IMG/VR virus record: IMGVR_UViG_3300046373_000131
Location: 1-48,385 of that record
Direction: 5' to 3' (one strand)
Length of the DNA stretch: 48,385 nt
From: a virus
Shown here: one piece after another, positions 1 through 48,385 of the stretch
Position numbering within the stretch: position 1 is the stretch's first letter
Layout of the letters: each line of letters opens with the position of its first letter
Program-made: the position numbers and the translations under genes
The notes under the pieces: generated by a model
Told to the model about the DNA's origin: nothing
The model's database searches: none
Seen by the model: only the letters and a program-made list of their open reading frames with translations

Positions 1-127
1 ACCGAAACGAAACGGAGCGAAACCTGGTGAGAGCAATTACCTACACCCGAGCCGAAGCCAAGCGAGTGCGAGACCTGATGGACGACGCAATTACCGCCGA
101 GATATTGGCCGAAATGGGCCTTAAATC
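1..127. repeat. 127-bp terminal direct repeat (assembly overlap), left copy
   Basis: Bases 1-127 are identical to 48259-48385. An exact 127-bp end overlap is what a de Bruijn assembler with k=127 leaves when it closes a circular or terminally redundant genome, so it need not be the true physical terminus. It contains the start of the first gene, whose promoter lies only at the right end (48222-48250), so the two ends join in the real molecule. Confidence 0.9.
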
Positions 128-206
128 GCTTCGGGAGCTTCAGGACTCGCAGCGTCAGAAGTTTGCAGCCGAACACTTCACCCGCATGACCGCTCGCGGC
201 TTCTAA
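27..206 (+). CDS. small hypothetical protein, GTG start (59 aa)
   Basis: An open frame starts at GTG 27 behind a GGAG at 14-17 and ends at TAA 204-206. The product is short, charged and probably mostly helical, with the sequence MRAITYTRAEAKRVRDL at its start. I recognise no family. It is the first gene after the strong promoter at 48222-48250 once the ends are joined, so it is probably an early gene leading the 27-2586 operon. An internal ATG at 78 has no good ribosome binding site, which favours the GTG. The first 101 bases of the gene are repeated at the right end of the window. Confidence 0.7.
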   Translation: MRAITYTRAEAKRVRDLMDDAITAEILAEMGLKSLRELQDSQRQKFAAEHFTRMTARGF

Positions 207-250
207 ACCATTCCCCCATAACTGGGGCAAATCCAATCGGAGTACCTGCT

Positions 251-616
251 ATGTCTGAATTAACCCGACCCCCACTGTACACCTCGTGGCGCAATCTGCC
301 CCGGGGCGAGGCTCTCGCAAAGCATGGCGACTTTTCTGACCTGCACCTGACGAACGCTGAGGCGATCGACATGTTGCAACGGAACCTGCAAGACTCCCTA
401 CGTCGTGAGGCCGAGCTGCAGGAGGAGCGCGTTACCCCGTCGGAGCTGGCCCTGCTGCGGTACAACGTGGCGACCTGCTCGGACTTGGCTGCCCGCCGGT
501 TGGCCTGGGCGCATGACCTTGAGCGTAAAAACGCCCGGCTGTTCCGCTGGTCGTGCCTCGGGTACCTGCTGGCGCTGGGCCTTCTGACATTCATTTTCGC
601 AACTGGGAGCAACTGA
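251..616 (+). CDS. small protein with C-terminal membrane anchor (121 aa)
   Basis: ATG 251 follows a GGAG about 9 nt upstream. Residues 1-95 are soluble and charged, with a helical stretch rich in Leu, Arg and Glu. The last ~22 residues (SCLGYLLALGLLTFIFA and flanks) form one hydrophobic segment, preceded by basic residues. This predicts a tail-anchored inner-membrane protein with the N-terminal part in the cytoplasm. No family is recognised. It sits between the leader gene and a MazG-like gene in one operon. A role at the host membrane early in infection is possible but is inference only. Confidence 0.7.
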   Translation: MSELTRPPLYTSWRNLPRGEALAKHGDFSDLHLTNAEAIDMLQRNLQDSLRREAELQEERVTPSELALLRYNVATCSDLAARRLAWAHDLERKNARLFRWSCLGYLLALGLLTFIFATGSN

Positions 617-617
617 G

Positions 618-1046
618 ATGACCGACAAACAGAAAGTACTGGCAGAAGCGTTTGCAGCGTGGATGCTCGAGACCGTGGCCGAGGTCGTAATAGACCGCAA
701 GGTGTTCAAGGTCCAGCGTAAGGACGGCCAGCCGGTAATGGATCAAATCGGCGCTTGGGAAGCCTTCCAGGCCGGCGCGAACGTGCGGCAGAAGTACGAC
801 GACACGCTGTTGCCGTTCCTGGCCCTCATGCGCAAGGAGCTGCACGCGAACAGCCACAAGGGCGACCGCGAGGGCTGGATTCGGATGGACCGTGAGACCG
901 CCATGGCTGAGGTCCATTGGCATGTAAAGAAACTGGGGATGGCGCTAGAAGCAAACGACACTGGCCTTATATCCGAACACGCCGCAGACGTGGCCAACTG
1001 CGCCATGATGCTGGCCGACATCGCGGGGGTGCTGGCCCATGAGTAG
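618..1046 (+). CDS. MazG-like protein (tentative NTP pyrophosphohydrolase-like)
   Basis: A 142-aa all-alpha protein starting at ATG 618 behind GGGAG at 605-609. The C-terminal helix contains EHAADVANCAMMLAD (about residues 119-133), which resembles the E..DV.N...M helix that binds metal in MazG-like NTP pyrophosphohydrolases. An HKGDREGW segment lies at about 100-107. MazG-like enzymes hydrolyse (d)NTPs to NMPs, and phage versions may lower alarmone or tune nucleotide pools. The usual EExxE pair of MazG is not clearly visible, so enzymatic activity is uncertain. It overlaps the next gene, an alarmone-hydrolase-like HD protein, by 8 nt, which fits a shared nucleotide-metabolism role. Confidence 0.55.
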   Translation: MTDKQKVLAEAFAAWMLETVAEVVIDRKVFKVQRKDGQPVMDQIGAWEAFQAGANVRQKYDDTLLPFLALMRKELHANSHKGDREGWIRMDRETAMAEVHWHVKKLGMALEANDTGLISEHAADVANCAMMLADIAGVLAHE

Positions 1047-1569
1047 TGTGGTCTACAAGGCCCAGGTGTTCGCCATGGCCGCGCACGCGGCTATCGGGCA
1101 GAAGCGCAAGTACACGGGCGAACCGTACATCGAACACCCGGCCGAGGTCGTGCAGATTCTCAAGACTGCCGGCGTGACGGACCCCAACATGCTGGCCGCG
1201 GCGTGGCTGCATGACGTGCTAGAGGACACCCGAGTGCCGGGCCAGGTCCTGCTATCGGTGTTCGGGCCCGTTGTAACCGCCCTGGTGCTGGACCTCACGG
1301 ACGTTTCAACCCTTGACGACGGGAACCGGGCGTACCGAAAGCGCCTGGACCGGGAACACACCGGGAGCGCCCATCCGTTCGCCAAAACCATCAAGCTGGC
1401 CGACCTCATCAGCAACAGCCGCAGTATCTGCCAGCATGATCCGAACTTTGCGAGGGTTTACCTCAAAGAGAAAGCCCAGCTCCTGGAAGTACTGCGGGAC
1501 TGCTCGCACCCGGTGCTGTGGCAACAAGCCTACGAACTCTTACAGGAGCATCAAGCATGCGAACTTTAA
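1039..1569 (+). CDS. HD-domain hydrolase, MESH1/SpoT-like alarmone hydrolase family
   Basis: A 176-aa protein with the signatures of the SpoT/MESH1 hydrolase fold. It has RKYTGEPYIEHP (His33), WLHDVLEDT (His58-Asp59, then Glu62-Asp63) and KLADLISN (Asp122), so the metal-binding HD residues and the ED pair are all present. Family members remove the 3' pyrophosphate from ppGpp or pppGpp, and MESH1 also acts on NADPH. There is no synthetase, TGS or ACT domain, so this is a small stand-alone hydrolase. The start overlaps the MazG-like gene by 8 nt, suggesting translational coupling. In a phage it could blunt the host stringent response or an alarmone-making toxin; that role is inferred. Confidence 0.8.
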   Translation: MSSVVYKAQVFAMAAHAAIGQKRKYTGEPYIEHPAEVVQILKTAGVTDPNMLAAAWLHDVLEDTRVPGQVLLSVFGPVVTALVLDLTDVSTLDDGNRAYRKRLDREHTGSAHPFAKTIKLADLISNSRSICQHDPNFARVYLKEKAQLLEVLRDCSHPVLWQQAYELLQEHQACEL

Positions 1570-2078
1570 CGATCCCCTACGCGCTGGCCGAACGCTTGGC
1601 AGACCTCCACCTACTTGAGCCGTATCCGCCTGCCGCCTATGAGGAGCTGCGGAGCCTGATGGCTCAAGACGCGCCTACCGTCCTTGAAGTGCTACCGCGC
1701 CTCAAGACGCCGTACTACACGATCGGTCCGACCGAACCCCGTCTGCCCGGGCTCTATAAAGTCTCCGGGACCTGCCTGGTTTTCTTGGCGGAGAGTGACG
1801 CTCAGGACTGCGCGGACCGCATGAACGAGCAAAGGGCCCGGGCCATGGCTACATCACTGGAGCGCCGAGTGCTGCAGATTGAAGGCACTGTCGACAGCAT
1901 GTACACCTCCTGGCTGATTGACTCCCTCGGGGAAAGTGTCCAGGTCGGCGGGGCGTACACCACCCCTTGGGAGGCGGCGGACTGGTGCGAGCGCAACGGG
2001 TTTGCCTGGGAGGTCGTCGGGCTGGCGGATGACGTCGACCCGGTTGCGGTGCTGAAAGGCTGGAGGGCGGCACGATGA
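1557..2078 (+). CDS. hypothetical protein (173 aa)
   Basis: ATG 1557 is preferred because CAGGAG lies at about 1542-1547; a longer frame upstream lies inside the HD gene. The product begins MRTLTIPYALAERLADL and overlaps the HD hydrolase by 13 nt. It contains two stretches that look like small alpha/beta modules (about 40-90 and 110-173). The second has many aromatic residues around TTPWEAADWCERNGFAWEV. I do not recognise the family. Tight overlap on both sides places it firmly in the 27-2586 operon. Confidence 0.7.
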   Translation: MRTLTIPYALAERLADLHLLEPYPPAAYEELRSLMAQDAPTVLEVLPRLKTPYYTIGPTEPRLPGLYKVSGTCLVFLAESDAQDCADRMNEQRARAMATSLERRVLQIEGTVDSMYTSWLIDSLGESVQVGGAYTTPWEAADWCERNGFAWEVVGLADDVDPVAVLKGWRAAR

Positions 2079-2302
2079 CTGCGCACACCCTGCACGTTTG
2101 TTCCGGGGACTGCGCGTCCCGCTCGTGCAACTACTGCCATGGGGGCCTGGAGTACTGCACGACCTGCAAAGGGGCGGAGGGCACGCTGCCGACTGAATGC
2201 CCGGGCGTGGCTATGACTGAAGTGCAGTCGGCGGAAGTGTACGCCGGGCGTTTGGACTTCTGCGGCGGCCGATGGAAGGCCGTCACGGAGGTGCAGCAAT
2301 GA
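2075..2302 (+). CDS. small cysteine-rich protein (75 aa)
   Basis: ATG 2075 overlaps the previous stop as ATGA, with GGAGG upstream. The first 35 residues hold eight cysteines, including CSGDC, CNYC and CTTC, plus His residues, so a small zinc-binding domain is likely. The C-terminal half has no recognisable motif. No family name can be given. It is one of several short Cys-rich proteins encoded by this phage (see 16910, 40574, 40783, 43353, 43960). Confidence 0.65.
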   Translation: MTAHTLHVCSGDCASRSCNYCHGGLEYCTTCKGAEGTLPTECPGVAMTEVQSAEVYAGRLDFCGGRWKAVTEVQQ

Positions 2303-2586
2303 CACTACGAATTGATTGTGCCTATAGCGCGGACTGGCTGCGGGTGGTGGCCGGAGACCCCGCCGTGCTGGAGCTGGAGATAACGTCTCCGGTAGAAGAC
2401 CGCACCCTTTCCGTGCTGCTGGAAGACAGGGCACAGGTCGAGACCCTCCGCAACGCTCTGTCGCTGTGGCTGGGCGGGGCGTCACTTTCGGAAATCGAGG
2501 AGGCACTGGTAAGGCTGTCAGCGGTGGAGAATAACGCCGCGCTTGAGCAGAAATGGGCCGCGCTATTGGCAGCGGTGCGCGGGTAG
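2299..2586 (+). CDS. hypothetical protein (95 aa)
   Basis: ATG 2299 follows GGAGG with good spacing and overlaps the previous stop as ATGA. The product starts MTLRIDCAYSADWLRVV and has an N-terminal beta-rich part and a C-terminal helical part rich in Leu, Ala and Glu. No family is recognised. It is the last gene before a strong intrinsic terminator at 2665-2696, so it closes the first operon. Confidence 0.65.
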   Translation: MTLRIDCAYSADWLRVVAGDPAVLELEITSPVEDRTLSVLLEDRAQVETLRNALSLWLGGASLSEIEEALVRLSAVENNAALEQKWAALLAAVRG

Positions 2587-2967
2587 CCCTGTTAGGGGCA
2601 GCTCCCGGTAGAGATGTATATCCTTTTACTAGGGATCCCCAGAGACCAACGTTCACCATCTCACCCCCGGCAGGAGCCAATCCTCCCGGGGTTTTTCGTA
2701 TATACGGTAGAGATAGTAGACATACTCTCTATTAGTTAATGTAGAAATATATAGTAAGGGTAGGCTGTAGGCCCATGGCCCGAATAGCTGGCAAACCGGG
2801 AGTATGGCACTCTATCCCCTCTATCCCGTTACGGAACACCGTTATACTGGCGCAGCCCTTACGGGACGTGGCTTACAGAGAGGGTAGAGATACCCTTACT
2901 TCCCAGACACATCTCTACCGGATATACTGCTCGCCTAGGCCCTATAAGGGTTTCCATCTCTACCCAC
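2587..2967. promoter_or_regulatory. 381-bp control region with repeated GGTAGAGAT motif
   Basis: No convincing gene lies here. The 9-mer GGTAGAGAT occurs on the plus strand at 2607-2615, 2706-2714 and 2883-2891, and as its complement ATCTCTACC at 2911-2919 and 2956-2964. The last copy ends 3 nt before the ATG of the HNH gene. Two -10-like boxes, TATACT at 2843-2848 (followed by GGCGCA) and TATACT at 2923-2928, lack a good -35. One motif copy sits 3 nt upstream of the second box, where an activator or repressor could act. The first copy precedes the terminator at 2665. The AT content is locally higher than in the genes. Confidence 0.6.
2665..2696 (+). terminator. strong intrinsic terminator
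   Basis: CCCCGG at 2665-2670 pairs with CCGGGG at 2686-2691, with an inner AGGA/TCCT helix, followed directly by TTTTT at 2692-2696. It ends the 27-2586 operon and separates it from the packaging genes. Confidence 0.85.
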
Positions 2968-3486
2968 ATGAGTATATCCCCAATGAACATGGACATACTG
3001 CGCGCTACCTTCCGATACGACGGCCGCCGCGGCAAATTGTACAAAGGCCGCTGCCTGGCCAACGCTTTCGAAAAGTACGCTGACGGGCCCCTGGTGGTGT
3101 GGTACCTCGGGGAGCAGGTCAAATACGCCCGAATCTGCTTTGCCCTGGCCTACGGCTACCTGCCGAAGCAAGTGCGCCACCGAAACGGCCGGCAAAAGGA
3201 CAACCGACAGGCCAATCTGTACGACCCCCACGCAGACATGGCCGCGCCCACCAGTGAGAAAGGAGTGGCCAGCTATGTGGGTGTGCACGAGGTGAAATGC
3301 CAGAAAACCGGACGATTCCGTGGATTTCGGGGCATTTTTAACCACGGGGGCCGGCGTTTTTACACTCCTGTGGTCGAAAACCGGGAAACTGCACGCGACT
3401 TGCGCATGTTGCTGGTGGCACAGGTAGAATGGCAGGCATTACAGGAGAAACCCGACCATGACACCAGAACAAGCGGCGCTATATGA
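2968..3486 (+). CDS. HNH endonuclease with AP2-like DNA-binding domain
   Basis: A 172-aa protein. Residues 60-84 carry the HNH signature of homing-type nucleases (HRNG at 71-74 and DNRQANL at 78-84). Residues ~101-150 (YVGVHEV..GRFRGFRGIF) look like an AP2-type DNA-binding domain, a common partner of HNH in free-standing homing endonucleases. HNH proteins next to terminase also assist packaging in HK97-like phages, so either a selfish or a packaging role is possible. ATG 2968 has no Shine-Dalgarno, only the ATCTCTACCC motif just upstream; an in-frame ATG at 2983 also lacks one. The 3' end overlaps the small terminase gene by 29 nt. Confidence 0.8.
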   Translation: MSISPMNMDILRATFRYDGRRGKLYKGRCLANAFEKYADGPLVVWYLGEQVKYARICFALAYGYLPKQVRHRNGRQKDNRQANLYDPHADMAAPTSEKGVASYVGVHEVKCQKTGRFRGFRGIFNHGGRRFYTPVVENRETARDLRMLLVAQVEWQALQEKPDHDTRTSGAI

Positions 3487-4054
3487 GGCGCTAACCCCTC
3501 TACAACGGGCTGTCTGCACGCGCGTCGTGGCAGGCATGAACCAGCGGCTCGCGTACATGGAGGCCAAGGAGGCTGCCGGCAAGCCGGTCAGCGCGGCCAC
3601 AGCAGACAGCAGCGCGGCCCGCATGCTAGCGATGGATAGGCCTGCCGCGTTTATGGCCGCAATGAACGCCGCCGCCGTCAGCGCTGCGGTGATGACAAAA
3701 CAGGAGGCCCTTGAGCGCCTCACACGGCAAGCGCGGACCTCACTGCACGACCTGGTGGAGTGGTACCGCATTCCGGTCGCCTCCGACATGATGACGGGCG
3801 AGGTAACGGAGTGGCAGACCGGCTGGAGGATCCGCCCGAGCGTGGAGAACGATCCGGAAAAGATGGAAATCATTTCCAAGCTGTCCGCCGGTAAGGAGGG
3901 CCTCAAGATCGAAATCCACTCGCAGCAAACCGCCATCCAGATACTGGCCAAGCTGCTGGGCTGGGAGGCGCCGCAGAAGACCGCTCAGACTGATGGCGAG
4001 GGCAATGACGTTGAGATGCCTACCGTTATCCGCCTGGTGGGCCCTGGCGGATGA
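3458..4054 (+). CDS. terS: terminase small subunit
   Basis: A 198-aa protein that would recognise phage DNA and load the packaging motor. The N-terminal ~75 residues (LTPLQRAVCTRVVAGMNQRLAYMEA) look like the helix-turn-helix region of Terminase_2-type small subunits. The middle is helical (oligomerisation), and the C-terminal tail is acidic and flexible. ATG 3458 follows CAGGAGAAA. The gene overlaps the large terminase by 4 nt, the normal gene order for packaging modules. Assignment rests on position, size and the HTH-like start. Confidence 0.8.
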   Translation: MTPEQAALYEALTPLQRAVCTRVVAGMNQRLAYMEAKEAAGKPVSAATADSSAARMLAMDRPAAFMAAMNAAAVSAAVMTKQEALERLTRQARTSLHDLVEWYRIPVASDMMTGEVTEWQTGWRIRPSVENDPEKMEIISKLSAGKEGLKIEIHSQQTAIQILAKLLGWEAPQKTAQTDGEGNDVEMPTVIRLVGPGG

Positions 4055-5340
4055 GGCTGAAAGAACGGGAAGCCAAGATAGAGCTACCGCCCAAACTGCT
4101 GGACGTGTTCTCCCATCCGCGCGGCTCCCTCCGGTACCGGGGGGCGTACGGCGGCCGGGGGTCCGGCAAGTCGATGGGGTTCGCCAAGATGGCCGCCGTG
4201 TGGGGCGTCATCGACTCGATGCGCATCGTCTGCACGCGGGACCTGCAGGACTCCATCAAACAGTCATTCCACGCCGAGCTGAAAGCAGCCATTGCCAGCG
4301 AGCCCTGGCTGGAGCGCGCGTATGACGTGGGCGAGGACTACCTGCGGTCGCGCATCAACGACACGGAGTTCTTTTTCAAGGGGCTGCGGCACAACATCGG
4401 CTCCATCAAGTCCATGGCCCAGATTGACCTGTGCATTGTCGAGGAGGCCGAGGACGTCCCCGAGTACTCCTGGCGCGCGCTGACCCCGACGATCCGGGCG
4501 AAAGGATCGGAAATCTGGGTCATCTGGAACCCGCGCGACGAGGGCAGCCCGGTGGACCTGCGGTTCCGTGGGGCCAAGCCGGCGCCCCGCTCCTGCATTG
4601 TCGAAATGAACTACATGGACAACCCGTGGTTCCCCGACGAGCTGGAGGAGGACCGCGTGGACGCCCTGGAGCGGTTCGAACCGGAGATTTACGCGAACAT
4701 CTGGGAGGGCAAGTACCTCAAGGCCAGCAAAGCGGCCATCTACTACGGGTGCTACGAGACCGGGTTCCGCGATACCACCGGCTGGAACGGGCCGTACCTG
4801 GGCCTGGACTGGGGGTTCTCCACGGATCCCATGGCCGCCGTGCGCTGCTGGATCAGCCCGGACGAGCGGGAGCTGTACGTGGATGCGGAGGTGTCCGAGG
4901 TGGCGGTGGAGCTGGACGACGCGGCCAAGGTCGTGTGTGCGGCCATCCCCGAGGCGGCCACCCTGGTCATCACGGCGGACAACGCGCGGCCGGAGGCTAT
5001 CAGCCACACGGCCAAGCCGCGCCGCAGCTCCGACGAGGACGACCCGAAGCTGTACGCCATGCCCAGGATCGCCGCGTGCAAGAAGGGCTCCGGCAGTGTT
5101 GAGGACGGTATCTCGTTCCTCAAGACGTTCCGCATCGTCGTGCACCCGCGCTGCGCCAAGACCCGCAACGAGCTGTCCGAGTACAAGTACAAAGTGGACC
5201 GGCTGTCCGGCGCCATCACGCGCGACATCGTGGACGCAAACAACCACATCATGGACGCCCTGCGGTACGCCGTGGAGTCGATCATGCGGGATCGCAAGCA
5301 AGCGCGGCTCCTCAAGCGCAAGCGGCTGCGCGGGGGTTGA
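4051..5340 (+). CDS. terL: terminase large subunit (packaging ATPase/nuclease)
   Basis: A 429-aa two-domain motor protein. The N-terminal ATPase has Walker A GGRGSGKS (34-41), Walker B IDLCIVEE (125-132) and a coupling segment ending VIWN (~157-160). The C-terminal RNase H-like nuclease has GLDWGFSTDP (Asp ~253), ITADNARPEAI and a final DANNHIMDALRYAVE acidic helix. Length and motifs fit the PBSX/Terminase_3 family. ATG 4051 overlaps terS. The 3' end holds the -35 of the next promoter: the stop codon TGA is part of TTGACA at 5337-5342. Confidence 0.95.
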   Translation: MRLKEREAKIELPPKLLDVFSHPRGSLRYRGAYGGRGSGKSMGFAKMAAVWGVIDSMRIVCTRDLQDSIKQSFHAELKAAIASEPWLERAYDVGEDYLRSRINDTEFFFKGLRHNIGSIKSMAQIDLCIVEEAEDVPEYSWRALTPTIRAKGSEIWVIWNPRDEGSPVDLRFRGAKPAPRSCIVEMNYMDNPWFPDELEEDRVDALERFEPEIYANIWEGKYLKASKAAIYYGCYETGFRDTTGWNGPYLGLDWGFSTDPMAAVRCWISPDERELYVDAEVSEVAVELDDAAKVVCAAIPEAATLVITADNARPEAISHTAKPRRSSDEDDPKLYAMPRIAACKKGSGSVEDGISFLKTFRIVVHPRCAKTRNELSEYKYKVDRLSGAITRDIVDANNHIMDALRYAVESIMRDRKQARLLKRKRLRGG

Positions 5341-5366
5341 CAGTTCGGAAAGGGTGGCCGCATACT
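5337..5366 (+). promoter_or_regulatory. sigma70-like promoter with GCGCGC extension
   Basis: TTGACA (5337-5342), 18-nt spacer, CATACT (5361-5366), then GCGCGCA. The -35 overlaps the terL stop codon. It drives the gene at 5401 and belongs to the phage's shared promoter family. Confidence 0.75.
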
Positions 5367-5400
5367 GCGCGCACACCCAATGCCCTGGAGGCAACGAGAG

Positions 5401-5967
5401 ATGCGCGAGATTCAGTACTACGTTAACCCGAAGACCCGCCTGTGCCAGGGCCATAACGGCCCCACAGAGTACCTGAAACGACGGGCAGCAGAAGCCGAGC
5501 GCCACGGGTTCATCCCGGCCACGGAGGCCGAGGTGGATGCATTCCGCAAAGTGACCGAACACGCCCTACAGCAGGGTTGGAAGCCCGAGCGCATGCACTA
5601 CGACACGTGGCTCAAGGTGCGAACCTACAACCCGGAACCCGCCGAGGTACGCAAAGCAAAGGCGGCCACGGCCCTGCAGGCCGAACGGGAGCGCGAAAAC
5701 CTGGCCGAGCTGGAGGAGTTCTATGCCGAGCTGCGCAAAGCAAAGAGCCGCCTTACTCGTCGGGCGCTGACCCACATCAACGCCCTAGTAAACGAGCTGA
5801 ACGACGCCCAGCAGCTCCTCGCCAAGTACCGCCAGCACGTGGAGGACTGCGAGTCCATCGACTTTCTGGACCAGATTGGAGATGCCCGTTCCGACGTGAC
5901 TTTCACCCCTGCCGAGCAAGCCGCCCTACTCGCCCTACGAAACACCCCGGAGACCGACCATGACTGA
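5401..5967 (+). CDS. hypothetical protein with long coiled-coil/helical region (188 aa)
   Basis: ATG 5401 is chosen over ATG 5380 because transcription should begin near 5373 and GGAG (5387-5390) lies properly before 5401. The product has an N-terminal part with MREIQYYVNPKTRLCQGH and a central run (about 95-150) rich in Glu, Lys, Ala and Leu that should form a long helix or coiled coil. The tail is acidic. No family is recognised. It is expressed from its own promoter right behind terL and is tightly followed by the gene at 5960. Confidence 0.7.
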   Translation: MREIQYYVNPKTRLCQGHNGPTEYLKRRAAEAERHGFIPATEAEVDAFRKVTEHALQQGWKPERMHYDTWLKVRTYNPEPAEVRKAKAATALQAERERENLAELEEFYAELRKAKSRLTRRALTHINALVNELNDAQQLLAKYRQHVEDCESIDFLDQIGDARSDVTFTPAEQAALLALRNTPETDHD

Positions 5968-6808
5968 CATCCACGTAGTACCGTCCGCCCTGCTGCAGCC
6001 CGCTACCGTCGTGCACGAGCCGAACCAGGTGCAGGTAGTCACCTACAACGACCACGCGCGCGCAGTGTGCGAACTGGAACACCGGGCGAACCGCGCGTAC
6101 ACCCAGCGCAACAACGCCGCCGTGGCGCTCGTACGGATGGCCCTGCTGCTCGGCTGGCCTGCGGGTCGCGGGCTGGACAGCAAGACCGAGAGTAACCTGA
6201 CGTGGCGCCACGTGGTCTACATCGACCTGCCAGGCGGGGAGCAAGTGTCCTACCACATGGCCCCGGACGACGTGCCGCTGCTGGAAGGCCTGCCCGAGTA
6301 CGCGGGCGAGTGGGACGGCAAGTTCACCGGTACGACTACCTGGGCCAACCTGGTGCCGGCGGTACCGGCGCGGGTAAAGGACCTGACATACACTCCGGAG
6401 AAACTGACGCACCCAGGCAGCGGGCCCGCCGTTCGAATAACGCACAGTCCCGCCCCGTTTAGCATGAGCGCCTTGACGCCCAGCGAGGAGTCCGAAGCCG
6501 GCGTAACCCGTACCGCTGACGGGGTAACCTATGGAGGCTTTACCCTCGGCCCCCTAACCCAGGTCTCGCGCATCCGAGGCGCGGGGAACACCCTGCAGGC
6601 CTGCTGCGGCTCGTGCCCAGGGGGCTGCCCTATCGGGCTGGCGAACCCACTGGCCCGTTGCGCATCGGCCGAGCCGTGCCAGAACTACCGGGAGCCGGGA
6701 AAACTGTTCTGCGGCACCCACAGTTCGGTAGAGTCGAGGTTCCGCGGCAGCCCGATCACTAACGAGCAACTGTCCTATATGATGCAGCGAGACGGAGAGC
6801 AGCAATGA
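5960..6808 (+). CDS. hypothetical protein with cysteine-rich C-terminal segment (282 aa)
   Basis: ATG 5960 follows GGAG and overlaps the previous stop. Residues 1-60 may form a helical start, and residues 85-145 look beta-rich. The segment at about 212-256 contains ACCGSCPGGCP, a C..AEPC pair and LFCGTH, that is at least eight cysteines and one histidine, probably a zinc-binding knuckle. No family is recognised. It lies in the operon that begins at promoter 5337. Confidence 0.65.
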   Translation: MTDIHVVPSALLQPATVVHEPNQVQVVTYNDHARAVCELEHRANRAYTQRNNAAVALVRMALLLGWPAGRGLDSKTESNLTWRHVVYIDLPGGEQVSYHMAPDDVPLLEGLPEYAGEWDGKFTGTTTWANLVPAVPARVKDLTYTPEKLTHPGSGPAVRITHSPAPFSMSALTPSEESEAGVTRTADGVTYGGFTLGPLTQVSRIRGAGNTLQACCGSCPGGCPIGLANPLARCASAEPCQNYREPGKLFCGTHSSVESRFRGSPITNEQLSYMMQRDGEQQ

Positions 6809-7041
6809 GAGACCTACTACAGCGGATCTTGGAAAGCGGAGCCTTGAGCTACGAAAAGTTCGAAACCCTGGAAGCCGAGGTTTGCTCGACCCTGGCCCCC
6901 GCGGGGGCACCTGTGCCCTGGGCGCATGTCGAACCCTGGTACCTGGAAAACGAGCAAGCCCTGCGCGACATCGGAAAGTTTGAGGGCCTCAAAGGCGTAG
7001 CCCTGGAAGTATGGCGAGCAGCGCGCGCGGAGGTTCGCTAA
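6805..7041 (+). CDS. hypothetical protein (78 aa)
   Basis: ATG 6805 overlaps the previous stop as ATGA and has CGGAGAG upstream. The product begins MRDLLQRILESGALSYEKF and is mostly helical and acidic. No family is recognised. Its stop codon TAA overlaps the next ATG (TAATG at 7039-7043), typical of translational coupling. Confidence 0.65.
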   Translation: MRDLLQRILESGALSYEKFETLEAEVCSTLAPAGAPVPWAHVEPWYLENEQALRDIGKFEGLKGVALEVWRAARAEVR

Positions 7042-7244
7042 TGCCCCAGTTCCGAGTAATCAACGGCGTCCGCGTGCTGACAATCCTGGCGCCCTGCCGG
7101 AGTTGCGCGCGCCGCGTGGCGGTCGAGCATGTGGCCCCGCACGAACCGACCGCACCCTGGCGGGACCCGGAGGTCACAAAGGTCGAACTGGCCGGGCCGG
7201 ACCCGCGCCAGGGGACGAAAGTTTTGTTAGACGAGGGGTGTTGA
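7041..7244 (+). CDS. hypothetical protein (67 aa)
   Basis: ATG 7041 overlaps the upstream stop and has GGAGG at about 7029-7033. The product has one CRSC pair (about residues 20-23) and a final Cys, with a Pro-rich middle. No family is recognised. Its stop codon TGA (7242-7244) lies inside the -35 hexamer of the next promoter, so operon boundaries are very compact here. Confidence 0.6.
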   Translation: MPQFRVINGVRVLTILAPCRSCARRVAVEHVAPHEPTAPWRDPEVTKVELAGPDPRQGTKVLLDEGC

Positions 7245-7269
7245 CAGTCCGGAAAGGGCGCCGTATAGT
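7241..7269 (+). promoter_or_regulatory. sigma70-like promoter with GCGCCCA extension
   Basis: TTGACA (7241-7246), 17-nt spacer, TATAGT (7264-7269), then GCGCCCATACC. The following leader ACCGAACGAAACAACGGAG resembles the leader at 1-20. It drives 7306-8727. Confidence 0.85.
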
Positions 7270-7305
7270 GCGCCCATACCGAACGAAACAACGGAGCGAG
7301 GGGAT

Positions 7306-7458
7306 ATGCGAAAGTTCAATGTCATCTGGGTAAGGGACGACAGGGGCACACGCGGGCAACTCAACTGCACGCCGATGACCCATGCGCAGGCCTGTACCTT
7401 CAAATCGAAGCTCAGCAATTACCACTGGCGCCGCGTGCTACTGGAAGAAGCCGCATGA
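7306..7458 (+). CDS. small hypothetical protein (50 aa)
   Basis: An open frame starts at ATG 7306, about 30 nt after the expected transcription start, with GGAGCGAGGGG upstream. It ends at TGA 7456-7458. The product starts MRKFNVIWVRDDRGTRGQL and is basic, with a Tyr/Trp/Arg-rich end. No family is recognised. It is the first gene of a strong operon and overlaps the following membrane-protein gene as ATGA. Confidence 0.65.
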   Translation: MRKFNVIWVRDDRGTRGQLNCTPMTHAQACTFKSKLSNYHWRRVLLEEAA

Positions 7459-7619
7459 TGGCCTCCACCCTGGGCGCCCTCGGGCTGCTCACCGCCGTCC
7501 TGCTCGGCATGGGGCTGTGCGCCCCGTACACGTCGGACCAACAAATCACGCTGCTCGGGCTGTCATTCCTGACGGGCTCGGCAGCAAACGTCCTGGGCTA
7601 TTGGGCCCTTTCGAGATAG
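7455..7619 (+). CDS. small hydrophobic membrane protein (54 aa)
   Basis: ATG 7455 overlaps the previous stop. The product is almost entirely hydrophobic, with two likely membrane segments: residues ~5-22 (LGALGLLTAVLLGMGLC) and ~31-50 (ITLLGLSFLTGSAANVLGYW), joined by a short polar turn. This is a two-pass inner-membrane hairpin. It is far from the lysis cassette and behind an early-type promoter, so a holin role is unlikely. No family is recognised. Confidence 0.65.
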   Translation: MMASTLGALGLLTAVLLGMGLCAPYTSDQQITLLGLSFLTGSAANVLGYWALSR

Positions 7620-7630
7620 GAGTTTCACCC

Positions 7631-7954
7631 GTGACCGCATATTCCCTTGCCTCCGCCGAGACCGGCCTGGCTCAAACCTACACCACCCTGGCGGCTCAGT
7701 ACGAGGCTGCCGGCTACCCCGAGGAGGCGCGCAAAGCCCGTGGGATGGCCGCACATCACATGGCCGAGAGCGAGTCCCTCGACCGTCTCCAGGAGTGCGC
7801 GGTTCCTTACGCTGGCGAGCTTTACCGAGCGCTTAAAGCACTGCTGGACAACTACGTGGCGCTGCATGACAGCGGGGACGCAGGTACACCGTTGCCCGAA
7901 GACGCGCCGGTTCGGATGCGCGCCGAGGAACTATTAAAGCGCGTACGCGGCTAA
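7631..7954 (+). CDS. hypothetical helical protein, GTG start (107 aa)
   Basis: GTG 7631 is chosen because AGGAG (7618-7622) sits 8 nt upstream; the frame is open much further upstream but overlaps two other genes there. The product is Ala/Glu/Arg-rich and appears to be an all-helical bundle (LASAETGLAQTYTTLAAQYE, then EARKARGMAAHHMAESE). No family is recognised. Confidence 0.7.
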   Translation: MTAYSLASAETGLAQTYTTLAAQYEAAGYPEEARKARGMAAHHMAESESLDRLQECAVPYAGELYRALKALLDNYVALHDSGDAGTPLPEDAPVRMRAEELLKRVRG

Positions 7955-7976
7955 CCCACTTACAGGAGCGACACCC

Positions 7977-8219
7977 ATGGCTATTCTCACCGCTGTTCTG
8001 CTTGCAACGACCTGCCACGCCACTACCAACGAGTGCGCGACCTACCGCATGGCCGACTTCTACGGGAAGTTTGAGCGGGTCGGACAGTACCACTGTGCCG
8101 CAATGGCGGAGGCCATGAACGCCGCCCCGACGCCTCGCGGATCCAGCATGCACTACCAGTGCGTGGGCCCGAACGAGGCCGCCGTGTTCATCTCGGACGA
8201 CCTGGACGCGCCGCTGTGA
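7977..8219 (+). CDS. small protein with signal-like N-terminus (80 aa)
   Basis: ATG 7977 follows CAGGAGCGACACCC. The first ~12 residues (MAILTAVLLATTC) are hydrophobic and could be a short signal or membrane anchor, but the basic N-region of a classical signal peptide is missing. The rest has four further cysteines and a FISDD end. No family is recognised. Its stop overlaps the next GTG start. Confidence 0.6.
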   Translation: MAILTAVLLATTCHATTNECATYRMADFYGKFERVGQYHCAAMAEAMNAAPTPRGSSMHYQCVGPNEAAVFISDDLDAPL

Positions 8220-8353
8220 ACCGCAAGCCTAGCGCGGCACCTAAGCCCGGGCACGTGTGGGCGCGGGTCACCAAGGGGCCCCAGAAGGGCCAGTGGATCC
8301 AAGTACTAAAACCGGAGTACCAGGCGTATGACCCGCGCACCCCATCCCGCTAG
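8216..8353 (+). CDS. small basic hypothetical protein, GTG start (45 aa)
   Basis: GTG 8216 overlaps the previous stop as GTGA. The product is basic, with a GHVWARVTKGPQKGQWIQV stretch that looks like a small beta-barrel or nucleic-acid-binding strand set. It ends at TAG 8351-8353, inside the start of the next gene. No family is recognised. Confidence 0.5.
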   Translation: MNRKPSAAPKPGHVWARVTKGPQKGQWIQVLKPEYQAYDPRTPSR

Positions 8354-8540
8354 CCTCGACCTGTTCAAGCGAAAAGCGAAGGCGGTCAAGCGCGCCGCCG
8401 GCTGCACCCACGCCGAAGCCCTGGAAACGGTGGCCCGGGTTTACGGCTTTGCCCACTACCACGAGGCCCACCGGTTCTATGCTAGACTGGCCGCCTCAAA
8501 TCAGGAGGAATGCCCCGATGGCAGACCGCAAGCTAGTTAA
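8328..8540 (+). CDS. small protein with AK..KR/GFAHYHEA motif (70 aa)
   Basis: ATG 8328 lies inside the end of the previous gene in another frame. Residues 11-50 read FKRKAKAVKRAAGCTH..ALE..ARVYGFAHYHEAH, a pattern I know from the N-terminal part of a family annotated as glyoxalase-superfamily-related (PF20066-like) and from small plasmid and phage proteins. It probably forms a helix-turn-helix-like unit. The function is unknown. The 3' end overlaps the next gene. Confidence 0.6.
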   Translation: MTRAPHPASLDLFKRKAKAVKRAAGCTHAEALETVARVYGFAHYHEAHRFYARLAASNQEECPDGRPQAS

Positions 8541-8727
8541 GACCTTCACCGAAGGCGCACGGGTCGCAAAGGTCTACCAGGCCGTGGAGGAATCCGGGCC
8601 GCCTTGGTTCGTGACCGAGTATTTCGAGGGTGGCGAGGAGGCCGGCCTAACTCCGTGGTCCACGCGAGAGCAGGCGGACGGTGACGGCGAAAGGTGGGTT
8701 GACGCCAAGCCCGAGCAAGCCCTATAG
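8518..8727 (+). CDS. small hypothetical protein (69 aa)
   Basis: ATG 8518 is chosen because CAGGAGGAA at 8503-8511 is an excellent ribosome binding site. The product starts MADRKLVKTFTEGARVAKVY and looks like a small beta-rich protein (WFVTEYFEGGEEAGLTPW). A TAGACT box at about 8483 followed by GGCCGCC may be an internal promoter, but its -35 is poor. The stop codon TAG lies inside the -10 of the promoter for the downstream RNA region. Confidence 0.7.
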   Translation: MADRKLVKTFTEGARVAKVYQAVEESGPPWFVTEYFEGGEEAGLTPWSTREQADGDGERWVDAKPEQAL

Positions 8728-8728
8728 T
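8699..8728 (+). promoter_or_regulatory. sigma70-like promoter for structured RNA and tRNA
   Basis: TTGACG (8699-8704), 18-nt spacer, TATAGT (8723-8728), then GCGCCCA. No gene begins for about 690 nt downstream, so this promoter appears dedicated to the non-coding RNA and tRNA-Gln. Confidence 0.8.
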
Positions 8729-8734
8729 GCGCCC

Positions 8735-9307
8735 ACGGCCAGTAGAAGGGCGCAACGCAAGCAACTGAGCCAGGCGCATGCCACGGGGCGGGGACGGAAA
8801 CCTGCCTTAATGCGCCGCCCAGGGAGTCCGGACCGCTGCGCCGGGGGCGATATGCAGCACGTTTTGAGCAGTGACCCCGGGGCCTGTGCGCTCCCCGAGC
8901 CCCTGAGCGGGTAAGTCGGGTTTACTAAGTGTTCTCCGTCTAGCCCACACCTACGGGCTGGCTGCCGGGGTCACTGCTCAAAGCGTCCCTACCGCTAGTA
9001 GCTGTGCCGCAGTTCCCGGAGCATTGTGCCTCGCGGGTCGGTTGCGAACGGGTAGGGGCGCCTCTATTTTTAACGGTACGGGCCGGTTGGATCGGCAACC
9101 ACGGCGAACAGTCGACTTTGACGGAGTAATTACCCTGAGGGTCGTCAACTAGCGTAATGGGAAGGGAGTTCGATTCTCCCCGTACCGAGCACCGGAGAAG
9201 GCCGAAAGGCAGAACTAAAACGAGGCGACTCAGCGCGCCTACCCTAGATACGAACGACCGGACGCGCCGGGTAATCAGGCCTAGGGGGACTCCGGTGGCA
9301 CCGTTTT
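8735..9307 (+). ncRNA. candidate large structured RNA (~570 nt) upstream of tRNA-Gln
   Basis: No plausible gene fits here, but helices are dense. GGCGCAT (8773-8779) pairs with ATGCGCC (8810-8816), enclosing GGCGGG/CCTGCC. A 22-bp helix joins 8859-8880 to 8965-8986 (18 perfect pairs, then a U-G pair and three more), and its loop holds AGCCC/GGGCT and CCCGA/TCGGG hairpins. CGGTACG (9074-9080) pairs with CGTACCG (9181-9187), enclosing a T-arm-like hairpin at 9164-9180. CACCGGAG (9190-9197) pairs with CTCCGGTG (9290-9297), enclosing GCC-GAAA-GGC and CCCTAG/CTAGGG. It starts at its own promoter and ends 1 nt before tRNA-Gln. Size and tRNA linkage recall ROOL/GOLLD-type phage RNAs, but I cannot assign a family. 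Ends are approximate. Confidence 0.75.
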
Positions 9308-9385
9308 AGAGGGTTCGCCAAGTCAGGTTAAGGCATGGCGCTTTGACCGCCACACGCCCAGGTTCGAATCCTGGACCCTCTACCA
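9308..9385 (+). tRNA. tRNA-Gln (anticodon UUG)
   Basis: A full cloverleaf with encoded CCA. Acceptor AGAGGGT (9308-9314) pairs with ACCCTCT (9375-9381); discriminator A 9382; CCA 9383-9385. The D-arm is GCC/GGC with a GG-containing loop. The anticodon stem TGGCG/CGCCA encloses CTTTGAC, with anticodon TTG at 9343-9345. The T-arm is CCAGG/CCTGG with loop TTCGAAT. The D-arm resembles bacterial tRNA-Gln. It reads CAA, which is uncommon in this GC-rich genome. Confidence 0.93.
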
Positions 9386-9414
9386 GTTCACCCCAACGAA
9401 AAGGAAATACCGCT

Positions 9415-9687
9415 ATGCAAATCCGTCGTTTTCTCTGTTCTGCCCTCCTGGGCGTCCTTGCCGTCTGCAGTACCCTGGCGTTTGCGGTAGAGCGCCCGGT
9501 AGCGTACGCCTATGCCAGTGTGGGCAGCTTGCACGGCGCCGAGGTGGCGAAGTATGACGCGACCCTGGCGGAGTGGCGCCAGTCAGTCGAGCAGGCCTTG
9601 GGTGTGAGTACCGGCGGCCTGCGTGCCGAGGGCCACCACCTGGTGCAGGCGTCGATTCTGCCGCAGCGCGAGGAGTACTGGCTGTAA
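9415..9687 (+). CDS. small secreted/periplasmic protein with signal peptide (90 aa)
   Basis: ATG 9415 follows AAGGAAATACC. Residues 1-24 (MQIRRFLCSALLGVLAVCST and flank) form a classical signal peptide: basic start, hydrophobic core and LAFA before a likely cleavage. The mature ~66 residues contain a helical stretch (AEVAKYDATLAEWRQSVEQ). The body matches no family I know. It is just downstream of tRNA-Gln and followed by a terminator. Export to the periplasm suggests a role at the cell envelope; this is inference. Confidence 0.75.
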   Translation: MQIRRFLCSALLGVLAVCSTLAFAVERPVAYAYASVGSLHGAEVAKYDATLAEWRQSVEQALGVSTGGLRAEGHHLVQASILPQREEYWL

Positions 9688-9708
9688 GGCCATTCTTGCG
9701 GCACCCGA

Positions 9709-9736
9709 GCCCCGGCGTAAAAACCTGGGGCTTTTT
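9709..9736 (+). terminator. intrinsic terminator fused to downstream promoter
   Basis: GCCCC (9709-9713) pairs with GGGGC (9727-9731), followed by TTTTT at 9732-9736. The next base pair of the sequence begins GTTGACA, so the T-run directly abuts the -35 of promoter 9738. Confidence 0.85.
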
Positions 9737-9737
9737 G

Positions 9738-9766
9738 TTGACAGGTATAAAAGGCGTCCCTATACT
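9738..9766 (+). promoter_or_regulatory. strong sigma70-like promoter
   Basis: TTGACA (9738-9743), 17-nt spacer, TATACT (9761-9766), then GCGCGCATACCGAA. Bases 9730-9780 are identical to 48214-48264, so this promoter and part of the terminator are duplicated in the genome. Confidence 0.9.
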
Positions 9767-9807
9767 GCGCGCATACCGAAGTAACCAACCAACCCGGAGT
9801 ACCCGCC

Positions 9808-10230
9808 ATGCGATTCGTCCACACCACCAACGCCATCTGCGCCACCACCGAGACCGGCCGAGTCTCCGGTGCCATCCTCAGACGCCCGCCGGAATGGTCC
9901 GCCCTCCTATGGGACCGTGTAGCCCCGCAGGTCTGCGAGCTGCTGTCCGCCCAACCGCGCGGCGTGACCTGTGCTGACCTGATGGCTCAGGGATACCTCA
10001 AACCTTTGTCGACGCCGGACTGGAAAGAGGGCGACGTGGTGCGCTACACCGGCAGGACGACGGCCTGGTATATCCACGGCAACGAGTACCTACTGGGCCC
10101 CGACGGCCTGGCCTTAAGGCCTGGAAGCTCCGAAAGTTGCGCCGGACGTGCAGTGGCTACCGAGATGCAGCACTATTGCACCTGGCCGCTCAACACGCTG
10201 GCACGTAAGTTCGAAAAAGTAGAGGGCTGA
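9808..10230 (+). CDS. hypothetical protein with SH3-like C-terminal module (140 aa)
   Basis: ATG 9808 follows CCGGAG, about 36 nt after the expected transcription start. The N-terminal half looks like a compact domain with two Cys. The C-terminal half (WKEGDVVRYTG..YIHGNEYLL, about 70-95) resembles a small beta-barrel of SH3/KOW type. A similar module (GDVIKYLG..QGSTYYV) is at the end of the protein encoded at 10689, two genes downstream. No family name is known to me. Confidence 0.7.
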   Translation: MRFVHTTNAICATTETGRVSGAILRRPPEWSALLWDRVAPQVCELLSAQPRGVTCADLMAQGYLKPLSTPDWKEGDVVRYTGRTTAWYIHGNEYLLGPDGLALRPGSSESCAGRAVATEMQHYCTWPLNTLARKFEKVEG

Positions 10231-10234
10231 CCCG

Positions 10235-10672
10235 ATGAATCACACGCACGTGCACTACAAAGGGCACAAGAACTTGGCCGAGATGGTATCGACCCACCTG
10301 GCGGCCCTACGCGCTGGGCTGACCGAAAAGCGGGACGCGGCGCGGGACATTCTGGACTCGGACGACGAGTCGTATTGGGAACACGAGCTGAGCGCTCTGG
10401 ACGACATCACGCGGGCCGTAGCGATTGACCTGCAGCCCCTGCCGATGGCAAGCGCCCCGATGGACGGCACCCGGATCCTGGTGCAGACCGAGGTGCACCA
10501 GTACGGCCCGCTGTACGACCGGCCGAATTCGCTAAAAGGCTGGAAGGCGGTAGGAACGCAATGGGTCGAGGCGCGGTTCTACGAGGACCGCTGGCAGGAG
10601 TGGTGCGGTACCGCCGGTACTACCTGCACCGGCACGCTGCACCCGATGCACTGGCGTCCAATCCCTTTCTAA
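10235..10672 (+). CDS. hypothetical protein with DUF551-like C-terminus (145 aa)
   Basis: ATG 10235 follows GAGGG. Residues 1-70 form a charged helical region (AALRAGLTEKRDAARDIL). Residues ~73-145 read LPMASAPMDGTRILVQ..., then W..ARFYEDRWQEW and end MHWRPIPF. This is the pattern of DUF551-like domains common in phage early regions (P..G..VLV ... HW.PLP). Their function is unknown. A second DUF551-like protein is encoded at 45376. Confidence 0.65.
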   Translation: MNHTHVHYKGHKNLAEMVSTHLAALRAGLTEKRDAARDILDSDDESYWEHELSALDDITRAVAIDLQPLPMASAPMDGTRILVQTEVHQYGPLYDRPNSLKGWKAVGTQWVEARFYEDRWQEWCGTAGTTCTGTLHPMHWRPIPF

Positions 10673-10688
10673 ACCTGGAGCTACACCG

Positions 10689-11198
10689 ATGAAAAGTATC
10701 GAATTCCTAGAAGCCGCCATTGCCATTCAGGCAGAGCGCGGCGCCGAGTACAACAAGGCTCAAGGCGAACGGTCGGCGCAGGCCGTGGCAACCGCGTTTA
10801 ACGCCATCACCGGCAAGGACCTCACGGAGTCCGAGGTGTGGCTGCTCCTGCAGGTCCTCAAGGACGTCCGGCAGTGGGCGGACCCGACGCGCTACCACCA
10901 TGACAGCGCGGTAGATAGCGTGGCGTACTGCTCGCTTAAGGCCGAGGCGTTGCACAGGGCCGGCGTGCCGCAGCCAGTAGTGTGCACTGCGCCTGCGCGG
11001 CGACCGCTGCCCGAGAACTGGCGCACGGGTGACGTTATCAAATACCTCGGTCCGGCTTTAGGGCCCTTTGTTCAGGGGAGTACGTATTATGTAGACCGCC
11101 ATATCGGGCGCGACCTACAGGTCCGTGCACCGGGCCAAATCGGGGTATGGGCGTTGGACCGAGTACTGGAAAACTGGGAATGGGTGGAACGACCATGA
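10689..11198 (+). CDS. DUF6378-like protein with SH3-like tail (169 aa)
   Basis: ATG 10689 follows CTGGAG. Residues 1-90 (ERGAEYNKAQGERS, then ESEVWLLLQVLKDVRQWAD and HHDSAVDSVAYCSLKAEAL) match the pattern of DUF6378 proteins, an all-helical phage family that looks like MazG/dUTPase-type helical bundles because of the D..VDS.AYC helix. No activity is established that I know of. Residues 110-165 form an SH3-like strand set also seen in the 9808 product. The stop overlaps the next ATG. Confidence 0.7.
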   Translation: MKSIEFLEAAIAIQAERGAEYNKAQGERSAQAVATAFNAITGKDLTESEVWLLLQVLKDVRQWADPTRYHHDSAVDSVAYCSLKAEALHRAGVPQPVVCTAPARRPLPENWRTGDVIKYLGPALGPFVQGSTYYVDRHIGRDLQVRAPGQIGVWALDRVLENWEWVERP

Positions 11199-11422
11199 GT
11201 GTAGACATGCAAGCGATGACCAACTGTGAACTGGTCTACGAGGGCGCGTACGCCGTGATGGCGCTGCGCAATGCGGGAGAACCTCTCAACAAGATGCTGA
11301 GGGCGTTTAAGAGCGGGGACATGCGTGCGGTAACCCTGCGCGCCTACGACCTCCGGCAGGGCCTGTGGACCCCGCAGGAATTCGCAAACGATGAGATGCT
11401 GGCGTGCGAAAAGGGCCGTTAG
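11195..11422 (+). CDS. hypothetical protein (75 aa)
   Basis: ATG 11195 overlaps the previous stop as ATGA. The product starts MSVDMQAMTNCELVYEGAYA and is mostly helical. No family is recognised. It is the last gene of the rightward block: its stop (11420-11422) overlaps the stop of the leftward MuF gene (11419-11421). No terminator separates the two convergent transcription units. Confidence 0.65.
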   Translation: MSVDMQAMTNCELVYEGAYAVMALRNAGEPLNKMLRAFKSGDMRAVTLRAYDLRQGLWTPQEFANDEMLACEKGR

Positions 11423-12330
11423 ACCACTTTCCCCTCCTGCTCCTCCTTTTCCCACTCGGCGCGGGCCTTCTTGGTCCGCTCCACCACGTCCTCAAACATC
11501 GGTTTGCCGTCGTCGTCCAGCAGCATCTCCGTGGGCGAGCATTTGCAGTTGATCCGGCGCCCGTTTTTCGCGGCGTACCACTCCCGCTCCTGCTGCACGG
11601 TGCCCACCCATCCGTGCCGTTCTACGTGGTCGACGCGGCTGGTAGGACTCAAGGCGCTGAGGTGCATCACGCCCACGTTGATCCCCAGGTTCTGCGCGTC
11701 CTCGGTCTCGGCCAGGCGCCCCTCGCGGAGAGCCTCGCCGGTCTCCGTCCGGGCCATGGTGCGCGCGCGGCGCTCGACTATGCCGGTCTCGGCGGTGATC
11801 CGCTTGGCAATCTCCAGCGGTCCCACGCCGTCGGCAAGACCCTGGGTCAAAGTCCGCGCCAGGGTTGTCTTGACGTCACCCACCACCCCGTCCATCTCGT
11901 TAAAGATCCGACCGCGCAGGAGGCCCAGGCGCTTGAGGTACGGGGTCGAGGTAAGCAGCGTCTCGATTGACCTGGCGTCCCGGTAGACCTTGGACTGTAC
12001 CGCGATGTTGGTGTTGGCGCGGGCCGTGCCCTGCTGGTAGGCAGGACGAATGTACCCGGTGAACAGCCAGCGGCCGCCGTCGTTCATGATCCGATCGACA
12101 ATCTGGCCCATTTCGCCCAGCAGGGTGTCGATGGCGTCCGGGCTCGTCAGGAACTGATAGACCCCGGGGTTTTTGGCATTGACCGCGATGAACGTGATGC
12201 GCTGCAGGGACTCGCGGTACGCCTTACCGCAGCGGCGCACGCGCTTGGACATCTCGGCCATGGCGCCGCGCTCGCGCGAGTCCACGCCGGACGGGTCGGC
12301 GCGGTTGGCGGGGAGGATTGGGCGGCCCAT
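11419..12330 (-). CDS. MuF-like minor head protein (SPP1 gp7 family)
   Basis: A 303-aa protein. The C-terminal half carries the MuF/SPP1 gp7 signature: RARTMARTETGEALREGRL, then HVERHGWVG and INCKCSPTEML (Cys pair). The N-terminal half is helical. Members sit in the head in a few copies, bind the portal and may be ejected with DNA. The gene starts one base into the portal stop region (overlap at 12330) and is cotranscribed with the portal on the minus strand. This pair is inverted relative to the rest of the head genes, an unusual arrangement. Confidence 0.9.
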   Translation of the reverse strand: MGRPILPANRADPSGVDSRERGAMAEMSKRVRRCGKAYRESLQRITFIAVNAKNPGVYQFLTSPDAIDTLLGEMGQIVDRIMNDGGRWLFTGYIRPAYQQGTARANTNIAVQSKVYRDARSIETLLTSTPYLKRLGLLRGRIFNEMDGVVGDVKTTLARTLTQGLADGVGPLEIAKRITAETGIVERRARTMARTETGEALREGRLAETEDAQNLGINVGVMHLSALSPTSRVDHVERHGWVGTVQQEREWYAAKNGRRINCKCSPTEMLLDDDGKPMFEDVVERTKKARAEWEKEEQEGKVV

Positions 12331-13613
12331 TATTCGGCCACCGGTTCATCGTCGTCGGTCTCGCCAAGCTGGCCGGCGTCCTGGGCCTCGTAGCCTGCGG
12401 CGATTTGGATTTGTTCAGGCGTGAAAATGCGGTCGCCGGTAATGGCGTTCGCCTGGTTCGTTTGGGCCAGCTTGAGCGCCAAGTCCGCACGGTCTCCGGC
12501 GGTCGGCTCGGCCAGGTTGTCCCACATGATCGAAACGCGACCCGGGGCCTCCAGGACCTTGTACAACTCCAGGTGCCGCACGAACCCTCGCACCTCGCGG
12601 GCCACCTCGCCACTGCGGTCGCCCTGGCACCGCTCGTTAAAGTCGCGGATGTCCTCAACACTGGCGCGCTCACCGGTCTGGCTGCCCACTACGATCCGCG
12701 CGGCGATGCGCAGGGATGCCATGGCAACCTGAAGCGAGACGTTAAACGGTTTTTCCGGGTCCGGGAGGTTCGCCACCAGCGGGTTCACGTCGGCGCCCTG
12801 GGTCACAAGTACCGAGTCACTGCGGGTATTCAAAGCCCGGGCGGTCTCGTTAAAGTCGTCGGTTACCTCGTCGTCCGGCTGGTTCTTTTTGGCTGGGTCC
12901 GCCTCCATGTCAAAGTTGACGTGCAGTTGACGAGAGGCGTTCTTTAGGTAGCCCTCGCCCGCGCCGCCGGTCACCTTTTCCATGTCCACGAAAGCGTTAT
13001 ACCCGGACTCCAGGACGCTGCGGCCTCGGCGGTAGTCGCCTACGACGTAGACGCGGCTCGGGTGGAGCGTGACCGGTGCGCCCTGCTCCATTTCAGTAGC
13101 GTCGAAACCGGTTGGCGTGTAGTTCCACGACTTGACTTTGCCCAGGGCGTCGTAGTCCACCGGTTTCAACTGGCCGCGCCACACCGGCACCAGGCCGGTA
13201 AGCACCGCACCGGTCGCCACCTCTTCGGACAGGGCGCCCGGGTCATTGGCGAACTCCAGGATAAGCGCCGACCAAGCGCCGACCATACGCATGGCATAGG
13301 CCTCTTTGAAGTACCACCACAGGTCCAGCTCCTCGGCCATGGTCTGGAACCCCAGTTCCCAGTCGGTGGTAGGTTTCTTTTCGTCTTCGGGCGCGCCCTG
13401 AATGACCCACGGGGCGGTCTGAAAGACCTTTTCGGCCACGCGGTCGATAGCGCCGGCCGCTACGCCGTGGCGCGTGTAAAGGTTATAGAAATCCTGGAAC
13501 CCCAGTTTTTCCTTGTACCCGTATTCGGTCCAAGCGTCGGGGCGTTTGGCGTCCAGCCCCATGGTGACCGTAAACCGGTCGCGGGCCTGCTGCTGCTGGC
13601 GTTCGGTGGGCAT
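12330..13613 (-). CDS. portal protein (DUF1073/Phage_portal_3 family)
   Basis: A 427-aa protein forming the dodecameric DNA gateway of the capsid. It shows the usual pattern of DUF1073 portals: an N-terminal YNLYTRHGVAAGAIDR segment, WWYFKEAYAMRMVGAWSAL, SRVYVVGDYRRGRSVLE and a late RIVVGSQTGERAS..D..DFNERC region followed by the clip/crown helices. Length fits the family, at the short end. It is transcribed leftward, away from the capsid genes at 13672. No standard -35/-10 lies upstream; a TAAACT box followed by GCGCC reads leftward at 13652-13647. Confidence 0.9.
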   Translation of the reverse strand: MPTERQQQQARDRFTVTMGLDAKRPDAWTEYGYKEKLGFQDFYNLYTRHGVAAGAIDRVAEKVFQTAPWVIQGAPEDEKKPTTDWELGFQTMAEELDLWWYFKEAYAMRMVGAWSALILEFANDPGALSEEVATGAVLTGLVPVWRGQLKPVDYDALGKVKSWNYTPTGFDATEMEQGAPVTLHPSRVYVVGDYRRGRSVLESGYNAFVDMEKVTGGAGEGYLKNASRQLHVNFDMEADPAKKNQPDDEVTDDFNETARALNTRSDSVLVTQGADVNPLVANLPDPEKPFNVSLQVAMASLRIAARIVVGSQTGERASVEDIRDFNERCQGDRSGEVAREVRGFVRHLELYKVLEAPGRVSIMWDNLAEPTAGDRADLALKLAQTNQANAITGDRIFTPEQIQIAAGYEAQDAGQLGETDDDEPVAE

Positions 13614-13671
13614 GCGTGCCGCTCCATATTGCGTTATGATTGGCGCAGTTTAACCCATAGGAGGCCCCGAG
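13614..13671. promoter_or_regulatory. divergent control region between portal and protease/scaffold
   Basis: Only 58 bp separate two divergent head genes. Rightward: TATGAT (13635-13640) followed by TGGCGCA. Leftward: TAAACT (complement of 13647-13652) followed by GCGCCA. The extensions match the phage promoter family, but neither has a -35 near TTGACA. AGGAGG at 13659-13664 serves the rightward gene. Confidence 0.5.
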
Positions 13672-14916
13672 ATGTCGGAGCTACGAGTAAACGCGTATAC
13701 GACTGTCGATAAGTCCAAGATCCGCCGCGAGAACATTGGTGGCCGTGACTATATCATTCTGCCAAGTTCCACCCTACCGCCGAATATCGTCATGAACGGC
13801 GTGCTTTACCCCGCCTCCGAGACCCAGCGCACCTATAAGCAACTGGAAGGTACCCTGGCGCCGCTCGGGCACCCCAAGGACCCCGAGGGCAACTGGATCA
13901 GCGCTAAAGACCCTATTGCCATCCATAGCTTTCACCACGGCGTTTTCAATCAGAACGTTGCGCTGAACACCGAGACCGGCAAGGTCGACGTGGAAAAGTG
14001 GGTCGACGTGGAATACGCCGGCCGCTCGGAACCGGGCAAGGCGCTACTGGCTGCGGTGGAGGCCGAGGAGCCTATCCACACTTCCATTGCCATCTGGTTG
14101 GCAGTGACTCCGGCCGCCGAGGGCCTCCCGTACACCGGGATCGCGACCTACCAGGCGATTGACCATGACGCGGTGCTGCTGGGCGAGGTCGGCGCGGCTA
14201 CTCCTGCCGACGGCGTTGGCTTGTTCGTCAACGTAGACGCGGGCGTGCTGGGCGGCCTCACCAGCCAGGAGAAACACGAGGTATTGCGCGCTGCCGGTAC
14301 TGCACGCTGGCCGGAGTTCTACTCGTGGCTGGCCGACTTCACCGACGCCACGGCGGTTTTCGAACTGGAAGCGCGCGGCGACGGCCCGGCTCCGGCCAAT
14401 CGGTATGTCGCGGTCGACTACGAGCTGTCCGGCATGGTGGCGGAGCTGGCCCTGCCGGAACGTCCTGCCGTGCGCAAATCCCAGTGGCAAATCCTTGCCA
14501 ATAGCGTTTTCCGGCAAGGCGCGTTAAACTTCGACCTGCATGAGTTACCCAACCCCGAACAGGAGGCTGTCGATATGACGCCGGAACAAATCAAAGAGTT
14601 GCGCGAAGGCATCAGCGCGGACCTTAAGGTCAACGCATCGACCGCCGTACAGGAAGCGCTGGCCCCCGTACTGGAGCGCCTCGGCTCCCTGGAGGCTCAG
14701 GTAGGTAAAGGCGAAAAGGCCGAGACCGAAGCCCTCCGCGCCGAAGCTGCCGAAGTAGTTGGCGCCGAAGCTGCCGCCGAGCTTTCCGTAAACTCGCTCA
14801 AGGCAGTGCTGGCCAAACACAAACCGGCCACCCAGTTGCCCCAGGGCGCCCTCAAAGTCAACCGCTCCGGCGCCGATAAGGGCCGCGAGTTCAAAAACCC
14901 GGACATGCCGGAATAA
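13672..14916 (+). CDS. prohead protease-scaffold fusion (DUF2213-like)
   Basis: A 414-aa protein starting at ATG 13672 behind AGGAGG. Residues ~40-170 (NGVLYPASETQ, LEGTLAPLGHP, HTSIAIWL) resemble DUF2213 head maturation proteins, with His ~67 a candidate catalytic residue. Residues ~302-414 are a Glu/Ala/Leu-rich helical segment typical of scaffolds. The protein would process the prohead and scaffold capsid assembly. An internal ribosome binding site and in-frame ATG at 14575 probably make the scaffold alone. It directly precedes the decoration and capsid genes. Confidence 0.75.
   Translation: MSELRVNAYTTVDKSKIRRENIGGRDYIILPSSTLPPNIVMNGVLYPASETQRTYKQLEGTLAPLGHPKDPEGNWISAKDPIAIHSFHHGVFNQNVALNTETGKVDVEKWVDVEYAGRSEPGKALLAAVEAEEPIHTSIAIWLAVTPAAEGLPYTGIATYQAIDHDAVLLGEVGAATPADGVGLFVNVDAGVLGGLTSQEKHEVLRAAGTARWPEFYSWLADFTDATAVFELEARGDGPAPANRYVAVDYELSGMVAELALPERPAVRKSQWQILANSVFRQGALNFDLHELPNPEQEAVDMTPEQIKELREGISADLKVNASTAVQEALAPVLERLGSLEAQVGKGEKAETEALRAEAAEVVGAEAAAELSVNSLKAVLAKHKPATQLPQGALKVNRSGADKGREFKNPDMPE
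14575..14916 (+). CDS. nested in-frame scaffold (internal start, 113 aa)
   Basis: Inside the protease-scaffold gene, AGGAGG at 14561-14566 lies 8 nt before an in-frame ATG at 14575, a textbook start. The product begins MTPEQIKELREGISADLKVN, has a coiled-coil-like helical middle rich in Glu and Ala, and ends in a basic Lys/Arg-containing tail that could bind the capsid protein. This is the same arrangement as lambda C/Nu3, where the scaffold is the C-terminal part of the protease. The start is seen in the sequence; its use is inferred. Confidence 0.65.
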   Translation: MTPEQIKELREGISADLKVNASTAVQEALAPVLERLGSLEAQVGKGEKAETEALRAEAAEVVGAEAAAELSVNSLKAVLAKHKPATQLPQGALKVNRSGADKGREFKNPDMPE

Positions 14917-14926
14917 GGAGTAGCAC

Positions 14927-15343
14927 ATGGCTTACGTTCCTAACAAAGTATGGCGCGGCGGCGTGCACCGGACCACTCCGGAGACCACCGAGCGAATTCT
15001 GGCCAACGTCGGTAACAAGCTGCCGGGCTGCGTCCTGAAACTGGACGGTACCGCTGCGGTCCCGGGTTTGCCGGTCTACGTGCTGGGCGAAATCCTGCAC
15101 GGCGGCATTGATGACGTTCCGGTCGTGACCGACACCCAGCGTCTGTACAACACCCACAGCGGCGACCTGTTCACCGGCCGCGCGGCCGCAGGGCTGACCG
15201 TCGGTGAGGACGTGCCGTACTCGGTAAACGCTTCCGGTCGCCTCGTTGCGCTCGTTGCGGATACCGATCCGGTCTGTTTCGGTGACGCAGGTTTCGCGGG
15301 TGTTGCTACCGCTGACCAGCGCATTGCCATCAAATTCAAATAA
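14927..15343 (+). CDS. capsid decoration/stabilisation protein (putative)
   Basis: A 138-aa protein starting at ATG 14927 behind AAGGAG. It is beta-rich (PVYVLGEILHGG, DVPYSVNASGRLVAL, RIAIKFK) and lies exactly between scaffold and major capsid protein, the usual place of head decoration proteins such as lambda gpD or DUF2190-like cement proteins. Sequence motifs alone do not prove the role. Codon use is strongly biased, as expected for an abundant structural protein. Confidence 0.65.
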   Translation: MAYVPNKVWRGGVHRTTPETTERILANVGNKLPGCVLKLDGTAAVPGLPVYVLGEILHGGIDDVPVVTDTQRLYNTHSGDLFTGRAAAGLTVGEDVPYSVNASGRLVALVADTDPVCFGDAGFAGVATADQRIAIKFK

Positions 15344-15354
15344 GGGGCACTGAT

Positions 15355-16428
15355 ATGTCTTTTCTGTTCCAACAGTCCCGCGCAGCGGGCAACCCGGGCC
15401 TGGCCCAGCAGTGGGAAGACGTCGGCGCCATGCGTCACTTTTTCGCTGTCAACGAGGACCGCTTTCCGACCGTAGGCCGCACTGGCGGCTCCGTGATGGA
15501 ACTGGCGGTAAACGCTGGCCGCGACCTGGACAACGTGTGGCGCGACTTCGACACCCAAACCGTGGCCCTGGGCCGCGCTCCGGATTCGATCCTGCTGCAG
15601 GACCTGGCACCGCTGGCGCGCTCCGTGAACATCGGCAAAATCGTGTCTGAATACCGCCGCACCAACGGCGCGTTCTCGGCTCAGTCGTCCATCGACGGCC
15701 AGCACAAAAAGCCGATGGACCGTGGCTCGTACGACTACGACGGTACCGTCATCCTGGTGCACACCGGCCAAGTCGGACGTACCTGGCGTGAACTGGAAGG
15801 CGAGCGCTCGGAAGGTTTCGACGGCCTCCTGGAAGACCAGGCCGGCGTCACCCTGGAAGTGCAGGACCAATCCTCCCGCTACCTGGTAAACGGCGACACC
15901 TCCAAGGTCTACAAGGGCTACACCGGTCACGGCGTCAAGACCAGTCCGAACACCCTGGCGGTGGACCTGACTACCGGCGGTAGTGGCATCGCTGCCATCG
16001 ACCTGACTAGCCCGACTCTGACCCTGGAGGAGGCTAACAACTTCTTTATCCAAGCCGTGGCTGCCCTGCGCAACCAGTTTGCCTCCGGCCGGATCAAGTT
16101 CTACACCTCGTCGGCGGTCATGCAAAACCTGTCCCGTATGGGCGGCGTGGTTGGCAGCACTCGTTCGATTATCTCCATCCTGCTGGAGAACCCGGACATC
16201 TCGGGCATCGTGTACGACCGCAACTTCGAAGGTAACGAAATCGCAGGTCTGATCCTCGACACCCGTTACGTTCGCCCAGTTGTCGGCATGCCGATGACCT
16301 CCACCCCGATGGTCCGCCAAACGCCGATGGATGACTTCCAAGTGCTGGTGTGGACCGCCACGGGCCTGCAAATCAAAGCCGACGCCGACGGCAAAAGCAA
16401 AGGCGTCCTCTACGCGGTGGGCAGCTAA
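15355..16428 (+). CDS. major capsid protein
   Basis: A 357-aa protein starting at ATG 15355 behind AAGGGG. Its position after the protease, scaffold and decoration genes, its length and its strong codon bias identify the major capsid protein. Recognisable stretches include QTVALGRAPDSILLQDLAPLA, KKPMDRGSYDYDG and a C-terminal PMDDFQVLVWTATGLQI region. It should adopt the HK97 fold; the closest annotated groups are DUF2184/DUF6260-type capsid proteins. There is no obvious N-terminal delta domain, consistent with a separate scaffold. The next gene starts immediately after its stop. Confidence 0.88.
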   Translation: MSFLFQQSRAAGNPGLAQQWEDVGAMRHFFAVNEDRFPTVGRTGGSVMELAVNAGRDLDNVWRDFDTQTVALGRAPDSILLQDLAPLARSVNIGKIVSEYRRTNGAFSAQSSIDGQHKKPMDRGSYDYDGTVILVHTGQVGRTWRELEGERSEGFDGLLEDQAGVTLEVQDQSSRYLVNGDTSKVYKGYTGHGVKTSPNTLAVDLTTGGSGIAAIDLTSPTLTLEEANNFFIQAVAALRNQFASGRIKFYTSSAVMQNLSRMGGVVGSTRSIISILLENPDISGIVYDRNFEGNEIAGLILDTRYVRPVVGMPMTSTPMVRQTPMDDFQVLVWTATGLQIKADADGKSKGVLYAVGS

Positions 16429-16851
16429 ATGAACGACAAAAACCGTTACATCCTGACCGCAGCCATCGGTGACAAGCCGGCGGGCGGCTTTATCGAGCTG
16501 ACCACCGCCCAAGCGGCAAGCCCGCTGTATGCTTCGCGCATCGGCCCGGTCCATGCTGGCGGCGAGTCGGGCTCCTACGACGACATCCGTGCGCAAGTCC
16601 TGGGCGAGCTGGAGGCCCAGGTTCCGGAGTTCCTCGCGGACGCCAAGCGTAGCGGCGAGCAGATCCTGGCCGACGCCCGCGCTAAAGCGGACGAACTGCT
16701 GGACAAGGCAAACGCCGACGCCAAGGCAGTTACCGAAAAGGCTGCGGCAGATGCCAAGGGTGTCAAAGAAGCGGCTCAGACCGAAGCTACTGCCATCGTG
16801 CAGACCGCTCAGGCCGAGGCGATGAAGCTGGCAACCACTGGTAAAAAGTAA
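16429..16851 (+). CDS. alanine-rich coiled-coil protein, probable virion component (140 aa)
   Basis: ATG 16429 immediately follows the capsid gene stop. Residues 1-45 are a mixed region (RYILTAAIGDKPAGGFIEL). Residues ~48-138 are a long helix made of repeated Ala/Lys/Asp/Glu heptads (ADARAKADELLDKANADAKA), like the stalk segments of ATP synthase subunit b. No family is recognised. Cotranscription with the capsid gene suggests an abundant structural or head-assembly role. A strong terminator follows. Confidence 0.7.
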   Translation: MNDKNRYILTAAIGDKPAGGFIELTTAQAASPLYASRIGPVHAGGESGSYDDIRAQVLGELEAQVPEFLADAKRSGEQILADARAKADELLDKANADAKAVTEKAAADAKGVKEAAQTEATAIVQTAQAEAMKLATTGKK

Positions 16852-16870
16852 CAAACCCGCAGTAAAGAAA

Positions 16871-16904
16871 AGCCCCGGGCTCTCAGGAGACACCGGGGCT
16901 TTTT
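16871..16904. terminator. bidirectional intrinsic terminator
   Basis: AGCCCCGG (16871-16878) pairs with CCGGGGCT (16893-16900), flanked by T-run 16900-16904 rightward and an A-rich stretch on the left. It ends the rightward capsid operon and probably the leftward 16910-17992 cassette. Confidence 0.85.
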
Positions 16905-16909
16905 GTTGG

Positions 16910-17140
16910 CTATTCCTCCTCCAGGTACAAGCGTACCGTTGGCGGAGCGTCTACCCGAACCCTCCAAATCTTGCCGCAAGGTTCGCAACCCAGGTCATCG
17001 TCGCGGAGGCTTGCGGCAATATCCATCGGTACCGAGCCCGAAAAGAACTCCCGCAGGTCGCACGCCCCTGCTTTAGTTTGAACCTCGATACGATTGTTAC
17101 AGTTGGGGCATCGGAAGTTTACGGTGTCGTACAGGCCCAT
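16910..17140 (-). CDS. small zinc-ribbon protein (76 aa)
   Basis: ATG at 17140 (minus strand) follows a strong GAGGAGGG. The product starts MGLYDTVNFRCPNC and has two Cys pairs, CPNC (about 11-14) and CEPC (about 52-55), plus one further Cys, a classic zinc-ribbon arrangement. Between them lies an acidic helical part. Similar small proteins with an MGLYDTV start are widespread in phages and bacteria with no known function. It is the last gene of the three-gene minus-strand cassette. Confidence 0.75.
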   Translation of the reverse strand: MGLYDTVNFRCPNCNNRIEVQTKAGACDLREFFSGSVPMDIAASLRDDDLGCEPCGKIWRVRVDAPPTVRLYLEEE

Positions 17141-17348
17141 GTGGAGCCCTCCTCAGTCGCTGTAGTTCGGCCCGGGTGACGCACGAGTAGCGCACGTCCT
17201 GCCGGGCCAGTCGGTTTAGGGTGTTCATGGCGCCCGCAGCCTCCCAGCACTGCGCGTCGGCCTCCAGTTCGTACTTGGACGAGGCGTCCAGGTAGTCGCA
17301 GCCCGTAGACGTGCACAGCGCCCCCACGAGCAGTAGCGCGGCGCTCAC
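17097..17348 (-). CDS. small lipoprotein-like protein, GTG start (83 aa)
   Basis: GTG at 17348-17346 overlaps the upstream stop as GTGA, which decides the start. The product begins VSAALLLVGALCTSTGCDYL (V read as Met), a hydrophobic signal followed by a lipobox-like STGC, suggesting export and lipid attachment. The mature part is short, with two more Cys. The 3' end overlaps the zinc-ribbon gene by 44 nt. The basic residues expected at the start of a signal peptide are absent, so lipidation is uncertain. Confidence 0.55.
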   Translation of the reverse strand: MSAALLLVGALCTSTGCDYLDASSKYELEADAQCWEAAGAMNTLNRLARQDVRYSCVTRAELQRLRRAPHGPVRHRKLPMPQL

Positions 17349-17992
17349 GGCGTGCAGACCTTGCACGGGCAACGCGGTGCGTGAGGGCGGCATGGGCGCG
17401 CTACATAGCCCACCAGTACGGATTGGATCTTGTCAGCGGTAGCCGTCGCGATAGTTAGCTGCAGGTCCTCGGCGTCGTCAATGATCCGGCCGACTGAGGA
17501 GCCGCGAAGGTACCCCTGCAAGTGGGCGGGGGAGCTTGCGTTCCACATGCCGTGCCCGTTTCGCCACAGGAACCCGGCGGCGTCTGCGGTCTGCTGGCGA
17601 CGGCGTACGGCCGCACACTCCCATATAGGCGCCTTAGACGGCACGAGATAGCCTACCGTGACCCAAGCGCCCGCTTTCGGCTGCTCCCCCTCACCCACTA
17701 CCTGCACCTGCAGGGCGGGAGCCTTCGACGCGGCGATGGCGGCTTGCTGAGCCTCGGAAAAGAAGGCCTCGCCCCGGGAGGTGACCTTAAGCACGGTAAC
17801 TGTGCCGTCGTTTGCGATTTTAACGAGACGGTGTGGTGCGCCGGTTTTCCACTTTGCCACTTGCTGCTCAAGTTGGACCAGGGCGTCAGCCTCGGAACGT
17901 GGCTTGAGGTCCGCGTCCAGCCATTCGGCCGTGTACGGGTCCGCGCCGTCGGTAACGCCAAAAACTTGTTGGATCTGGATGCGGTATTTCAT
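17345..17992 (-). CDS. hypothetical protein (215 aa)
   Basis: ATG at 17992 (minus strand) follows CCGGAG and lies ~35 nt downstream of a consensus promoter; a longer frame runs through that promoter and is rejected. The product starts MKYRIQIQQVFGVTDGADPY. Residues 1-90 look like a small beta-rich domain, and the rest is mixed, ending in a Cys-rich HAPRCPCKVC tail. No family is recognised. It leads a three-gene leftward cassette inserted between capsid and connector genes, like a moron with its own promoter and terminator. Confidence 0.7.
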   Translation of the reverse strand: MKYRIQIQQVFGVTDGADPYTAEWLDADLKPRSEADALVQLEQQVAKWKTGAPHRLVKIANDGTVTVLKVTSRGEAFFSEAQQAAIAASKAPALQVQVVGEGEQPKAGAWVTVGYLVPSKAPIWECAAVRRRQQTADAAGFLWRNGHGMWNASSPAHLQGYLRGSSVGRIIDDAEDLQLTIATATADKIQSVLVGYVARPCRPHAPRCPCKVCTP

Positions 17993-18032
17993 GTCGGTAA
18001 CTCCGGGTAGGTCGTTTTGTTTCGGTACGCGC

Positions 18033-18061
18033 ACTATAGGGCCTACTTTCCTCACTGTCAA
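18033..18061 (-). promoter_or_regulatory. sigma70-like promoter, leftward
   Basis: On the minus strand: TTGACA (complement of 18056-18061), 17-nt spacer, TATAGT (complement of 18033-18038), then GCGCGTACCGAAAC. It drives the 16910-17992 cassette and shares the ACCGAAAC leader with other promoters. Confidence 0.88.
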
Positions 18062-18273
18062 TAGGGATGGGTAGGGATCGGGGTGGGATGACAAACGGTA
18101 TCCCATACCCGGAGCGGAGCCCGGTTCTACTAGGGCAGCCGTGTATCCGGTAGGGATGTAGAGATACTCTCTAGAAGTAAGGTAGAATAGTATATGTAGA
18201 GAGTAGGTAGCCCGATGCCGGGACGATAGAAACATCTCTACCATCTCTACCATCTCTACCCACCGAGGTTCCA
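18062..18273. promoter_or_regulatory. control region with GGTAGAGAT-type repeats upstream of connector genes
   Basis: ATCTCTACC, the complement of GGTAGAGAT, occurs three times in perfect 9-bp tandem (18234-18242, 18243-18251, 18252-18260), ending 13 nt before the ATG at 18274. Related copies (GTAGGGAT, GTAGAGAT) occur at about 18070-18165. A GAGG at 18265-18268 is the ribosome binding site. The only rightward -10-like sequences (TAGAATAG, TATATG at 18181-18196) have no -35. The same motif fills 2607-2964. Confidence 0.65.
18234..18260 (+). repeat. three tandem 9-bp ATCTCTACC repeats
   Basis: Three perfect head-to-tail copies without spacer. They lie in the probable 5' untranslated region of the connector operon, just before its ribosome binding site, so they could be a DNA operator or an RNA-level control site. 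Confidence 0.85.
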
Positions 18274-18675
18274 ATGGCTATCACAGCGGACGACTTGAAC
18301 GGCTATTTCACGCGGCAGGGCGTTACCCTGGACCCCCTCATGATTGACGCCATCGTGGAGCTGGCCAACAGCCCGGCCCTTATCGAGTGCATGACCGCGA
18401 ACGGCTACAGCCCTGCGATACAGAAAATCCTGGCCCTGTACCTGGGCTACCTGCTGGCCATCGGAAACTTTAGCCGCTACATTGTCAGCCAGTCCGCCCC
18501 TAACGGCGCGAGCCGATCGTTCAGCAAGGCGACCCTTGCCGAGATGTGGAGCGGCACCCTTTCCGCACTGCGCGCGTTCGACCCGCACGGGTGCCTGACC
18601 GAACACTTGCCCGAGGACCCCACCGTGTCTAAAAAGTACTTTGCTCGCGTAGCCGTGGCCAACTATGGCAAGTAA
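18274..18675 (+). CDS. putative head-tail adaptor (133 aa)
   Basis: ATG 18274 follows GAGG. The product is all-helical in its first 75 residues (MAITADDLNGYFTRQGVTLD, then MIDAIVELAN and AIQKILALYLGYLLAIG) and sits first in the connector block after the capsid genes. Position and fold type fit the head-completion adaptor that binds the portal (gp15/gp6-like). No direct sequence signature is recognised, so the role rests on gene order. The end overlaps the next gene by 11 nt. Confidence 0.6.
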   Translation: MAITADDLNGYFTRQGVTLDPLMIDAIVELANSPALIECMTANGYSPAIQKILALYLGYLLAIGNFSRYIVSQSAPNGASRSFSKATLAEMWSGTLSALRAFDPHGCLTEHLPEDPTVSKKYFARVAVANYGK

Positions 18676-19006
18676 CACCACCAGCGGCTGGGCCAATACC
18701 AACACCGCCGAGGTCAAACCTCGCCTGGAGTCAGACACCGAGAATGGCGGCGCTCAGTGGGGCGACGTCTACGTCATTGAGTGCACGTGGCGCGCGCCGC
18801 AGGGTGAGCAGCGTAACGTCGTGGCAGATGCCCAAGGTCGTGAGGTCGTGCCGCACTGGGTTGTCTACACCGAGGACGTCCGCCCGCAGATTCACGACCT
18901 GATCCGCCTGAACAGCAGCCAGCCCGAGTGGGCCGAAATCCTGGACCGAAACGAGGACGACATGTCCATGTTTGACGAGCCCCCAGCGTTCGAACTGAGG
19001 GTTTGA
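18665..19006 (+). CDS. putative head-tail connector/stopper (113 aa)
   Basis: ATG 18665 lies inside the end of the previous gene. The product is beta-rich (GDVYVIECTWRA, VVPHWVVYTED) with an acidic C-terminal part. Its place between the adaptor candidate and the gp10-like protein is where stopper proteins are found. No family is recognised with certainty. Confidence 0.55.
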   Translation: MASNTTSGWANTNTAEVKPRLESDTENGGAQWGDVYVIECTWRAPQGEQRNVVADAQGREVVPHWVVYTEDVRPQIHDLIRLNSSQPEWAEILDRNEDDMSMFDEPPAFELRV

Positions 19007-19010
19007 CCAC

Positions 19011-19445
19011 ATGGCGCGCCGTAGCGGAGACGTCCGGAAAAACCTCAAGAACCTGATGGGGGAAATCGCCGGCCCGAAGTCTGAAAAGACGATCACCCAG
19101 GCGCTCATAGTGGGCGGCATGTACGCTGACTTGCTCACCCCCCAGGACACCGGCAACCTGCTGCGGTCACGGTTCCGCGAGGTAAAGCAGTCCGGCAACG
19201 GCTGGATAGGCCGGTACGGGTACACCGCCAGTTATGCGGCTGCGGTTCACGGGTCGAGCGGGAAGCTCAAAGGCCAGCCGCGGGCCCACTTCGGAAAGAC
19301 CCGCAGCGGCGAGAGCTTCGGTGGAGGGACGGGCGTGGGGCGCTACTGGGACCCGAAGGCCGAGCCGGAGTTTCTGACCAAGGGTTTCGAGCGGGACGGC
19401 CTGGACAAGATCCGCCAAATAATCATTAAGGGAATGAGCGTATGA
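19011..19445 (+). CDS. HK97 gp10-like neck/tail-completion protein (144 aa)
   Basis: ATG 19011 follows GAGGG. The pattern ADLLTPQDTGNLLRSRF, then a YTASYAAAVHG segment and a late GFERDGLDKIRQII helix, is the signature of HK97-gp10-type proteins (D.G.LR.S ... Y....E/H.G). These connect or seal the tail-head joint. The end overlaps the tail terminator candidate by 4 nt. Confidence 0.8.
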   Translation: MARRSGDVRKNLKNLMGEIAGPKSEKTITQALIVGGMYADLLTPQDTGNLLRSRFREVKQSGNGWIGRYGYTASYAAAVHGSSGKLKGQPRAHFGKTRSGESFGGGTGVGRYWDPKAEPEFLTKGFERDGLDKIRQIIIKGMSV

Positions 19446-19837
19446 CCACATCGACGCCCTACGAGTCCCTCTCAGAGTGGCTCAAAGAGGAGCCGGGCTT
19501 TGCCGCTTGCAAAGTGTTCCGTGGCCCCTGGCGCACGCTGAAAGGGCAGGAGAATGACCGTCTGTTATCGTTGGACGAGGAGCCCGGGACGGTCGACGTC
19601 CACCAGCAGTTCTACCACTACCGGGTAGTGGTCGTCGGGCCGACGGACTGGGAGTCCCGAACCGCCGAACTCAAAAGCCTGCGGGACCTTATGCAAACGA
19701 TCATCACTCGGGTGACCGGGGAGGACTACCAGGCGTGCGGAGTCGCGCAGGTTGACGTAATCGGTGGCATAATGGGCCCGGGCTATACCGAAACCGGGCG
19801 ACCGTGGTATGGCGTTACTTTGCAACTACTCGTGTAG
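19442..19837 (+). CDS. putative tail terminator (131 aa)
   Basis: ATG 19442 overlaps the gp10-like stop as ATGA. The alpha/beta pattern (YHYRVVVVGPTDWESR..ELKSLRDLMQTIITRV, then a C-terminal WYGVTLQLLV strand) and its place between the gp10-like and tube genes fit tail terminators of the lambda gpU type, which cap the tail tube. The role is assigned from order and fold pattern. Confidence 0.65.
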   Translation: MTTSTPYESLSEWLKEEPGFAACKVFRGPWRTLKGQENDRLLSLDEEPGTVDVHQQFYHYRVVVVGPTDWESRTAELKSLRDLMQTIITRVTGEDYQACGVAQVDVIGGIMGPGYTETGRPWYGVTLQLLV

Positions 19838-19849
19838 GAGATAGCCAAA

Positions 19850-20341
19850 ATGGCTGTAGGTGAATGCGCAAACGGCAAATTCGTAGGCCGCGTCGCGGTA
19901 CTGCGTTACCAAATCCTTTGCCCGGATGAAAAACCCGTCGTAGCCGATTGGAAGCGCGTAGGCGCGATGACCACTAAGGACTTGAGCCTGGAGTGGGACT
20001 TGACCGAAGCGGACGGCGATGACAACGAGGGCGCGGTAGCCGAGCAATTGGCCTCGCAGCTCAACATGACCGTATCGGGCGATGGCCTGTGCATGAAAAC
20101 GGACAACTCGGCCTCCAATCAAATCGAGCTGACCTTGCACGTCCACAACCCCGAAGCTACCGGCGGCCAGCCGTACGCCTGGATTCAGCTTGTCTATCCG
20201 GACTTGACTTTCGAGTTCCCGGCCCTGGTCAACAGCATGAGCCGTTCCGGCGAGAACCGTTCGTCCGTGACGTTCAGCTTCGAAGCGACTGCGGTACAGC
20301 GCGGCCGTGCCTACCCAACCCCGGCGCCTGTCGTCCCTTAA
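19850..20341 (+). CDS. major tail tube protein
   Basis: A 163-aa protein starting at ATG 19850 behind TAGGAG. It is beta-rich, with DLSLEWDLTEADGDD in the middle, PYAWIQLVYPDLTFEFPALV and VTFSFEATAVQRG near the end, a pattern typical of tube subunits that form stacked hexameric rings. It follows the terminator candidate and precedes the chaperone and tape measure genes, the canonical place. Codon use is biased, as for an abundant protein. Confidence 0.8.
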   Translation: MAVGECANGKFVGRVAVLRYQILCPDEKPVVADWKRVGAMTTKDLSLEWDLTEADGDDNEGAVAEQLASQLNMTVSGDGLCMKTDNSASNQIELTLHVHNPEATGGQPYAWIQLVYPDLTFEFPALVNSMSRSGENRSSVTFSFEATAVQRGRAYPTPAPVVP

Positions 20342-20354
20342 AGGAGTCCGAACC

Positions 20355-20708
20355 ATGGCCCTTATTGCAAGCATGACAACCCGCGACAAAAAGGGGGACT
20401 TTGTGGTGGTGCGGACCGAGCTGACCGGTTCGGACACCCTGGAGTACAACCCTAACGTGGTGCAGACCCTGTTCATTCGAAACGGGTCGAACGCTCCGGC
20501 GCCAATCGTGATTGACGGTTCGCTGGTAACCACCGTGGAACTGCCAGGCCAAGGTCGACCGGTGGATAACTCCGCCGGCTTTCCGATGAGCATTGAGCCC
20601 GATGTGACGCGGGGCGTAACCCTCAGTTCTATCCGGAATTTCCTGGCGGGGACCATCTCGGTAACCGGTGGCGGTCCGGACGTTTACGCCTGGATCGTGG
20701 AGGGGTAA
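20355..20708 (+). CDS. small beta-rich tail protein, unknown role (117 aa)
   Basis: ATG 20355 follows AAGGAG. The product starts MALIASMTTRDKKGDFVVV and is mostly beta-strand with many Gly, Thr and Val, ending GGPDVYAWIVEG. It could be a second tube-associated or decoration protein. No family is recognised. It lies between tube and tail assembly chaperone genes. Confidence 0.65.
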   Translation: MALIASMTTRDKKGDFVVVRTELTGSDTLEYNPNVVQTLFIRNGSNAPAPIVIDGSLVTTVELPGQGRPVDNSAGFPMSIEPDVTRGVTLSSIRNFLAGTISVTGGGPDVYAWIVEG

Positions 20709-20710
20709 AA

Positions 20711-21346
20711 ATGTCGGCCCTCGTCCATATTGGCGAGGTGGGTATTCACCATGCGGGAGGGTCGCTAATATTGCGGCCCTCTTTGCTTGCAATGTCCCGT
20801 CTCGGAACACCCGAAGAAATTGTATTGACCCTTTCCATCGTTTTCGGCCAGGGGCTCAACTGTCACCCGAACTACCGAAAGCAGGCGCATAAGCACCAGC
20901 TACGCGCGGCCCTGGAGGTGTGGCAGGCTTGCGCGCCCGAGGGCTGCGACCTGGACCCGCTGACCGGCAGTTTCTCAATGCGCGGTGGGTGGCGGATGGG
21001 CGCAGCGGATCCGGCGGACGTCATCATAGTGGCCCAGGGGCTGCTACGGCATGGTGTGCTGGGGGACCCAGACGAGCGCAAGGCTGACGACCCGGAGCAA
21101 GACGCCGAACGCACCGACGGCGAGTACGAGCCGGGCTTTCACTGTCGACGGCACGCGGCCACCGCCATGGGCCACCTCGCCCTTTCCGAGTCCGAAGCCT
21201 GGAACATGACTTTAACCGGACTTCGGCTGGCACTTGAGGCAAAATACCCTAAACCGAAAAGTACCGCCGAACAGGCAGCTTCCCGCGCACCGAGCGAGAG
21301 CGAGTACGAGAAAACCATGGCGTGGTTCGACACCTTGCCGCTATAG
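20711..21346 (+). CDS. DUF6246-like tail assembly chaperone (211 aa)
   Basis: ATG 20711 follows GGAGGGG. The N-terminal segment (GEVGIHHAGGSLILRPSLLAMSRLGTPEEIV) matches the start of DUF6246 proteins, which occupy the chaperone position before the tape measure gene. The middle has Cys/His residues, and residues ~150-211 are helical. In many siphophages this region has a -1 frameshift making two products; I see a single continuous gene and no clear slippery site near its end. Confidence 0.7.
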   Translation: MSALVHIGEVGIHHAGGSLILRPSLLAMSRLGTPEEIVLTLSIVFGQGLNCHPNYRKQAHKHQLRAALEVWQACAPEGCDLDPLTGSFSMRGGWRMGAADPADVIIVAQGLLRHGVLGDPDERKADDPEQDAERTDGEYEPGFHCRRHAATAMGHLALSESEAWNMTLTGLRLALEAKYPKPKSTAEQAASRAPSESEYEKTMAWFDTLPL

Positions 21347-21358
21347 AGGGGTATACCC

Positions 21359-24154
21359 GTGGCCCAAGACCTCGGAACGATCTATTACGAGATTGACGCA
21401 AAGCTGGACAAACTGCTGTCCCAGTCGCGCGCAGCGGATAGCGCAATCGGAAAGAATGAAAAGTCTCTTTCCGACGTAGAGAAACAAATGCGCAAGACCA
21501 ATACCGCATCCGAGGAACTGGGCGGCGGGCTGAACGGAATCACCCGGGCCCTGAAAGCTCTTGCAGCCGCAAGCGCCCTGCGTGAAATCGCCGGCATGGT
21601 GCAGGGCTACCAGGAGATGGCGGACCGGGTGCGCCTGGCCACGTCCAGCACTCAAGAGTTTGAGATGGTGCAGGCCCGCTTAGTGCAGACCGCGAACGGC
21701 ACCTACCGGTCCCTGGCGGAGGCGCAGGAGGTTTACATCCGGACCGCCGACGCCCTTCGGTCCATGGGCTATAACACTCAGCAGGCTATGGATGTAACGG
21801 ACTCGCTGTCCTACCTTTTCGTGACGAACGCCACGAACGCGGAGCGGGCTGCCGGAGCCATCGGCGCGTTCTCCAAGGCCCTTAACAAGGGCAAGGTAGA
21901 GGCCGACGCCTGGGAGACGATCCAGTCCGCCGTACCCACCCTGGTCAAAGCCATTGCTGACGCCACCGGAAAGACGGAGGCTCAGGTTCGCGCCTTGGGT
22001 GCGGCCGGTAAGCTGGCCGGTGCGGACCTCACCGAAGGCCTGCGCAAGTCGTTGGACGAGAACTCCAAGGCTGCGGCCGACATGGCCAACAACCTGAACG
22101 ACGCCAGGACCCGAATGGTCACCGCCCTGACCGCTATTTTCGTGGCGGTTGAGGATCAAACGGGCGCATGGCAGAAGCTGACCGACGGCATAATAACCGC
22201 GGCGGACTGGCTCCTGGAGGCTGCCGGTGACGCTGACAAGATGGCCGCGTTCATGGACACCGCGACCATTGCCATTACCGCTACGGCGGCGATCATGGCC
22301 GGCCGTCTGCTCACCGCCCTGGGCGCGTACATTGGACAGCAGGCGCTTCTAATCGCCGGTCTGGTCCGGCAGAACCTGGCAGAACGAGCGGCGGCCACGT
22401 CCGCACTCGCACTCGCCCAGGGACAACTGGCGGTGGCGCTGTCGGCTGCTGACCGTGCCCGAGCTACTGAGGCGGCCACTGCGGCCCAGTTACGGCTAAA
22501 TGCCGTTACAACGGCGGGCACCATCGCCATGCGCGGCCTGGGCGTAGCCATGGGCCTCCTGGGCGGCCCTGGCGGCCTGCTCCTGCTGGCGGCTGCGGCC
22601 ATCTACACGTTCGGCAGCAATAGCCGGGACGCCGAAAAGCCGGTACAGGACCTGGCCAAGGCAGTTGGCGAACTCGGCACCAAGGCCCTTGAGCTGCAAA
22701 AGATCCAGCTCATGGACAAAATCGAGCAGATGGGCCAACTGGGCCAGGCCGCGTCCAACAGTGCGGCCCGCATTGAAACCCTGCAGAAAAACCTCAAGGA
22801 GTTTCCGAAGTCTGAAAAGGCCGAGGAATGGCGCCGGGACCTGGCCGCCCAGGAAGCGGCGGCGGAGGGTGCTGGCAGCGAACTGGAGAACTACAAGAAG
22901 CGCGTACAGGATGTCGACAAGGAACTGGCCAAGCGTAAAACCAGTTTCGGCACCCAGATGGGGGGAACGGTCGAGCCGGACCTGGTAACACCTCCGGACG
23001 CCTCGAAAGAGGAGGCCGCAGCCAAGAAAAGGCAAACCCTTCTGGACGCCAACGTAAAGGCCATCAAGGACCTGGCGCAGGCTCAGAAAGAGGCGTCCCT
23101 GTCCGGCTACGAGCTGGCCGAGTCCCAAGCCCTGGCCAACCTGAACAAACTCGCCACTCCGCAGCAAATCCAGCAGGTCAAGGACATGACCCGCGCCATC
23201 TACGACCAGAACGAACTGGTCAAGACCGCAGCGGCCGAACAGGAGAAAGCGGCGGCCATGAAAAAAGCGGCGACTGCCGCAGACCCGCGTACCGCTGCAA
23301 CGGACAAATACACTACCGACCTGGCAGCCTACCAGACCTACAAAGACAATCAGTTAATAACGGACCTGCAGTACGAGGAGCTTAAGAACGCGGCGGCAAC
23401 CCAGTACGAGGCGGACCGCCTGGCCGCCCAAGAACAGATGTTTGCGGCCCAGTCTCGCGGCAATGCGTTTGTGATGGACTCGCTGAACGCCCTGGGGCAA
23501 ACGTCAACTCAGGTCCTGTCGGGCTTGCTCTCCGGGACTATGAACGGCCAGCAGGCCATGCAGGCCCTGGCCAACACGGTGTTTAACCAAGTGATCGGCG
23601 CCGTAGTGGACTGGGGCCTGGCCCAGGTCAAGGCCATGATTATGGGGCAGACCGCCCAGGCGGCCGCTACGGCGGCTGGCGTGGCTCAGGGCGCAACCCT
23701 GGCGGCGGCATACACCCCTGCGGCCATCGCAGCCAGCATCATGTCCTTTGGCGCAGCCCCTGCGGCAGGTTCGGCAGGTATGGCCGCTGCGGTACCTGCA
23801 ATGACCGCCATGCTCCACGTTGCTCGGAAAACGGGCGGTCCGGTAGGCGCCGAGGGCATGTACCGGGTTAACGAGGGCGGCGCCCCGGAGATTTTCACCG
23901 GGTCCAACGGCTCGCAATACCTACTCCCGAACAAAAACGGCAACGTGGTATCGAACGCGGACGCTACGGCGGGAGGAAACGGCGGGGTAACGGTCCAGAT
24001 TATCAATAACTCCTCCCGCGTCCAGGTCCGGGAGGAGCAGAGCAACGACGAGATGGACAAGTTCCGCCGCTTCTACATTGAGGACTGGGAGAGCGGCGGC
24101 CCCATGTCGTCTGCTACTATCGGCATGACCAACATTCAACGAGTAGGTACATGA
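21359..24154 (+). CDS. tape measure protein
   Basis: A 931-aa protein starting at GTG 21359 behind GAGGGG. The first ~220 residues show the tape measure N-terminal domain (GTIYYEIDAKLDKLLSQSRA; VYIRTADALRSMGYNTQQAM; SALPTLVKAI-like region). Two hydrophobic regions follow at about 300-345 and 385-420, then long helical, Ala/Glu/Lys-rich segments. The C-terminal part (MYRVNEGGAPEIF) is the typical tape measure end. It sets tail length and forms part of the DNA channel at ejection. At ~1.5 angstrom per residue the tail should be about 140 nm. Confidence 0.95.
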   Translation: MAQDLGTIYYEIDAKLDKLLSQSRAADSAIGKNEKSLSDVEKQMRKTNTASEELGGGLNGITRALKALAAASALREIAGMVQGYQEMADRVRLATSSTQEFEMVQARLVQTANGTYRSLAEAQEVYIRTADALRSMGYNTQQAMDVTDSLSYLFVTNATNAERAAGAIGAFSKALNKGKVEADAWETIQSAVPTLVKAIADATGKTEAQVRALGAAGKLAGADLTEGLRKSLDENSKAAADMANNLNDARTRMVTALTAIFVAVEDQTGAWQKLTDGIITAADWLLEAAGDADKMAAFMDTATIAITATAAIMAGRLLTALGAYIGQQALLIAGLVRQNLAERAAATSALALAQGQLAVALSAADRARATEAATAAQLRLNAVTTAGTIAMRGLGVAMGLLGGPGGLLLLAAAAIYTFGSNSRDAEKPVQDLAKAVGELGTKALELQKIQLMDKIEQMGQLGQAASNSAARIETLQKNLKEFPKSEKAEEWRRDLAAQEAAAEGAGSELENYKKRVQDVDKELAKRKTSFGTQMGGTVEPDLVTPPDASKEEAAAKKRQTLLDANVKAIKDLAQAQKEASLSGYELAESQALANLNKLATPQQIQQVKDMTRAIYDQNELVKTAAAEQEKAAAMKKAATAADPRTAATDKYTTDLAAYQTYKDNQLITDLQYEELKNAAATQYEADRLAAQEQMFAAQSRGNAFVMDSLNALGQTSTQVLSGLLSGTMNGQQAMQALANTVFNQVIGAVVDWGLAQVKAMIMGQTAQAAATAAGVAQGATLAAAYTPAAIAASIMSFGAAPAAGSAGMAAAVPAMTAMLHVARKTGGPVGAEGMYRVNEGGAPEIFTGSNGSQYLLPNKNGNVVSNADATAGGNGGVTVQIINNSSRVQVREEQSNDEMDKFRRFYIEDWESGGPMSSATIGMTNIQRVGT

Positions 24155-24645
24155 ACCCGCTAAATGAATACTATTGCTCGGGCTCCTCGGAACAGGTAGC
24201 ACTACACACCCTGGAGCTTACAAGCCCGGGGTGGCCCGAGGCCGTTCTGCTTTGCCAGGGTTTCGAGGACCAGGTTTGCGTAACTGAGGACGGCCGCGTG
24301 TTGGAATTCAAGGCGAGCGGTTTCGACATTGCGCTGCCGAAGTCGGAAGGGTCGGCACGCCAGGAACTCCAATTTGGGCTGGACAACGTGTCCCGTGCCG
24401 CCCAGGTCCTGCTGTCCGCTTCCATCGACGCCCAGGCCGAGATAACTCTCACGCGCCGGCTCTACATGTGGCCGAACCTGTCCGCACCCGCCGAAGCCCC
24501 CTCGGTAATGACGGTACTGTCCGCGTCGTTCAACGCCTCCGCAGCCCAAGTAAAGGCCGGCCTGCTCGACCTGCTCAATCTGGCGTGGCCCCGTCTGCGG
24601 TACACCCTGGACCTGGTGCCGGGGATTCGGTTCATCAATGATTGA
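24151..24645 (+). CDS. DUF1833-like tail protein (164 aa)
   Basis: ATG 24151 overlaps the tape measure stop as ATGA. The pattern LHTLELTSPGWPEAVLLCQG, then RQELQFGLDNVSRA and ITLTRRLY, matches DUF1833 proteins found directly after tape measure genes in lambda-like tails. It is probably a distal tail hub component. It overlaps the peptidase gene by 8 nt. Confidence 0.8.
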   Translation: MNPLNEYYCSGSSEQVALHTLELTSPGWPEAVLLCQGFEDQVCVTEDGRVLEFKASGFDIALPKSEGSARQELQFGLDNVSRAAQVLLSASIDAQAEITLTRRLYMWPNLSAPAEAPSVMTVLSASFNASAAQVKAGLLDLLNLAWPRLRYTLDLVPGIRFIND

Positions 24646-25048
24646 CTTTCGTAGCTACCGCAAGCTCCAGTACCTGGACGGCGGGCGGGGTCCGGTCCAA
24701 ATAGACTGCTGGGGCCTGGTGCGCCTGGTGCGCCACGACATGGGCTACCCCTGGCTCCCCTCGTTCGCGGAGTGCCGGCATACGGACCCTCGTGGCTTTA
24801 CCCGGGCGTACGAACAGCAGGCCGCCGCCATGGTCTGCGGACCGGCCCGGGAGGCGTCCATTGCCGCCGCTTTCCGTGGGCGAATCTGCGTCCATGTTGG
24901 TATAGTGGTCGCAATTGACGCTCGGCTAATGGTGTTCGACATCGACGCCGGGCGACCGGCTGAGTGCACGCCGCTTCTAGACTTTGAAGCCCGCTATGGT
25001 GAGGTCCGCTACTACCATGATCAAGATTTACCCGAGCCCATTCTCTGA
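24638..25048 (+). CDS. NlpC/P60-like tail peptidase (136 aa)
   Basis: A small papain-like peptidase of tail tips, similar in place to lambda gpK. The catalytic Cys is in DCWGLVRL (Cys24), and the candidate His is in CVHVGIVV (His86), followed by polar residues in VFDID. Such enzymes cut peptidoglycan cross-bridges during DNA ejection or help tail maturation. ATG 24638 overlaps the DUF1833 gene, and the end overlaps the tip protein gene by 32 nt. Confidence 0.8.
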   Translation: MIDFRSYRKLQYLDGGRGPVQIDCWGLVRLVRHDMGYPWLPSFAECRHTDPRGFTRAYEQQAAAMVCGPAREASIAAAFRGRICVHVGIVVAIDARLMVFDIDAGRPAECTPLLDFEARYGEVRYYHDQDLPEPIL

Positions 25049-27758
25049 CCCGGATTTGCACGAGCCCATCTACGAGGCTCCAGTTATGCCCGGGGAAACC
25101 CTGGAGGAGCTGGTGCGGCGCCTGGTGCCATCGTACGACCCCCTGCAGCCGACTCCTTGGAGCTGCCAGGTCAACGGAATGGAAGTGCCCCCGAGCCGGT
25201 ACGCAAAGGCCGTACTAGGCCCGGACACCACCGTCTCGTTCTTCTTGACGCCTCGGGGCAGCCTGGTAGGCAAGCTTGTAAATGCCGTCTTGAACATCTT
25301 TACGCTGGGGGCCTGGTCCCTGGTGTCCAAATTCATGACGCCGAACGTGGCCAAGTCGGGCGCAGGCGGTGGCGGCTCGCAAGACCGTGATGACATGGAC
25401 CTGGCTTCTGTAAAGGCCAACACCGTCAAGCAGGGCGGCGTGATCCGTGAAAAGTTCGGTGAGGGGCGGATTTATCCCGACCACCTGGTGCAGATGCGTC
25501 GGTTTTTCGTAGACGGCCAGCCCGAGCGCCAGGCCTGTGAGATGTTGCTGTGCCTCGGGCGCGGTCGGTTCTTGACGGACCTGGCGCGGTCCAAGGTCGG
25601 GGAGACCACCCAGTCCGCCCTGGGCGATAACTTCGTGACGCGTCTGTATGAGCCAGGGGCGGACCTGACCAACGAGGCCATGGCGGACAACTGGTTCACC
25701 TCGTCCGAAGTCGGAGGCACATCCAGCGGCACCGCCGGCCTGGAGCTTACCGTGGTTTCGAGCGTCAAACAGAACGCGGAGGTGTCTACCGTCGTGCTGT
25801 CGGGAAACACGGTCACCGTGCCCTCCGGCGCCGGAACATGGCCGACTGGATGGGCGGCGGGCATGATCATCCGAGCGGTGACGCCGTACGCTTGGACGGT
25901 CACAGACGGCGGTGCCGGTCTGAGGGATCGGATAACTGGCCCTTGGGACAGCATAAATCCAGTGGTCGGGATGAACCTGGAGGTGGCTGGGGACTTTTCC
26001 GGGCGCTTTATCGTGGAATCGGTAGTCCTCACAACCGGCGGTGCGGTGGACTACGTGACGCTGAACTTCGACAATGGGGCCGCCGCCACCGAACTGCCTA
26101 CCGGAACCGCTAACCTCGCAGTTGGGTACGCCGGGCTCCGGTTCCGCATCGTGGCCATTACCCCGCAGATTTTGACTTTGACGCGCCTGACGGACACCGG
26201 GGCAAACGACCCTACGTGGCCCGGGTTCGCCAGCCTAAACTCCGCCAGCGCCTCGTTTACCCTAGACCAGTTCAACCTGGAAAGCGGATGGTCTGGGCCT
26301 ATGGCAGCCTGCCCAGAGGGGGAGAAAACCCGGACACTGGAAATCGACTTTTTTTACCCGAACGGTCTGTATCGTACCAACGAGTACGGCAACACCGTCT
26401 CCTATCGAATCGAGGTCGAGGTTCAGTACCGTGAGATTGGCCCGGCGGGCCCTTGGACGGCGGTCTCCTACATCCACAGCGGCGATAAAATCGCGCAGAT
26501 TGGGTTCTCCCCCCGGATCGAACTGCCGACTGAGATGCGGCCCGAGGTTCGGGTTCGCCGTTTGACCCCCGTTACCGCAGTAAACGGCACCTCCGACAAA
26601 GTGCAGTGGTACGGCTTGAAAAGTCGCCTAAGCACCCGTGCGAACTCGTACGCCGGCCTCTCGGTAGCGGCTGCCCGGGTGTTCGGCGGCGGCGCCCTCG
26701 GGGCCCAGGCCGAACAGATGGTCTCCTATTGGGTAACGCGGATACTCCCGCGCCGTAGGGGCGGACAGTGGCTCCCGGAGGCGCCGACGCGCTCTATTGT
26801 GGACGCCTGCATGTACTTGATCCGCGACCGGGGTTACGGCGACAACCGCGTGGACCTGGCCGAGTGGGACCGCCTGGGCGCGATATGGGACGCACGGCAG
26901 GACTATTTTGACGGATCCTTTGAAAAGGAGACGACCGCAGAAGCAGCGCTAAACGTCATCCTGCGAGCAGGTTACGCCAACATCACCGCACCTCGGGGGA
27001 TCCTGCGGCCGGCCAGGGACGCCCAACGTTCGGCAGCGGAAAAGGCCGTAGCGCGCCTATACAGTCCGCAGAACAGCACCGACATTGTGCGAAGCGGATC
27101 GCCGGTAAACCCGAACGACGCTGACGCCGTAAACGTAAAGTGGATGAACCCCGTAACCTGGACTCTCGAAACCGTTAAGTGCCGCGTTCCGGGAGCCCCG
27201 GCGCCTAAAAAGATCCTTGAGATGACCGTGGAGGGGGTGAACGACCGCACCCACGCCTGGCGGCTCGGGATGCGCGAGCTGATGACCATTCGATATCGGC
27301 GCTGGCGTTACACGTTCTCAACGGGTCTCGACTCGTTTGCGAGTGCCTACATGGACTATGCCGAGCTGAGCGACTACGTTCCGGAACTCCCGAGTGGCGG
27401 CCATCTGCGATACTGGGACGGCGCGCAAACGTTCGTGTCCAATGAGCCCGTCCAGGAGGGCGCCACCGTCGCAGTATTACGGCGCCCGGACGGCACCAAG
27501 TTCGGCCCGTACCCCATAACCGTGGTCGACCCGTACACGTTCACAATGGCGCAGCCTCTCGACTTTGCGCCCATAGACGAGACAAACGGTGGCCGTATGC
27601 CCACCCATGTTTTCACCGGAACCATCACCGAGGAGTTCTGGCCGGTCCTGGTATCCAGCGTGGCCCCGTCCAGCCAGTTTCGTGCCAATGTCCAGGCGCT
27701 AGGGTATGATGAGCGTGTGTACCAATTTGATAACGCGGAGCCTCCAGCCGATGCTTGA
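25017..27758 (+). CDS. tail tip/central host-specificity protein (gpJ-like)
   Basis: A 913-aa protein. ATG 25017 is chosen over an upstream start because GAGG at ~24999-25003 fits it. Residues 1-130 form a lambda gpI/gpJ-like start with a hydrophobic stretch (VGKLVNAVLNIFTLGAWSLV) around 85-105. Later parts include GYGDNRVDLAEWDRLGAIWD and GILRPARD..S.., typical of the gpJ hub domain (Phage-tail_3), and several fibronectin-like beta regions. It forms the tip that contacts the host. The end overlaps the next gene by 8 nt. Confidence 0.85.
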   Translation: MIKIYPSPFSDPDLHEPIYEAPVMPGETLEELVRRLVPSYDPLQPTPWSCQVNGMEVPPSRYAKAVLGPDTTVSFFLTPRGSLVGKLVNAVLNIFTLGAWSLVSKFMTPNVAKSGAGGGGSQDRDDMDLASVKANTVKQGGVIREKFGEGRIYPDHLVQMRRFFVDGQPERQACEMLLCLGRGRFLTDLARSKVGETTQSALGDNFVTRLYEPGADLTNEAMADNWFTSSEVGGTSSGTAGLELTVVSSVKQNAEVSTVVLSGNTVTVPSGAGTWPTGWAAGMIIRAVTPYAWTVTDGGAGLRDRITGPWDSINPVVGMNLEVAGDFSGRFIVESVVLTTGGAVDYVTLNFDNGAAATELPTGTANLAVGYAGLRFRIVAITPQILTLTRLTDTGANDPTWPGFASLNSASASFTLDQFNLESGWSGPMAACPEGEKTRTLEIDFFYPNGLYRTNEYGNTVSYRIEVEVQYREIGPAGPWTAVSYIHSGDKIAQIGFSPRIELPTEMRPEVRVRRLTPVTAVNGTSDKVQWYGLKSRLSTRANSYAGLSVAAARVFGGGALGAQAEQMVSYWVTRILPRRRGGQWLPEAPTRSIVDACMYLIRDRGYGDNRVDLAEWDRLGAIWDARQDYFDGSFEKETTAEAALNVILRAGYANITAPRGILRPARDAQRSAAEKAVARLYSPQNSTDIVRSGSPVNPNDADAVNVKWMNPVTWTLETVKCRVPGAPAPKKILEMTVEGVNDRTHAWRLGMRELMTIRYRRWRYTFSTGLDSFASAYMDYAELSDYVPELPSGGHLRYWDGAQTFVSNEPVQEGATVAVLRRPDGTKFGPYPITVVDPYTFTMAQPLDFAPIDETNGGRMPTHVFTGTITEEFWPVLVSSVAPSSQFRANVQALGYDERVYQFDNAEPPADA

Positions 27759-28206
27759 CCGATACCCCGAGTCTTTACCGGCGCCGCTCAAAGTCGAAAC
27801 GGCTTTCCAGATGGTCGACCCGTTGGTGTCCACCCCGTTCGACTCCGGGCAAACCCGCTGGGACCGGCAGTTCACCGATGTGCCTACCGCTACGCCCATG
27901 GCGTTTATCTTTAACGACGCTGAGTGTCAGGCGTTTATGGCGTGGCATCGTGACGTCCTGAAAGACGGGGCCAAGTGGTTTGAAATGCCTATTCGGACTC
28001 CGGTAGGCCTGAACTACGAGGAGGCGCACTTTGTGAAAGCCTACTCCGGACCCAGCCGAACGGGCTACGACAAGTGGCGCATTTCCGCAAACATCCTGCT
28101 TCGGCGTCGGCCTATGCCGCCAATGGGGGAGGGCGAGTTCCCCGAGGACATCGTGTTCTCTGAACTTTTCGACTTGACCATTAATCGGGAGCTGCCACGA
28201 GCATGA
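27751..28206 (+). CDS. tail tip accessory protein (151 aa)
   Basis: ATG 27751 follows CGGAG and overlaps the tip gene. The product starts MLDRYPESLPAPLKVETAFQ, has FIFNDAECQAFMAWHRDVLKDG and a late SGPSRTGYDKWRISANILLRRR strand set. Proteins with this pattern are common directly behind gpJ-like genes in Pseudomonas and Burkholderia siphophages, with no known activity; they may link tip and spike. The stop overlaps the spike ATG. Confidence 0.7.
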   Translation: MLDRYPESLPAPLKVETAFQMVDPLVSTPFDSGQTRWDRQFTDVPTATPMAFIFNDAECQAFMAWHRDVLKDGAKWFEMPIRTPVGLNYEEAHFVKAYSGPSRTGYDKWRISANILLRRRPMPPMGEGEFPEDIVFSELFDLTINRELPRA

Positions 28207-30170
28207 CTACCTTTAACACCGGAAACCCCGTCCCGTCCGCTAATGCCAAGGACCGGTACGACAACAGCCAGACCTTTGACGAGTTCGTATCGAGTCAGAA
28301 TGACTACACGGTAACCCGACTGGGGTACACGCTGCCCACCATGTGGGGCATGACCGACACGTTCAATGCGTGGCTGGCCGGTTCAGCTTTTGAAGCAGTG
28401 CACCTGGTCTACGTGGATGGCAGCCCGCTAACGGTAAACCGCCCTACTCAGCTAATCGACCGGGCTGGGTCGGTTTACCGCATCAAGTTGCCATCCAGCT
28501 TCCCGGTAACGCTGACCGGCAACTTTGCCGTGGACTCGGCAAAACTGGTGGATAACGGGGACTTGAGCGTGCGGCAAGCCCTATTAAGCACAAACCTGTC
28601 CATGGGTGTTTCCATGGTCACGGGGGCTACTCGTACCGTTGCTACCCTGGCCGTGCTTAAGGCCATCCCAACCCTGCCGGTACCTCAGTCGGTAACCATG
28701 GTGCGCTACGTTGCCAACGGGCCTATCTGTGACTCCACCTACGACCCGGACCCTACCGACACCACTACCGTGGCCGATGACTGCGCAACCGTGCGTACTA
28801 CCGCCGGGCTGCTCTACCGGCTGCGCCATAAGGGGGTGCTGCATTTGGCCCAGGCCGGCGGCATGATGAACGGCACGACCGTAGACACGCCAGCCTGGAA
28901 CCGGGCGCTGGCGACTGCGATTAGCAAAATCGTCTTTGACAACGTGAGTATTACCAGCGCGCCGGTTGTCCACCCAAACGGCAACACGACGATTGAAGGC
29001 CTATCCCAGGCGGCCGTCCTACGCTCTCAAGACAACACCAACCATGAGACCACTCTGCTGGCCGCAGGGAAAACGGGAATCCGCTGGATCGGGTTCACTG
29101 TGGACGCGAATAGCCCGAACCGTATGAACGTTCTAGAGACCCGAACCGTGGCCGGGGAAATGCGTGGGTGTTTTGAGTCTTTCGCCAGGGACATGACGTT
29201 CATGAACGCCGTAGGCAATAACGGCATTCCCGGTATCGGGTTCTCCTCGGGCGGGGCAGGCGAAGGGGTGCATACCTATCGCTGCAAGTTCATTGACTGC
29301 GGGATTCCGGGAAAGGCAGCCGACGGCATTTTTTGCAGCTCTCGGAACTCCACCAACACGGCAAACGTGGCCATCCGCTGCAACGATACCGGGCACGTGG
29401 TGGAAAGCACGCATAACTCCGGGCACACCGATTTTACCTCGATTGACTGCGGCGCGGCGGCGGCTATCAGTAACGCAATCGGGACGGACACCTATGGCCA
29501 GTACTTGCGGGGCGGCACGGTCCGAAACTGGACGTCCTCGGTAACGGGGGGTATCCAAATTCTGACGGCCGGGGCGGGTAGCTTGCGGGGCTGGAAGGTT
29601 TCCGACATTACGATGGCGGCTGTTTCGAATGGCGTGGGCCCGGCACTCCAATGCCGCGAGACCGGCACCGGGCGCGTACGCCGGGGCAGCATTGACGATG
29701 TGACTATCGAGGGCGGCACCACTCAGGGCATGCTTATTTCGGGGGTTGACGTCTCTATTACAAACCCGCAAATCAGCGGCACCGTCTCGGCCCCTATCCA
29801 GGTCCAGGGCACGGACTCTAAAGTCAACGTTTCCGGCGGGTCGCTCACGGGCGGCGTGCACGGCATGGCAACGACCGGTAACGCTCGTCTAATCTCGCGC
29901 GGTGTCGTTATTGAGAGCCCGACGGGTTGGGGCGGTTTTGCTTTCGGGACCTCAACCATTATTGACTTCGGGTCGTACGTTCTTACCCCAGGCCAGGGGT
30001 CGTTCTCCAAGGACGCCACTGCGACCCTGAACCGCCTCGGCATGACCGGCAACGACCTAAGCTCCAGCGGGCTTATCACAGGGGCTGCCACCGGTACTCA
30101 GGCCAGCAAACTGCGGGTACTGGGTCCAAATAACCAAACTCTCGGCTACCTGCCGATTTACCCGGGTTGA
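28203..30170 (+). CDS. tailspike-like protein with beta-helix domain
   Basis: A 655-aa protein. Residues 1-50 (TFNTGNPVPSANAKDRYDNS) carry a virion-binding motif shared by many phage spikes and fibres. Residues ~150-600 have the repeated short strands, Asn/Gly turns and Val/Ile ladders of a right-handed parallel beta-helix of pectate-lyase type. Such spikes bind and often cleave capsule or O-antigen polysaccharide; catalytic residues cannot be named from sequence alone. ATG 28203 overlaps the previous stop. It is the last virion gene before lysis. Confidence 0.82.
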   Translation: MTTFNTGNPVPSANAKDRYDNSQTFDEFVSSQNDYTVTRLGYTLPTMWGMTDTFNAWLAGSAFEAVHLVYVDGSPLTVNRPTQLIDRAGSVYRIKLPSSFPVTLTGNFAVDSAKLVDNGDLSVRQALLSTNLSMGVSMVTGATRTVATLAVLKAIPTLPVPQSVTMVRYVANGPICDSTYDPDPTDTTTVADDCATVRTTAGLLYRLRHKGVLHLAQAGGMMNGTTVDTPAWNRALATAISKIVFDNVSITSAPVVHPNGNTTIEGLSQAAVLRSQDNTNHETTLLAAGKTGIRWIGFTVDANSPNRMNVLETRTVAGEMRGCFESFARDMTFMNAVGNNGIPGIGFSSGGAGEGVHTYRCKFIDCGIPGKAADGIFCSSRNSTNTANVAIRCNDTGHVVESTHNSGHTDFTSIDCGAAAAISNAIGTDTYGQYLRGGTVRNWTSSVTGGIQILTAGAGSLRGWKVSDITMAAVSNGVGPALQCRETGTGRVRRGSIDDVTIEGGTTQGMLISGVDVSITNPQISGTVSAPIQVQGTDSKVNVSGGSLTGGVHGMATTGNARLISRGVVIESPTGWGGFAFGTSTIIDFGSYVLTPGQGSFSKDATATLNRLGMTGNDLSSSGLITGAATGTQASKLRVLGPNNQTLGYLPIYPG

Positions 30171-30194
30171 TACTAAAACGCTATTGATCCAGGT

Positions 30195-30200
30195 TATACT
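30195..30200 (+). promoter_or_regulatory. -10-like box before lysis genes
   Basis: TATACT (30195-30200) followed by GCGCCAA matches the phage promoter -10 and its extension, but the -35 position (ACTAAA, 17-nt spacing) is far from TTGACA. It is a candidate late lysis promoter. Confidence 0.45.
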
Positions 30201-30228
30201 GCGCCAAACCTACGGAGGGGCGGCGCGT

Positions 30229-30603
30229 ATGCCGATTGAGCAGTGTTCACATTGGCTATGTGCCAGTTTCATAGTGGTTATGGCCGCACTACACCCATGG
30301 GCGGCAGTCGGGGCAGGTTTCGGCTGCTGCTTCTTTATGGCCTACCCTCCTCGCAAAACTTCCTACCTTGCCCGCCTGGCCCTTATGGCGTTCTCGTGGG
30401 GGTTCGGCTACGCCAGCGGCGTGTTTTTCTTTCCGGACGGCCCGCCCTACGACCCATCTGCGATGTTGCCGGCTGTGGCACTAAGCGCGCTGGCCGTGGT
30501 CATAGGGTTAGCGGTGGTCAAAATGATGGAACGCAACACGCCGCTGCCGGAGTGGGTAAAGGACATCGTGGCCATGCTCCCGCTAACTAAGCGCAAAGGG
30601 TGA
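30229..30603 (+). CDS. holin-like membrane protein (124 aa)
   Basis: ATG 30229 follows GGAGG at ~30214. Three to four membrane segments are visible: about 8-22, 24-36, 45-65 and 78-98 (AMLPAVALSALAVVIGLAVV). The end is basic (LTKRKG), in the cytoplasm. Size, hydropathy and place between spike and endolysin genes fit a holin that opens the inner membrane. A second small membrane protein follows, so one may be holin and the other antiholin; the sequence does not say which. Confidence 0.7.
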   Translation: MPIEQCSHWLCASFIVVMAALHPWAAVGAGFGCCFFMAYPPRKTSYLARLALMAFSWGFGYASGVFFFPDGPPYDPSAMLPAVALSALAVVIGLAVVKMMERNTPLPEWVKDIVAMLPLTKRKG

Positions 30604-30608
30604 AAACA

Positions 30609-30881
30609 ATGGGCTATGAGTGGATTGTGCACGGGCTGACCTTTTTGATACTGGTTAGCTACCGGGGCGACTCGGCCCGGTACCGCCGGGGTGTCAGCTT
30701 CTTGGCCGCCACGCTGGCAGGCCTTTCCTTTGCGGCCACCTTCTACACCTGGGCGTTCCCCGCGCCGTTACCTCTCACCGTCGCAGGCGTTATACTGTTC
30801 CTCGCCGTGGTTCGTTGCCGTGGCAATGTAGCCAAACTACTGAGGACTTTTAACCATGCCCAGCCTGCGCGCCGACATTGA
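30609..30881 (+). CDS. second small membrane protein, holin-family candidate (90 aa)
   Basis: ATG 30609 has AAGGGTG upstream; a GTG at 30600 overlaps the previous stop and is an alternative start. The product has three likely membrane segments (about 5-17, 29-48, 54-71) with R-rich loops (GDSARYRRGVSFLAATLAG). This pattern resembles the putative 3TM holin family (Phage_holin_3 type). It overlaps the endolysin gene by 26 nt. Either this or the 30229 product is the main holin. Confidence 0.65.
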   Translation: MGYEWIVHGLTFLILVSYRGDSARYRRGVSFLAATLAGLSFAATFYTWAFPAPLPLTVAGVILFLAVVRCRGNVAKLLRTFNHAQPARRH

Positions 30882-31374
30882 GTCCGGCCTGAACCTGCTG
30901 CCCGAGAACCTGCGCACCCTAGACGCGCGGGTTTTGCTCTACGCAACCTCCACCCAAGAAAACCCCACTCGTTCCCCCCGCCAGATAATCCGAAAGGACG
31001 GCAAGCTGCAGCCCGTTGGCCCAGCCGCCGGGGACTACCAGTTCGAAAAGACTGGCGGCATTCGCGGACTGGTCAATTTCAAATCGCCGCGCCTCCAGGG
31101 CATGCTGGCAGACGTTTGCAAGGCACGCGGGGTGGCGGTGAACGTAGACGCCCTCTTTGACGCCATCCAAGTCGACCCGATCCTGGCCGCAGCCTTGGCC
31201 CGCCTGCTCTACTTTACGGACTCCGGTCCGTTGCCGAGGGCCGGAGAGGAGCAGCACGCATGGAACGCGTACCTAAGGACATGGCGCCCTGGCGCGTACG
31301 AACGGGACCCCGCAGGGCTGAGGGCCAAGTGGTCCGAGTCGTACCGGGCAGGGATGGCGGCTTATGGTCTCTGA
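30856..31374 (+). CDS. endolysin (lysozyme-like family)
   Basis: A 172-aa protein starting at ATG 30856 behind GAGG. The segment VLLYATSTQEN followed by GPAAGDYQFEKTGGIRGLV corresponds to the family pattern (ML.AI..QES ... GPA.G.WQFE..GG..G) of small phage muramidase-like endolysins; the Glu in STQEN is the candidate catalytic residue. No signal peptide or SAR domain is seen, so release depends on the holin. It is flanked by holin candidates and spanins. Confidence 0.8.
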   Translation: MPSLRADIESGLNLLPENLRTLDARVLLYATSTQENPTRSPRQIIRKDGKLQPVGPAAGDYQFEKTGGIRGLVNFKSPRLQGMLADVCKARGVAVNVDALFDAIQVDPILAAALARLLYFTDSGPLPRAGEEQHAWNAYLRTWRPGAYERDPAGLRAKWSESYRAGMAAYGL

Positions 31375-31828
31375 ATGGGTGGCAAAGTGTCTGGGCGCAC
31401 TTGCGCTCGGCCTGGTGGCGGGGTATTTCCTGGTGGCCGTTTACGGCAAGGGCTACACGTCCGGAAAGAACGAGGTATTGGCCAAGTGGTCGGCCTCCCA
31501 AGTGGTGGCGGAACAAGCGGTCCGAGACCTGGAACACACCTGGCAAGACCGGGTAATTGAAGCGGGGAAAGAACGAGATGCGAAAGTCCAACAAGTTGCG
31601 GATGGCGCTGCCCGTGCTGCTGCTAACACTGACCGGCTGCACCGCGCCGCAATTGCAGCACAGCGCAACGCCTGTCAGGCTCCCACCGGTACCCAAGGAC
31701 GTGGAGCGCCCAGTGATTTGTTCCCCGACGTGCTTGAGCGCGTGGGAAGCCGAACAGGAGAAATTGCTGCATACGCTGACAACCTACGGGCAGCCCTAGA
31801 CGAGTGCCGGGGATCCTGGCCGCAGTAA
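31364..31828 (+). CDS. Rz: Rz-like inner-membrane spanin (154 aa)
   Basis: ATG 31364 overlaps the endolysin gene by 11 nt. Residues ~9-27 (LGALALGLVAGYFLVAVYG) form one membrane anchor, followed by a long periplasmic helix rich in Ala, Glu, Gln and Arg. This is the layout of an i-spanin. It acts with the lipoprotein encoded inside the same DNA to fuse inner and outer membranes at lysis, which implies a Gram-negative host. Confidence 0.88.
   Translation: MVSEWVAKCLGALALGLVAGYFLVAVYGKGYTSGKNEVLAKWSASQVVAEQAVRDLEHTWQDRVIEAGKERDAKVQQVADGAARAAANTDRLHRAAIAAQRNACQAPTGTQGRGAPSDLFPDVLERVGSRTGEIAAYADNLRAALDECRGSWPQ
31578..31799 (+). CDS. Rz1: Rz1-like outer-membrane spanin lipoprotein, nested in Rz (73 aa)
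   Basis: A second frame wholly inside Rz starts at ATG 31578 (an upstream ATG at 31557 is less well placed). The product begins MRKSNKLRMALPVLLLTLTG and continues with the lipobox Cys (LTGC, Cys21), then a short Pro-containing chain (PVRLPPVPKD). This is the standard o-spanin architecture with embedded gene arrangement. Confidence 0.88.
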   Translation: MRKSNKLRMALPVLLLTLTGCTAPQLQHSATPVRLPPVPKDVERPVICSPTCLSAWEAEQEKLLHTLTTYGQP

Positions 31829-31835
31829 CGAGAAA

Positions 31836-31858
31836 GCCCGCATTGCGCGGGCCTTTTT
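31836..31858. terminator. intrinsic terminator after lysis genes
   Basis: GCCCGC (31836-31841) pairs with GCGGGC (31847-31852), then TTTTT (31854-31858). The left flank is A-rich, so it may also stop leftward transcription from the polymerase operon. Confidence 0.85.
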
Positions 31859-31864
31859 GTTCTC

Positions 31865-32107
31865 CTACAGGACTTCTAATCGGCCATCGGGCCACAGGGT
31901 CAAAGTAGACCCGTCGTGAAAGTCCCACCGCTCGTACCCATCGTGACGCCGGGTCGTTTTGTGGGCCATCTCCCGAGCCCAACGTCGATTCCGGGCGAAA
32001 CTGGCCGAGGTCTCAACCTTTGCGGTACCGCTTTCCTCGCCATCCGCCGTCTGCACGGATAGGCCACCCGACTGCCCACCAGGGTACGTCACACATAATT
32101 CGCTCAT
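31865..32107 (-). CDS. small hypothetical protein overlapping polymerase 3' end (80 aa)
   Basis: The minus-strand ATG at 32107 has GGGAG 11 nt upstream; a TTG at 32116 is an alternative. The first ~31 codons overlap the end of the polymerase gene in another frame. The product ends YERWDFHDGSTLTLWPDGRL, a pattern seen in small phage proteins of unknown function. The overlap makes the exact start uncertain; an ATG at 31969 has a GGGAG directly adjacent, too close to be used well. Confidence 0.6.
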   Translation of the reverse strand: MSELCVTYPGGQSGGLSVQTADGEESGTAKVETSASFARNRRWAREMAHKTTRRHDGYERWDFHDGSTLTLWPDGRLEVL

Positions 32108-34601
32108 ATTCTTCAATGCTCCCGTACCCTATCGGCACTTCGCTTGCAAGTTCGTCATGGATGCGGAGGACCACCGGGTAACTGGCGGCCTCCAGTTTCA
32201 CCACGGCATTTGCCATGATGTCTCGTGCCACAGCTTGAGTAGCGTTTTCCGCCAGGCGCCCGCCGTACGTTGGCATGCGGACCCAGCCCAGCATGCCCAT
32301 TTTCGGGTTGGTGTTCTGGGTCATGAACGTGAGCTCGTAGACCTCGACCCACCCGTCCCGCTTGGCGCCGTAGGTCAACCGCGGCTCTCGGTACTTGATG
32401 CTCCGCCCGCTCGGCAAGTACATGTACAACACGTCGTCGGCTTTCACGTATTCGAACGAGATAAGCCCATGGGTGAACCGCTGGCCGGGGTTTAGAACCG
32501 CCTGGATGGACATGCCTTCCAGCCCGAAAAACTCTCGAGAGGTCGGGTTCCACGGCGTGCCACGGAACTGACCGCCCCACAGCTCGACAATCGCCGGGGA
32601 GGCCTGGCGCCACTTGTTGATAACGTCCCGAATCTCGTCGTCGCTACCCTCTCCGCCGAACGCCAACCACGCCCCGATCCAGCCGCCAAAACCCAGCCCC
32701 AGCTCGGCAGGCTTGCCGTACTTCTGCCGGTCGGGATGCTTCTGCCCGTTCTCCTTTTCCCAGGCCTTGTACCACTCGTAGGTTTTGCCGGTGACGCTGG
32801 CAGCACCGTGGTAGTAAATGTCCTGGCGAGCGTGGAAAGCGTCGATACGCCACTGCTCCCCTGCCAGCTCTGCGATGACCACCGCTTCAATGGAGGAGTA
32901 GTCCGAGCAAATCAGCTCGTTGCCCTCGGCCGCGCAGATAAGCGAGCGCACGACCCCGGAGATGGTTAGCAGCGCCTCACCGAACACCCACTGCACAATC
33001 GAAGCGTTACCGGTGCGGATAGCCTCCAGGGCGTCCCCAACCGCGTGGTAGCCCCAAGACTCCGGAACGTCCGGCTTTCCTGGACGGCCTGAGCCGGCAC
33101 CCTCGCCCTCTCGTTGGTTTGACCCGCACCAGGTGCAGATGGGGGAGTGTGAGCCGTACCAGCGCCCGCACAGCGGCGCCAGGCAGTGCCAAACCTTCGG
33201 GCCGGCCTTGGGCAAGTTGCCCGGCTGAACGTCGGCGTGGGTGTCCCTGCCGGTCCTGGCGCCGTGGTAAATAAACAGGTCGTGCAGGCGCGCGGCGTCC
33301 GAGCAGAACGAGCGCATGGAAAACACTTTCTTGACGGAGGCCGAGCCGGTGAGCTGGCGAATCTCCAGGACGCGGCGCACGGCCGGGTGCAAGCCCTCGC
33401 GTTTTAGGGTCATCTCGATGGCGTCCATGTCCAGCGACTCCATCACGACGCCCATGTCTGCGCACCACTCCCCCAAGGCCTGTACCTGGCTCGGACGAAT
33501 GCCCCCGGTGATTTGCTCACACTCGGCGCCAAACACGTTCAGAACCTGCTCAACAATCGCCGCGCAGCACTCTACGTGCGGCAAGTCGACACCCAGGCCC
33601 CGAAAGTTTACCTCCTGGTCTGCAAACCAGAATTCTTGCTCCTGCGGGATCAGGTCCGGGATGCGGCCCGAGGCCTCGTGTTCGGTGTCGCGGTCGGTGT
33701 CACAGTAGCTTTGCAGCCCTTCGAAAGCGTCCGGGTCGTCCTCGGGCATTACGCGCTTGGACGGGTCCAGTTTGGTCGGCTTGCGAGGCACGCAAAATAG
33801 CTGGATCAGCTCCTTGCCGCGCTTGTCTTTCTGAGTCGCCAGACGCATGGCTGCGCCCAGTTTCTCCAGGCTGCCGGGGAACCCCGAAGCTCGGCCCTTT
33901 GCCATCGAGCAGCGCCACTGGCGCGGGTGAACCTGGGGCCAGCCTAGTTTGCGAACACCTACGAACGTCCACATGTTCCGTTCAAACATGGCGTTATGGG
34001 CCTCCACCAGGCCCCCCGCGCGCACGTGTTGGAAAAGGGGCCACGGGAGGCCTGCCAGTTCGGCCAGGACGTCGGCATGGCACTCCTGCGGGCGGCAACT
34101 GCAGGCCAGGGTTTTACCTACCAACTCGGGAATGGACCAGAATAGTTCGGGATTTGCGAGGACGTAGGCTCGGTAAAGGCGGACCGCTTCTGCGCGGCTC
34201 TCTACGACGAACTGCACGCCGTTGCCCGGCTTGTCGCTGTAGGGGTTACCCCACTTAGTGCCGCGACCTACATACATGTCGTAGCTGACCCCGTGGTGCC
34301 GGTTGACTACAAAGGCTCCAGGTTCACCCGGTTTCCAACGGTGTTTAGACCCGTCTGGCAGGCGGTAGGAGGCGGTAAGAATCTCGGCGGTAGGGTGTTC
34401 GGCGTACTTCCTGGACCCGACGGCAAAGAGGCCCTTTTCCCGAGAACCCGGGGGGCCGTCCCAACGACGTTTAGCCTCGTTCCAGATGTAGCCGGCCTCA
34501 CTGTAGGTTTCAAAGTCGAGAGTGGCCACGGGCACGACCGGGAGCGGAGGAACCCCCGGTGGGAGGGCAGGAACGCCCCCCGGCAGTGGCGGAATGCTCA
34601 C
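32013..34601 (-). CDS. family A DNA polymerase with nested DUF4326-like domain
   Basis: An 862-aa polymerase starting at GTG 34601 (GTGA overlap). 3'-5' exonuclease motifs: LDFETYS (Asp29, Glu31), AHNAMFERNMW (~201-211), YCDTDRDTE (~299-307). Polymerase motifs: HGARTGR..QPGNLP (~446-464), CSDYSSIE (Asp567), RQKYGKPAELGLGFGG (~625-640), IHDE near the end. Residues ~98-181 (MYVGRGTKWGNP; ELVGKTLACSCRPQECHADVLAEL) match DUF4326 and sit between Exo I and Exo II. A Cys4 knuckle (Cys473, 478, 489, 492) interrupts the palm region. It replicates the phage genome with the adjacent ssDNA-binding protein. Confidence 0.93.
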   Translation of the reverse strand: MSIPPLPGGVPALPPGVPPLPVVPVATLDFETYSEAGYIWNEAKRRWDGPPGSREKGLFAVGSRKYAEHPTAEILTASYRLPDGSKHRWKPGEPGAFVVNRHHGVSYDMYVGRGTKWGNPYSDKPGNGVQFVVESRAEAVRLYRAYVLANPELFWSIPELVGKTLACSCRPQECHADVLAELAGLPWPLFQHVRAGGLVEAHNAMFERNMWTFVGVRKLGWPQVHPRQWRCSMAKGRASGFPGSLEKLGAAMRLATQKDKRGKELIQLFCVPRKPTKLDPSKRVMPEDDPDAFEGLQSYCDTDRDTEHEASGRIPDLIPQEQEFWFADQEVNFRGLGVDLPHVECCAAIVEQVLNVFGAECEQITGGIRPSQVQALGEWCADMGVVMESLDMDAIEMTLKREGLHPAVRRVLEIRQLTGSASVKKVFSMRSFCSDAARLHDLFIYHGARTGRDTHADVQPGNLPKAGPKVWHCLAPLCGRWYGSHSPICTWCGSNQREGEGAGSGRPGKPDVPESWGYHAVGDALEAIRTGNASIVQWVFGEALLTISGVVRSLICAAEGNELICSDYSSIEAVVIAELAGEQWRIDAFHARQDIYYHGAASVTGKTYEWYKAWEKENGQKHPDRQKYGKPAELGLGFGGWIGAWLAFGGEGSDDEIRDVINKWRQASPAIVELWGGQFRGTPWNPTSREFFGLEGMSIQAVLNPGQRFTHGLISFEYVKADDVLYMYLPSGRSIKYREPRLTYGAKRDGWVEVYELTFMTQNTNPKMGMLGWVRMPTYGGRLAENATQAVARDIMANAVVKLEAASYPVVLRIHDELASEVPIGYGSIEEYERIMCDVPWWAVGWPIRADGGWRGKRYRKG

Positions 34602-34762
34602 GCTTGGCGTACCAGTAAAGAGGTGGTTTCCTCACGGAACTTGCCGAACTCCTCGGCGGTCACCTCAACGAACCCTTGGGCCAGCATCTCGCGGGACCAT
34701 TCTTTCCCGTATCCCAAGCGAGCCACCCGGGTGTCAGCGTTTACGAAATAGCGCGGTTTCAC
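34598..34762 (-). CDS. small hypothetical protein, GTG start (54 aa)
   Basis: On the minus strand a GTG at 34762 overlaps the upstream stop (GTGA) and the stop at 34600-34598 overlaps the polymerase GTG (GTGA again). The product starts MKPRYFVNADTRVARLGYGK and reads like a small beta-alpha protein. No family is recognised. The double overlap is strong evidence that it is translated and coupled to the polymerase. Confidence 0.7.
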   Translation of the reverse strand: MKPRYFVNADTRVARLGYGKEWSREMLAQGFVEVTAEEFGKFREETTSLLVRQA

Positions 34763-35355
34763 TTGGCACCCCCTGGAAGGCCGACCAGCTTATTCAAGTC
34801 ATCGACCTGGAGTGCCGGCAGGTTAGGTTTTGCCGACACCGAGGTCGCCGGCAACAATTCAAGTACTTCCGGCCACGCTTCCAGCAGGCGTTTTACCGTG
34901 CCGAATTTATCGAGAGTTGCGCGAACTTGCGCCTCAACGACGGTACCCTGAGCGCACGCGGCCTCCTCCTCGGATGCCAGGTCGTGGAACTCCTGACAAA
35001 GGGGGCTATCGGCGGTAATAACTTCGCGGCAACCGGACATAATCCGCACGTCGTCAAAACGGTACTCAATGCTCAACCCTCCCAGGTTCAGATAGAGCCG
35101 AGAGTTCGTACGGACGATGGTGCTGTTTTGCCGGATACCCGGCGGCAGCGCCTCATAGGCTTTGCGCGACCCCTCGTTGATTTTCCGGTACTCGGCGTCC
35201 TTTTCAGGCCCCCCAAGAGAATGGACCCGGGCACGCTCGGCCCAGTCGAGTCGATTAGCCTTTACCGCCTCAAGCCGTGCGGTAACGCCTGACTTGGATA
35301 GAGCGTTCTTAACGATGGCGTTTTTCAGTGCGGTAGTAATACGAGTCATGTTCAT
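34759..35355 (-). CDS. hypothetical replication-module protein (198 aa)
   Basis: ATG at 35355 (minus strand) follows CAAGGAC. The product begins MNMTRITTALKNAIVKNALS and has helical N- and C-terminal parts with a central SRLYLNLGGLSIEYRFDDV strand pair. The start faintly recalls Nmad5-type proteins (nucleotide-modification-associated), but I cannot confirm this. Its place between polymerase and ssDNA-binding protein suggests a replication or DNA-modification role. Confidence 0.65.
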   Translation of the reverse strand: MNMTRITTALKNAIVKNALSKSGVTARLEAVKANRLDWAERARVHSLGGPEKDAEYRKINEGSRKAYEALPPGIRQNSTIVRTNSRLYLNLGGLSIEYRFDDVRIMSGCREVITADSPLCQEFHDLASEEEAACAQGTVVEAQVRATLDKFGTVKRLLEAWPEVLELLPATSVSAKPNLPALQVDDLNKLVGLPGGAK

Positions 35356-35403
35356 AGTCCTTGCAGATATAAAAAGGGCCACCCGAGGGCAGCCCAGTCA
35401 GGT

Positions 35404-36381
35404 TTAGCCGCGTGCCCGCAGGTCCGCCTCGCTGAGGACCTCGGTGCCCATGTAGTAGTAGGCCGGGTTATCAGGGTGCTGAGTCCAGCCGGCCGGTGGG
35501 AACGCTGCAGGGGCTGCCGGAGCGCCAGGCGCGGCAGGGACGTAGCCAGTGTACGGTTCGGCCGTAGCGCCCGGTACCCCCGGGGCAGGGCCGGTAGTGC
35601 CGGGCGAGTTACCTGCGAACGCTGCAGCGGCAGGAGCGGTGTTGACCGGAACGACAACCGGTTGGGCGCCTTCGGGGATGTAGGTAGACGCCGGACCGCC
35701 TGCGAAACCTGCAGCCGCTTCCGGACCGGAGATACCCGCAGAAACAATGGCATTGCCCACGTGGCACAGCTCAACAGAGGACGGACGGACATACACGCCC
35801 GGCGATTCGGTGGACTTGTTAGCCTCGCTGGTAAAGATCACCCGCACATAGTCGCCGCGTTTGATGGCGCCCGGCTCGGTAATCTGGTCCGCCGGGTTGT
35901 AGCGGCCCTGATAGAAGCGCTTAGGCAGAAACTGAGTGTTGAACTTGAGGACCCAGCAGCCGGCAAAGCCTTCTTTCGTGGCGTTATGGACGCCCTGTTT
36001 ATCGTAGCCGTCGCCATCGACAACCTTGAACGAAAAGTTGGGGTTAATGCATTCGACCACACCAGCAGGCCAGAACGCAGGCCAGCCCGCTTTGCCCACC
36101 ATGTTCAGGTACGTCTTTACGCGCGCCCAGTCCGGGTTGGGGATTGGCTGGCCGGCCTGTGGATGGCCTGCCGGAGCCGGGACCATTTTCGGGAACGCCA
36201 CGGCAAAGTAGTTTTCCGGCTGCGCGTCTTTACCGGCGTTGGGGCCAGACTTGACCTTTTTAACCGCGCCAGTCTTGTCTTTGTTGTCGAGGGTTTCGAG
36301 GTCGCCCTGGACGATACGGCCCAGGCCGGTCACCTCGTAATGGACGCCTTGAACCTGTGGAGTGTTGTTTGCTGTAGTCAT
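35404..36381 (-). CDS. DUF2815-like ssDNA-binding protein with disordered tail
   Basis: A 325-aa protein. Residues ~1-215 look like the DUF2815 OB-fold: ENYFAVAFPKM, KAGWPAFWPAGV, INPNFSFKVVDGDG, YNPADQ..IKRGDYVRV and SPGVYVRPSSVELCHVG. Residues ~225-290 are rich in Pro, Ala and Gly, a flexible tail as in many SSBs, ending in a YYYMGTEVLSEADLRARG patch that may bind partners. DUF2815 genes accompany DUF2800 and PolA genes in phage replication modules. Its ATG overlaps the DUF2800 stop. Confidence 0.82.
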   Translation of the reverse strand: MTTANNTPQVQGVHYEVTGLGRIVQGDLETLDNKDKTGAVKKVKSGPNAGKDAQPENYFAVAFPKMVPAPAGHPQAGQPIPNPDWARVKTYLNMVGKAGWPAFWPAGVVECINPNFSFKVVDGDGYDKQGVHNATKEGFAGCWVLKFNTQFLPKRFYQGRYNPADQITEPGAIKRGDYVRVIFTSEANKSTESPGVYVRPSSVELCHVGNAIVSAGISGPEAAAGFAGGPASTYIPEGAQPVVVPVNTAPAAAAFAGNSPGTTGPAPGVPGATAEPYTGYVPAAPGAPAAPAAFPPAGWTQHPDNPAYYYMGTEVLSEADLRARG

Positions 36382-37523
36382 GCTGAAAACGCCTTTGCTA
36401 TTAATGAATTGTCTGCGACTACCAGGGCGAGCTTGCCCGGTGTGCGCTCAATGTACGGGCCGATTAGTGACTCGTCAACACCTTTTTTCTTCAAAGCCGC
36501 CCGGCATTGCGCGGGAGTCAGGACGGCCAGGGGCTTGCGCAATTCCACGCCCATGAGGTCGCCCCAGCCAGCCACATTGGACGGCGGAACCTTGAACTTT
36601 TCGGATCCTGCAGCCCGCGCCATGTCGAACCCGGGCACCGATGACCGGTCCTGTAGCAGGTCATGCTCGGCCTGTTCCCGCAGGGCCTCTGTACGCGCCT
36701 GCAGGGTGGCGAGTTGCCGCTGGCACCAGTGCAGCTCCGTGGCCAGGTCGTGGCCCTTGAGCCCCAACGGCGTGGCGGTACCGGCGTATTCTTTCGCCGC
36801 GTCACTGGCGTGCTTGAACGTCGCGCACCCTCGGCGGGCAGGGCAGTACTTGCAATGGTCTCCGACCACCACCGCCTTTTCCTCGTGGGCGGCGGCCTTG
36901 AGCCGGTTCCACAGCCCGCGCAGTTCGCCCGTGGTGGTGGCCCAGGTTCGGATAGCGCCGCCTGAGGTAAAGCAACGCGGCTGGATGATGTGGAACACCA
37001 CCGGCAGGTTCTGCTCCAGCCACGCCCCATCGAATCCCAGGTAGTTGGCCGCGCGGATCCGGTCCATCTCGCCAGCCGCATAGCAGGCAAGCTGCCAGTT
37101 TCCTACCGGGCTGACCTCCAGGTGGCCGTACTTGTAGTCGAAAATATGCAGCACGGTTCCGTCAAAATAGATACCGTCCGGCGTGCCGAACATGTCCGCA
37201 TGCAGACTCGGCATTGCCAGGCGTTTCTCAAACCGGCACGCGGACATGCCTTGCAGCTTGTTGACCGTGGCGAACACGTGGTTGTAGTAGAGCCGGCCGC
37301 CGTCGATCATACCGTCATCAACGGCCCAACCATTGGGAGTAATGGCGCCTATTGCGGGAATGCCGGTGGTGAGCATTTGAAAGCCGACCCAGTGGCCTGC
37401 GTCACCTTCGGCTGCGGACTCCCCGTCGCTAATATCGGGGAATAGCTCTGAAAGGCCAACCGACCCCGGGCAGAACACCCAGCGGTCGGCAGCACTTGGA
37501 GCATGGCGAGCATGGGCCGCCAC
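36378..37523 (-). CDS. DUF2800 RecB/Cas4-like nuclease
   Basis: A 381-aa PD-(D/E)XK protein starting at GTG 37523. Motifs: AAEGDAGHW (motif I region), GTPDGIYF followed by IFDYKYGH (catalytic D..K), and QLACYA (QxxxY). Cys18 (WVFCPGS) and CKYCPARRGC can hold an iron-sulfur cluster as in Cas4/AddB. It is expected to resect or process DNA ends for recombination-dependent replication. It overlaps the ssDNA-binding gene and follows the 38301-37528 gene by 4 nt. Confidence 0.85.
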   Translation of the reverse strand: MAAHARHAPSAADRWVFCPGSVGLSELFPDISDGESAAEGDAGHWVGFQMLTTGIPAIGAITPNGWAVDDGMIDGGRLYYNHVFATVNKLQGMSACRFEKRLAMPSLHADMFGTPDGIYFDGTVLHIFDYKYGHLEVSPVGNWQLACYAAGEMDRIRAANYLGFDGAWLEQNLPVVFHIIQPRCFTSGGAIRTWATTTGELRGLWNRLKAAAHEEKAVVVGDHCKYCPARRGCATFKHASDAAKEYAGTATPLGLKGHDLATELHWCQRQLATLQARTEALREQAEHDLLQDRSSVPGFDMARAAGSEKFKVPPSNVAGWGDLMGVELRKPLAVLTPAQCRAALKKKGVDESLIGPYIERTPGKLALVVADNSLIAKAFSA

Positions 37524-37527
37524 TTGG

Positions 37528-38301
37528 TTACACCGCGTTTACGGCGGCCAGCGCGGCAGCCAGTACCGCCGGATCGGTGATCGCCATCAAGCCCATAGGG
37601 CCTGCGGGAACCCCGGCACCTACGATAGCTTGGAACAGCGCCGCACCCTTGGAGGCGTCGGCCATTTGAATCTCAGTGCAGCGCGTCAAGACATCTTGTG
37701 CGGTGAGTGTAACTACGGCAGGCGCATCGGATTGCGGGGCTGGTGCAGCCGGAATGGCCCCAGTAGCTGCAGGGCTCTCCGGCACGTCCGGAACCACCAC
37801 AGCGGCAACGTTTGGGGCGTCGGGAATGGCTGGGGCCGCTTGGGCGCTAAGGTTGGTCCACTCGGCGCGAACAGAGAGAACCAGGTTTGCGTCAACGCCG
37901 GGTTTCTTGCGGTAGGTACCGTCGCCAATCTTGGCCTTGTTCGCGGTGTGGATACGCACGTCCCACGGGAAACCGGCGCTATCCAATGGCCCCGCGTTGG
38001 CTACCGCCTCGGCCGCTGAGACAGAAACCGCAGGTGTATCGGACGGCGCCGCAGGGGCAAGGTTTTGGCCGGAGGTTTGGGTGCTTTCCGGACTCGCACT
38101 CGCAGGTGCCGGCGGGATGTCCGTAGATGCATCGTTTCCCGATACCGGCGCCTCGGTGCGGGCACGTTCTTCCCGAAGCTCCTCCCGAATGCGCGTTACG
38201 GCCGCGCTTTGCTGAGGACCTGCGGCCAGCTTCTGGAGGAACTCGGCAGCGGCGGACAGTTGGAAGGATGACGCGGACAGGAGGTCGATATTCAGTTGCA
38301 T
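37528..38301 (-). CDS. PWD.RIH-motif phage protein (257 aa)
   Basis: ATG at 38301 follows CGGAG and a good promoter. Residues ~1-50 are helical, ~50-100 are low-complexity Pro/Ala/Ser. The segment LDSAGFPWDVRIHTANKAKI followed by a GTYRKKPGVD stretch (~104-136) matches a motif known in many phage replication-region proteins, whose function is unknown. The C-terminal helix (LAAALAAVNAV) is Ala-rich. It is the first gene of the leftward replication operon. Confidence 0.72.
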   Translation of the reverse strand: MQLNIDLLSASSFQLSAAAEFLQKLAAGPQQSAAVTRIREELREERARTEAPVSGNDASTDIPPAPASASPESTQTSGQNLAPAAPSDTPAVSVSAAEAVANAGPLDSAGFPWDVRIHTANKAKIGDGTYRKKPGVDANLVLSVRAEWTNLSAQAAPAIPDAPNVAAVVVPDVPESPAATGAIPAAPAPQSDAPAVVTLTAQDVLTRCTEIQMADASKGAALFQAIVGAGVPAGPMGLMAITDPAVLAAALAAVNAV

Positions 38302-38327
38302 GATGTAGCTCCGTTTCGATTAATTGG

Positions 38328-38356
38328 TTGTGACGGGGCGCATGTTGCGGTATCGT
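38328..38356 (+). promoter_or_regulatory. weak rightward promoter for helicase gene
   Basis: TTGTGA (38328-38333), 17-nt spacer, TATCGT (38351-38356). It overlaps the leftward promoter at 38342-38370, so the two would compete for polymerase. It lacks the GCGCC extension. Confidence 0.4.
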
Positions 38357-38370
38357 TCGTGGCCTGTCAA
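38342..38370 (-). promoter_or_regulatory. sigma70-like promoter for the leftward replication operon
   Basis: Minus strand: TTGACA (complement of 38365-38370), 17-nt spacer, CAACAT (complement of 38342-38347), then GCGCCCC. The leader ATCGAAACGGAG resembles the leader at 1-20. It overlaps a weaker rightward promoter. Confidence 0.75.
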
Positions 38371-38391
38371 CACCGCCAACCGGATAAATTA

Positions 38392-40269
38392 ATGAATGCG
38401 CCTTTCGCACCCTCCAAGCTCTCTATAGCGGTCCGACTTCGACCCTACCAGAACACCACCATTGCCGGGGTCTACGCCGCGTGGGCCGCCGGGCATAAAA
38501 ATGTCCTGGCCGTGCTGCCGACTGGCGCCGGCAAAACAGTGGTGTTCTCGTACATCATGAGCCAGCACCAGGGGGCGTCCGTAGCCATTGCCCACCGGCA
38601 GGAGCTGATAGGGCAGATTGCGGCGGCGCTCAACCGCTGCGGCGTCCGGTTCAGGATCATTGCGCCTAAGAATGTGCGCGGCCTGATCATCAAGGCCATT
38701 CAGAAAAGCCAAGGCTACTGCCTGTACGACCCGACCGCCGAGGTTGGCGTGGCGTCCGTGGCGTCGATCAAGAATATTCACACCTCGCAGCAATACGCGG
38801 GCGACCGCGCATGGTCTAACCGAATCTCTCTATGGGTGAACGACGAGGCGCACCACCTGCAGGACGGCAACATTTGGGGGACTGTGCTTAAGCTGTTCCC
38901 TCCCCATGCTCTGGGGCTGGGGGTGACCGCCACGCCTATCCGGGGCGACGGGGGCGGCCTGGGACGGTCATCGGACGGGGTGTTCGACTTTATGGTAGAG
39001 GGCCCCATGCTGGCGGACCTTATACGCATGGGCTACCTCACCCCCTACAAGGTCGTGTGTGCACCGGTTTCGGTGGACTACTCGGATGTGAAAGTAGGCG
39101 CTGGCGGTGAGTATGTAAACGCTCGCCTGGTGGCGGCCGAGGATGCATCCGGGCTGACTGGCGACATCGTAAAGACATACAAAATCCACACCCCCGGGCT
39201 GCTGGCCCTGGCGTTCGTTTCGAGCGTCAAACGCGCTCACGAGCTGGCCGCCGAATTCGTAGAGAACGGAATCCCGGCAGCGGCCATTTCTGGCAGCACC
39301 CCCGATGACGAGCGCGCAGAACTGATAGGCAAGCTGGAGCGCCGAGAGCTCATGGTGCTTTGCAACGTCGACGTGGCGGGCGAGGGTACCGACTTGCCGG
39401 CGGTGGAGGTGGTGATAATGGGCACCAAGACCAATAGCCTTTCCCGCTTCCTGCAATGGGCCGGCCGGGCGCTGCGCCTGGTGGTGGACTACACGAACTA
39501 CGACGACCTGACCGACGAGCAGCGCCGCCAGCGCATCGCGGAGAGTCCGAAGCCCTACGCTTGGATCATCGACCACGCGAACAACATCATCACCCACGGC
39601 CTGCCCGACAAGCCCCGCATCTGGACCATGGACGGCGAGGGCAAGTCCTCCGGTGAGTCCGACGCCATTCCGCTGCGCCCCTGCACCAACCCGGGGCTTG
39701 AGCTGGCCGACTCGCGCACAACCTGGGACCAATGGCGCAAAGCTGGCTGGTCTAACGAATTGATGCTGCAGCACGGGCATGCCTACCACAACGCACAGCC
39801 CGACCCGATCCCCTGCGCACAGCCCTACGAGGCGTTCCTACGCTGCTGTGAGCATTGCGGGTACATGCCGGAGCCGAAGGGCAAGCGAGACCCGGCCCAA
39901 GTCGAGGGCGACCTGGAGCTACTGTCCGAGGAGGCTATGGAGGCGCTGCGGGCCAGTTACTGGGAGGCCCGGCGGTCGGTCGTGCAGTACCGTTCTGACA
40001 TCGCTGCAGGGACGGAAGGCAGCATGAACCACATGATGGCGTCCAGTAACGTCCGGCGGCATGAGGAGAAACTGGAGGAACTGGCCAGGCTGGACGATGC
40101 CATGGGCCGGTTCGGCGGCAAGTACAAAGCGCGCGGGGAGTCCGACTCGTTCATTCAACGCCGGTTCTACGCGGCCTTCAATGTCGATGTTATGACAGCC
40201 TGCGGCCTCAAACGAGCGGACTCCGAGAAACTGCGCGGCAAGATTGACAGTTACCTAAACGGGGCGTAA
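38392..40269 (+). CDS. SF2 DNA helicase (DEAH type)
   Basis: A 625-aa helicase; ATG 38392 is chosen because an upstream frame covers the divergent promoters. Motif I PTGAGKT (43-49), Ia AHRQEL, II DEAH (151-154), III TATP (179-182), IV-VI region with SGSTPDDER, VDVAGEGTDLPAVEVVI and QWAGRALR. A Cys-rich patch (CCEHCGYMP) near residue 483 and a helical C-terminal domain follow. It is the replication helicase usually found with VRR-NUC and DUF2800 genes. No clear ribosome binding site precedes it. Confidence 0.9.
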   Translation: MNAPFAPSKLSIAVRLRPYQNTTIAGVYAAWAAGHKNVLAVLPTGAGKTVVFSYIMSQHQGASVAIAHRQELIGQIAAALNRCGVRFRIIAPKNVRGLIIKAIQKSQGYCLYDPTAEVGVASVASIKNIHTSQQYAGDRAWSNRISLWVNDEAHHLQDGNIWGTVLKLFPPHALGLGVTATPIRGDGGGLGRSSDGVFDFMVEGPMLADLIRMGYLTPYKVVCAPVSVDYSDVKVGAGGEYVNARLVAAEDASGLTGDIVKTYKIHTPGLLALAFVSSVKRAHELAAEFVENGIPAAAISGSTPDDERAELIGKLERRELMVLCNVDVAGEGTDLPAVEVVIMGTKTNSLSRFLQWAGRALRLVVDYTNYDDLTDEQRRQRIAESPKPYAWIIDHANNIITHGLPDKPRIWTMDGEGKSSGESDAIPLRPCTNPGLELADSRTTWDQWRKAGWSNELMLQHGHAYHNAQPDPIPCAQPYEAFLRCCEHCGYMPEPKGKRDPAQVEGDLELLSEEAMEALRASYWEARRSVVQYRSDIAAGTEGSMNHMMASSNVRRHEEKLEELARLDDAMGRFGGKYKARGESDSFIQRRFYAAFNVDVMTACGLKRADSEKLRGKIDSYLNGA

Positions 40270-40272
40270 AGT
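40244..40272 (+). promoter_or_regulatory. sigma70-like promoter with GCGCCC extension
   Basis: TTGACA (40244-40249), 17-nt spacer, TAAAGT (40267-40272), then GCGCCCTAA. It lies in the end of the helicase gene and drives the small genes from 40302. Confidence 0.82.
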
Positions 40273-40301
40273 GCGCCCTAACAACTTCTGAGAGGTGCGA
40301 A

Positions 40302-40577
40302 ATGAAATATTATTGGGTTGAGGAGGCCGAAACTCTGGCAGGGCGTGAGGTTGACGCTTGGATCATCGACGGCGGCAAGAGCCACCCGTTCAACTGGGAG
40401 GCCGCCGCGGAGGATGTCACGCGGGTAGCCGTGGACCTGGAGTTCCCCTCGGGCTCTTTCGAGGTTCGGAACTACCAGCTCGAGGCGTACGCTACCCTTC
40501 CCGTCCCTGCCGTAGAGTCCGAGCCGTACCGTCGCAAATGCCAGCCGTGGCAGCGCCGCAAGAAGGGTCGGTCATGA
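40302..40577 (+). CDS. hypothetical protein (91 aa)
   Basis: ATG 40302 follows GAGAGGTG. The product starts MKYYWVEEAETLAGREVDAW, looks like a small alpha/beta protein, and ends in a strongly basic tail (KCQPWQRRKKGRS) that could bind nucleic acid. No family is recognised. It is the first gene after the promoter at 40244 and overlaps the next start as ATGA. Confidence 0.65.
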   Translation: MKYYWVEEAETLAGREVDAWIIDGGKSHPFNWEAAAEDVTRVAVDLEFPSGSFEVRNYQLEAYATLPVPAVESEPYRRKCQPWQRRKKGRS

Positions 40578-40786
40578 GCCACGTACGATGCATCACCGAC
40601 ACGCACGTAGACGCCCATAAGGCCAGTTGGTGCGGAAAGCCGGCGAATAACTTTGAATTCCGGTTCGCGGACATCGACCACGCGGCTATGAATGGTCGCC
40701 ACGGTGGGTACCTGACCGTTTGTCCTCGCTGCCGGGCCGCTGTTATTGCCGGACTGAAAAACAAAACCGTGGAGGTTACTCCGTGA
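40574..40786 (+). CDS. small Cys/His-rich protein (70 aa)
   Basis: ATG 40574 overlaps the previous stop. The product has CPRC (about residues 50-53), two further Cys (6 and 20) and several His, a likely zinc-binding site. It starts MSHVRCITDTHVDAHKASW. No family is recognised. The following gene also encodes a zinc ribbon and overlaps it as GTGA. Confidence 0.65.
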   Translation: MSHVRCITDTHVDAHKASWCGKPANNFEFRFADIDHAAMNGRHGGYLTVCPRCRAAVIAGLKNKTVEVTP

Positions 40787-40926
40787 CTTTTTACTTTGAG
40801 TGCAGTAGATGCCGAAGCCAATGGTCGCTTTCCGGGCCGTCGGTAAAGCAGAACCCCTGCAAAAACTGCGGCTGCGATTCGGCTCGTGTGGAAATTGGCA
40901 GCAAGCCCTATTGGTGGAAGTCCTAA
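40783..40926 (+). CDS. zinc-ribbon protein, GTG start (47 aa)
   Basis: GTG 40783 overlaps the previous stop, with GGAGG upstream. The product (MTFYFECSRCRSQWSL at the start) has CSRC (7-10) and CKNCGC (26-31), a compact zinc ribbon, and ends WWKS. No family beyond the ribbon can be given. Confidence 0.65.
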   Translation: MTFYFECSRCRSQWSLSGPSVKQNPCKNCGCDSARVEIGSKPYWWKS

Positions 40927-40990
40927 CCCAATTCCCCGCCTACTGCTGGTGCCTGCTGGCACTGGCACAACTGATTTGATGAGGTGATTT

Positions 40991-41233
40991 ATGAATACTG
41001 AAGACCGGGCTAAGGCTCGTGCAAAGTTGAGCTACCGCCAAGTTTCGGAGCTGGACAGCCTTGCCAAAAACCCCACCAGCTACTTTGGGTCTTGCACTAA
41101 TTCAACCATGAACGCCTTGAAGAAGCGCGGACTGGTAGACATCGAATGGTCAGAAATACCGGGTAGCCCGTACCGAAAAGAAAAATGGGTGATCACCGTT
41201 GCTGGGCGAGCCATGTCGAGTACTCAGCCATGA
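40991..41233 (+). CDS. small winged-helix-like protein (80 aa)
   Basis: ATG 40991 follows GATGAGGTG. The product has YRQVSELDSLAKNP, STMNALKKRGLVDIEW and EKWVITVAGRAM, the helix-helix-hairpin pattern of small winged-helix proteins (T..L..RGLV......Y.LT..G). It may be a DNA-binding regulator. It overlaps the next gene as ATGA. Confidence 0.65.
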   Translation: MNTEDRAKARAKLSYRQVSELDSLAKNPTSYFGSCTNSTMNALKKRGLVDIEWSEIPGSPYRKEKWVITVAGRAMSSTQP

Positions 41234-41769
41234 CCACCTACCAAACGATTGACGGCGTGCCGCGTGCCGACCTACAAGCGGTATACGACGAGCTTACCGA
41301 CTGGAAAAGCCCGGTAGCCCAGAAGCTGCGCGCCCTGCTGGATGCGCCTGCAAATAATTCAGAGATTGATTCTCTCCGGGCAGAGGTTGAGAGGTGGAAG
41401 GGTATTGCAGGACGTCGCACGGCTGAGCGGACAGAGTTCCTGAACGAGCGTGATGACTTGAAAGCCGCTCGGCACCAGGGCGAGCCGGTGGCGTATCGCT
41501 GGCGCGTGAAGGGTCACGGTGAATGGAATGCGTCTGTGTGCAAGGTTGAATTCGACGCCCGTGCAAATGACGATCGGTTTGTTGCTCAGCCACTCTACGC
41601 CGAGCAGCCCGCGCCGGTAGCGGTGACCGACGAGCAGGTTTTGCAGGCAATGCGCCCCTCAATCTACGCGGCGGATGGCGGGTACATTTGGGACACCGCC
41701 CCGCAGGACGTCCTAGCGGCTGGCCGCGCAGTACTGGCGCTGATGAACCCGCCGGAGCCTAAACCATGA
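41230..41769 (+). CDS. hypothetical protein (179 aa)
   Basis: ATG 41230 overlaps the previous stop. Residues ~45-80 (SEIDSLRAEVERWKGIAGRR) form a coiled coil. Residues ~85-115 (GEPVAYRWRVKGHGEWN) match a motif frequent in small Pseudomonas phage proteins (G.PVA...), followed by a FVAQPLYAEQPAPVAV linker. The end is helical (VLAAGRAVLALM). Function unknown. The stop overlaps the VRR-NUC start. Confidence 0.65.
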   Translation: MTTYQTIDGVPRADLQAVYDELTDWKSPVAQKLRALLDAPANNSEIDSLRAEVERWKGIAGRRTAERTEFLNERDDLKAARHQGEPVAYRWRVKGHGEWNASVCKVEFDARANDDRFVAQPLYAEQPAPVAVTDEQVLQAMRPSIYAADGGYIWDTAPQDVLAAGRAVLALMNPPEPKP

Positions 41770-42248
41770 CCGAGTTTGACCTGTGGGCCAAGCGCCACAA
41801 TATCCCGTTCCCGGCGCTGATGGAGCTTATGGCCATGTTCTATCCTCCGGAACTGCAAACTGAGCCGGATCCCGAGGGCCGGATGGAGGACTACGCCCAG
41901 TCCCTGGTACGGCGGGAGGCACCGCGTCGGAACTGGTCCCTGTTCCGCAACAACGTCGGGGCGCTCAAGTCGGAGGCCGGACGGTGGGTCCGGTTTGGCC
42001 TGGCCAACGACTCCGCGCAAATGAACGACGTGATCAAGTCGGCGGACCTTATCGGGATCCGGCCGGTCCTGATACTGCCGGAGCATGTCGGAACGACCAT
42101 CGGACAGTTCGCGTCTATCGAAGTGAAACACCCGGGCTGGCGGCCTGGGGAGGACAAGAAGCGCGAAAAGGCCCAGACCGCATGGGCTGGCCATGTCCGT
42201 TCCAAGGGGGGTTTTGCAGTGTTTTCTACAGGGGAGTTTCCGACATGA
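41766..42248 (+). CDS. VRR-NUC nuclease (160 aa)
   Basis: A small PD-(D/E)XK nuclease: LFRNNVG (59-65), SADLIGI (Asp94) and FASIEVKHP (Glu119, Lys121), then a QTAWAGHVRSKGGFAVF end, all typical of VRR-NUC. These proteins are structure-specific nucleases (FAN1-like core) that can resolve Holliday junctions in phage replication. The N-terminal ~40 residues are an extra helical part. It overlaps its neighbours by 4 nt at both ends. Confidence 0.87.
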   Translation: MTEFDLWAKRHNIPFPALMELMAMFYPPELQTEPDPEGRMEDYAQSLVRREAPRRNWSLFRNNVGALKSEAGRWVRFGLANDSAQMNDVIKSADLIGIRPVLILPEHVGTTIGQFASIEVKHPGWRPGEDKKREKAQTAWAGHVRSKGGFAVFSTGEFPT

Positions 42249-42532
42249 GCCCGGCCGATCGACACTCCTGGATAAAGGCCTACCTGCGGGCGCGGCCCAA
42301 ACATGACGCCCAGGTGGATGTGCTCAATGCCCAGTTCGTGCATGAATACATACTCGCCACTAAAGCCCCTTTCGCCTGGATGGCGTACGGCGCTCACAAG
42401 TGTCCGCAATTGGGCCGCGACCTATCCGCAATGTACAAGGCGGGGGAATTGGGCCGCGCTTATGTGGGGATGGGCCCCGGCTCTAGAAACCAGGGGTTCC
42501 CCTCATGGGTCTACGTATACGAACTGTATTGA
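42245..42532 (+). CDS. hypothetical winged-helix-like phage protein (95 aa)
   Basis: ATG 42245 overlaps the VRR-NUC stop, with GGGGAG upstream. The product has CPQLGRDLSAMYKAGELGRAYVG, a pattern found in small phage proteins that look like winged helices, and ends in a WVYVYELY strand. Function unknown, possibly DNA binding. Its stop lies in the -35 region of the next promoter. Confidence 0.65.
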   Translation: MSPADRHSWIKAYLRARPKHDAQVDVLNAQFVHEYILATKAPFAWMAYGAHKCPQLGRDLSAMYKAGELGRAYVGMGPGSRNQGFPSWVYVYELY

Positions 42533-42557
42533 CCGAATCAATCGCCGGGCGCACAAT
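42529..42557 (+). promoter_or_regulatory. sigma70-like promoter before the four-HTH gene
   Basis: TTGACC (42529-42534), 17-nt spacer, CACAAT (42552-42557), then GCGCTCC. A weaker member of the shared promoter family; the -35 overlaps the stop of the preceding gene. Confidence 0.7.
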
Positions 42558-42591
42558 GCGCTCCTGTAACTACCACTAACAGGGTTTACCC

Positions 42592-43272
42592 ATGACACTG
42601 ACACGCGAGACCATCCTGGCCGCTGCCCGCGAAGTTGGCGAACGACCAACCCAGGCAGCGGTCGCCCGTAAACTCGGCATTACCCGCCACCAGTTGGTGC
42701 GCCTGATCACTCCCGAAGACCTGCGCACCGCCGTAGGCGCCGTGGTCCCGCCGAAGGGCGAAGTCACTGCCGAGCAGATGCTGGCCGCAGCCGAGGAGCT
42801 GGCCGGGCGTTCCGGCTACGACTCCGTGACCCACGCCAGTCTCGGCGCGTACTTCGGTCGTTCCGAAAAGTGGGCCGAGAAACGTATCCGCATGCCGGCC
42901 GTTTGGCTGCGCCTCAAGGCCAAGGGCTTCGAAGGCTCACGCAAGACGGCAGACGAACGGCGCCAGCAGATTTGGGAGGCCGCCCGTGCCCGAGGGTTTG
43001 AGGGCCTGACCCACCAGAACCTGGCCAAGGCCTGCGCCTGCTCGGACGTGCTGGTGCGGACCTACTATCCGGACCTGTCCGTGCTGGGCGACTCCTCGCC
43101 CGCCGTGAGTGGGGCTGAGCGCCGGGCCCAAATTGTCGAGGCCGCGCGCAAAGTGCACGCTCTGGGCGAACGGGTTACCAGTGCGCGGGTGGGCCGGGAG
43201 ATTCAAGTGGCCGGCTCGACTGTGCGCTACCACTTTCCTGACATGGCCGAGCTTGCCCGCCTGGCCGAGTGA
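42592..43272 (+). CDS. putative regulator with four TetR-N-like HTH repeats
   Basis: A 226-aa protein made almost entirely of repeated helix-turn-helix units. Unit 1 spans ~5-40 (AAVARKLGITRHQLVRLI), unit 2 ~59-102 (HASLGAYFGRSEKWAEKRI), unit 3 ~121-160 (HQNLAKACACSDVLVRTYYP), unit 4 ~174-216 (ARVGREIQVAGSTVRYHFP). Units 3 and 4 end in the Y/H-(Y/F)-P-D turn of TetR-type domains. No ligand-binding domain is present. It has its own promoter and terminator, so it is a candidate master regulator of phage transcription; this role is inferred. Confidence 0.75.
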   Translation: MTLTRETILAAAREVGERPTQAAVARKLGITRHQLVRLITPEDLRTAVGAVVPPKGEVTAEQMLAAAEELAGRSGYDSVTHASLGAYFGRSEKWAEKRIRMPAVWLRLKAKGFEGSRKTADERRQQIWEAARARGFEGLTHQNLAKACACSDVLVRTYYPDLSVLGDSSPAVSGAERRAQIVEAARKVHALGERVTSARVGREIQVAGSTVRYHFPDMAELARLAE

Positions 43273-43276
43273 CTTT

Positions 43277-43299
43277 AGCCGCTACGTGCGGCTTTTGTT
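43277..43299 (+). terminator. intrinsic terminator abutting next promoter
   Basis: AGCCGC (43277-43282) pairs with GCGGCT (43288-43293), followed by TTTTGTTT. The -35 TTGACT of the next promoter begins at 43299, so terminator and promoter are fused as at 9709-9766. Confidence 0.75.
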
Positions 43300-43327
43300 T
43301 GACTGCTGCAAAAAGAGGGCGTAAAGT
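43299..43327 (+). promoter_or_regulatory. sigma70-like promoter with GCGCCC extension
   Basis: TTGACT (43299-43304), 17-nt spacer, TAAAGT (43322-43327), then GCGCCCACT. It drives the block of small genes from 43353. Confidence 0.8.
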
Positions 43328-43352
43328 GCGCCCACTACTTGGAGGAAACCCC

Positions 43353-43622
43353 ATGGCAACGCTGACTGACTTGAAACTGCTGCACGCTTATCTCGGAGGC
43401 CTCATAGAGCAGGAGGAATCCGGAACTTTACAGGTCCTTGGAGTGGTGCACTCTCGGGAACGGACGTTCCTGGAGAGCCGAGACACTATCGTTGTCAGCG
43501 TGCGGCGAAAGGACTTGCCCAGGGTTTGCGACCACGACTGGCGCCGTATTGCCTCGGGCGAGTACGAGTGCCGCCACTGCCACACCATCACCGACGATAT
43601 TGAAAACGAGCAATGGGCATGA
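43353..43622 (+). CDS. small zinc-binding-like protein (89 aa)
   Basis: ATG 43353 follows TTGGAGGAA; the longer frame runs through the promoter. The product is beta-rich at first (TLQVLGVVHSRERTFLESRD) and ends with CDHDWRRIASGEYECRHCHT, in which Cys/His pairs probably bind zinc. No family is recognised. The stop overlaps the next ATG. Confidence 0.68.
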   Translation: MATLTDLKLLHAYLGGLIEQEESGTLQVLGVVHSRERTFLESRDTIVVSVRRKDLPRVCDHDWRRIASGEYECRHCHTITDDIENEQWA

Positions 43623-43963
43623 AACTGACCACCAGCACCCGCTACAACTCAATGGACGTGGTACTCGCCCTGTCCCTCGCCCTCAAGATCCACGGGACCG
43701 CCCAGGCCATTCGGGACACGGCCCGGAGCATGCGCCATAACGCGCCGTACGAACACCGCCCGAAGCTAAAGCGGCTGGCCGAGTACCCGGAGGACTACAA
43801 AGTCCTGTCGGCGGCCTGGCAGATGTTGGACCGCACCGTGGAGCTGTTCCCGCCGGTACCGGACCTCTACGAGCCGCCGCGCTGCCACTTTAAGCCGATG
43901 ACGATCCGGCACCACCAGTGGGTTTGTTCGACCTGCAAGCACCGAAAGGAGCGTAGCCTGTGA
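43619..43963 (+). CDS. hypothetical protein with C-terminal Cys/His motif (114 aa)
   Basis: ATG 43619 overlaps the previous stop as ATGA; an ATG two codons earlier is an alternative. The product starts MKLTTSTRYNSMDVVLALSL. The middle is helical, and the end (CHFKPMTIRHHQWVCSTCKH) has three Cys and four His, a zinc-knuckle candidate. No family is recognised. Confidence 0.65.
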   Translation: MKLTTSTRYNSMDVVLALSLALKIHGTAQAIRDTARSMRHNAPYEHRPKLKRLAEYPEDYKVLSAAWQMLDRTVELFPPVPDLYEPPRCHFKPMTIRHHQWVCSTCKHRKERSL

Positions 43964-44124
43964 ACGACGAGGGGAACGCCAAGCCGTCCAAGTGCTGCCC
44001 GGGCGCCGTGCTGGTACCGCTGCACAGCACCAATACCAAGATTTGCACCGGCTGCAAAACCGAAGTGCCGTGGCCCCTGGAGCCCGGGCAGAAACCGACG
44101 TTTACAAAGGAGCTGAAACCGTGA
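43960..44124 (+). CDS. small Cys-rich protein, GTG start (54 aa)
   Basis: GTG 43960 overlaps the previous stop (GTGA) and follows AAAGGAG. The product has a CC pair (12-13) and CTGC (29-32), possibly a zinc site, and ends in a Lys-rich tail. The stop overlaps the next GTG as GTGA. No family is recognised. Confidence 0.6.
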   Translation: MNDEGNAKPSKCCPGAVLVPLHSTNTKICTGCKTEVPWPLEPGQKPTFTKELKP

Positions 44125-44486
44125 GCATGCCCACCAAGTACTCCGACGACGTGGCGCGCAAAGCGCTGGCTATGCGTGCGGCCGGTGAGAAAATGATTGT
44201 AGTGCAGCGGATATTCGGCGCCGGCATTGAGGGCGCCATGCGTCGGGTCCGCGAGCTGGACGCCGGCCCGGAACTGCTCGCCCGTATCGAAAAGGCCCAC
44301 GGTCCCCTGGTCCTGATTATGCGCAAGGCCGATAAAGCCCTGTACCGGATCTATCGAACCAAGGGCCGGGTAATGGGCGGGCGGTCCGCCGCGTACCTGG
44401 TGCCGAAGTGGGACGGAAAGTCCCATTGGAAAACCCATGAGCGAATCCTGCTCGACTTTACCTACCCTAACGGAGACCCGCTATGA
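44121..44486 (+). CDS. hypothetical protein with HTH-like N-terminus (121 aa)
   Basis: GTG 44121 overlaps the previous stop (GTGA); ATG 44127 is an alternative two codons on. The product starts MSMPTKYSDDVARKALAMRA, and residues ~9-45 (RKALAMRAAGEKMIVVQRIF) could be a helix-turn-helix as in resolvase-type proteins. The C-terminal half is beta-rich. No family is recognised. It overlaps the following membrane gene. Confidence 0.6.
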   Translation: MSMPTKYSDDVARKALAMRAAGEKMIVVQRIFGAGIEGAMRRVRELDAGPELLARIEKAHGPLVLIMRKADKALYRIYRTKGRVMGGRSAAYLVPKWDGKSHWKTHERILLDFTYPNGDPL

Positions 44487-44734
44487 CCTTCCTACAAGCT
44501 CTGAAACTGTGCCTGATGGCGCCGCTTTCCGGATTCGAAAACTCCTACGGCGCCTATTTTTGGCGTCAACTCTACGCCAGTTTCTGGGGGCTTTTAAAAG
44601 CCCTCATGTGGGCCGCCTTGGGCCTGGCAGTAGTGGCGGCGCTGCCCTTGTCCGTCCCGTTCGTGTGGGCCTATGAACGTCGCAGGCGTGCCCGGTGGGC
44701 CGAACGCAACCGGCGCATGGACGACGACTTTTGA
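44483..44734 (+). CDS. single-pass membrane protein (83 aa)
   Basis: ATG 44483 overlaps the previous stop as ATGA. The segment ~34-60 (LLKALMWAALGLAVVAALPL and flank) is a clear membrane helix, followed by a strongly basic cytoplasmic tail (YERRRRARWAERNRR). It probably sits in the inner membrane with its C-terminus inside. No family is recognised. Confidence 0.68.
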   Translation: MTFLQALKLCLMAPLSGFENSYGAYFWRQLYASFWGLLKALMWAALGLAVVAALPLSVPFVWAYERRRRARWAERNRRMDDDF

Positions 44735-44748
44735 CCGTCCTATCAGTC

Positions 44749-44934
44749 ATGGACCGCAAGTCCCGGGCCAAATGGCAGGCAGCGGCGGCAAGAAAACGAC
44801 GGTGGTACGAGGCTCCTCCAGGTTTTTCAAGGCTGCGGTCCCTCTCGGTTGTACAGCACGTGCGGTTCACTCACTCGTGCCTGCTCAAGTACGCACGTAA
44901 CGGGGAGCCTTGGGACCCGTTCTGGTGGGCATGA
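44749..44934 (+). CDS. small basic hypothetical protein (61 aa)
   Basis: The frame is open from before 44731. ATG 44749 is the first ATG after the membrane gene but has no good ribosome binding site; a TTG at 44731 overlapping the previous stop (TTGA) is an alternative. The product (MDRKSRAKWQAAAARKRRWY) is very basic and Trp-rich at its end. It is followed by a terminator. No family is recognised. Confidence 0.5.
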   Translation: MDRKSRAKWQAAAARKRRWYEAPPGFSRLRSLSVVQHVRFTHSCLLKYARNGEPWDPFWWA

Positions 44935-44946
44935 CAAAAAGTTCCG

Positions 44947-44970
44947 CCCCGTCATTGCACGGGGTTTTTT
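44947..44970 (+). terminator. intrinsic terminator
   Basis: CCCCGT (44947-44952) pairs with ACGGGG (44959-44964), followed by TTTTTT (44965-44970). It closes the 43353-44934 block. No consensus promoter is seen between it and the gene at 45011. Confidence 0.85.
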
Positions 44971-45010
44971 ATACCTGTAGCATGTCGCAAAATGACGTAG
45001 AGGCCGCAAC

Positions 45011-45379
45011 ATGACTTTTATTGACGCTAAACAACTCGCTGACATCCTGGGCCTTACGGTCCGACACGTGCAACGCCTCGCCGCTACCGGCAGCCTCCCT
45101 CACCACCGTTTCGGTGACCTCCTACGCTTCGACCTGCAGGCCGTTCTCGCCGCCACTGGCTGCGCCGTGACCGCCGATGACGCGGCCATCACCCGCTACA
45201 CCAGCGCCATGCGGGACAAGATGGCCAAGGGCCGCGTAGAGGGTCGCACCGGCTGGGAGTCGACCCCGGTTGACGAACTGCACGACCTGCTGGCCCGGGC
45301 CGCTTCCGAGCAGGACTACGCCAGCGTGGGCAACTACGCCATGATGCTTTTCGAACGTGCCGGGAGCGCTGAACAATGA
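45011..45379 (+). CDS. excisionase/MerR-type HTH protein (122 aa)
   Basis: ATG 45011 follows TAGAGG. Residues 1-50 (FIDAKQLADILGLTVRHVQR; then HHRFGDLLRFDLQAV) form the HTH_17 winged-helix module of excisionases and small MerR-like regulators. Residues ~60-122 are a helical extension with SAMRDKMAKGRVEGRTGWES. With no integrase present it is more likely a transcription or replication-start factor than a recombination factor. It sits directly upstream of the primase gene. Confidence 0.78.
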   Translation: MTFIDAKQLADILGLTVRHVQRLAATGSLPHHRFGDLLRFDLQAVLAATGCAVTADDAAITRYTSAMRDKMAKGRVEGRTGWESTPVDELHDLLARAASEQDYASVGNYAMMLFERAGSAEQ

Positions 45380-45576
45380 GTAAGTGGATTGACGCTAAGG
45401 TTCGCCTGCCTAAGCAAGGACAGTGGGTGGTAGTAGTTTGGGGGGACTTTTTCAAAGCGGGGCGATTCGACGCAAAACACCCGTTCTCTCCGGTGGTTAC
45501 CGACTCCCAGGCCGGGAAGTTCTACCGCCATTTCACCCACTGGAAACCGCTGTCAGCGCCCAAGGTGTCCCTATGA
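45376..45576 (+). CDS. DUF551-like small protein (66 aa)
   Basis: ATG 45376 overlaps the previous stop as ATGA. The pattern KWIDAKVRLPKQGQWVVVVW, then FYRHFTHWKPL, is that of DUF551 (WI....P..G..VLV ... TH..PLP). Function unknown. It overlaps the Prim-Pol gene start. A DUF551-like domain is also at the end of the 10235 product. Confidence 0.75.
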   Translation: MSKWIDAKVRLPKQGQWVVVVWGDFFKAGRFDAKHPFSPVVTDSQAGKFYRHFTHWKPLSAPKVSL

Positions 45577-48191
45577 GCCCGATGCACCAATGGGCCCGGT
45601 ATTACGCCGGAGCCGGCTTTGCTATTTTCCCCCTCGTTCCCGGTACCAAGTCGCCGTTTTCCGGCACGGCCGGCAGCTCCGAGGCCACCACCGACCTGGC
45701 GCAGGTTGACGCCTGGTGGACCGCCAGCCCTACCGCCAACATCGGCTGCCGGCCGTCCGCCTCGTGCGGTGGCCTGTACGTGTTCGATGTCGACCCGCGC
45801 AACGGCGGCCTTGAAGGAGTGGCGAGCCTCCCGCCCGTGGAGACCGCGCTGGTCACTAACTCGCCTGGCGGCGGGTACCACAAGTGGTTCAAGGCCCCCA
45901 AGGCTGAAGGCGTACGGTACTCGGGCGCTCCGGCCCAGGGTGTCGACGGCAAGTACAACGGCTACGTGGCGCTCCCCCCGTCGATCCACCCGAACGGCGG
46001 CATGTATGCCTGGGCCAACGGGCACGACGCCGTGGCGGCGCCTATTCCGGAATTCCTGGTGCGTCATGCCAAGGTGCGGACCGCTGCGGACTACACCGGC
46101 TCGATGGCAGACCTGGACCGCATCAAGCAGGCCCTGGCCGTCATTCGCCCCGACTGCTCCTACACTGAGTGGGTTGGCGTTATCGCGTCGGTCAAGCACT
46201 GGGATGACACGACCGAAGGCGCCAACGGTGTCGGGTTCGAACTGTGCCGCCAGTGGTCATCCGGCGACCCTCGGCACGACGACGGCGCGTTTGCTGACAA
46301 GTGGGAGACGTGGGACTCGTACGCCACGAACGCCCGCACCCTGGGCAGCCTCCTGCACGACGCGGGGCTGACTGCCGAACAGCAACAGGTCGACCCCGCA
46401 ATGGCCTTCCCGGCCGCTGGCGAGGCCGTACCGGTCATCTCCGCCGATGCCCCGGGCCCGGTCTGGACGACTGAGCCGGTACCGAACTTTGTCGGGGACG
46501 ACACCGCCGAGGAACTGCTGGGCGACATGATGGCCGACAACTTCCGTTCGTTCGCCACCCGCTGGCAGAACGGCGCGGACGTGGTTGACGACTTGTGTTG
46601 GCGCACTGGCGGCAACTGCGAGCGGGTGGCCGAGATACTGGCGCTCGGGGGCCGTCCGGTCGACCGTGACGCCATTGCGTATAACTGTGCGTTCCGCACA
46701 ACCTGGTACACGGTCAAGCCCCGGACTGAGGAACAGAAGGCCGTCATGGCGGACATGCCTGCGGTGTCGGTTGACGACGGCGTGCTGGTCCATGCCTTCC
46801 GTGTGTGCCTGGGCATGTTCAAGGAACTGCCGGGCCTATTCGAACGTGACGGCCTGCTGGTGCGGGTGACTGCAGACGGACGGATCCTGGAGCATGACGC
46901 GCACAGCCTGTCCCACCTCTTGGAGACTCACCTGCAGTTGACCAAGGGTGGCAAGGGTGCTGCGGCCAAATGCCCGGAGGCGCTCGTGCGCCGGCTCCTG
47001 GGCCACGGTGAATACCCTGGCGTGGCGTCGATCAAAGCGGCGGTACCGTTGCCCACCGCCCGTGCTGACGGGTCGGTAATCTCTGAGGTGGGCCTGGACC
47101 CTTCGACCGGCCTCTACTTGCTCAAGGGCACTATCCGAGAGCCTCGCGTCCTCACGCCCGAGGAGCTGCGCCTGGCCGTGGCCCGAGTGTGGTCACCGTT
47201 CGCTGAGTTCCCGTTCGCTGACGAGTCGGCAAAGGCCGCCATGTTCTCGGCGCTGCTCACTGCTGTTGTTCGGCCGGCACTGCCGACGGCACCGGCCTTT
47301 CTGGTGAACGCTCAGTCCCACGGCACCGGCAAGACGCTCCTGTCTGAGGCCCTCATGCTGGTGGCCACCGGCAGCCCGGTACCGCTGGCACTGCCGGACG
47401 ACCCGACCGAGCAGGGCAAGACCCTCATTTCCATCCTGATGACCGGCCCGCGGGGGATCCTTTTCGACAACCTCATGGCAGTGCTAAAGCCTAATGCCAC
47501 TTTCTGCTCGGCCATGACGTCCGAGTCGTACCAGGCACGTGGCCTGGGCGGCATGTCCATGGTGTCGGTGTCGAACCGGGCACTGTGGGTGCTGAACGGT
47601 AACAACGTGGGTCTACAGGGGGACGTGGTGCGCCGCGTGATGTCCATCGTTCTGGACTCGCCGGAGAACCCCGAGACTCGATTGCACGGGTTTGACCCTC
47701 GGGACGTCGTGCGCAACAACCTGGAAACCTACCGCGCTGACATTCTGGACCTGCTGACCTCCTACCGCGCTGCAGGCTCGCCCGTCATGTCAAAGGAGGG
47801 CCTGGCGTCGTTTGAGCAATGGTCCCGCCTTGTGCGGAACTGCGTCATGTGGCTGGGATTCACCGACCCGATGGCCACCATCCGCCAGGCGCAGTCCGAG
47901 GATAGCGAGACGATCCAGCTCCGCCGGATGCTACACGTGTGGTTTGAGCGGTTCGGCCTGGAGCCCATGCTGTTGCGCGACCTGAACGCCTCGCCCTTTG
48001 AGGGGGAAGTGGCCGCCGAGTGGCAGGAGGTCTACGGGTCGATCACGACCTACAAGGGCCGGCAGGACCCGGCGCAGTTCGGGTACTGGCTCCGGCGGAT
48101 GAAGGGCCGCAAGCTGGACGGCATGTGGTTCACCGCCAGCGAGTCGAAAGGAAAGGGCGGGGTGTCCAAGTGGTGTGTTAAAACGCAATGA
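45573..48191 (+). CDS. bifunctional primase-polymerase/helicase (Prim-Pol plus ATPase)
   Basis: An 872-aa protein starting at ATG 45573 (ATGA overlap). Residues ~1-175 are a Prim-Pol (AEP) domain: GFAIFPLVPGTKSP, VFDVDPRNGG (DxD metal site), SPGGGYHKWF, and GYVALPPSIHPNG. Residues ~190-260 (DCSYTEWVGVIASVKHW) look like the PriCT-type linker. The C-terminal half has SHGTGKTLLSEAL (Walker A) and GPRGILFDNL (Walker B region), a primase-coupled helicase. It would prime and unwind DNA at phage replication origins. A terminator follows directly. Confidence 0.9.
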   Translation: MSPMHQWARYYAGAGFAIFPLVPGTKSPFSGTAGSSEATTDLAQVDAWWTASPTANIGCRPSASCGGLYVFDVDPRNGGLEGVASLPPVETALVTNSPGGGYHKWFKAPKAEGVRYSGAPAQGVDGKYNGYVALPPSIHPNGGMYAWANGHDAVAAPIPEFLVRHAKVRTAADYTGSMADLDRIKQALAVIRPDCSYTEWVGVIASVKHWDDTTEGANGVGFELCRQWSSGDPRHDDGAFADKWETWDSYATNARTLGSLLHDAGLTAEQQQVDPAMAFPAAGEAVPVISADAPGPVWTTEPVPNFVGDDTAEELLGDMMADNFRSFATRWQNGADVVDDLCWRTGGNCERVAEILALGGRPVDRDAIAYNCAFRTTWYTVKPRTEEQKAVMADMPAVSVDDGVLVHAFRVCLGMFKELPGLFERDGLLVRVTADGRILEHDAHSLSHLLETHLQLTKGGKGAAAKCPEALVRRLLGHGEYPGVASIKAAVPLPTARADGSVISEVGLDPSTGLYLLKGTIREPRVLTPEELRLAVARVWSPFAEFPFADESAKAAMFSALLTAVVRPALPTAPAFLVNAQSHGTGKTLLSEALMLVATGSPVPLALPDDPTEQGKTLISILMTGPRGILFDNLMAVLKPNATFCSAMTSESYQARGLGGMSMVSVSNRALWVLNGNNVGLQGDVVRRVMSIVLDSPENPETRLHGFDPRDVVRNNLETYRADILDLLTSYRAAGSPVMSKEGLASFEQWSRLVRNCVMWLGFTDPMATIRQAQSEDSETIQLRRMLHVWFERFGLEPMLLRDLNASPFEGEVAAEWQEVYGSITTYKGRQDPAQFGYWLRRMKGRKLDGMWFTASESKGKGGVSKWCVKTQ

Positions 48192-48193
48192 TG

Positions 48194-48220
48194 AGCGGCG
48201 GTCCCTCGGGGCCGCTTTTT
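48194..48220 (+). terminator. intrinsic terminator fused to the first promoter
   Basis: AGCGGC (48194-48199) pairs with GCCGCT (48211-48216), with T-run to 48220. GTTGACA follows at once. It ends the primase operon 3 nt after its stop codon. Confidence 0.88.
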
Positions 48221-48221
48221 G

Positions 48222-48250
48222 TTGACAGGTATAAAAGGCGTCCCTATACT
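48222..48250 (+). promoter_or_regulatory. strong sigma70-like promoter for the first operon
   Basis: TTGACA (48222-48227), 17-nt spacer, TATACT (48245-48250), then GCGCGCATACCGAA. After joining the ends it drives 27-2586. Bases 48214-48264 equal 9730-9780. Confidence 0.92.
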
Positions 48251-48258
48251 GCGCGCAT

Positions 48259-48385
48259 ACCGAAACGAAACGGAGCGAAACCTGGTGAGAGCAATTACCT
48301 ACACCCGAGCCGAAGCCAAGCGAGTGCGAGACCTGATGGACGACGCAATTACCGCCGAGATATTGGCCGAAATGGGCCTTAAATC
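48259..48385. repeat. 127-bp terminal direct repeat, right copy
   Basis: Identical to 1-127. It repeats the leader and the first 101 bases of the 59-aa gene starting at position 27. It marks assembly closure of a circular or terminally redundant genome. Confidence 0.9.

What the first reader, a model, noticed from the sequence alone, without database searches (positions are those of the whole stretch)
8735..9307. Large structured RNA (~570 nt) with its own promoter, directly upstream of tRNA-Gln
A consensus promoter (8699-8728) is followed by ~570 nt with no credible gene but many helices, including a 22-bp one (8859-8880 with 8965-8986), a GAAA-capped hairpin at 9201-9210 and three multi-branch domains. 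The RNA ends at the first base of tRNA-Gln, so RNase P could release its 3' end. Large ornate RNAs next to phage tRNAs (ROOL, GOLLD) are known, with cage-like multimers reported. I cannot match this one to a family by eye, so it may be a divergent member or a new class.
Basis: partly seen in the sequence, partly recalled or inferred. Interest (0 to 1): 0.87.

Follow-up and report, generated by a model that had tools for sequence, protein, structure and literature searches.

The report
New tRNA-disguised phage RNA family
Next to a phage tRNA gene lies a structured non-coding RNA, a tRNA look-alike joined to a conserved folded core, that belongs to an apparently undescribed RNA family found in many unrelated bacterial viruses; its job is unknown but can now be tested.

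Summary
Module A (8735-9068) follows the promoter and is shared only with phage TPWB-08. Module B (9074-9303) is a tRNA-like structure without a usable anticodon loop (9074-9187), joined by a 2-nt linker to a ~110-nt core (9190-9303). In TPWB-08 two tRNA genes lie between A and B; in other relatives B directly follows a tRNA gene.

The core is a real, widespread family. In 28 distinct phage members 97.4% of proposed pair cells are standard pairs, 22 of 30 pairs show two-sided changes, and none of 500 shuffles matches this. RNAalifold finds the same fold unaided. No Rfam 15 family matches. A circularly permuted type carries the same signature inside a tRNA-like body, where the anticodon arm would be; it occurs in lambdoid phages (562 of 5426 E. 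coli genomes match) and Listeria phage B025. I found no publication.

Best reading: a stable RNA processed like a tRNA (a natural 'tRNA scaffold') whose core acts in trans on an unknown, probably host, target. Family and fold are shown; processing, stability and target are inferred. No transcript data were available.

The parts
8699..8728 (+). sigma-70-like promoter TTGACG-18-TATAGT
   Evidence: same elements in TPWB-08
8735..9068 (+). module A: separate structured RNA unit, shared only with TPWB-08; ends approximate
   Evidence: no other relatives by an 18-base string
8859..8880 (+). module A long helix, 5' arm (pairs with 8965-8986)
8965..8986 (+). module A long helix, 3' arm
9074..9187 (+). 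module B, tRNA-like structure: acceptor stem 9074-9080/9181-9187, D-arm 9083-9095, long arm in place of the anticodon arm, T-arm 9164-9180
9122..9135 (+). conserved hairpin CGGAGTAATTACCC in the long arm that replaces the anticodon arm
9188..9189 (+). 2-nt linker between acceptor stem and P1 (N-G in nearly all type I members)
9190..9303 (+). conserved core: P1 9190-9197/9290-9297, P2 9201-9203/9208-9210, P3 9223-9228/9235-9240, P4 9242-9249/9279-9286, P5 9258-9261/9267-9270
9216..9222 (+). invariant single strand UAAAACG before P3
9272..9278 (+). nearly invariant strand UAAUCAG between P5 and P4
   Evidence: also in the permuted type
9308..9385 (+). tRNA-Gln (anticodon TTG) directly downstream

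Best explanation
Module B is a member of an undescribed family of phage non-coding RNAs built like a tRNA scaffold: a tRNA-like structure that cannot decode is fused to a conserved core of about 110 nt (helices P1-P5). It is made as one unit of a phage tRNA-type transcript. Host tRNA-processing enzymes, above all RNase P at the 5' end of the tRNA-like part and at tRNA-Gln, cut it out, and the tRNA-like part protects it (inferred). The mature RNA of roughly 230 nt is stable, and its core, with the invariant strands UAAAACG and UAAUCAG, docks onto a conserved partner, most likely a host factor of RNA metabolism or translation, late in infection (inferred; partner unknown). Module A is a second RNA unit of the same transcript.
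For: Core: 28 distinct members, 97.4% of cells paired against 71.1% in shuffles, 22 of 30 pairs with two-sided changes, 213 such cells against 57; same fold from RNAalifold; four divergent members not used for the model have E below 1e-10. tRNA-like part directly 5' of P1 in about 26 of 28 members, several above Rfam's tRNA cut-off, with two-sided changes in acceptor and T stems among the window's nearest kin. Unit sits in tRNA arrays like a tRNA. The permuted type has the core where a tRNA has its anticodon arm, with P4 and P1 pairing above all 1000 shuffles and D-loop/T-loop complementarity above shuffles: the tRNA shape is under selection apart from decoding. It lies behind pR'/Tr' ahead of the holin gene in lambdoid phages, a late position. 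An engineered tRNA scaffold, with the cargo in place of the anticodon arm, is processed precisely and escapes degradation in E. coli (PMC3753655). Phage-specific: 1 of 399 Pseudomonadota genomes, the centre itself.
Against: No transcript, processing or partner data. Type I tRNA-like parts lack RCCA behind the acceptor stem (they have N-G-C), which should weaken RNase P recognition. The Vibrio members lack a clear tRNA-like part. No shared neighbour gene points to a pathway, and no rRNA complementarity was found.
Confidence: 0.5

Rival explanations
1. The core is a ribozyme that cleaves itself or trims the neighbouring tRNA-like and tRNA units of the array.
For: Small core with many invariant unpaired bases and variable helices, typical of ribozymes and aptamers; it is joined to tRNA-like parts in all architectures.
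Against: No invariant cleavage junction is apparent; the bases at the ends differ between the permuted types; no known ribozyme model matches.
Confidence: 0.15
2. The tRNA-like part is the active part: a decoy that occupies host tRNA-binding or tRNA-cutting factors (for example defence nucleases), and the core only stabilises or displays it.
For: tRNA shape is kept while the anticodon arm is lost; the body changes identity freely while always tRNA-like; HK629 and HK75 keep a tRNA-like body with other inner domains.
Against: The core is far more conserved in sequence than the tRNA-like part; the loss of the anticodon loop removes the target of most known anticodon nucleases; Vibrio members lack a clear tRNA-like part.
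Confidence: 0.15
3. A cis-acting element (leader, attenuator or processing signal) that only controls the surrounding tRNA or late transcript.
For: Lies in late leaders ahead of holin in lambdoid phages and inside tRNA arrays.
Against: No shared downstream gene; no terminator or start-site overlap; lies at different places in different phages.
Confidence: 0.1
4. A cage-forming RNA like ROOL or GOLLD.
For: Phage RNA next to tRNAs; GOLLD can carry tRNAs in its linker (PMC12286853).
Against: About 230 nt rather than about 600-800; no Rfam score; different fold.
Confidence: 0.05
5. Degenerate tRNA pseudogenes or remnants of an integration site with no function.
For: Anticodon arms are degenerate; some members lie in prophages.
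Against: Two-sided compensatory changes in 22 of 30 pairs; the same core recurs in unrelated phages, including 300-kb jumbo phages.
Confidence: 0.02

Closest known systems
GOLLD RNA
   Same: phage RNA of unknown function near tRNA islands; tRNAs sometimes inside its linker; made during lysis (PMC12286853)
   Different: over 800 nt, other fold, forms a 14-mer cage; Rfam model does not score here
ROOL RNA
   Same: phage RNA of unknown function near tRNA islands (PMC12286853)
   Different: much larger, multiple pseudoknots, other fold; no score here
tmRNA
   Same: architecture of the permuted type: tRNA-like domain with a long domain in place of the anticodon arm
   Different: no tag reading frame recognised, no tmRNA call by ARAGORN or Rfam; core sequence unrelated
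T4 stable RNAs C and D
   Same: tRNA-like stable RNAs of unknown function in a phage tRNA cluster; RNA C has a T-arm
   Different: core signature absent
Engineered tRNA scaffold
   Same: foreign RNA carried by a tRNA body that is processed and protected (PMC3753655)
   Different: man-made; here natural, and in type I the cargo hangs on the 3' side of the tRNA-like part

Membership tests
ROOL / GOLLD | match to the Rfam covariance model | tested here: not met
   cmscan of window and of 8500-9500 at relaxed E
ROOL / GOLLD | length of about 600 nt or more in one RNA | tested here: not met
   two separable units; conserved unit about 230 nt
ROOL / GOLLD | symmetric RNA-only multimer | not testable with these tools
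   needs cryo-EM or mass photometry
tRNA | cloverleaf with acceptor, D and T arms | tested here: met
   several members pass Rfam's tRNA cut-off
tRNA | 7-nt anticodon loop on a 5-bp stem and free 3' end | tested here: not met
   loops of 3, 6, 9 or more nt or branched arms; 3' strand runs into the core; window: long arm
tmRNA | match to tmRNA models and a tag reading frame | tested here: not met
   ARAGORN and Rfam make no tmRNA call in window or relatives
T-box riboswitch | conserved T-box bulge UGGNACC | tested here: not met
   window has GGUGGCACC after P1', but most members have GGUAAA there; no Rfam score
New family (this report) | compensatory base changes in the proposed helices | tested here: met
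New family (this report) | stable transcript in infected cells | not testable with these tools
   no RNA-seq available

The most novel reading that the evidence does not exclude
A previously undescribed, phage-wide class of RNA that uses tRNA mimicry as a natural scaffold for a conserved functional core, in circularly permuted forms (core inside the tRNA body, or hung on its 3' side), spanning phages of Gram-negative and Gram-positive hosts.
Probability: 0.75. Interest if true: 0.9.

Novelty: categorically new. Interest (0 to 1): 0.86.

Why it matters
It would add a broad class of viral structured RNA, present in tRNA arrays or late leaders of many phages and in about one in ten E. coli genomes, yet annotated as nothing. 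The tRNA disguise suggests a general way for phages to make stable RNAs, and permuted members in cultivable phages (E. coli CUS-3, Listeria B025) make its function directly testable.

Tried and rejected
ROOL, GOLLD and all other Rfam families: no score. Folding energy as evidence: not significant. Pairing of invariant strands with E. coli rRNA: longest complement 8 nt, within chance. T-box: see membership test. T4 RNAs C and D and K-12 prophages DLP12 and Qin: core absent. Module A: no relatives by an 18-base conserved string, none in plasmids. Model R1 in 299 Pseudomonadota genomes: none (stricter filters and no positive control, so weak evidence). Chance hits dropped: L019, L020, L021, L051, L106, L124 and most of L152-L170. 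Literature: ten text searches found no description; subscription papers and supplementary lists could not be searched. A phylum search was first called with a wrong handle.

Full report
OBSERVATION. No reading frame of note covers the stretch. Rfam 15 gives nothing but the tRNA. Folding energies are not unusual against shuffles, so helices seen by eye were not enough; homologues were needed.

TWO UNITS. A search of named phages found one close relative, TPWB-08, and short core matches in three Vibrio phages and two Pseudomonas jumbo phages (D6, Psa21). In TPWB-08 the promoter and the upstream half (module A) are followed by tRNA-Gly and tRNA-Asp, and only then by the second half (module B) and tRNA-Gln. 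In L012 and L017 module B lies directly behind tRNA-Asp, in L017 again with tRNA-Gln next. So A and B are separate units of a tRNA-type transcript. Module A has a long helix that TPWB-08 keeps in 21 of 22 pairs, four of them through two-sided changes; with two sequences this is suggestive only.

THE CORE FAMILY (TYPE I). Pattern scans of viral contigs plus the named phages gave 28 distinct type I members. The structure P1-P5 holds in 97.4% of cells (71.1% after shuffling), with two-sided changes in 22 of 30 pairs and 213 cells against 57 in shuffles; none of 500 shuffles reaches this, and sliding the partners by 1 to 3 columns drops pairing to 31-48%. RNAalifold predicts the same helices unaided. 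A scan for a G-C version of the first P3 pair found further members. Model R1 finds four divergent members not used for it with E below 1e-10. Conserved unpaired strands are UAAAACG, UAAUCAG and the ACGCG loop.

THE tRNA-LIKE PART. Directly 5' of P1, behind a linker N-G, about 26 of 28 members carry an acceptor stem and T-arm, usually with a D-arm of tRNA consensus; several pass Rfam's tRNA cut-off. The anticodon arm is not usable: loops of 3, 6 or 9 nt, a UUCG-capped arm or branched arms; the nearest to normal is Psa21, a 7-nt loop on an 8-bp stem. In the window's own subgroup it is a long arm with a conserved GGAGUAAUUACC hairpin, and acceptor and T stems show two-sided changes. The acceptor 3' strand runs on into the core, so charging with an amino acid is not expected unless it is cut (inference).

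THE PERMUTED TYPE (TYPE II). Most hits have the same signature in another order: tRNA-like 5' half with D-arm, UAAUCA/G, P4 strand, P1 closed by a variable domain, P2, UAAAACGAGGCG hairpin, P4 strand, T-arm, acceptor 3' strand. This is a circular permutation of type I: the P5 hairpin is replaced by the tRNA body and P1 is closed by a loop. In 61 non-redundant members P4 and P1 pairing exceed all 1000 shuffles (the P1 signal is smaller). D-loop and T-loop are complementary over 5 nt or more in 21 of 53 members against 6.8 in shuffles (one motif, GCUGA, is common among them). It lies between pR'/Tr' behind Q and the holin gene in lambdoid phages, in 562 of 5426 E. coli genomes by near match of all or part of the element (118 genomes with at least 80% of the query), and in Listeria phage B025. 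HK629 and HK75 carry a tRNA-like body with other inner domains at the same place.

DISTRIBUTION. The signature was found in 1 of 399 Pseudomonadota genomes, the centre genome itself, and the type I pattern in 1 of 84,980 species genomes (that hit is a short variant): this is phage property. Carrier contigs range up to 317 kb, and no downstream gene is shared. The window itself is a phage with large terminase, portal and head genes around the locus.

MECHANISM. Shown: fold, family, tRNA-like part, location in tRNA arrays or late leaders. Inferred: co-transcription from 8699-8728, processing by RNase P, stability through the tRNA disguise (the engineered tRNA scaffold works this way, PMC3753655), and a trans-acting role of the core on a conserved partner. 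Pairing with rRNA was tested and not supported. The ribozyme and decoy rivals stay open.

NOVELTY. No Rfam family and no paper found in ten text searches. It may still sit unnamed in a supplementary list that I could not search. The evidence fits a new RNA class rather than a member of ROOL, GOLLD, tmRNA or tRNA, each of which fails a tested defining feature.

Noticed in passing
L008 about 2664-2800; similar in L007, L022, L031, L035: Another apparently structured RNA between tRNAs of Pseudomonas jumbo-type phages, closed by GAAA(C/T)TAACT...AGTTAGTTTC and holding ATAAAACGAG(T/C)C, a possible cousin of the core strand.
   Followed up: no
L171 (HK629) about 420-545; L175 (HK75) about 1035-1165: At the site between Q and holin these lambdoid phages have a tRNA-like body with different inner domains and no core: the inner module seems to be swapped.
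   Followed up: partly
L018:2494-2573 (-): Rfam Proteo-phage-1 RNA (85.7 bits) about 1.2 kb from the type I element.
   Followed up: no
L007:2918-3000; L008:2901-2978: The tRNA-like parts of D6 and Psa21 are called as tRNAs by software (D6: annotated tRNA-OTHER) although their anticodon arms are abnormal; counts of phage tRNAs may include such elements.
   Followed up: partly
L148:909-1047 (-): T4 stable RNA C has a perfect T-arm and acceptor-like end but no core signature; it could belong to the wider set of tRNA-bodied phage RNAs.
   Followed up: partly
window 9738-9766: A second strong promoter-like site (11 of 12, TTGACA-17-TATACT) behind the small gene that follows tRNA-Gln.
   Followed up: no
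window 9415-9687: Small protein with a likely signal peptide directly behind tRNA-Gln; no PHROG match.
   Followed up: no
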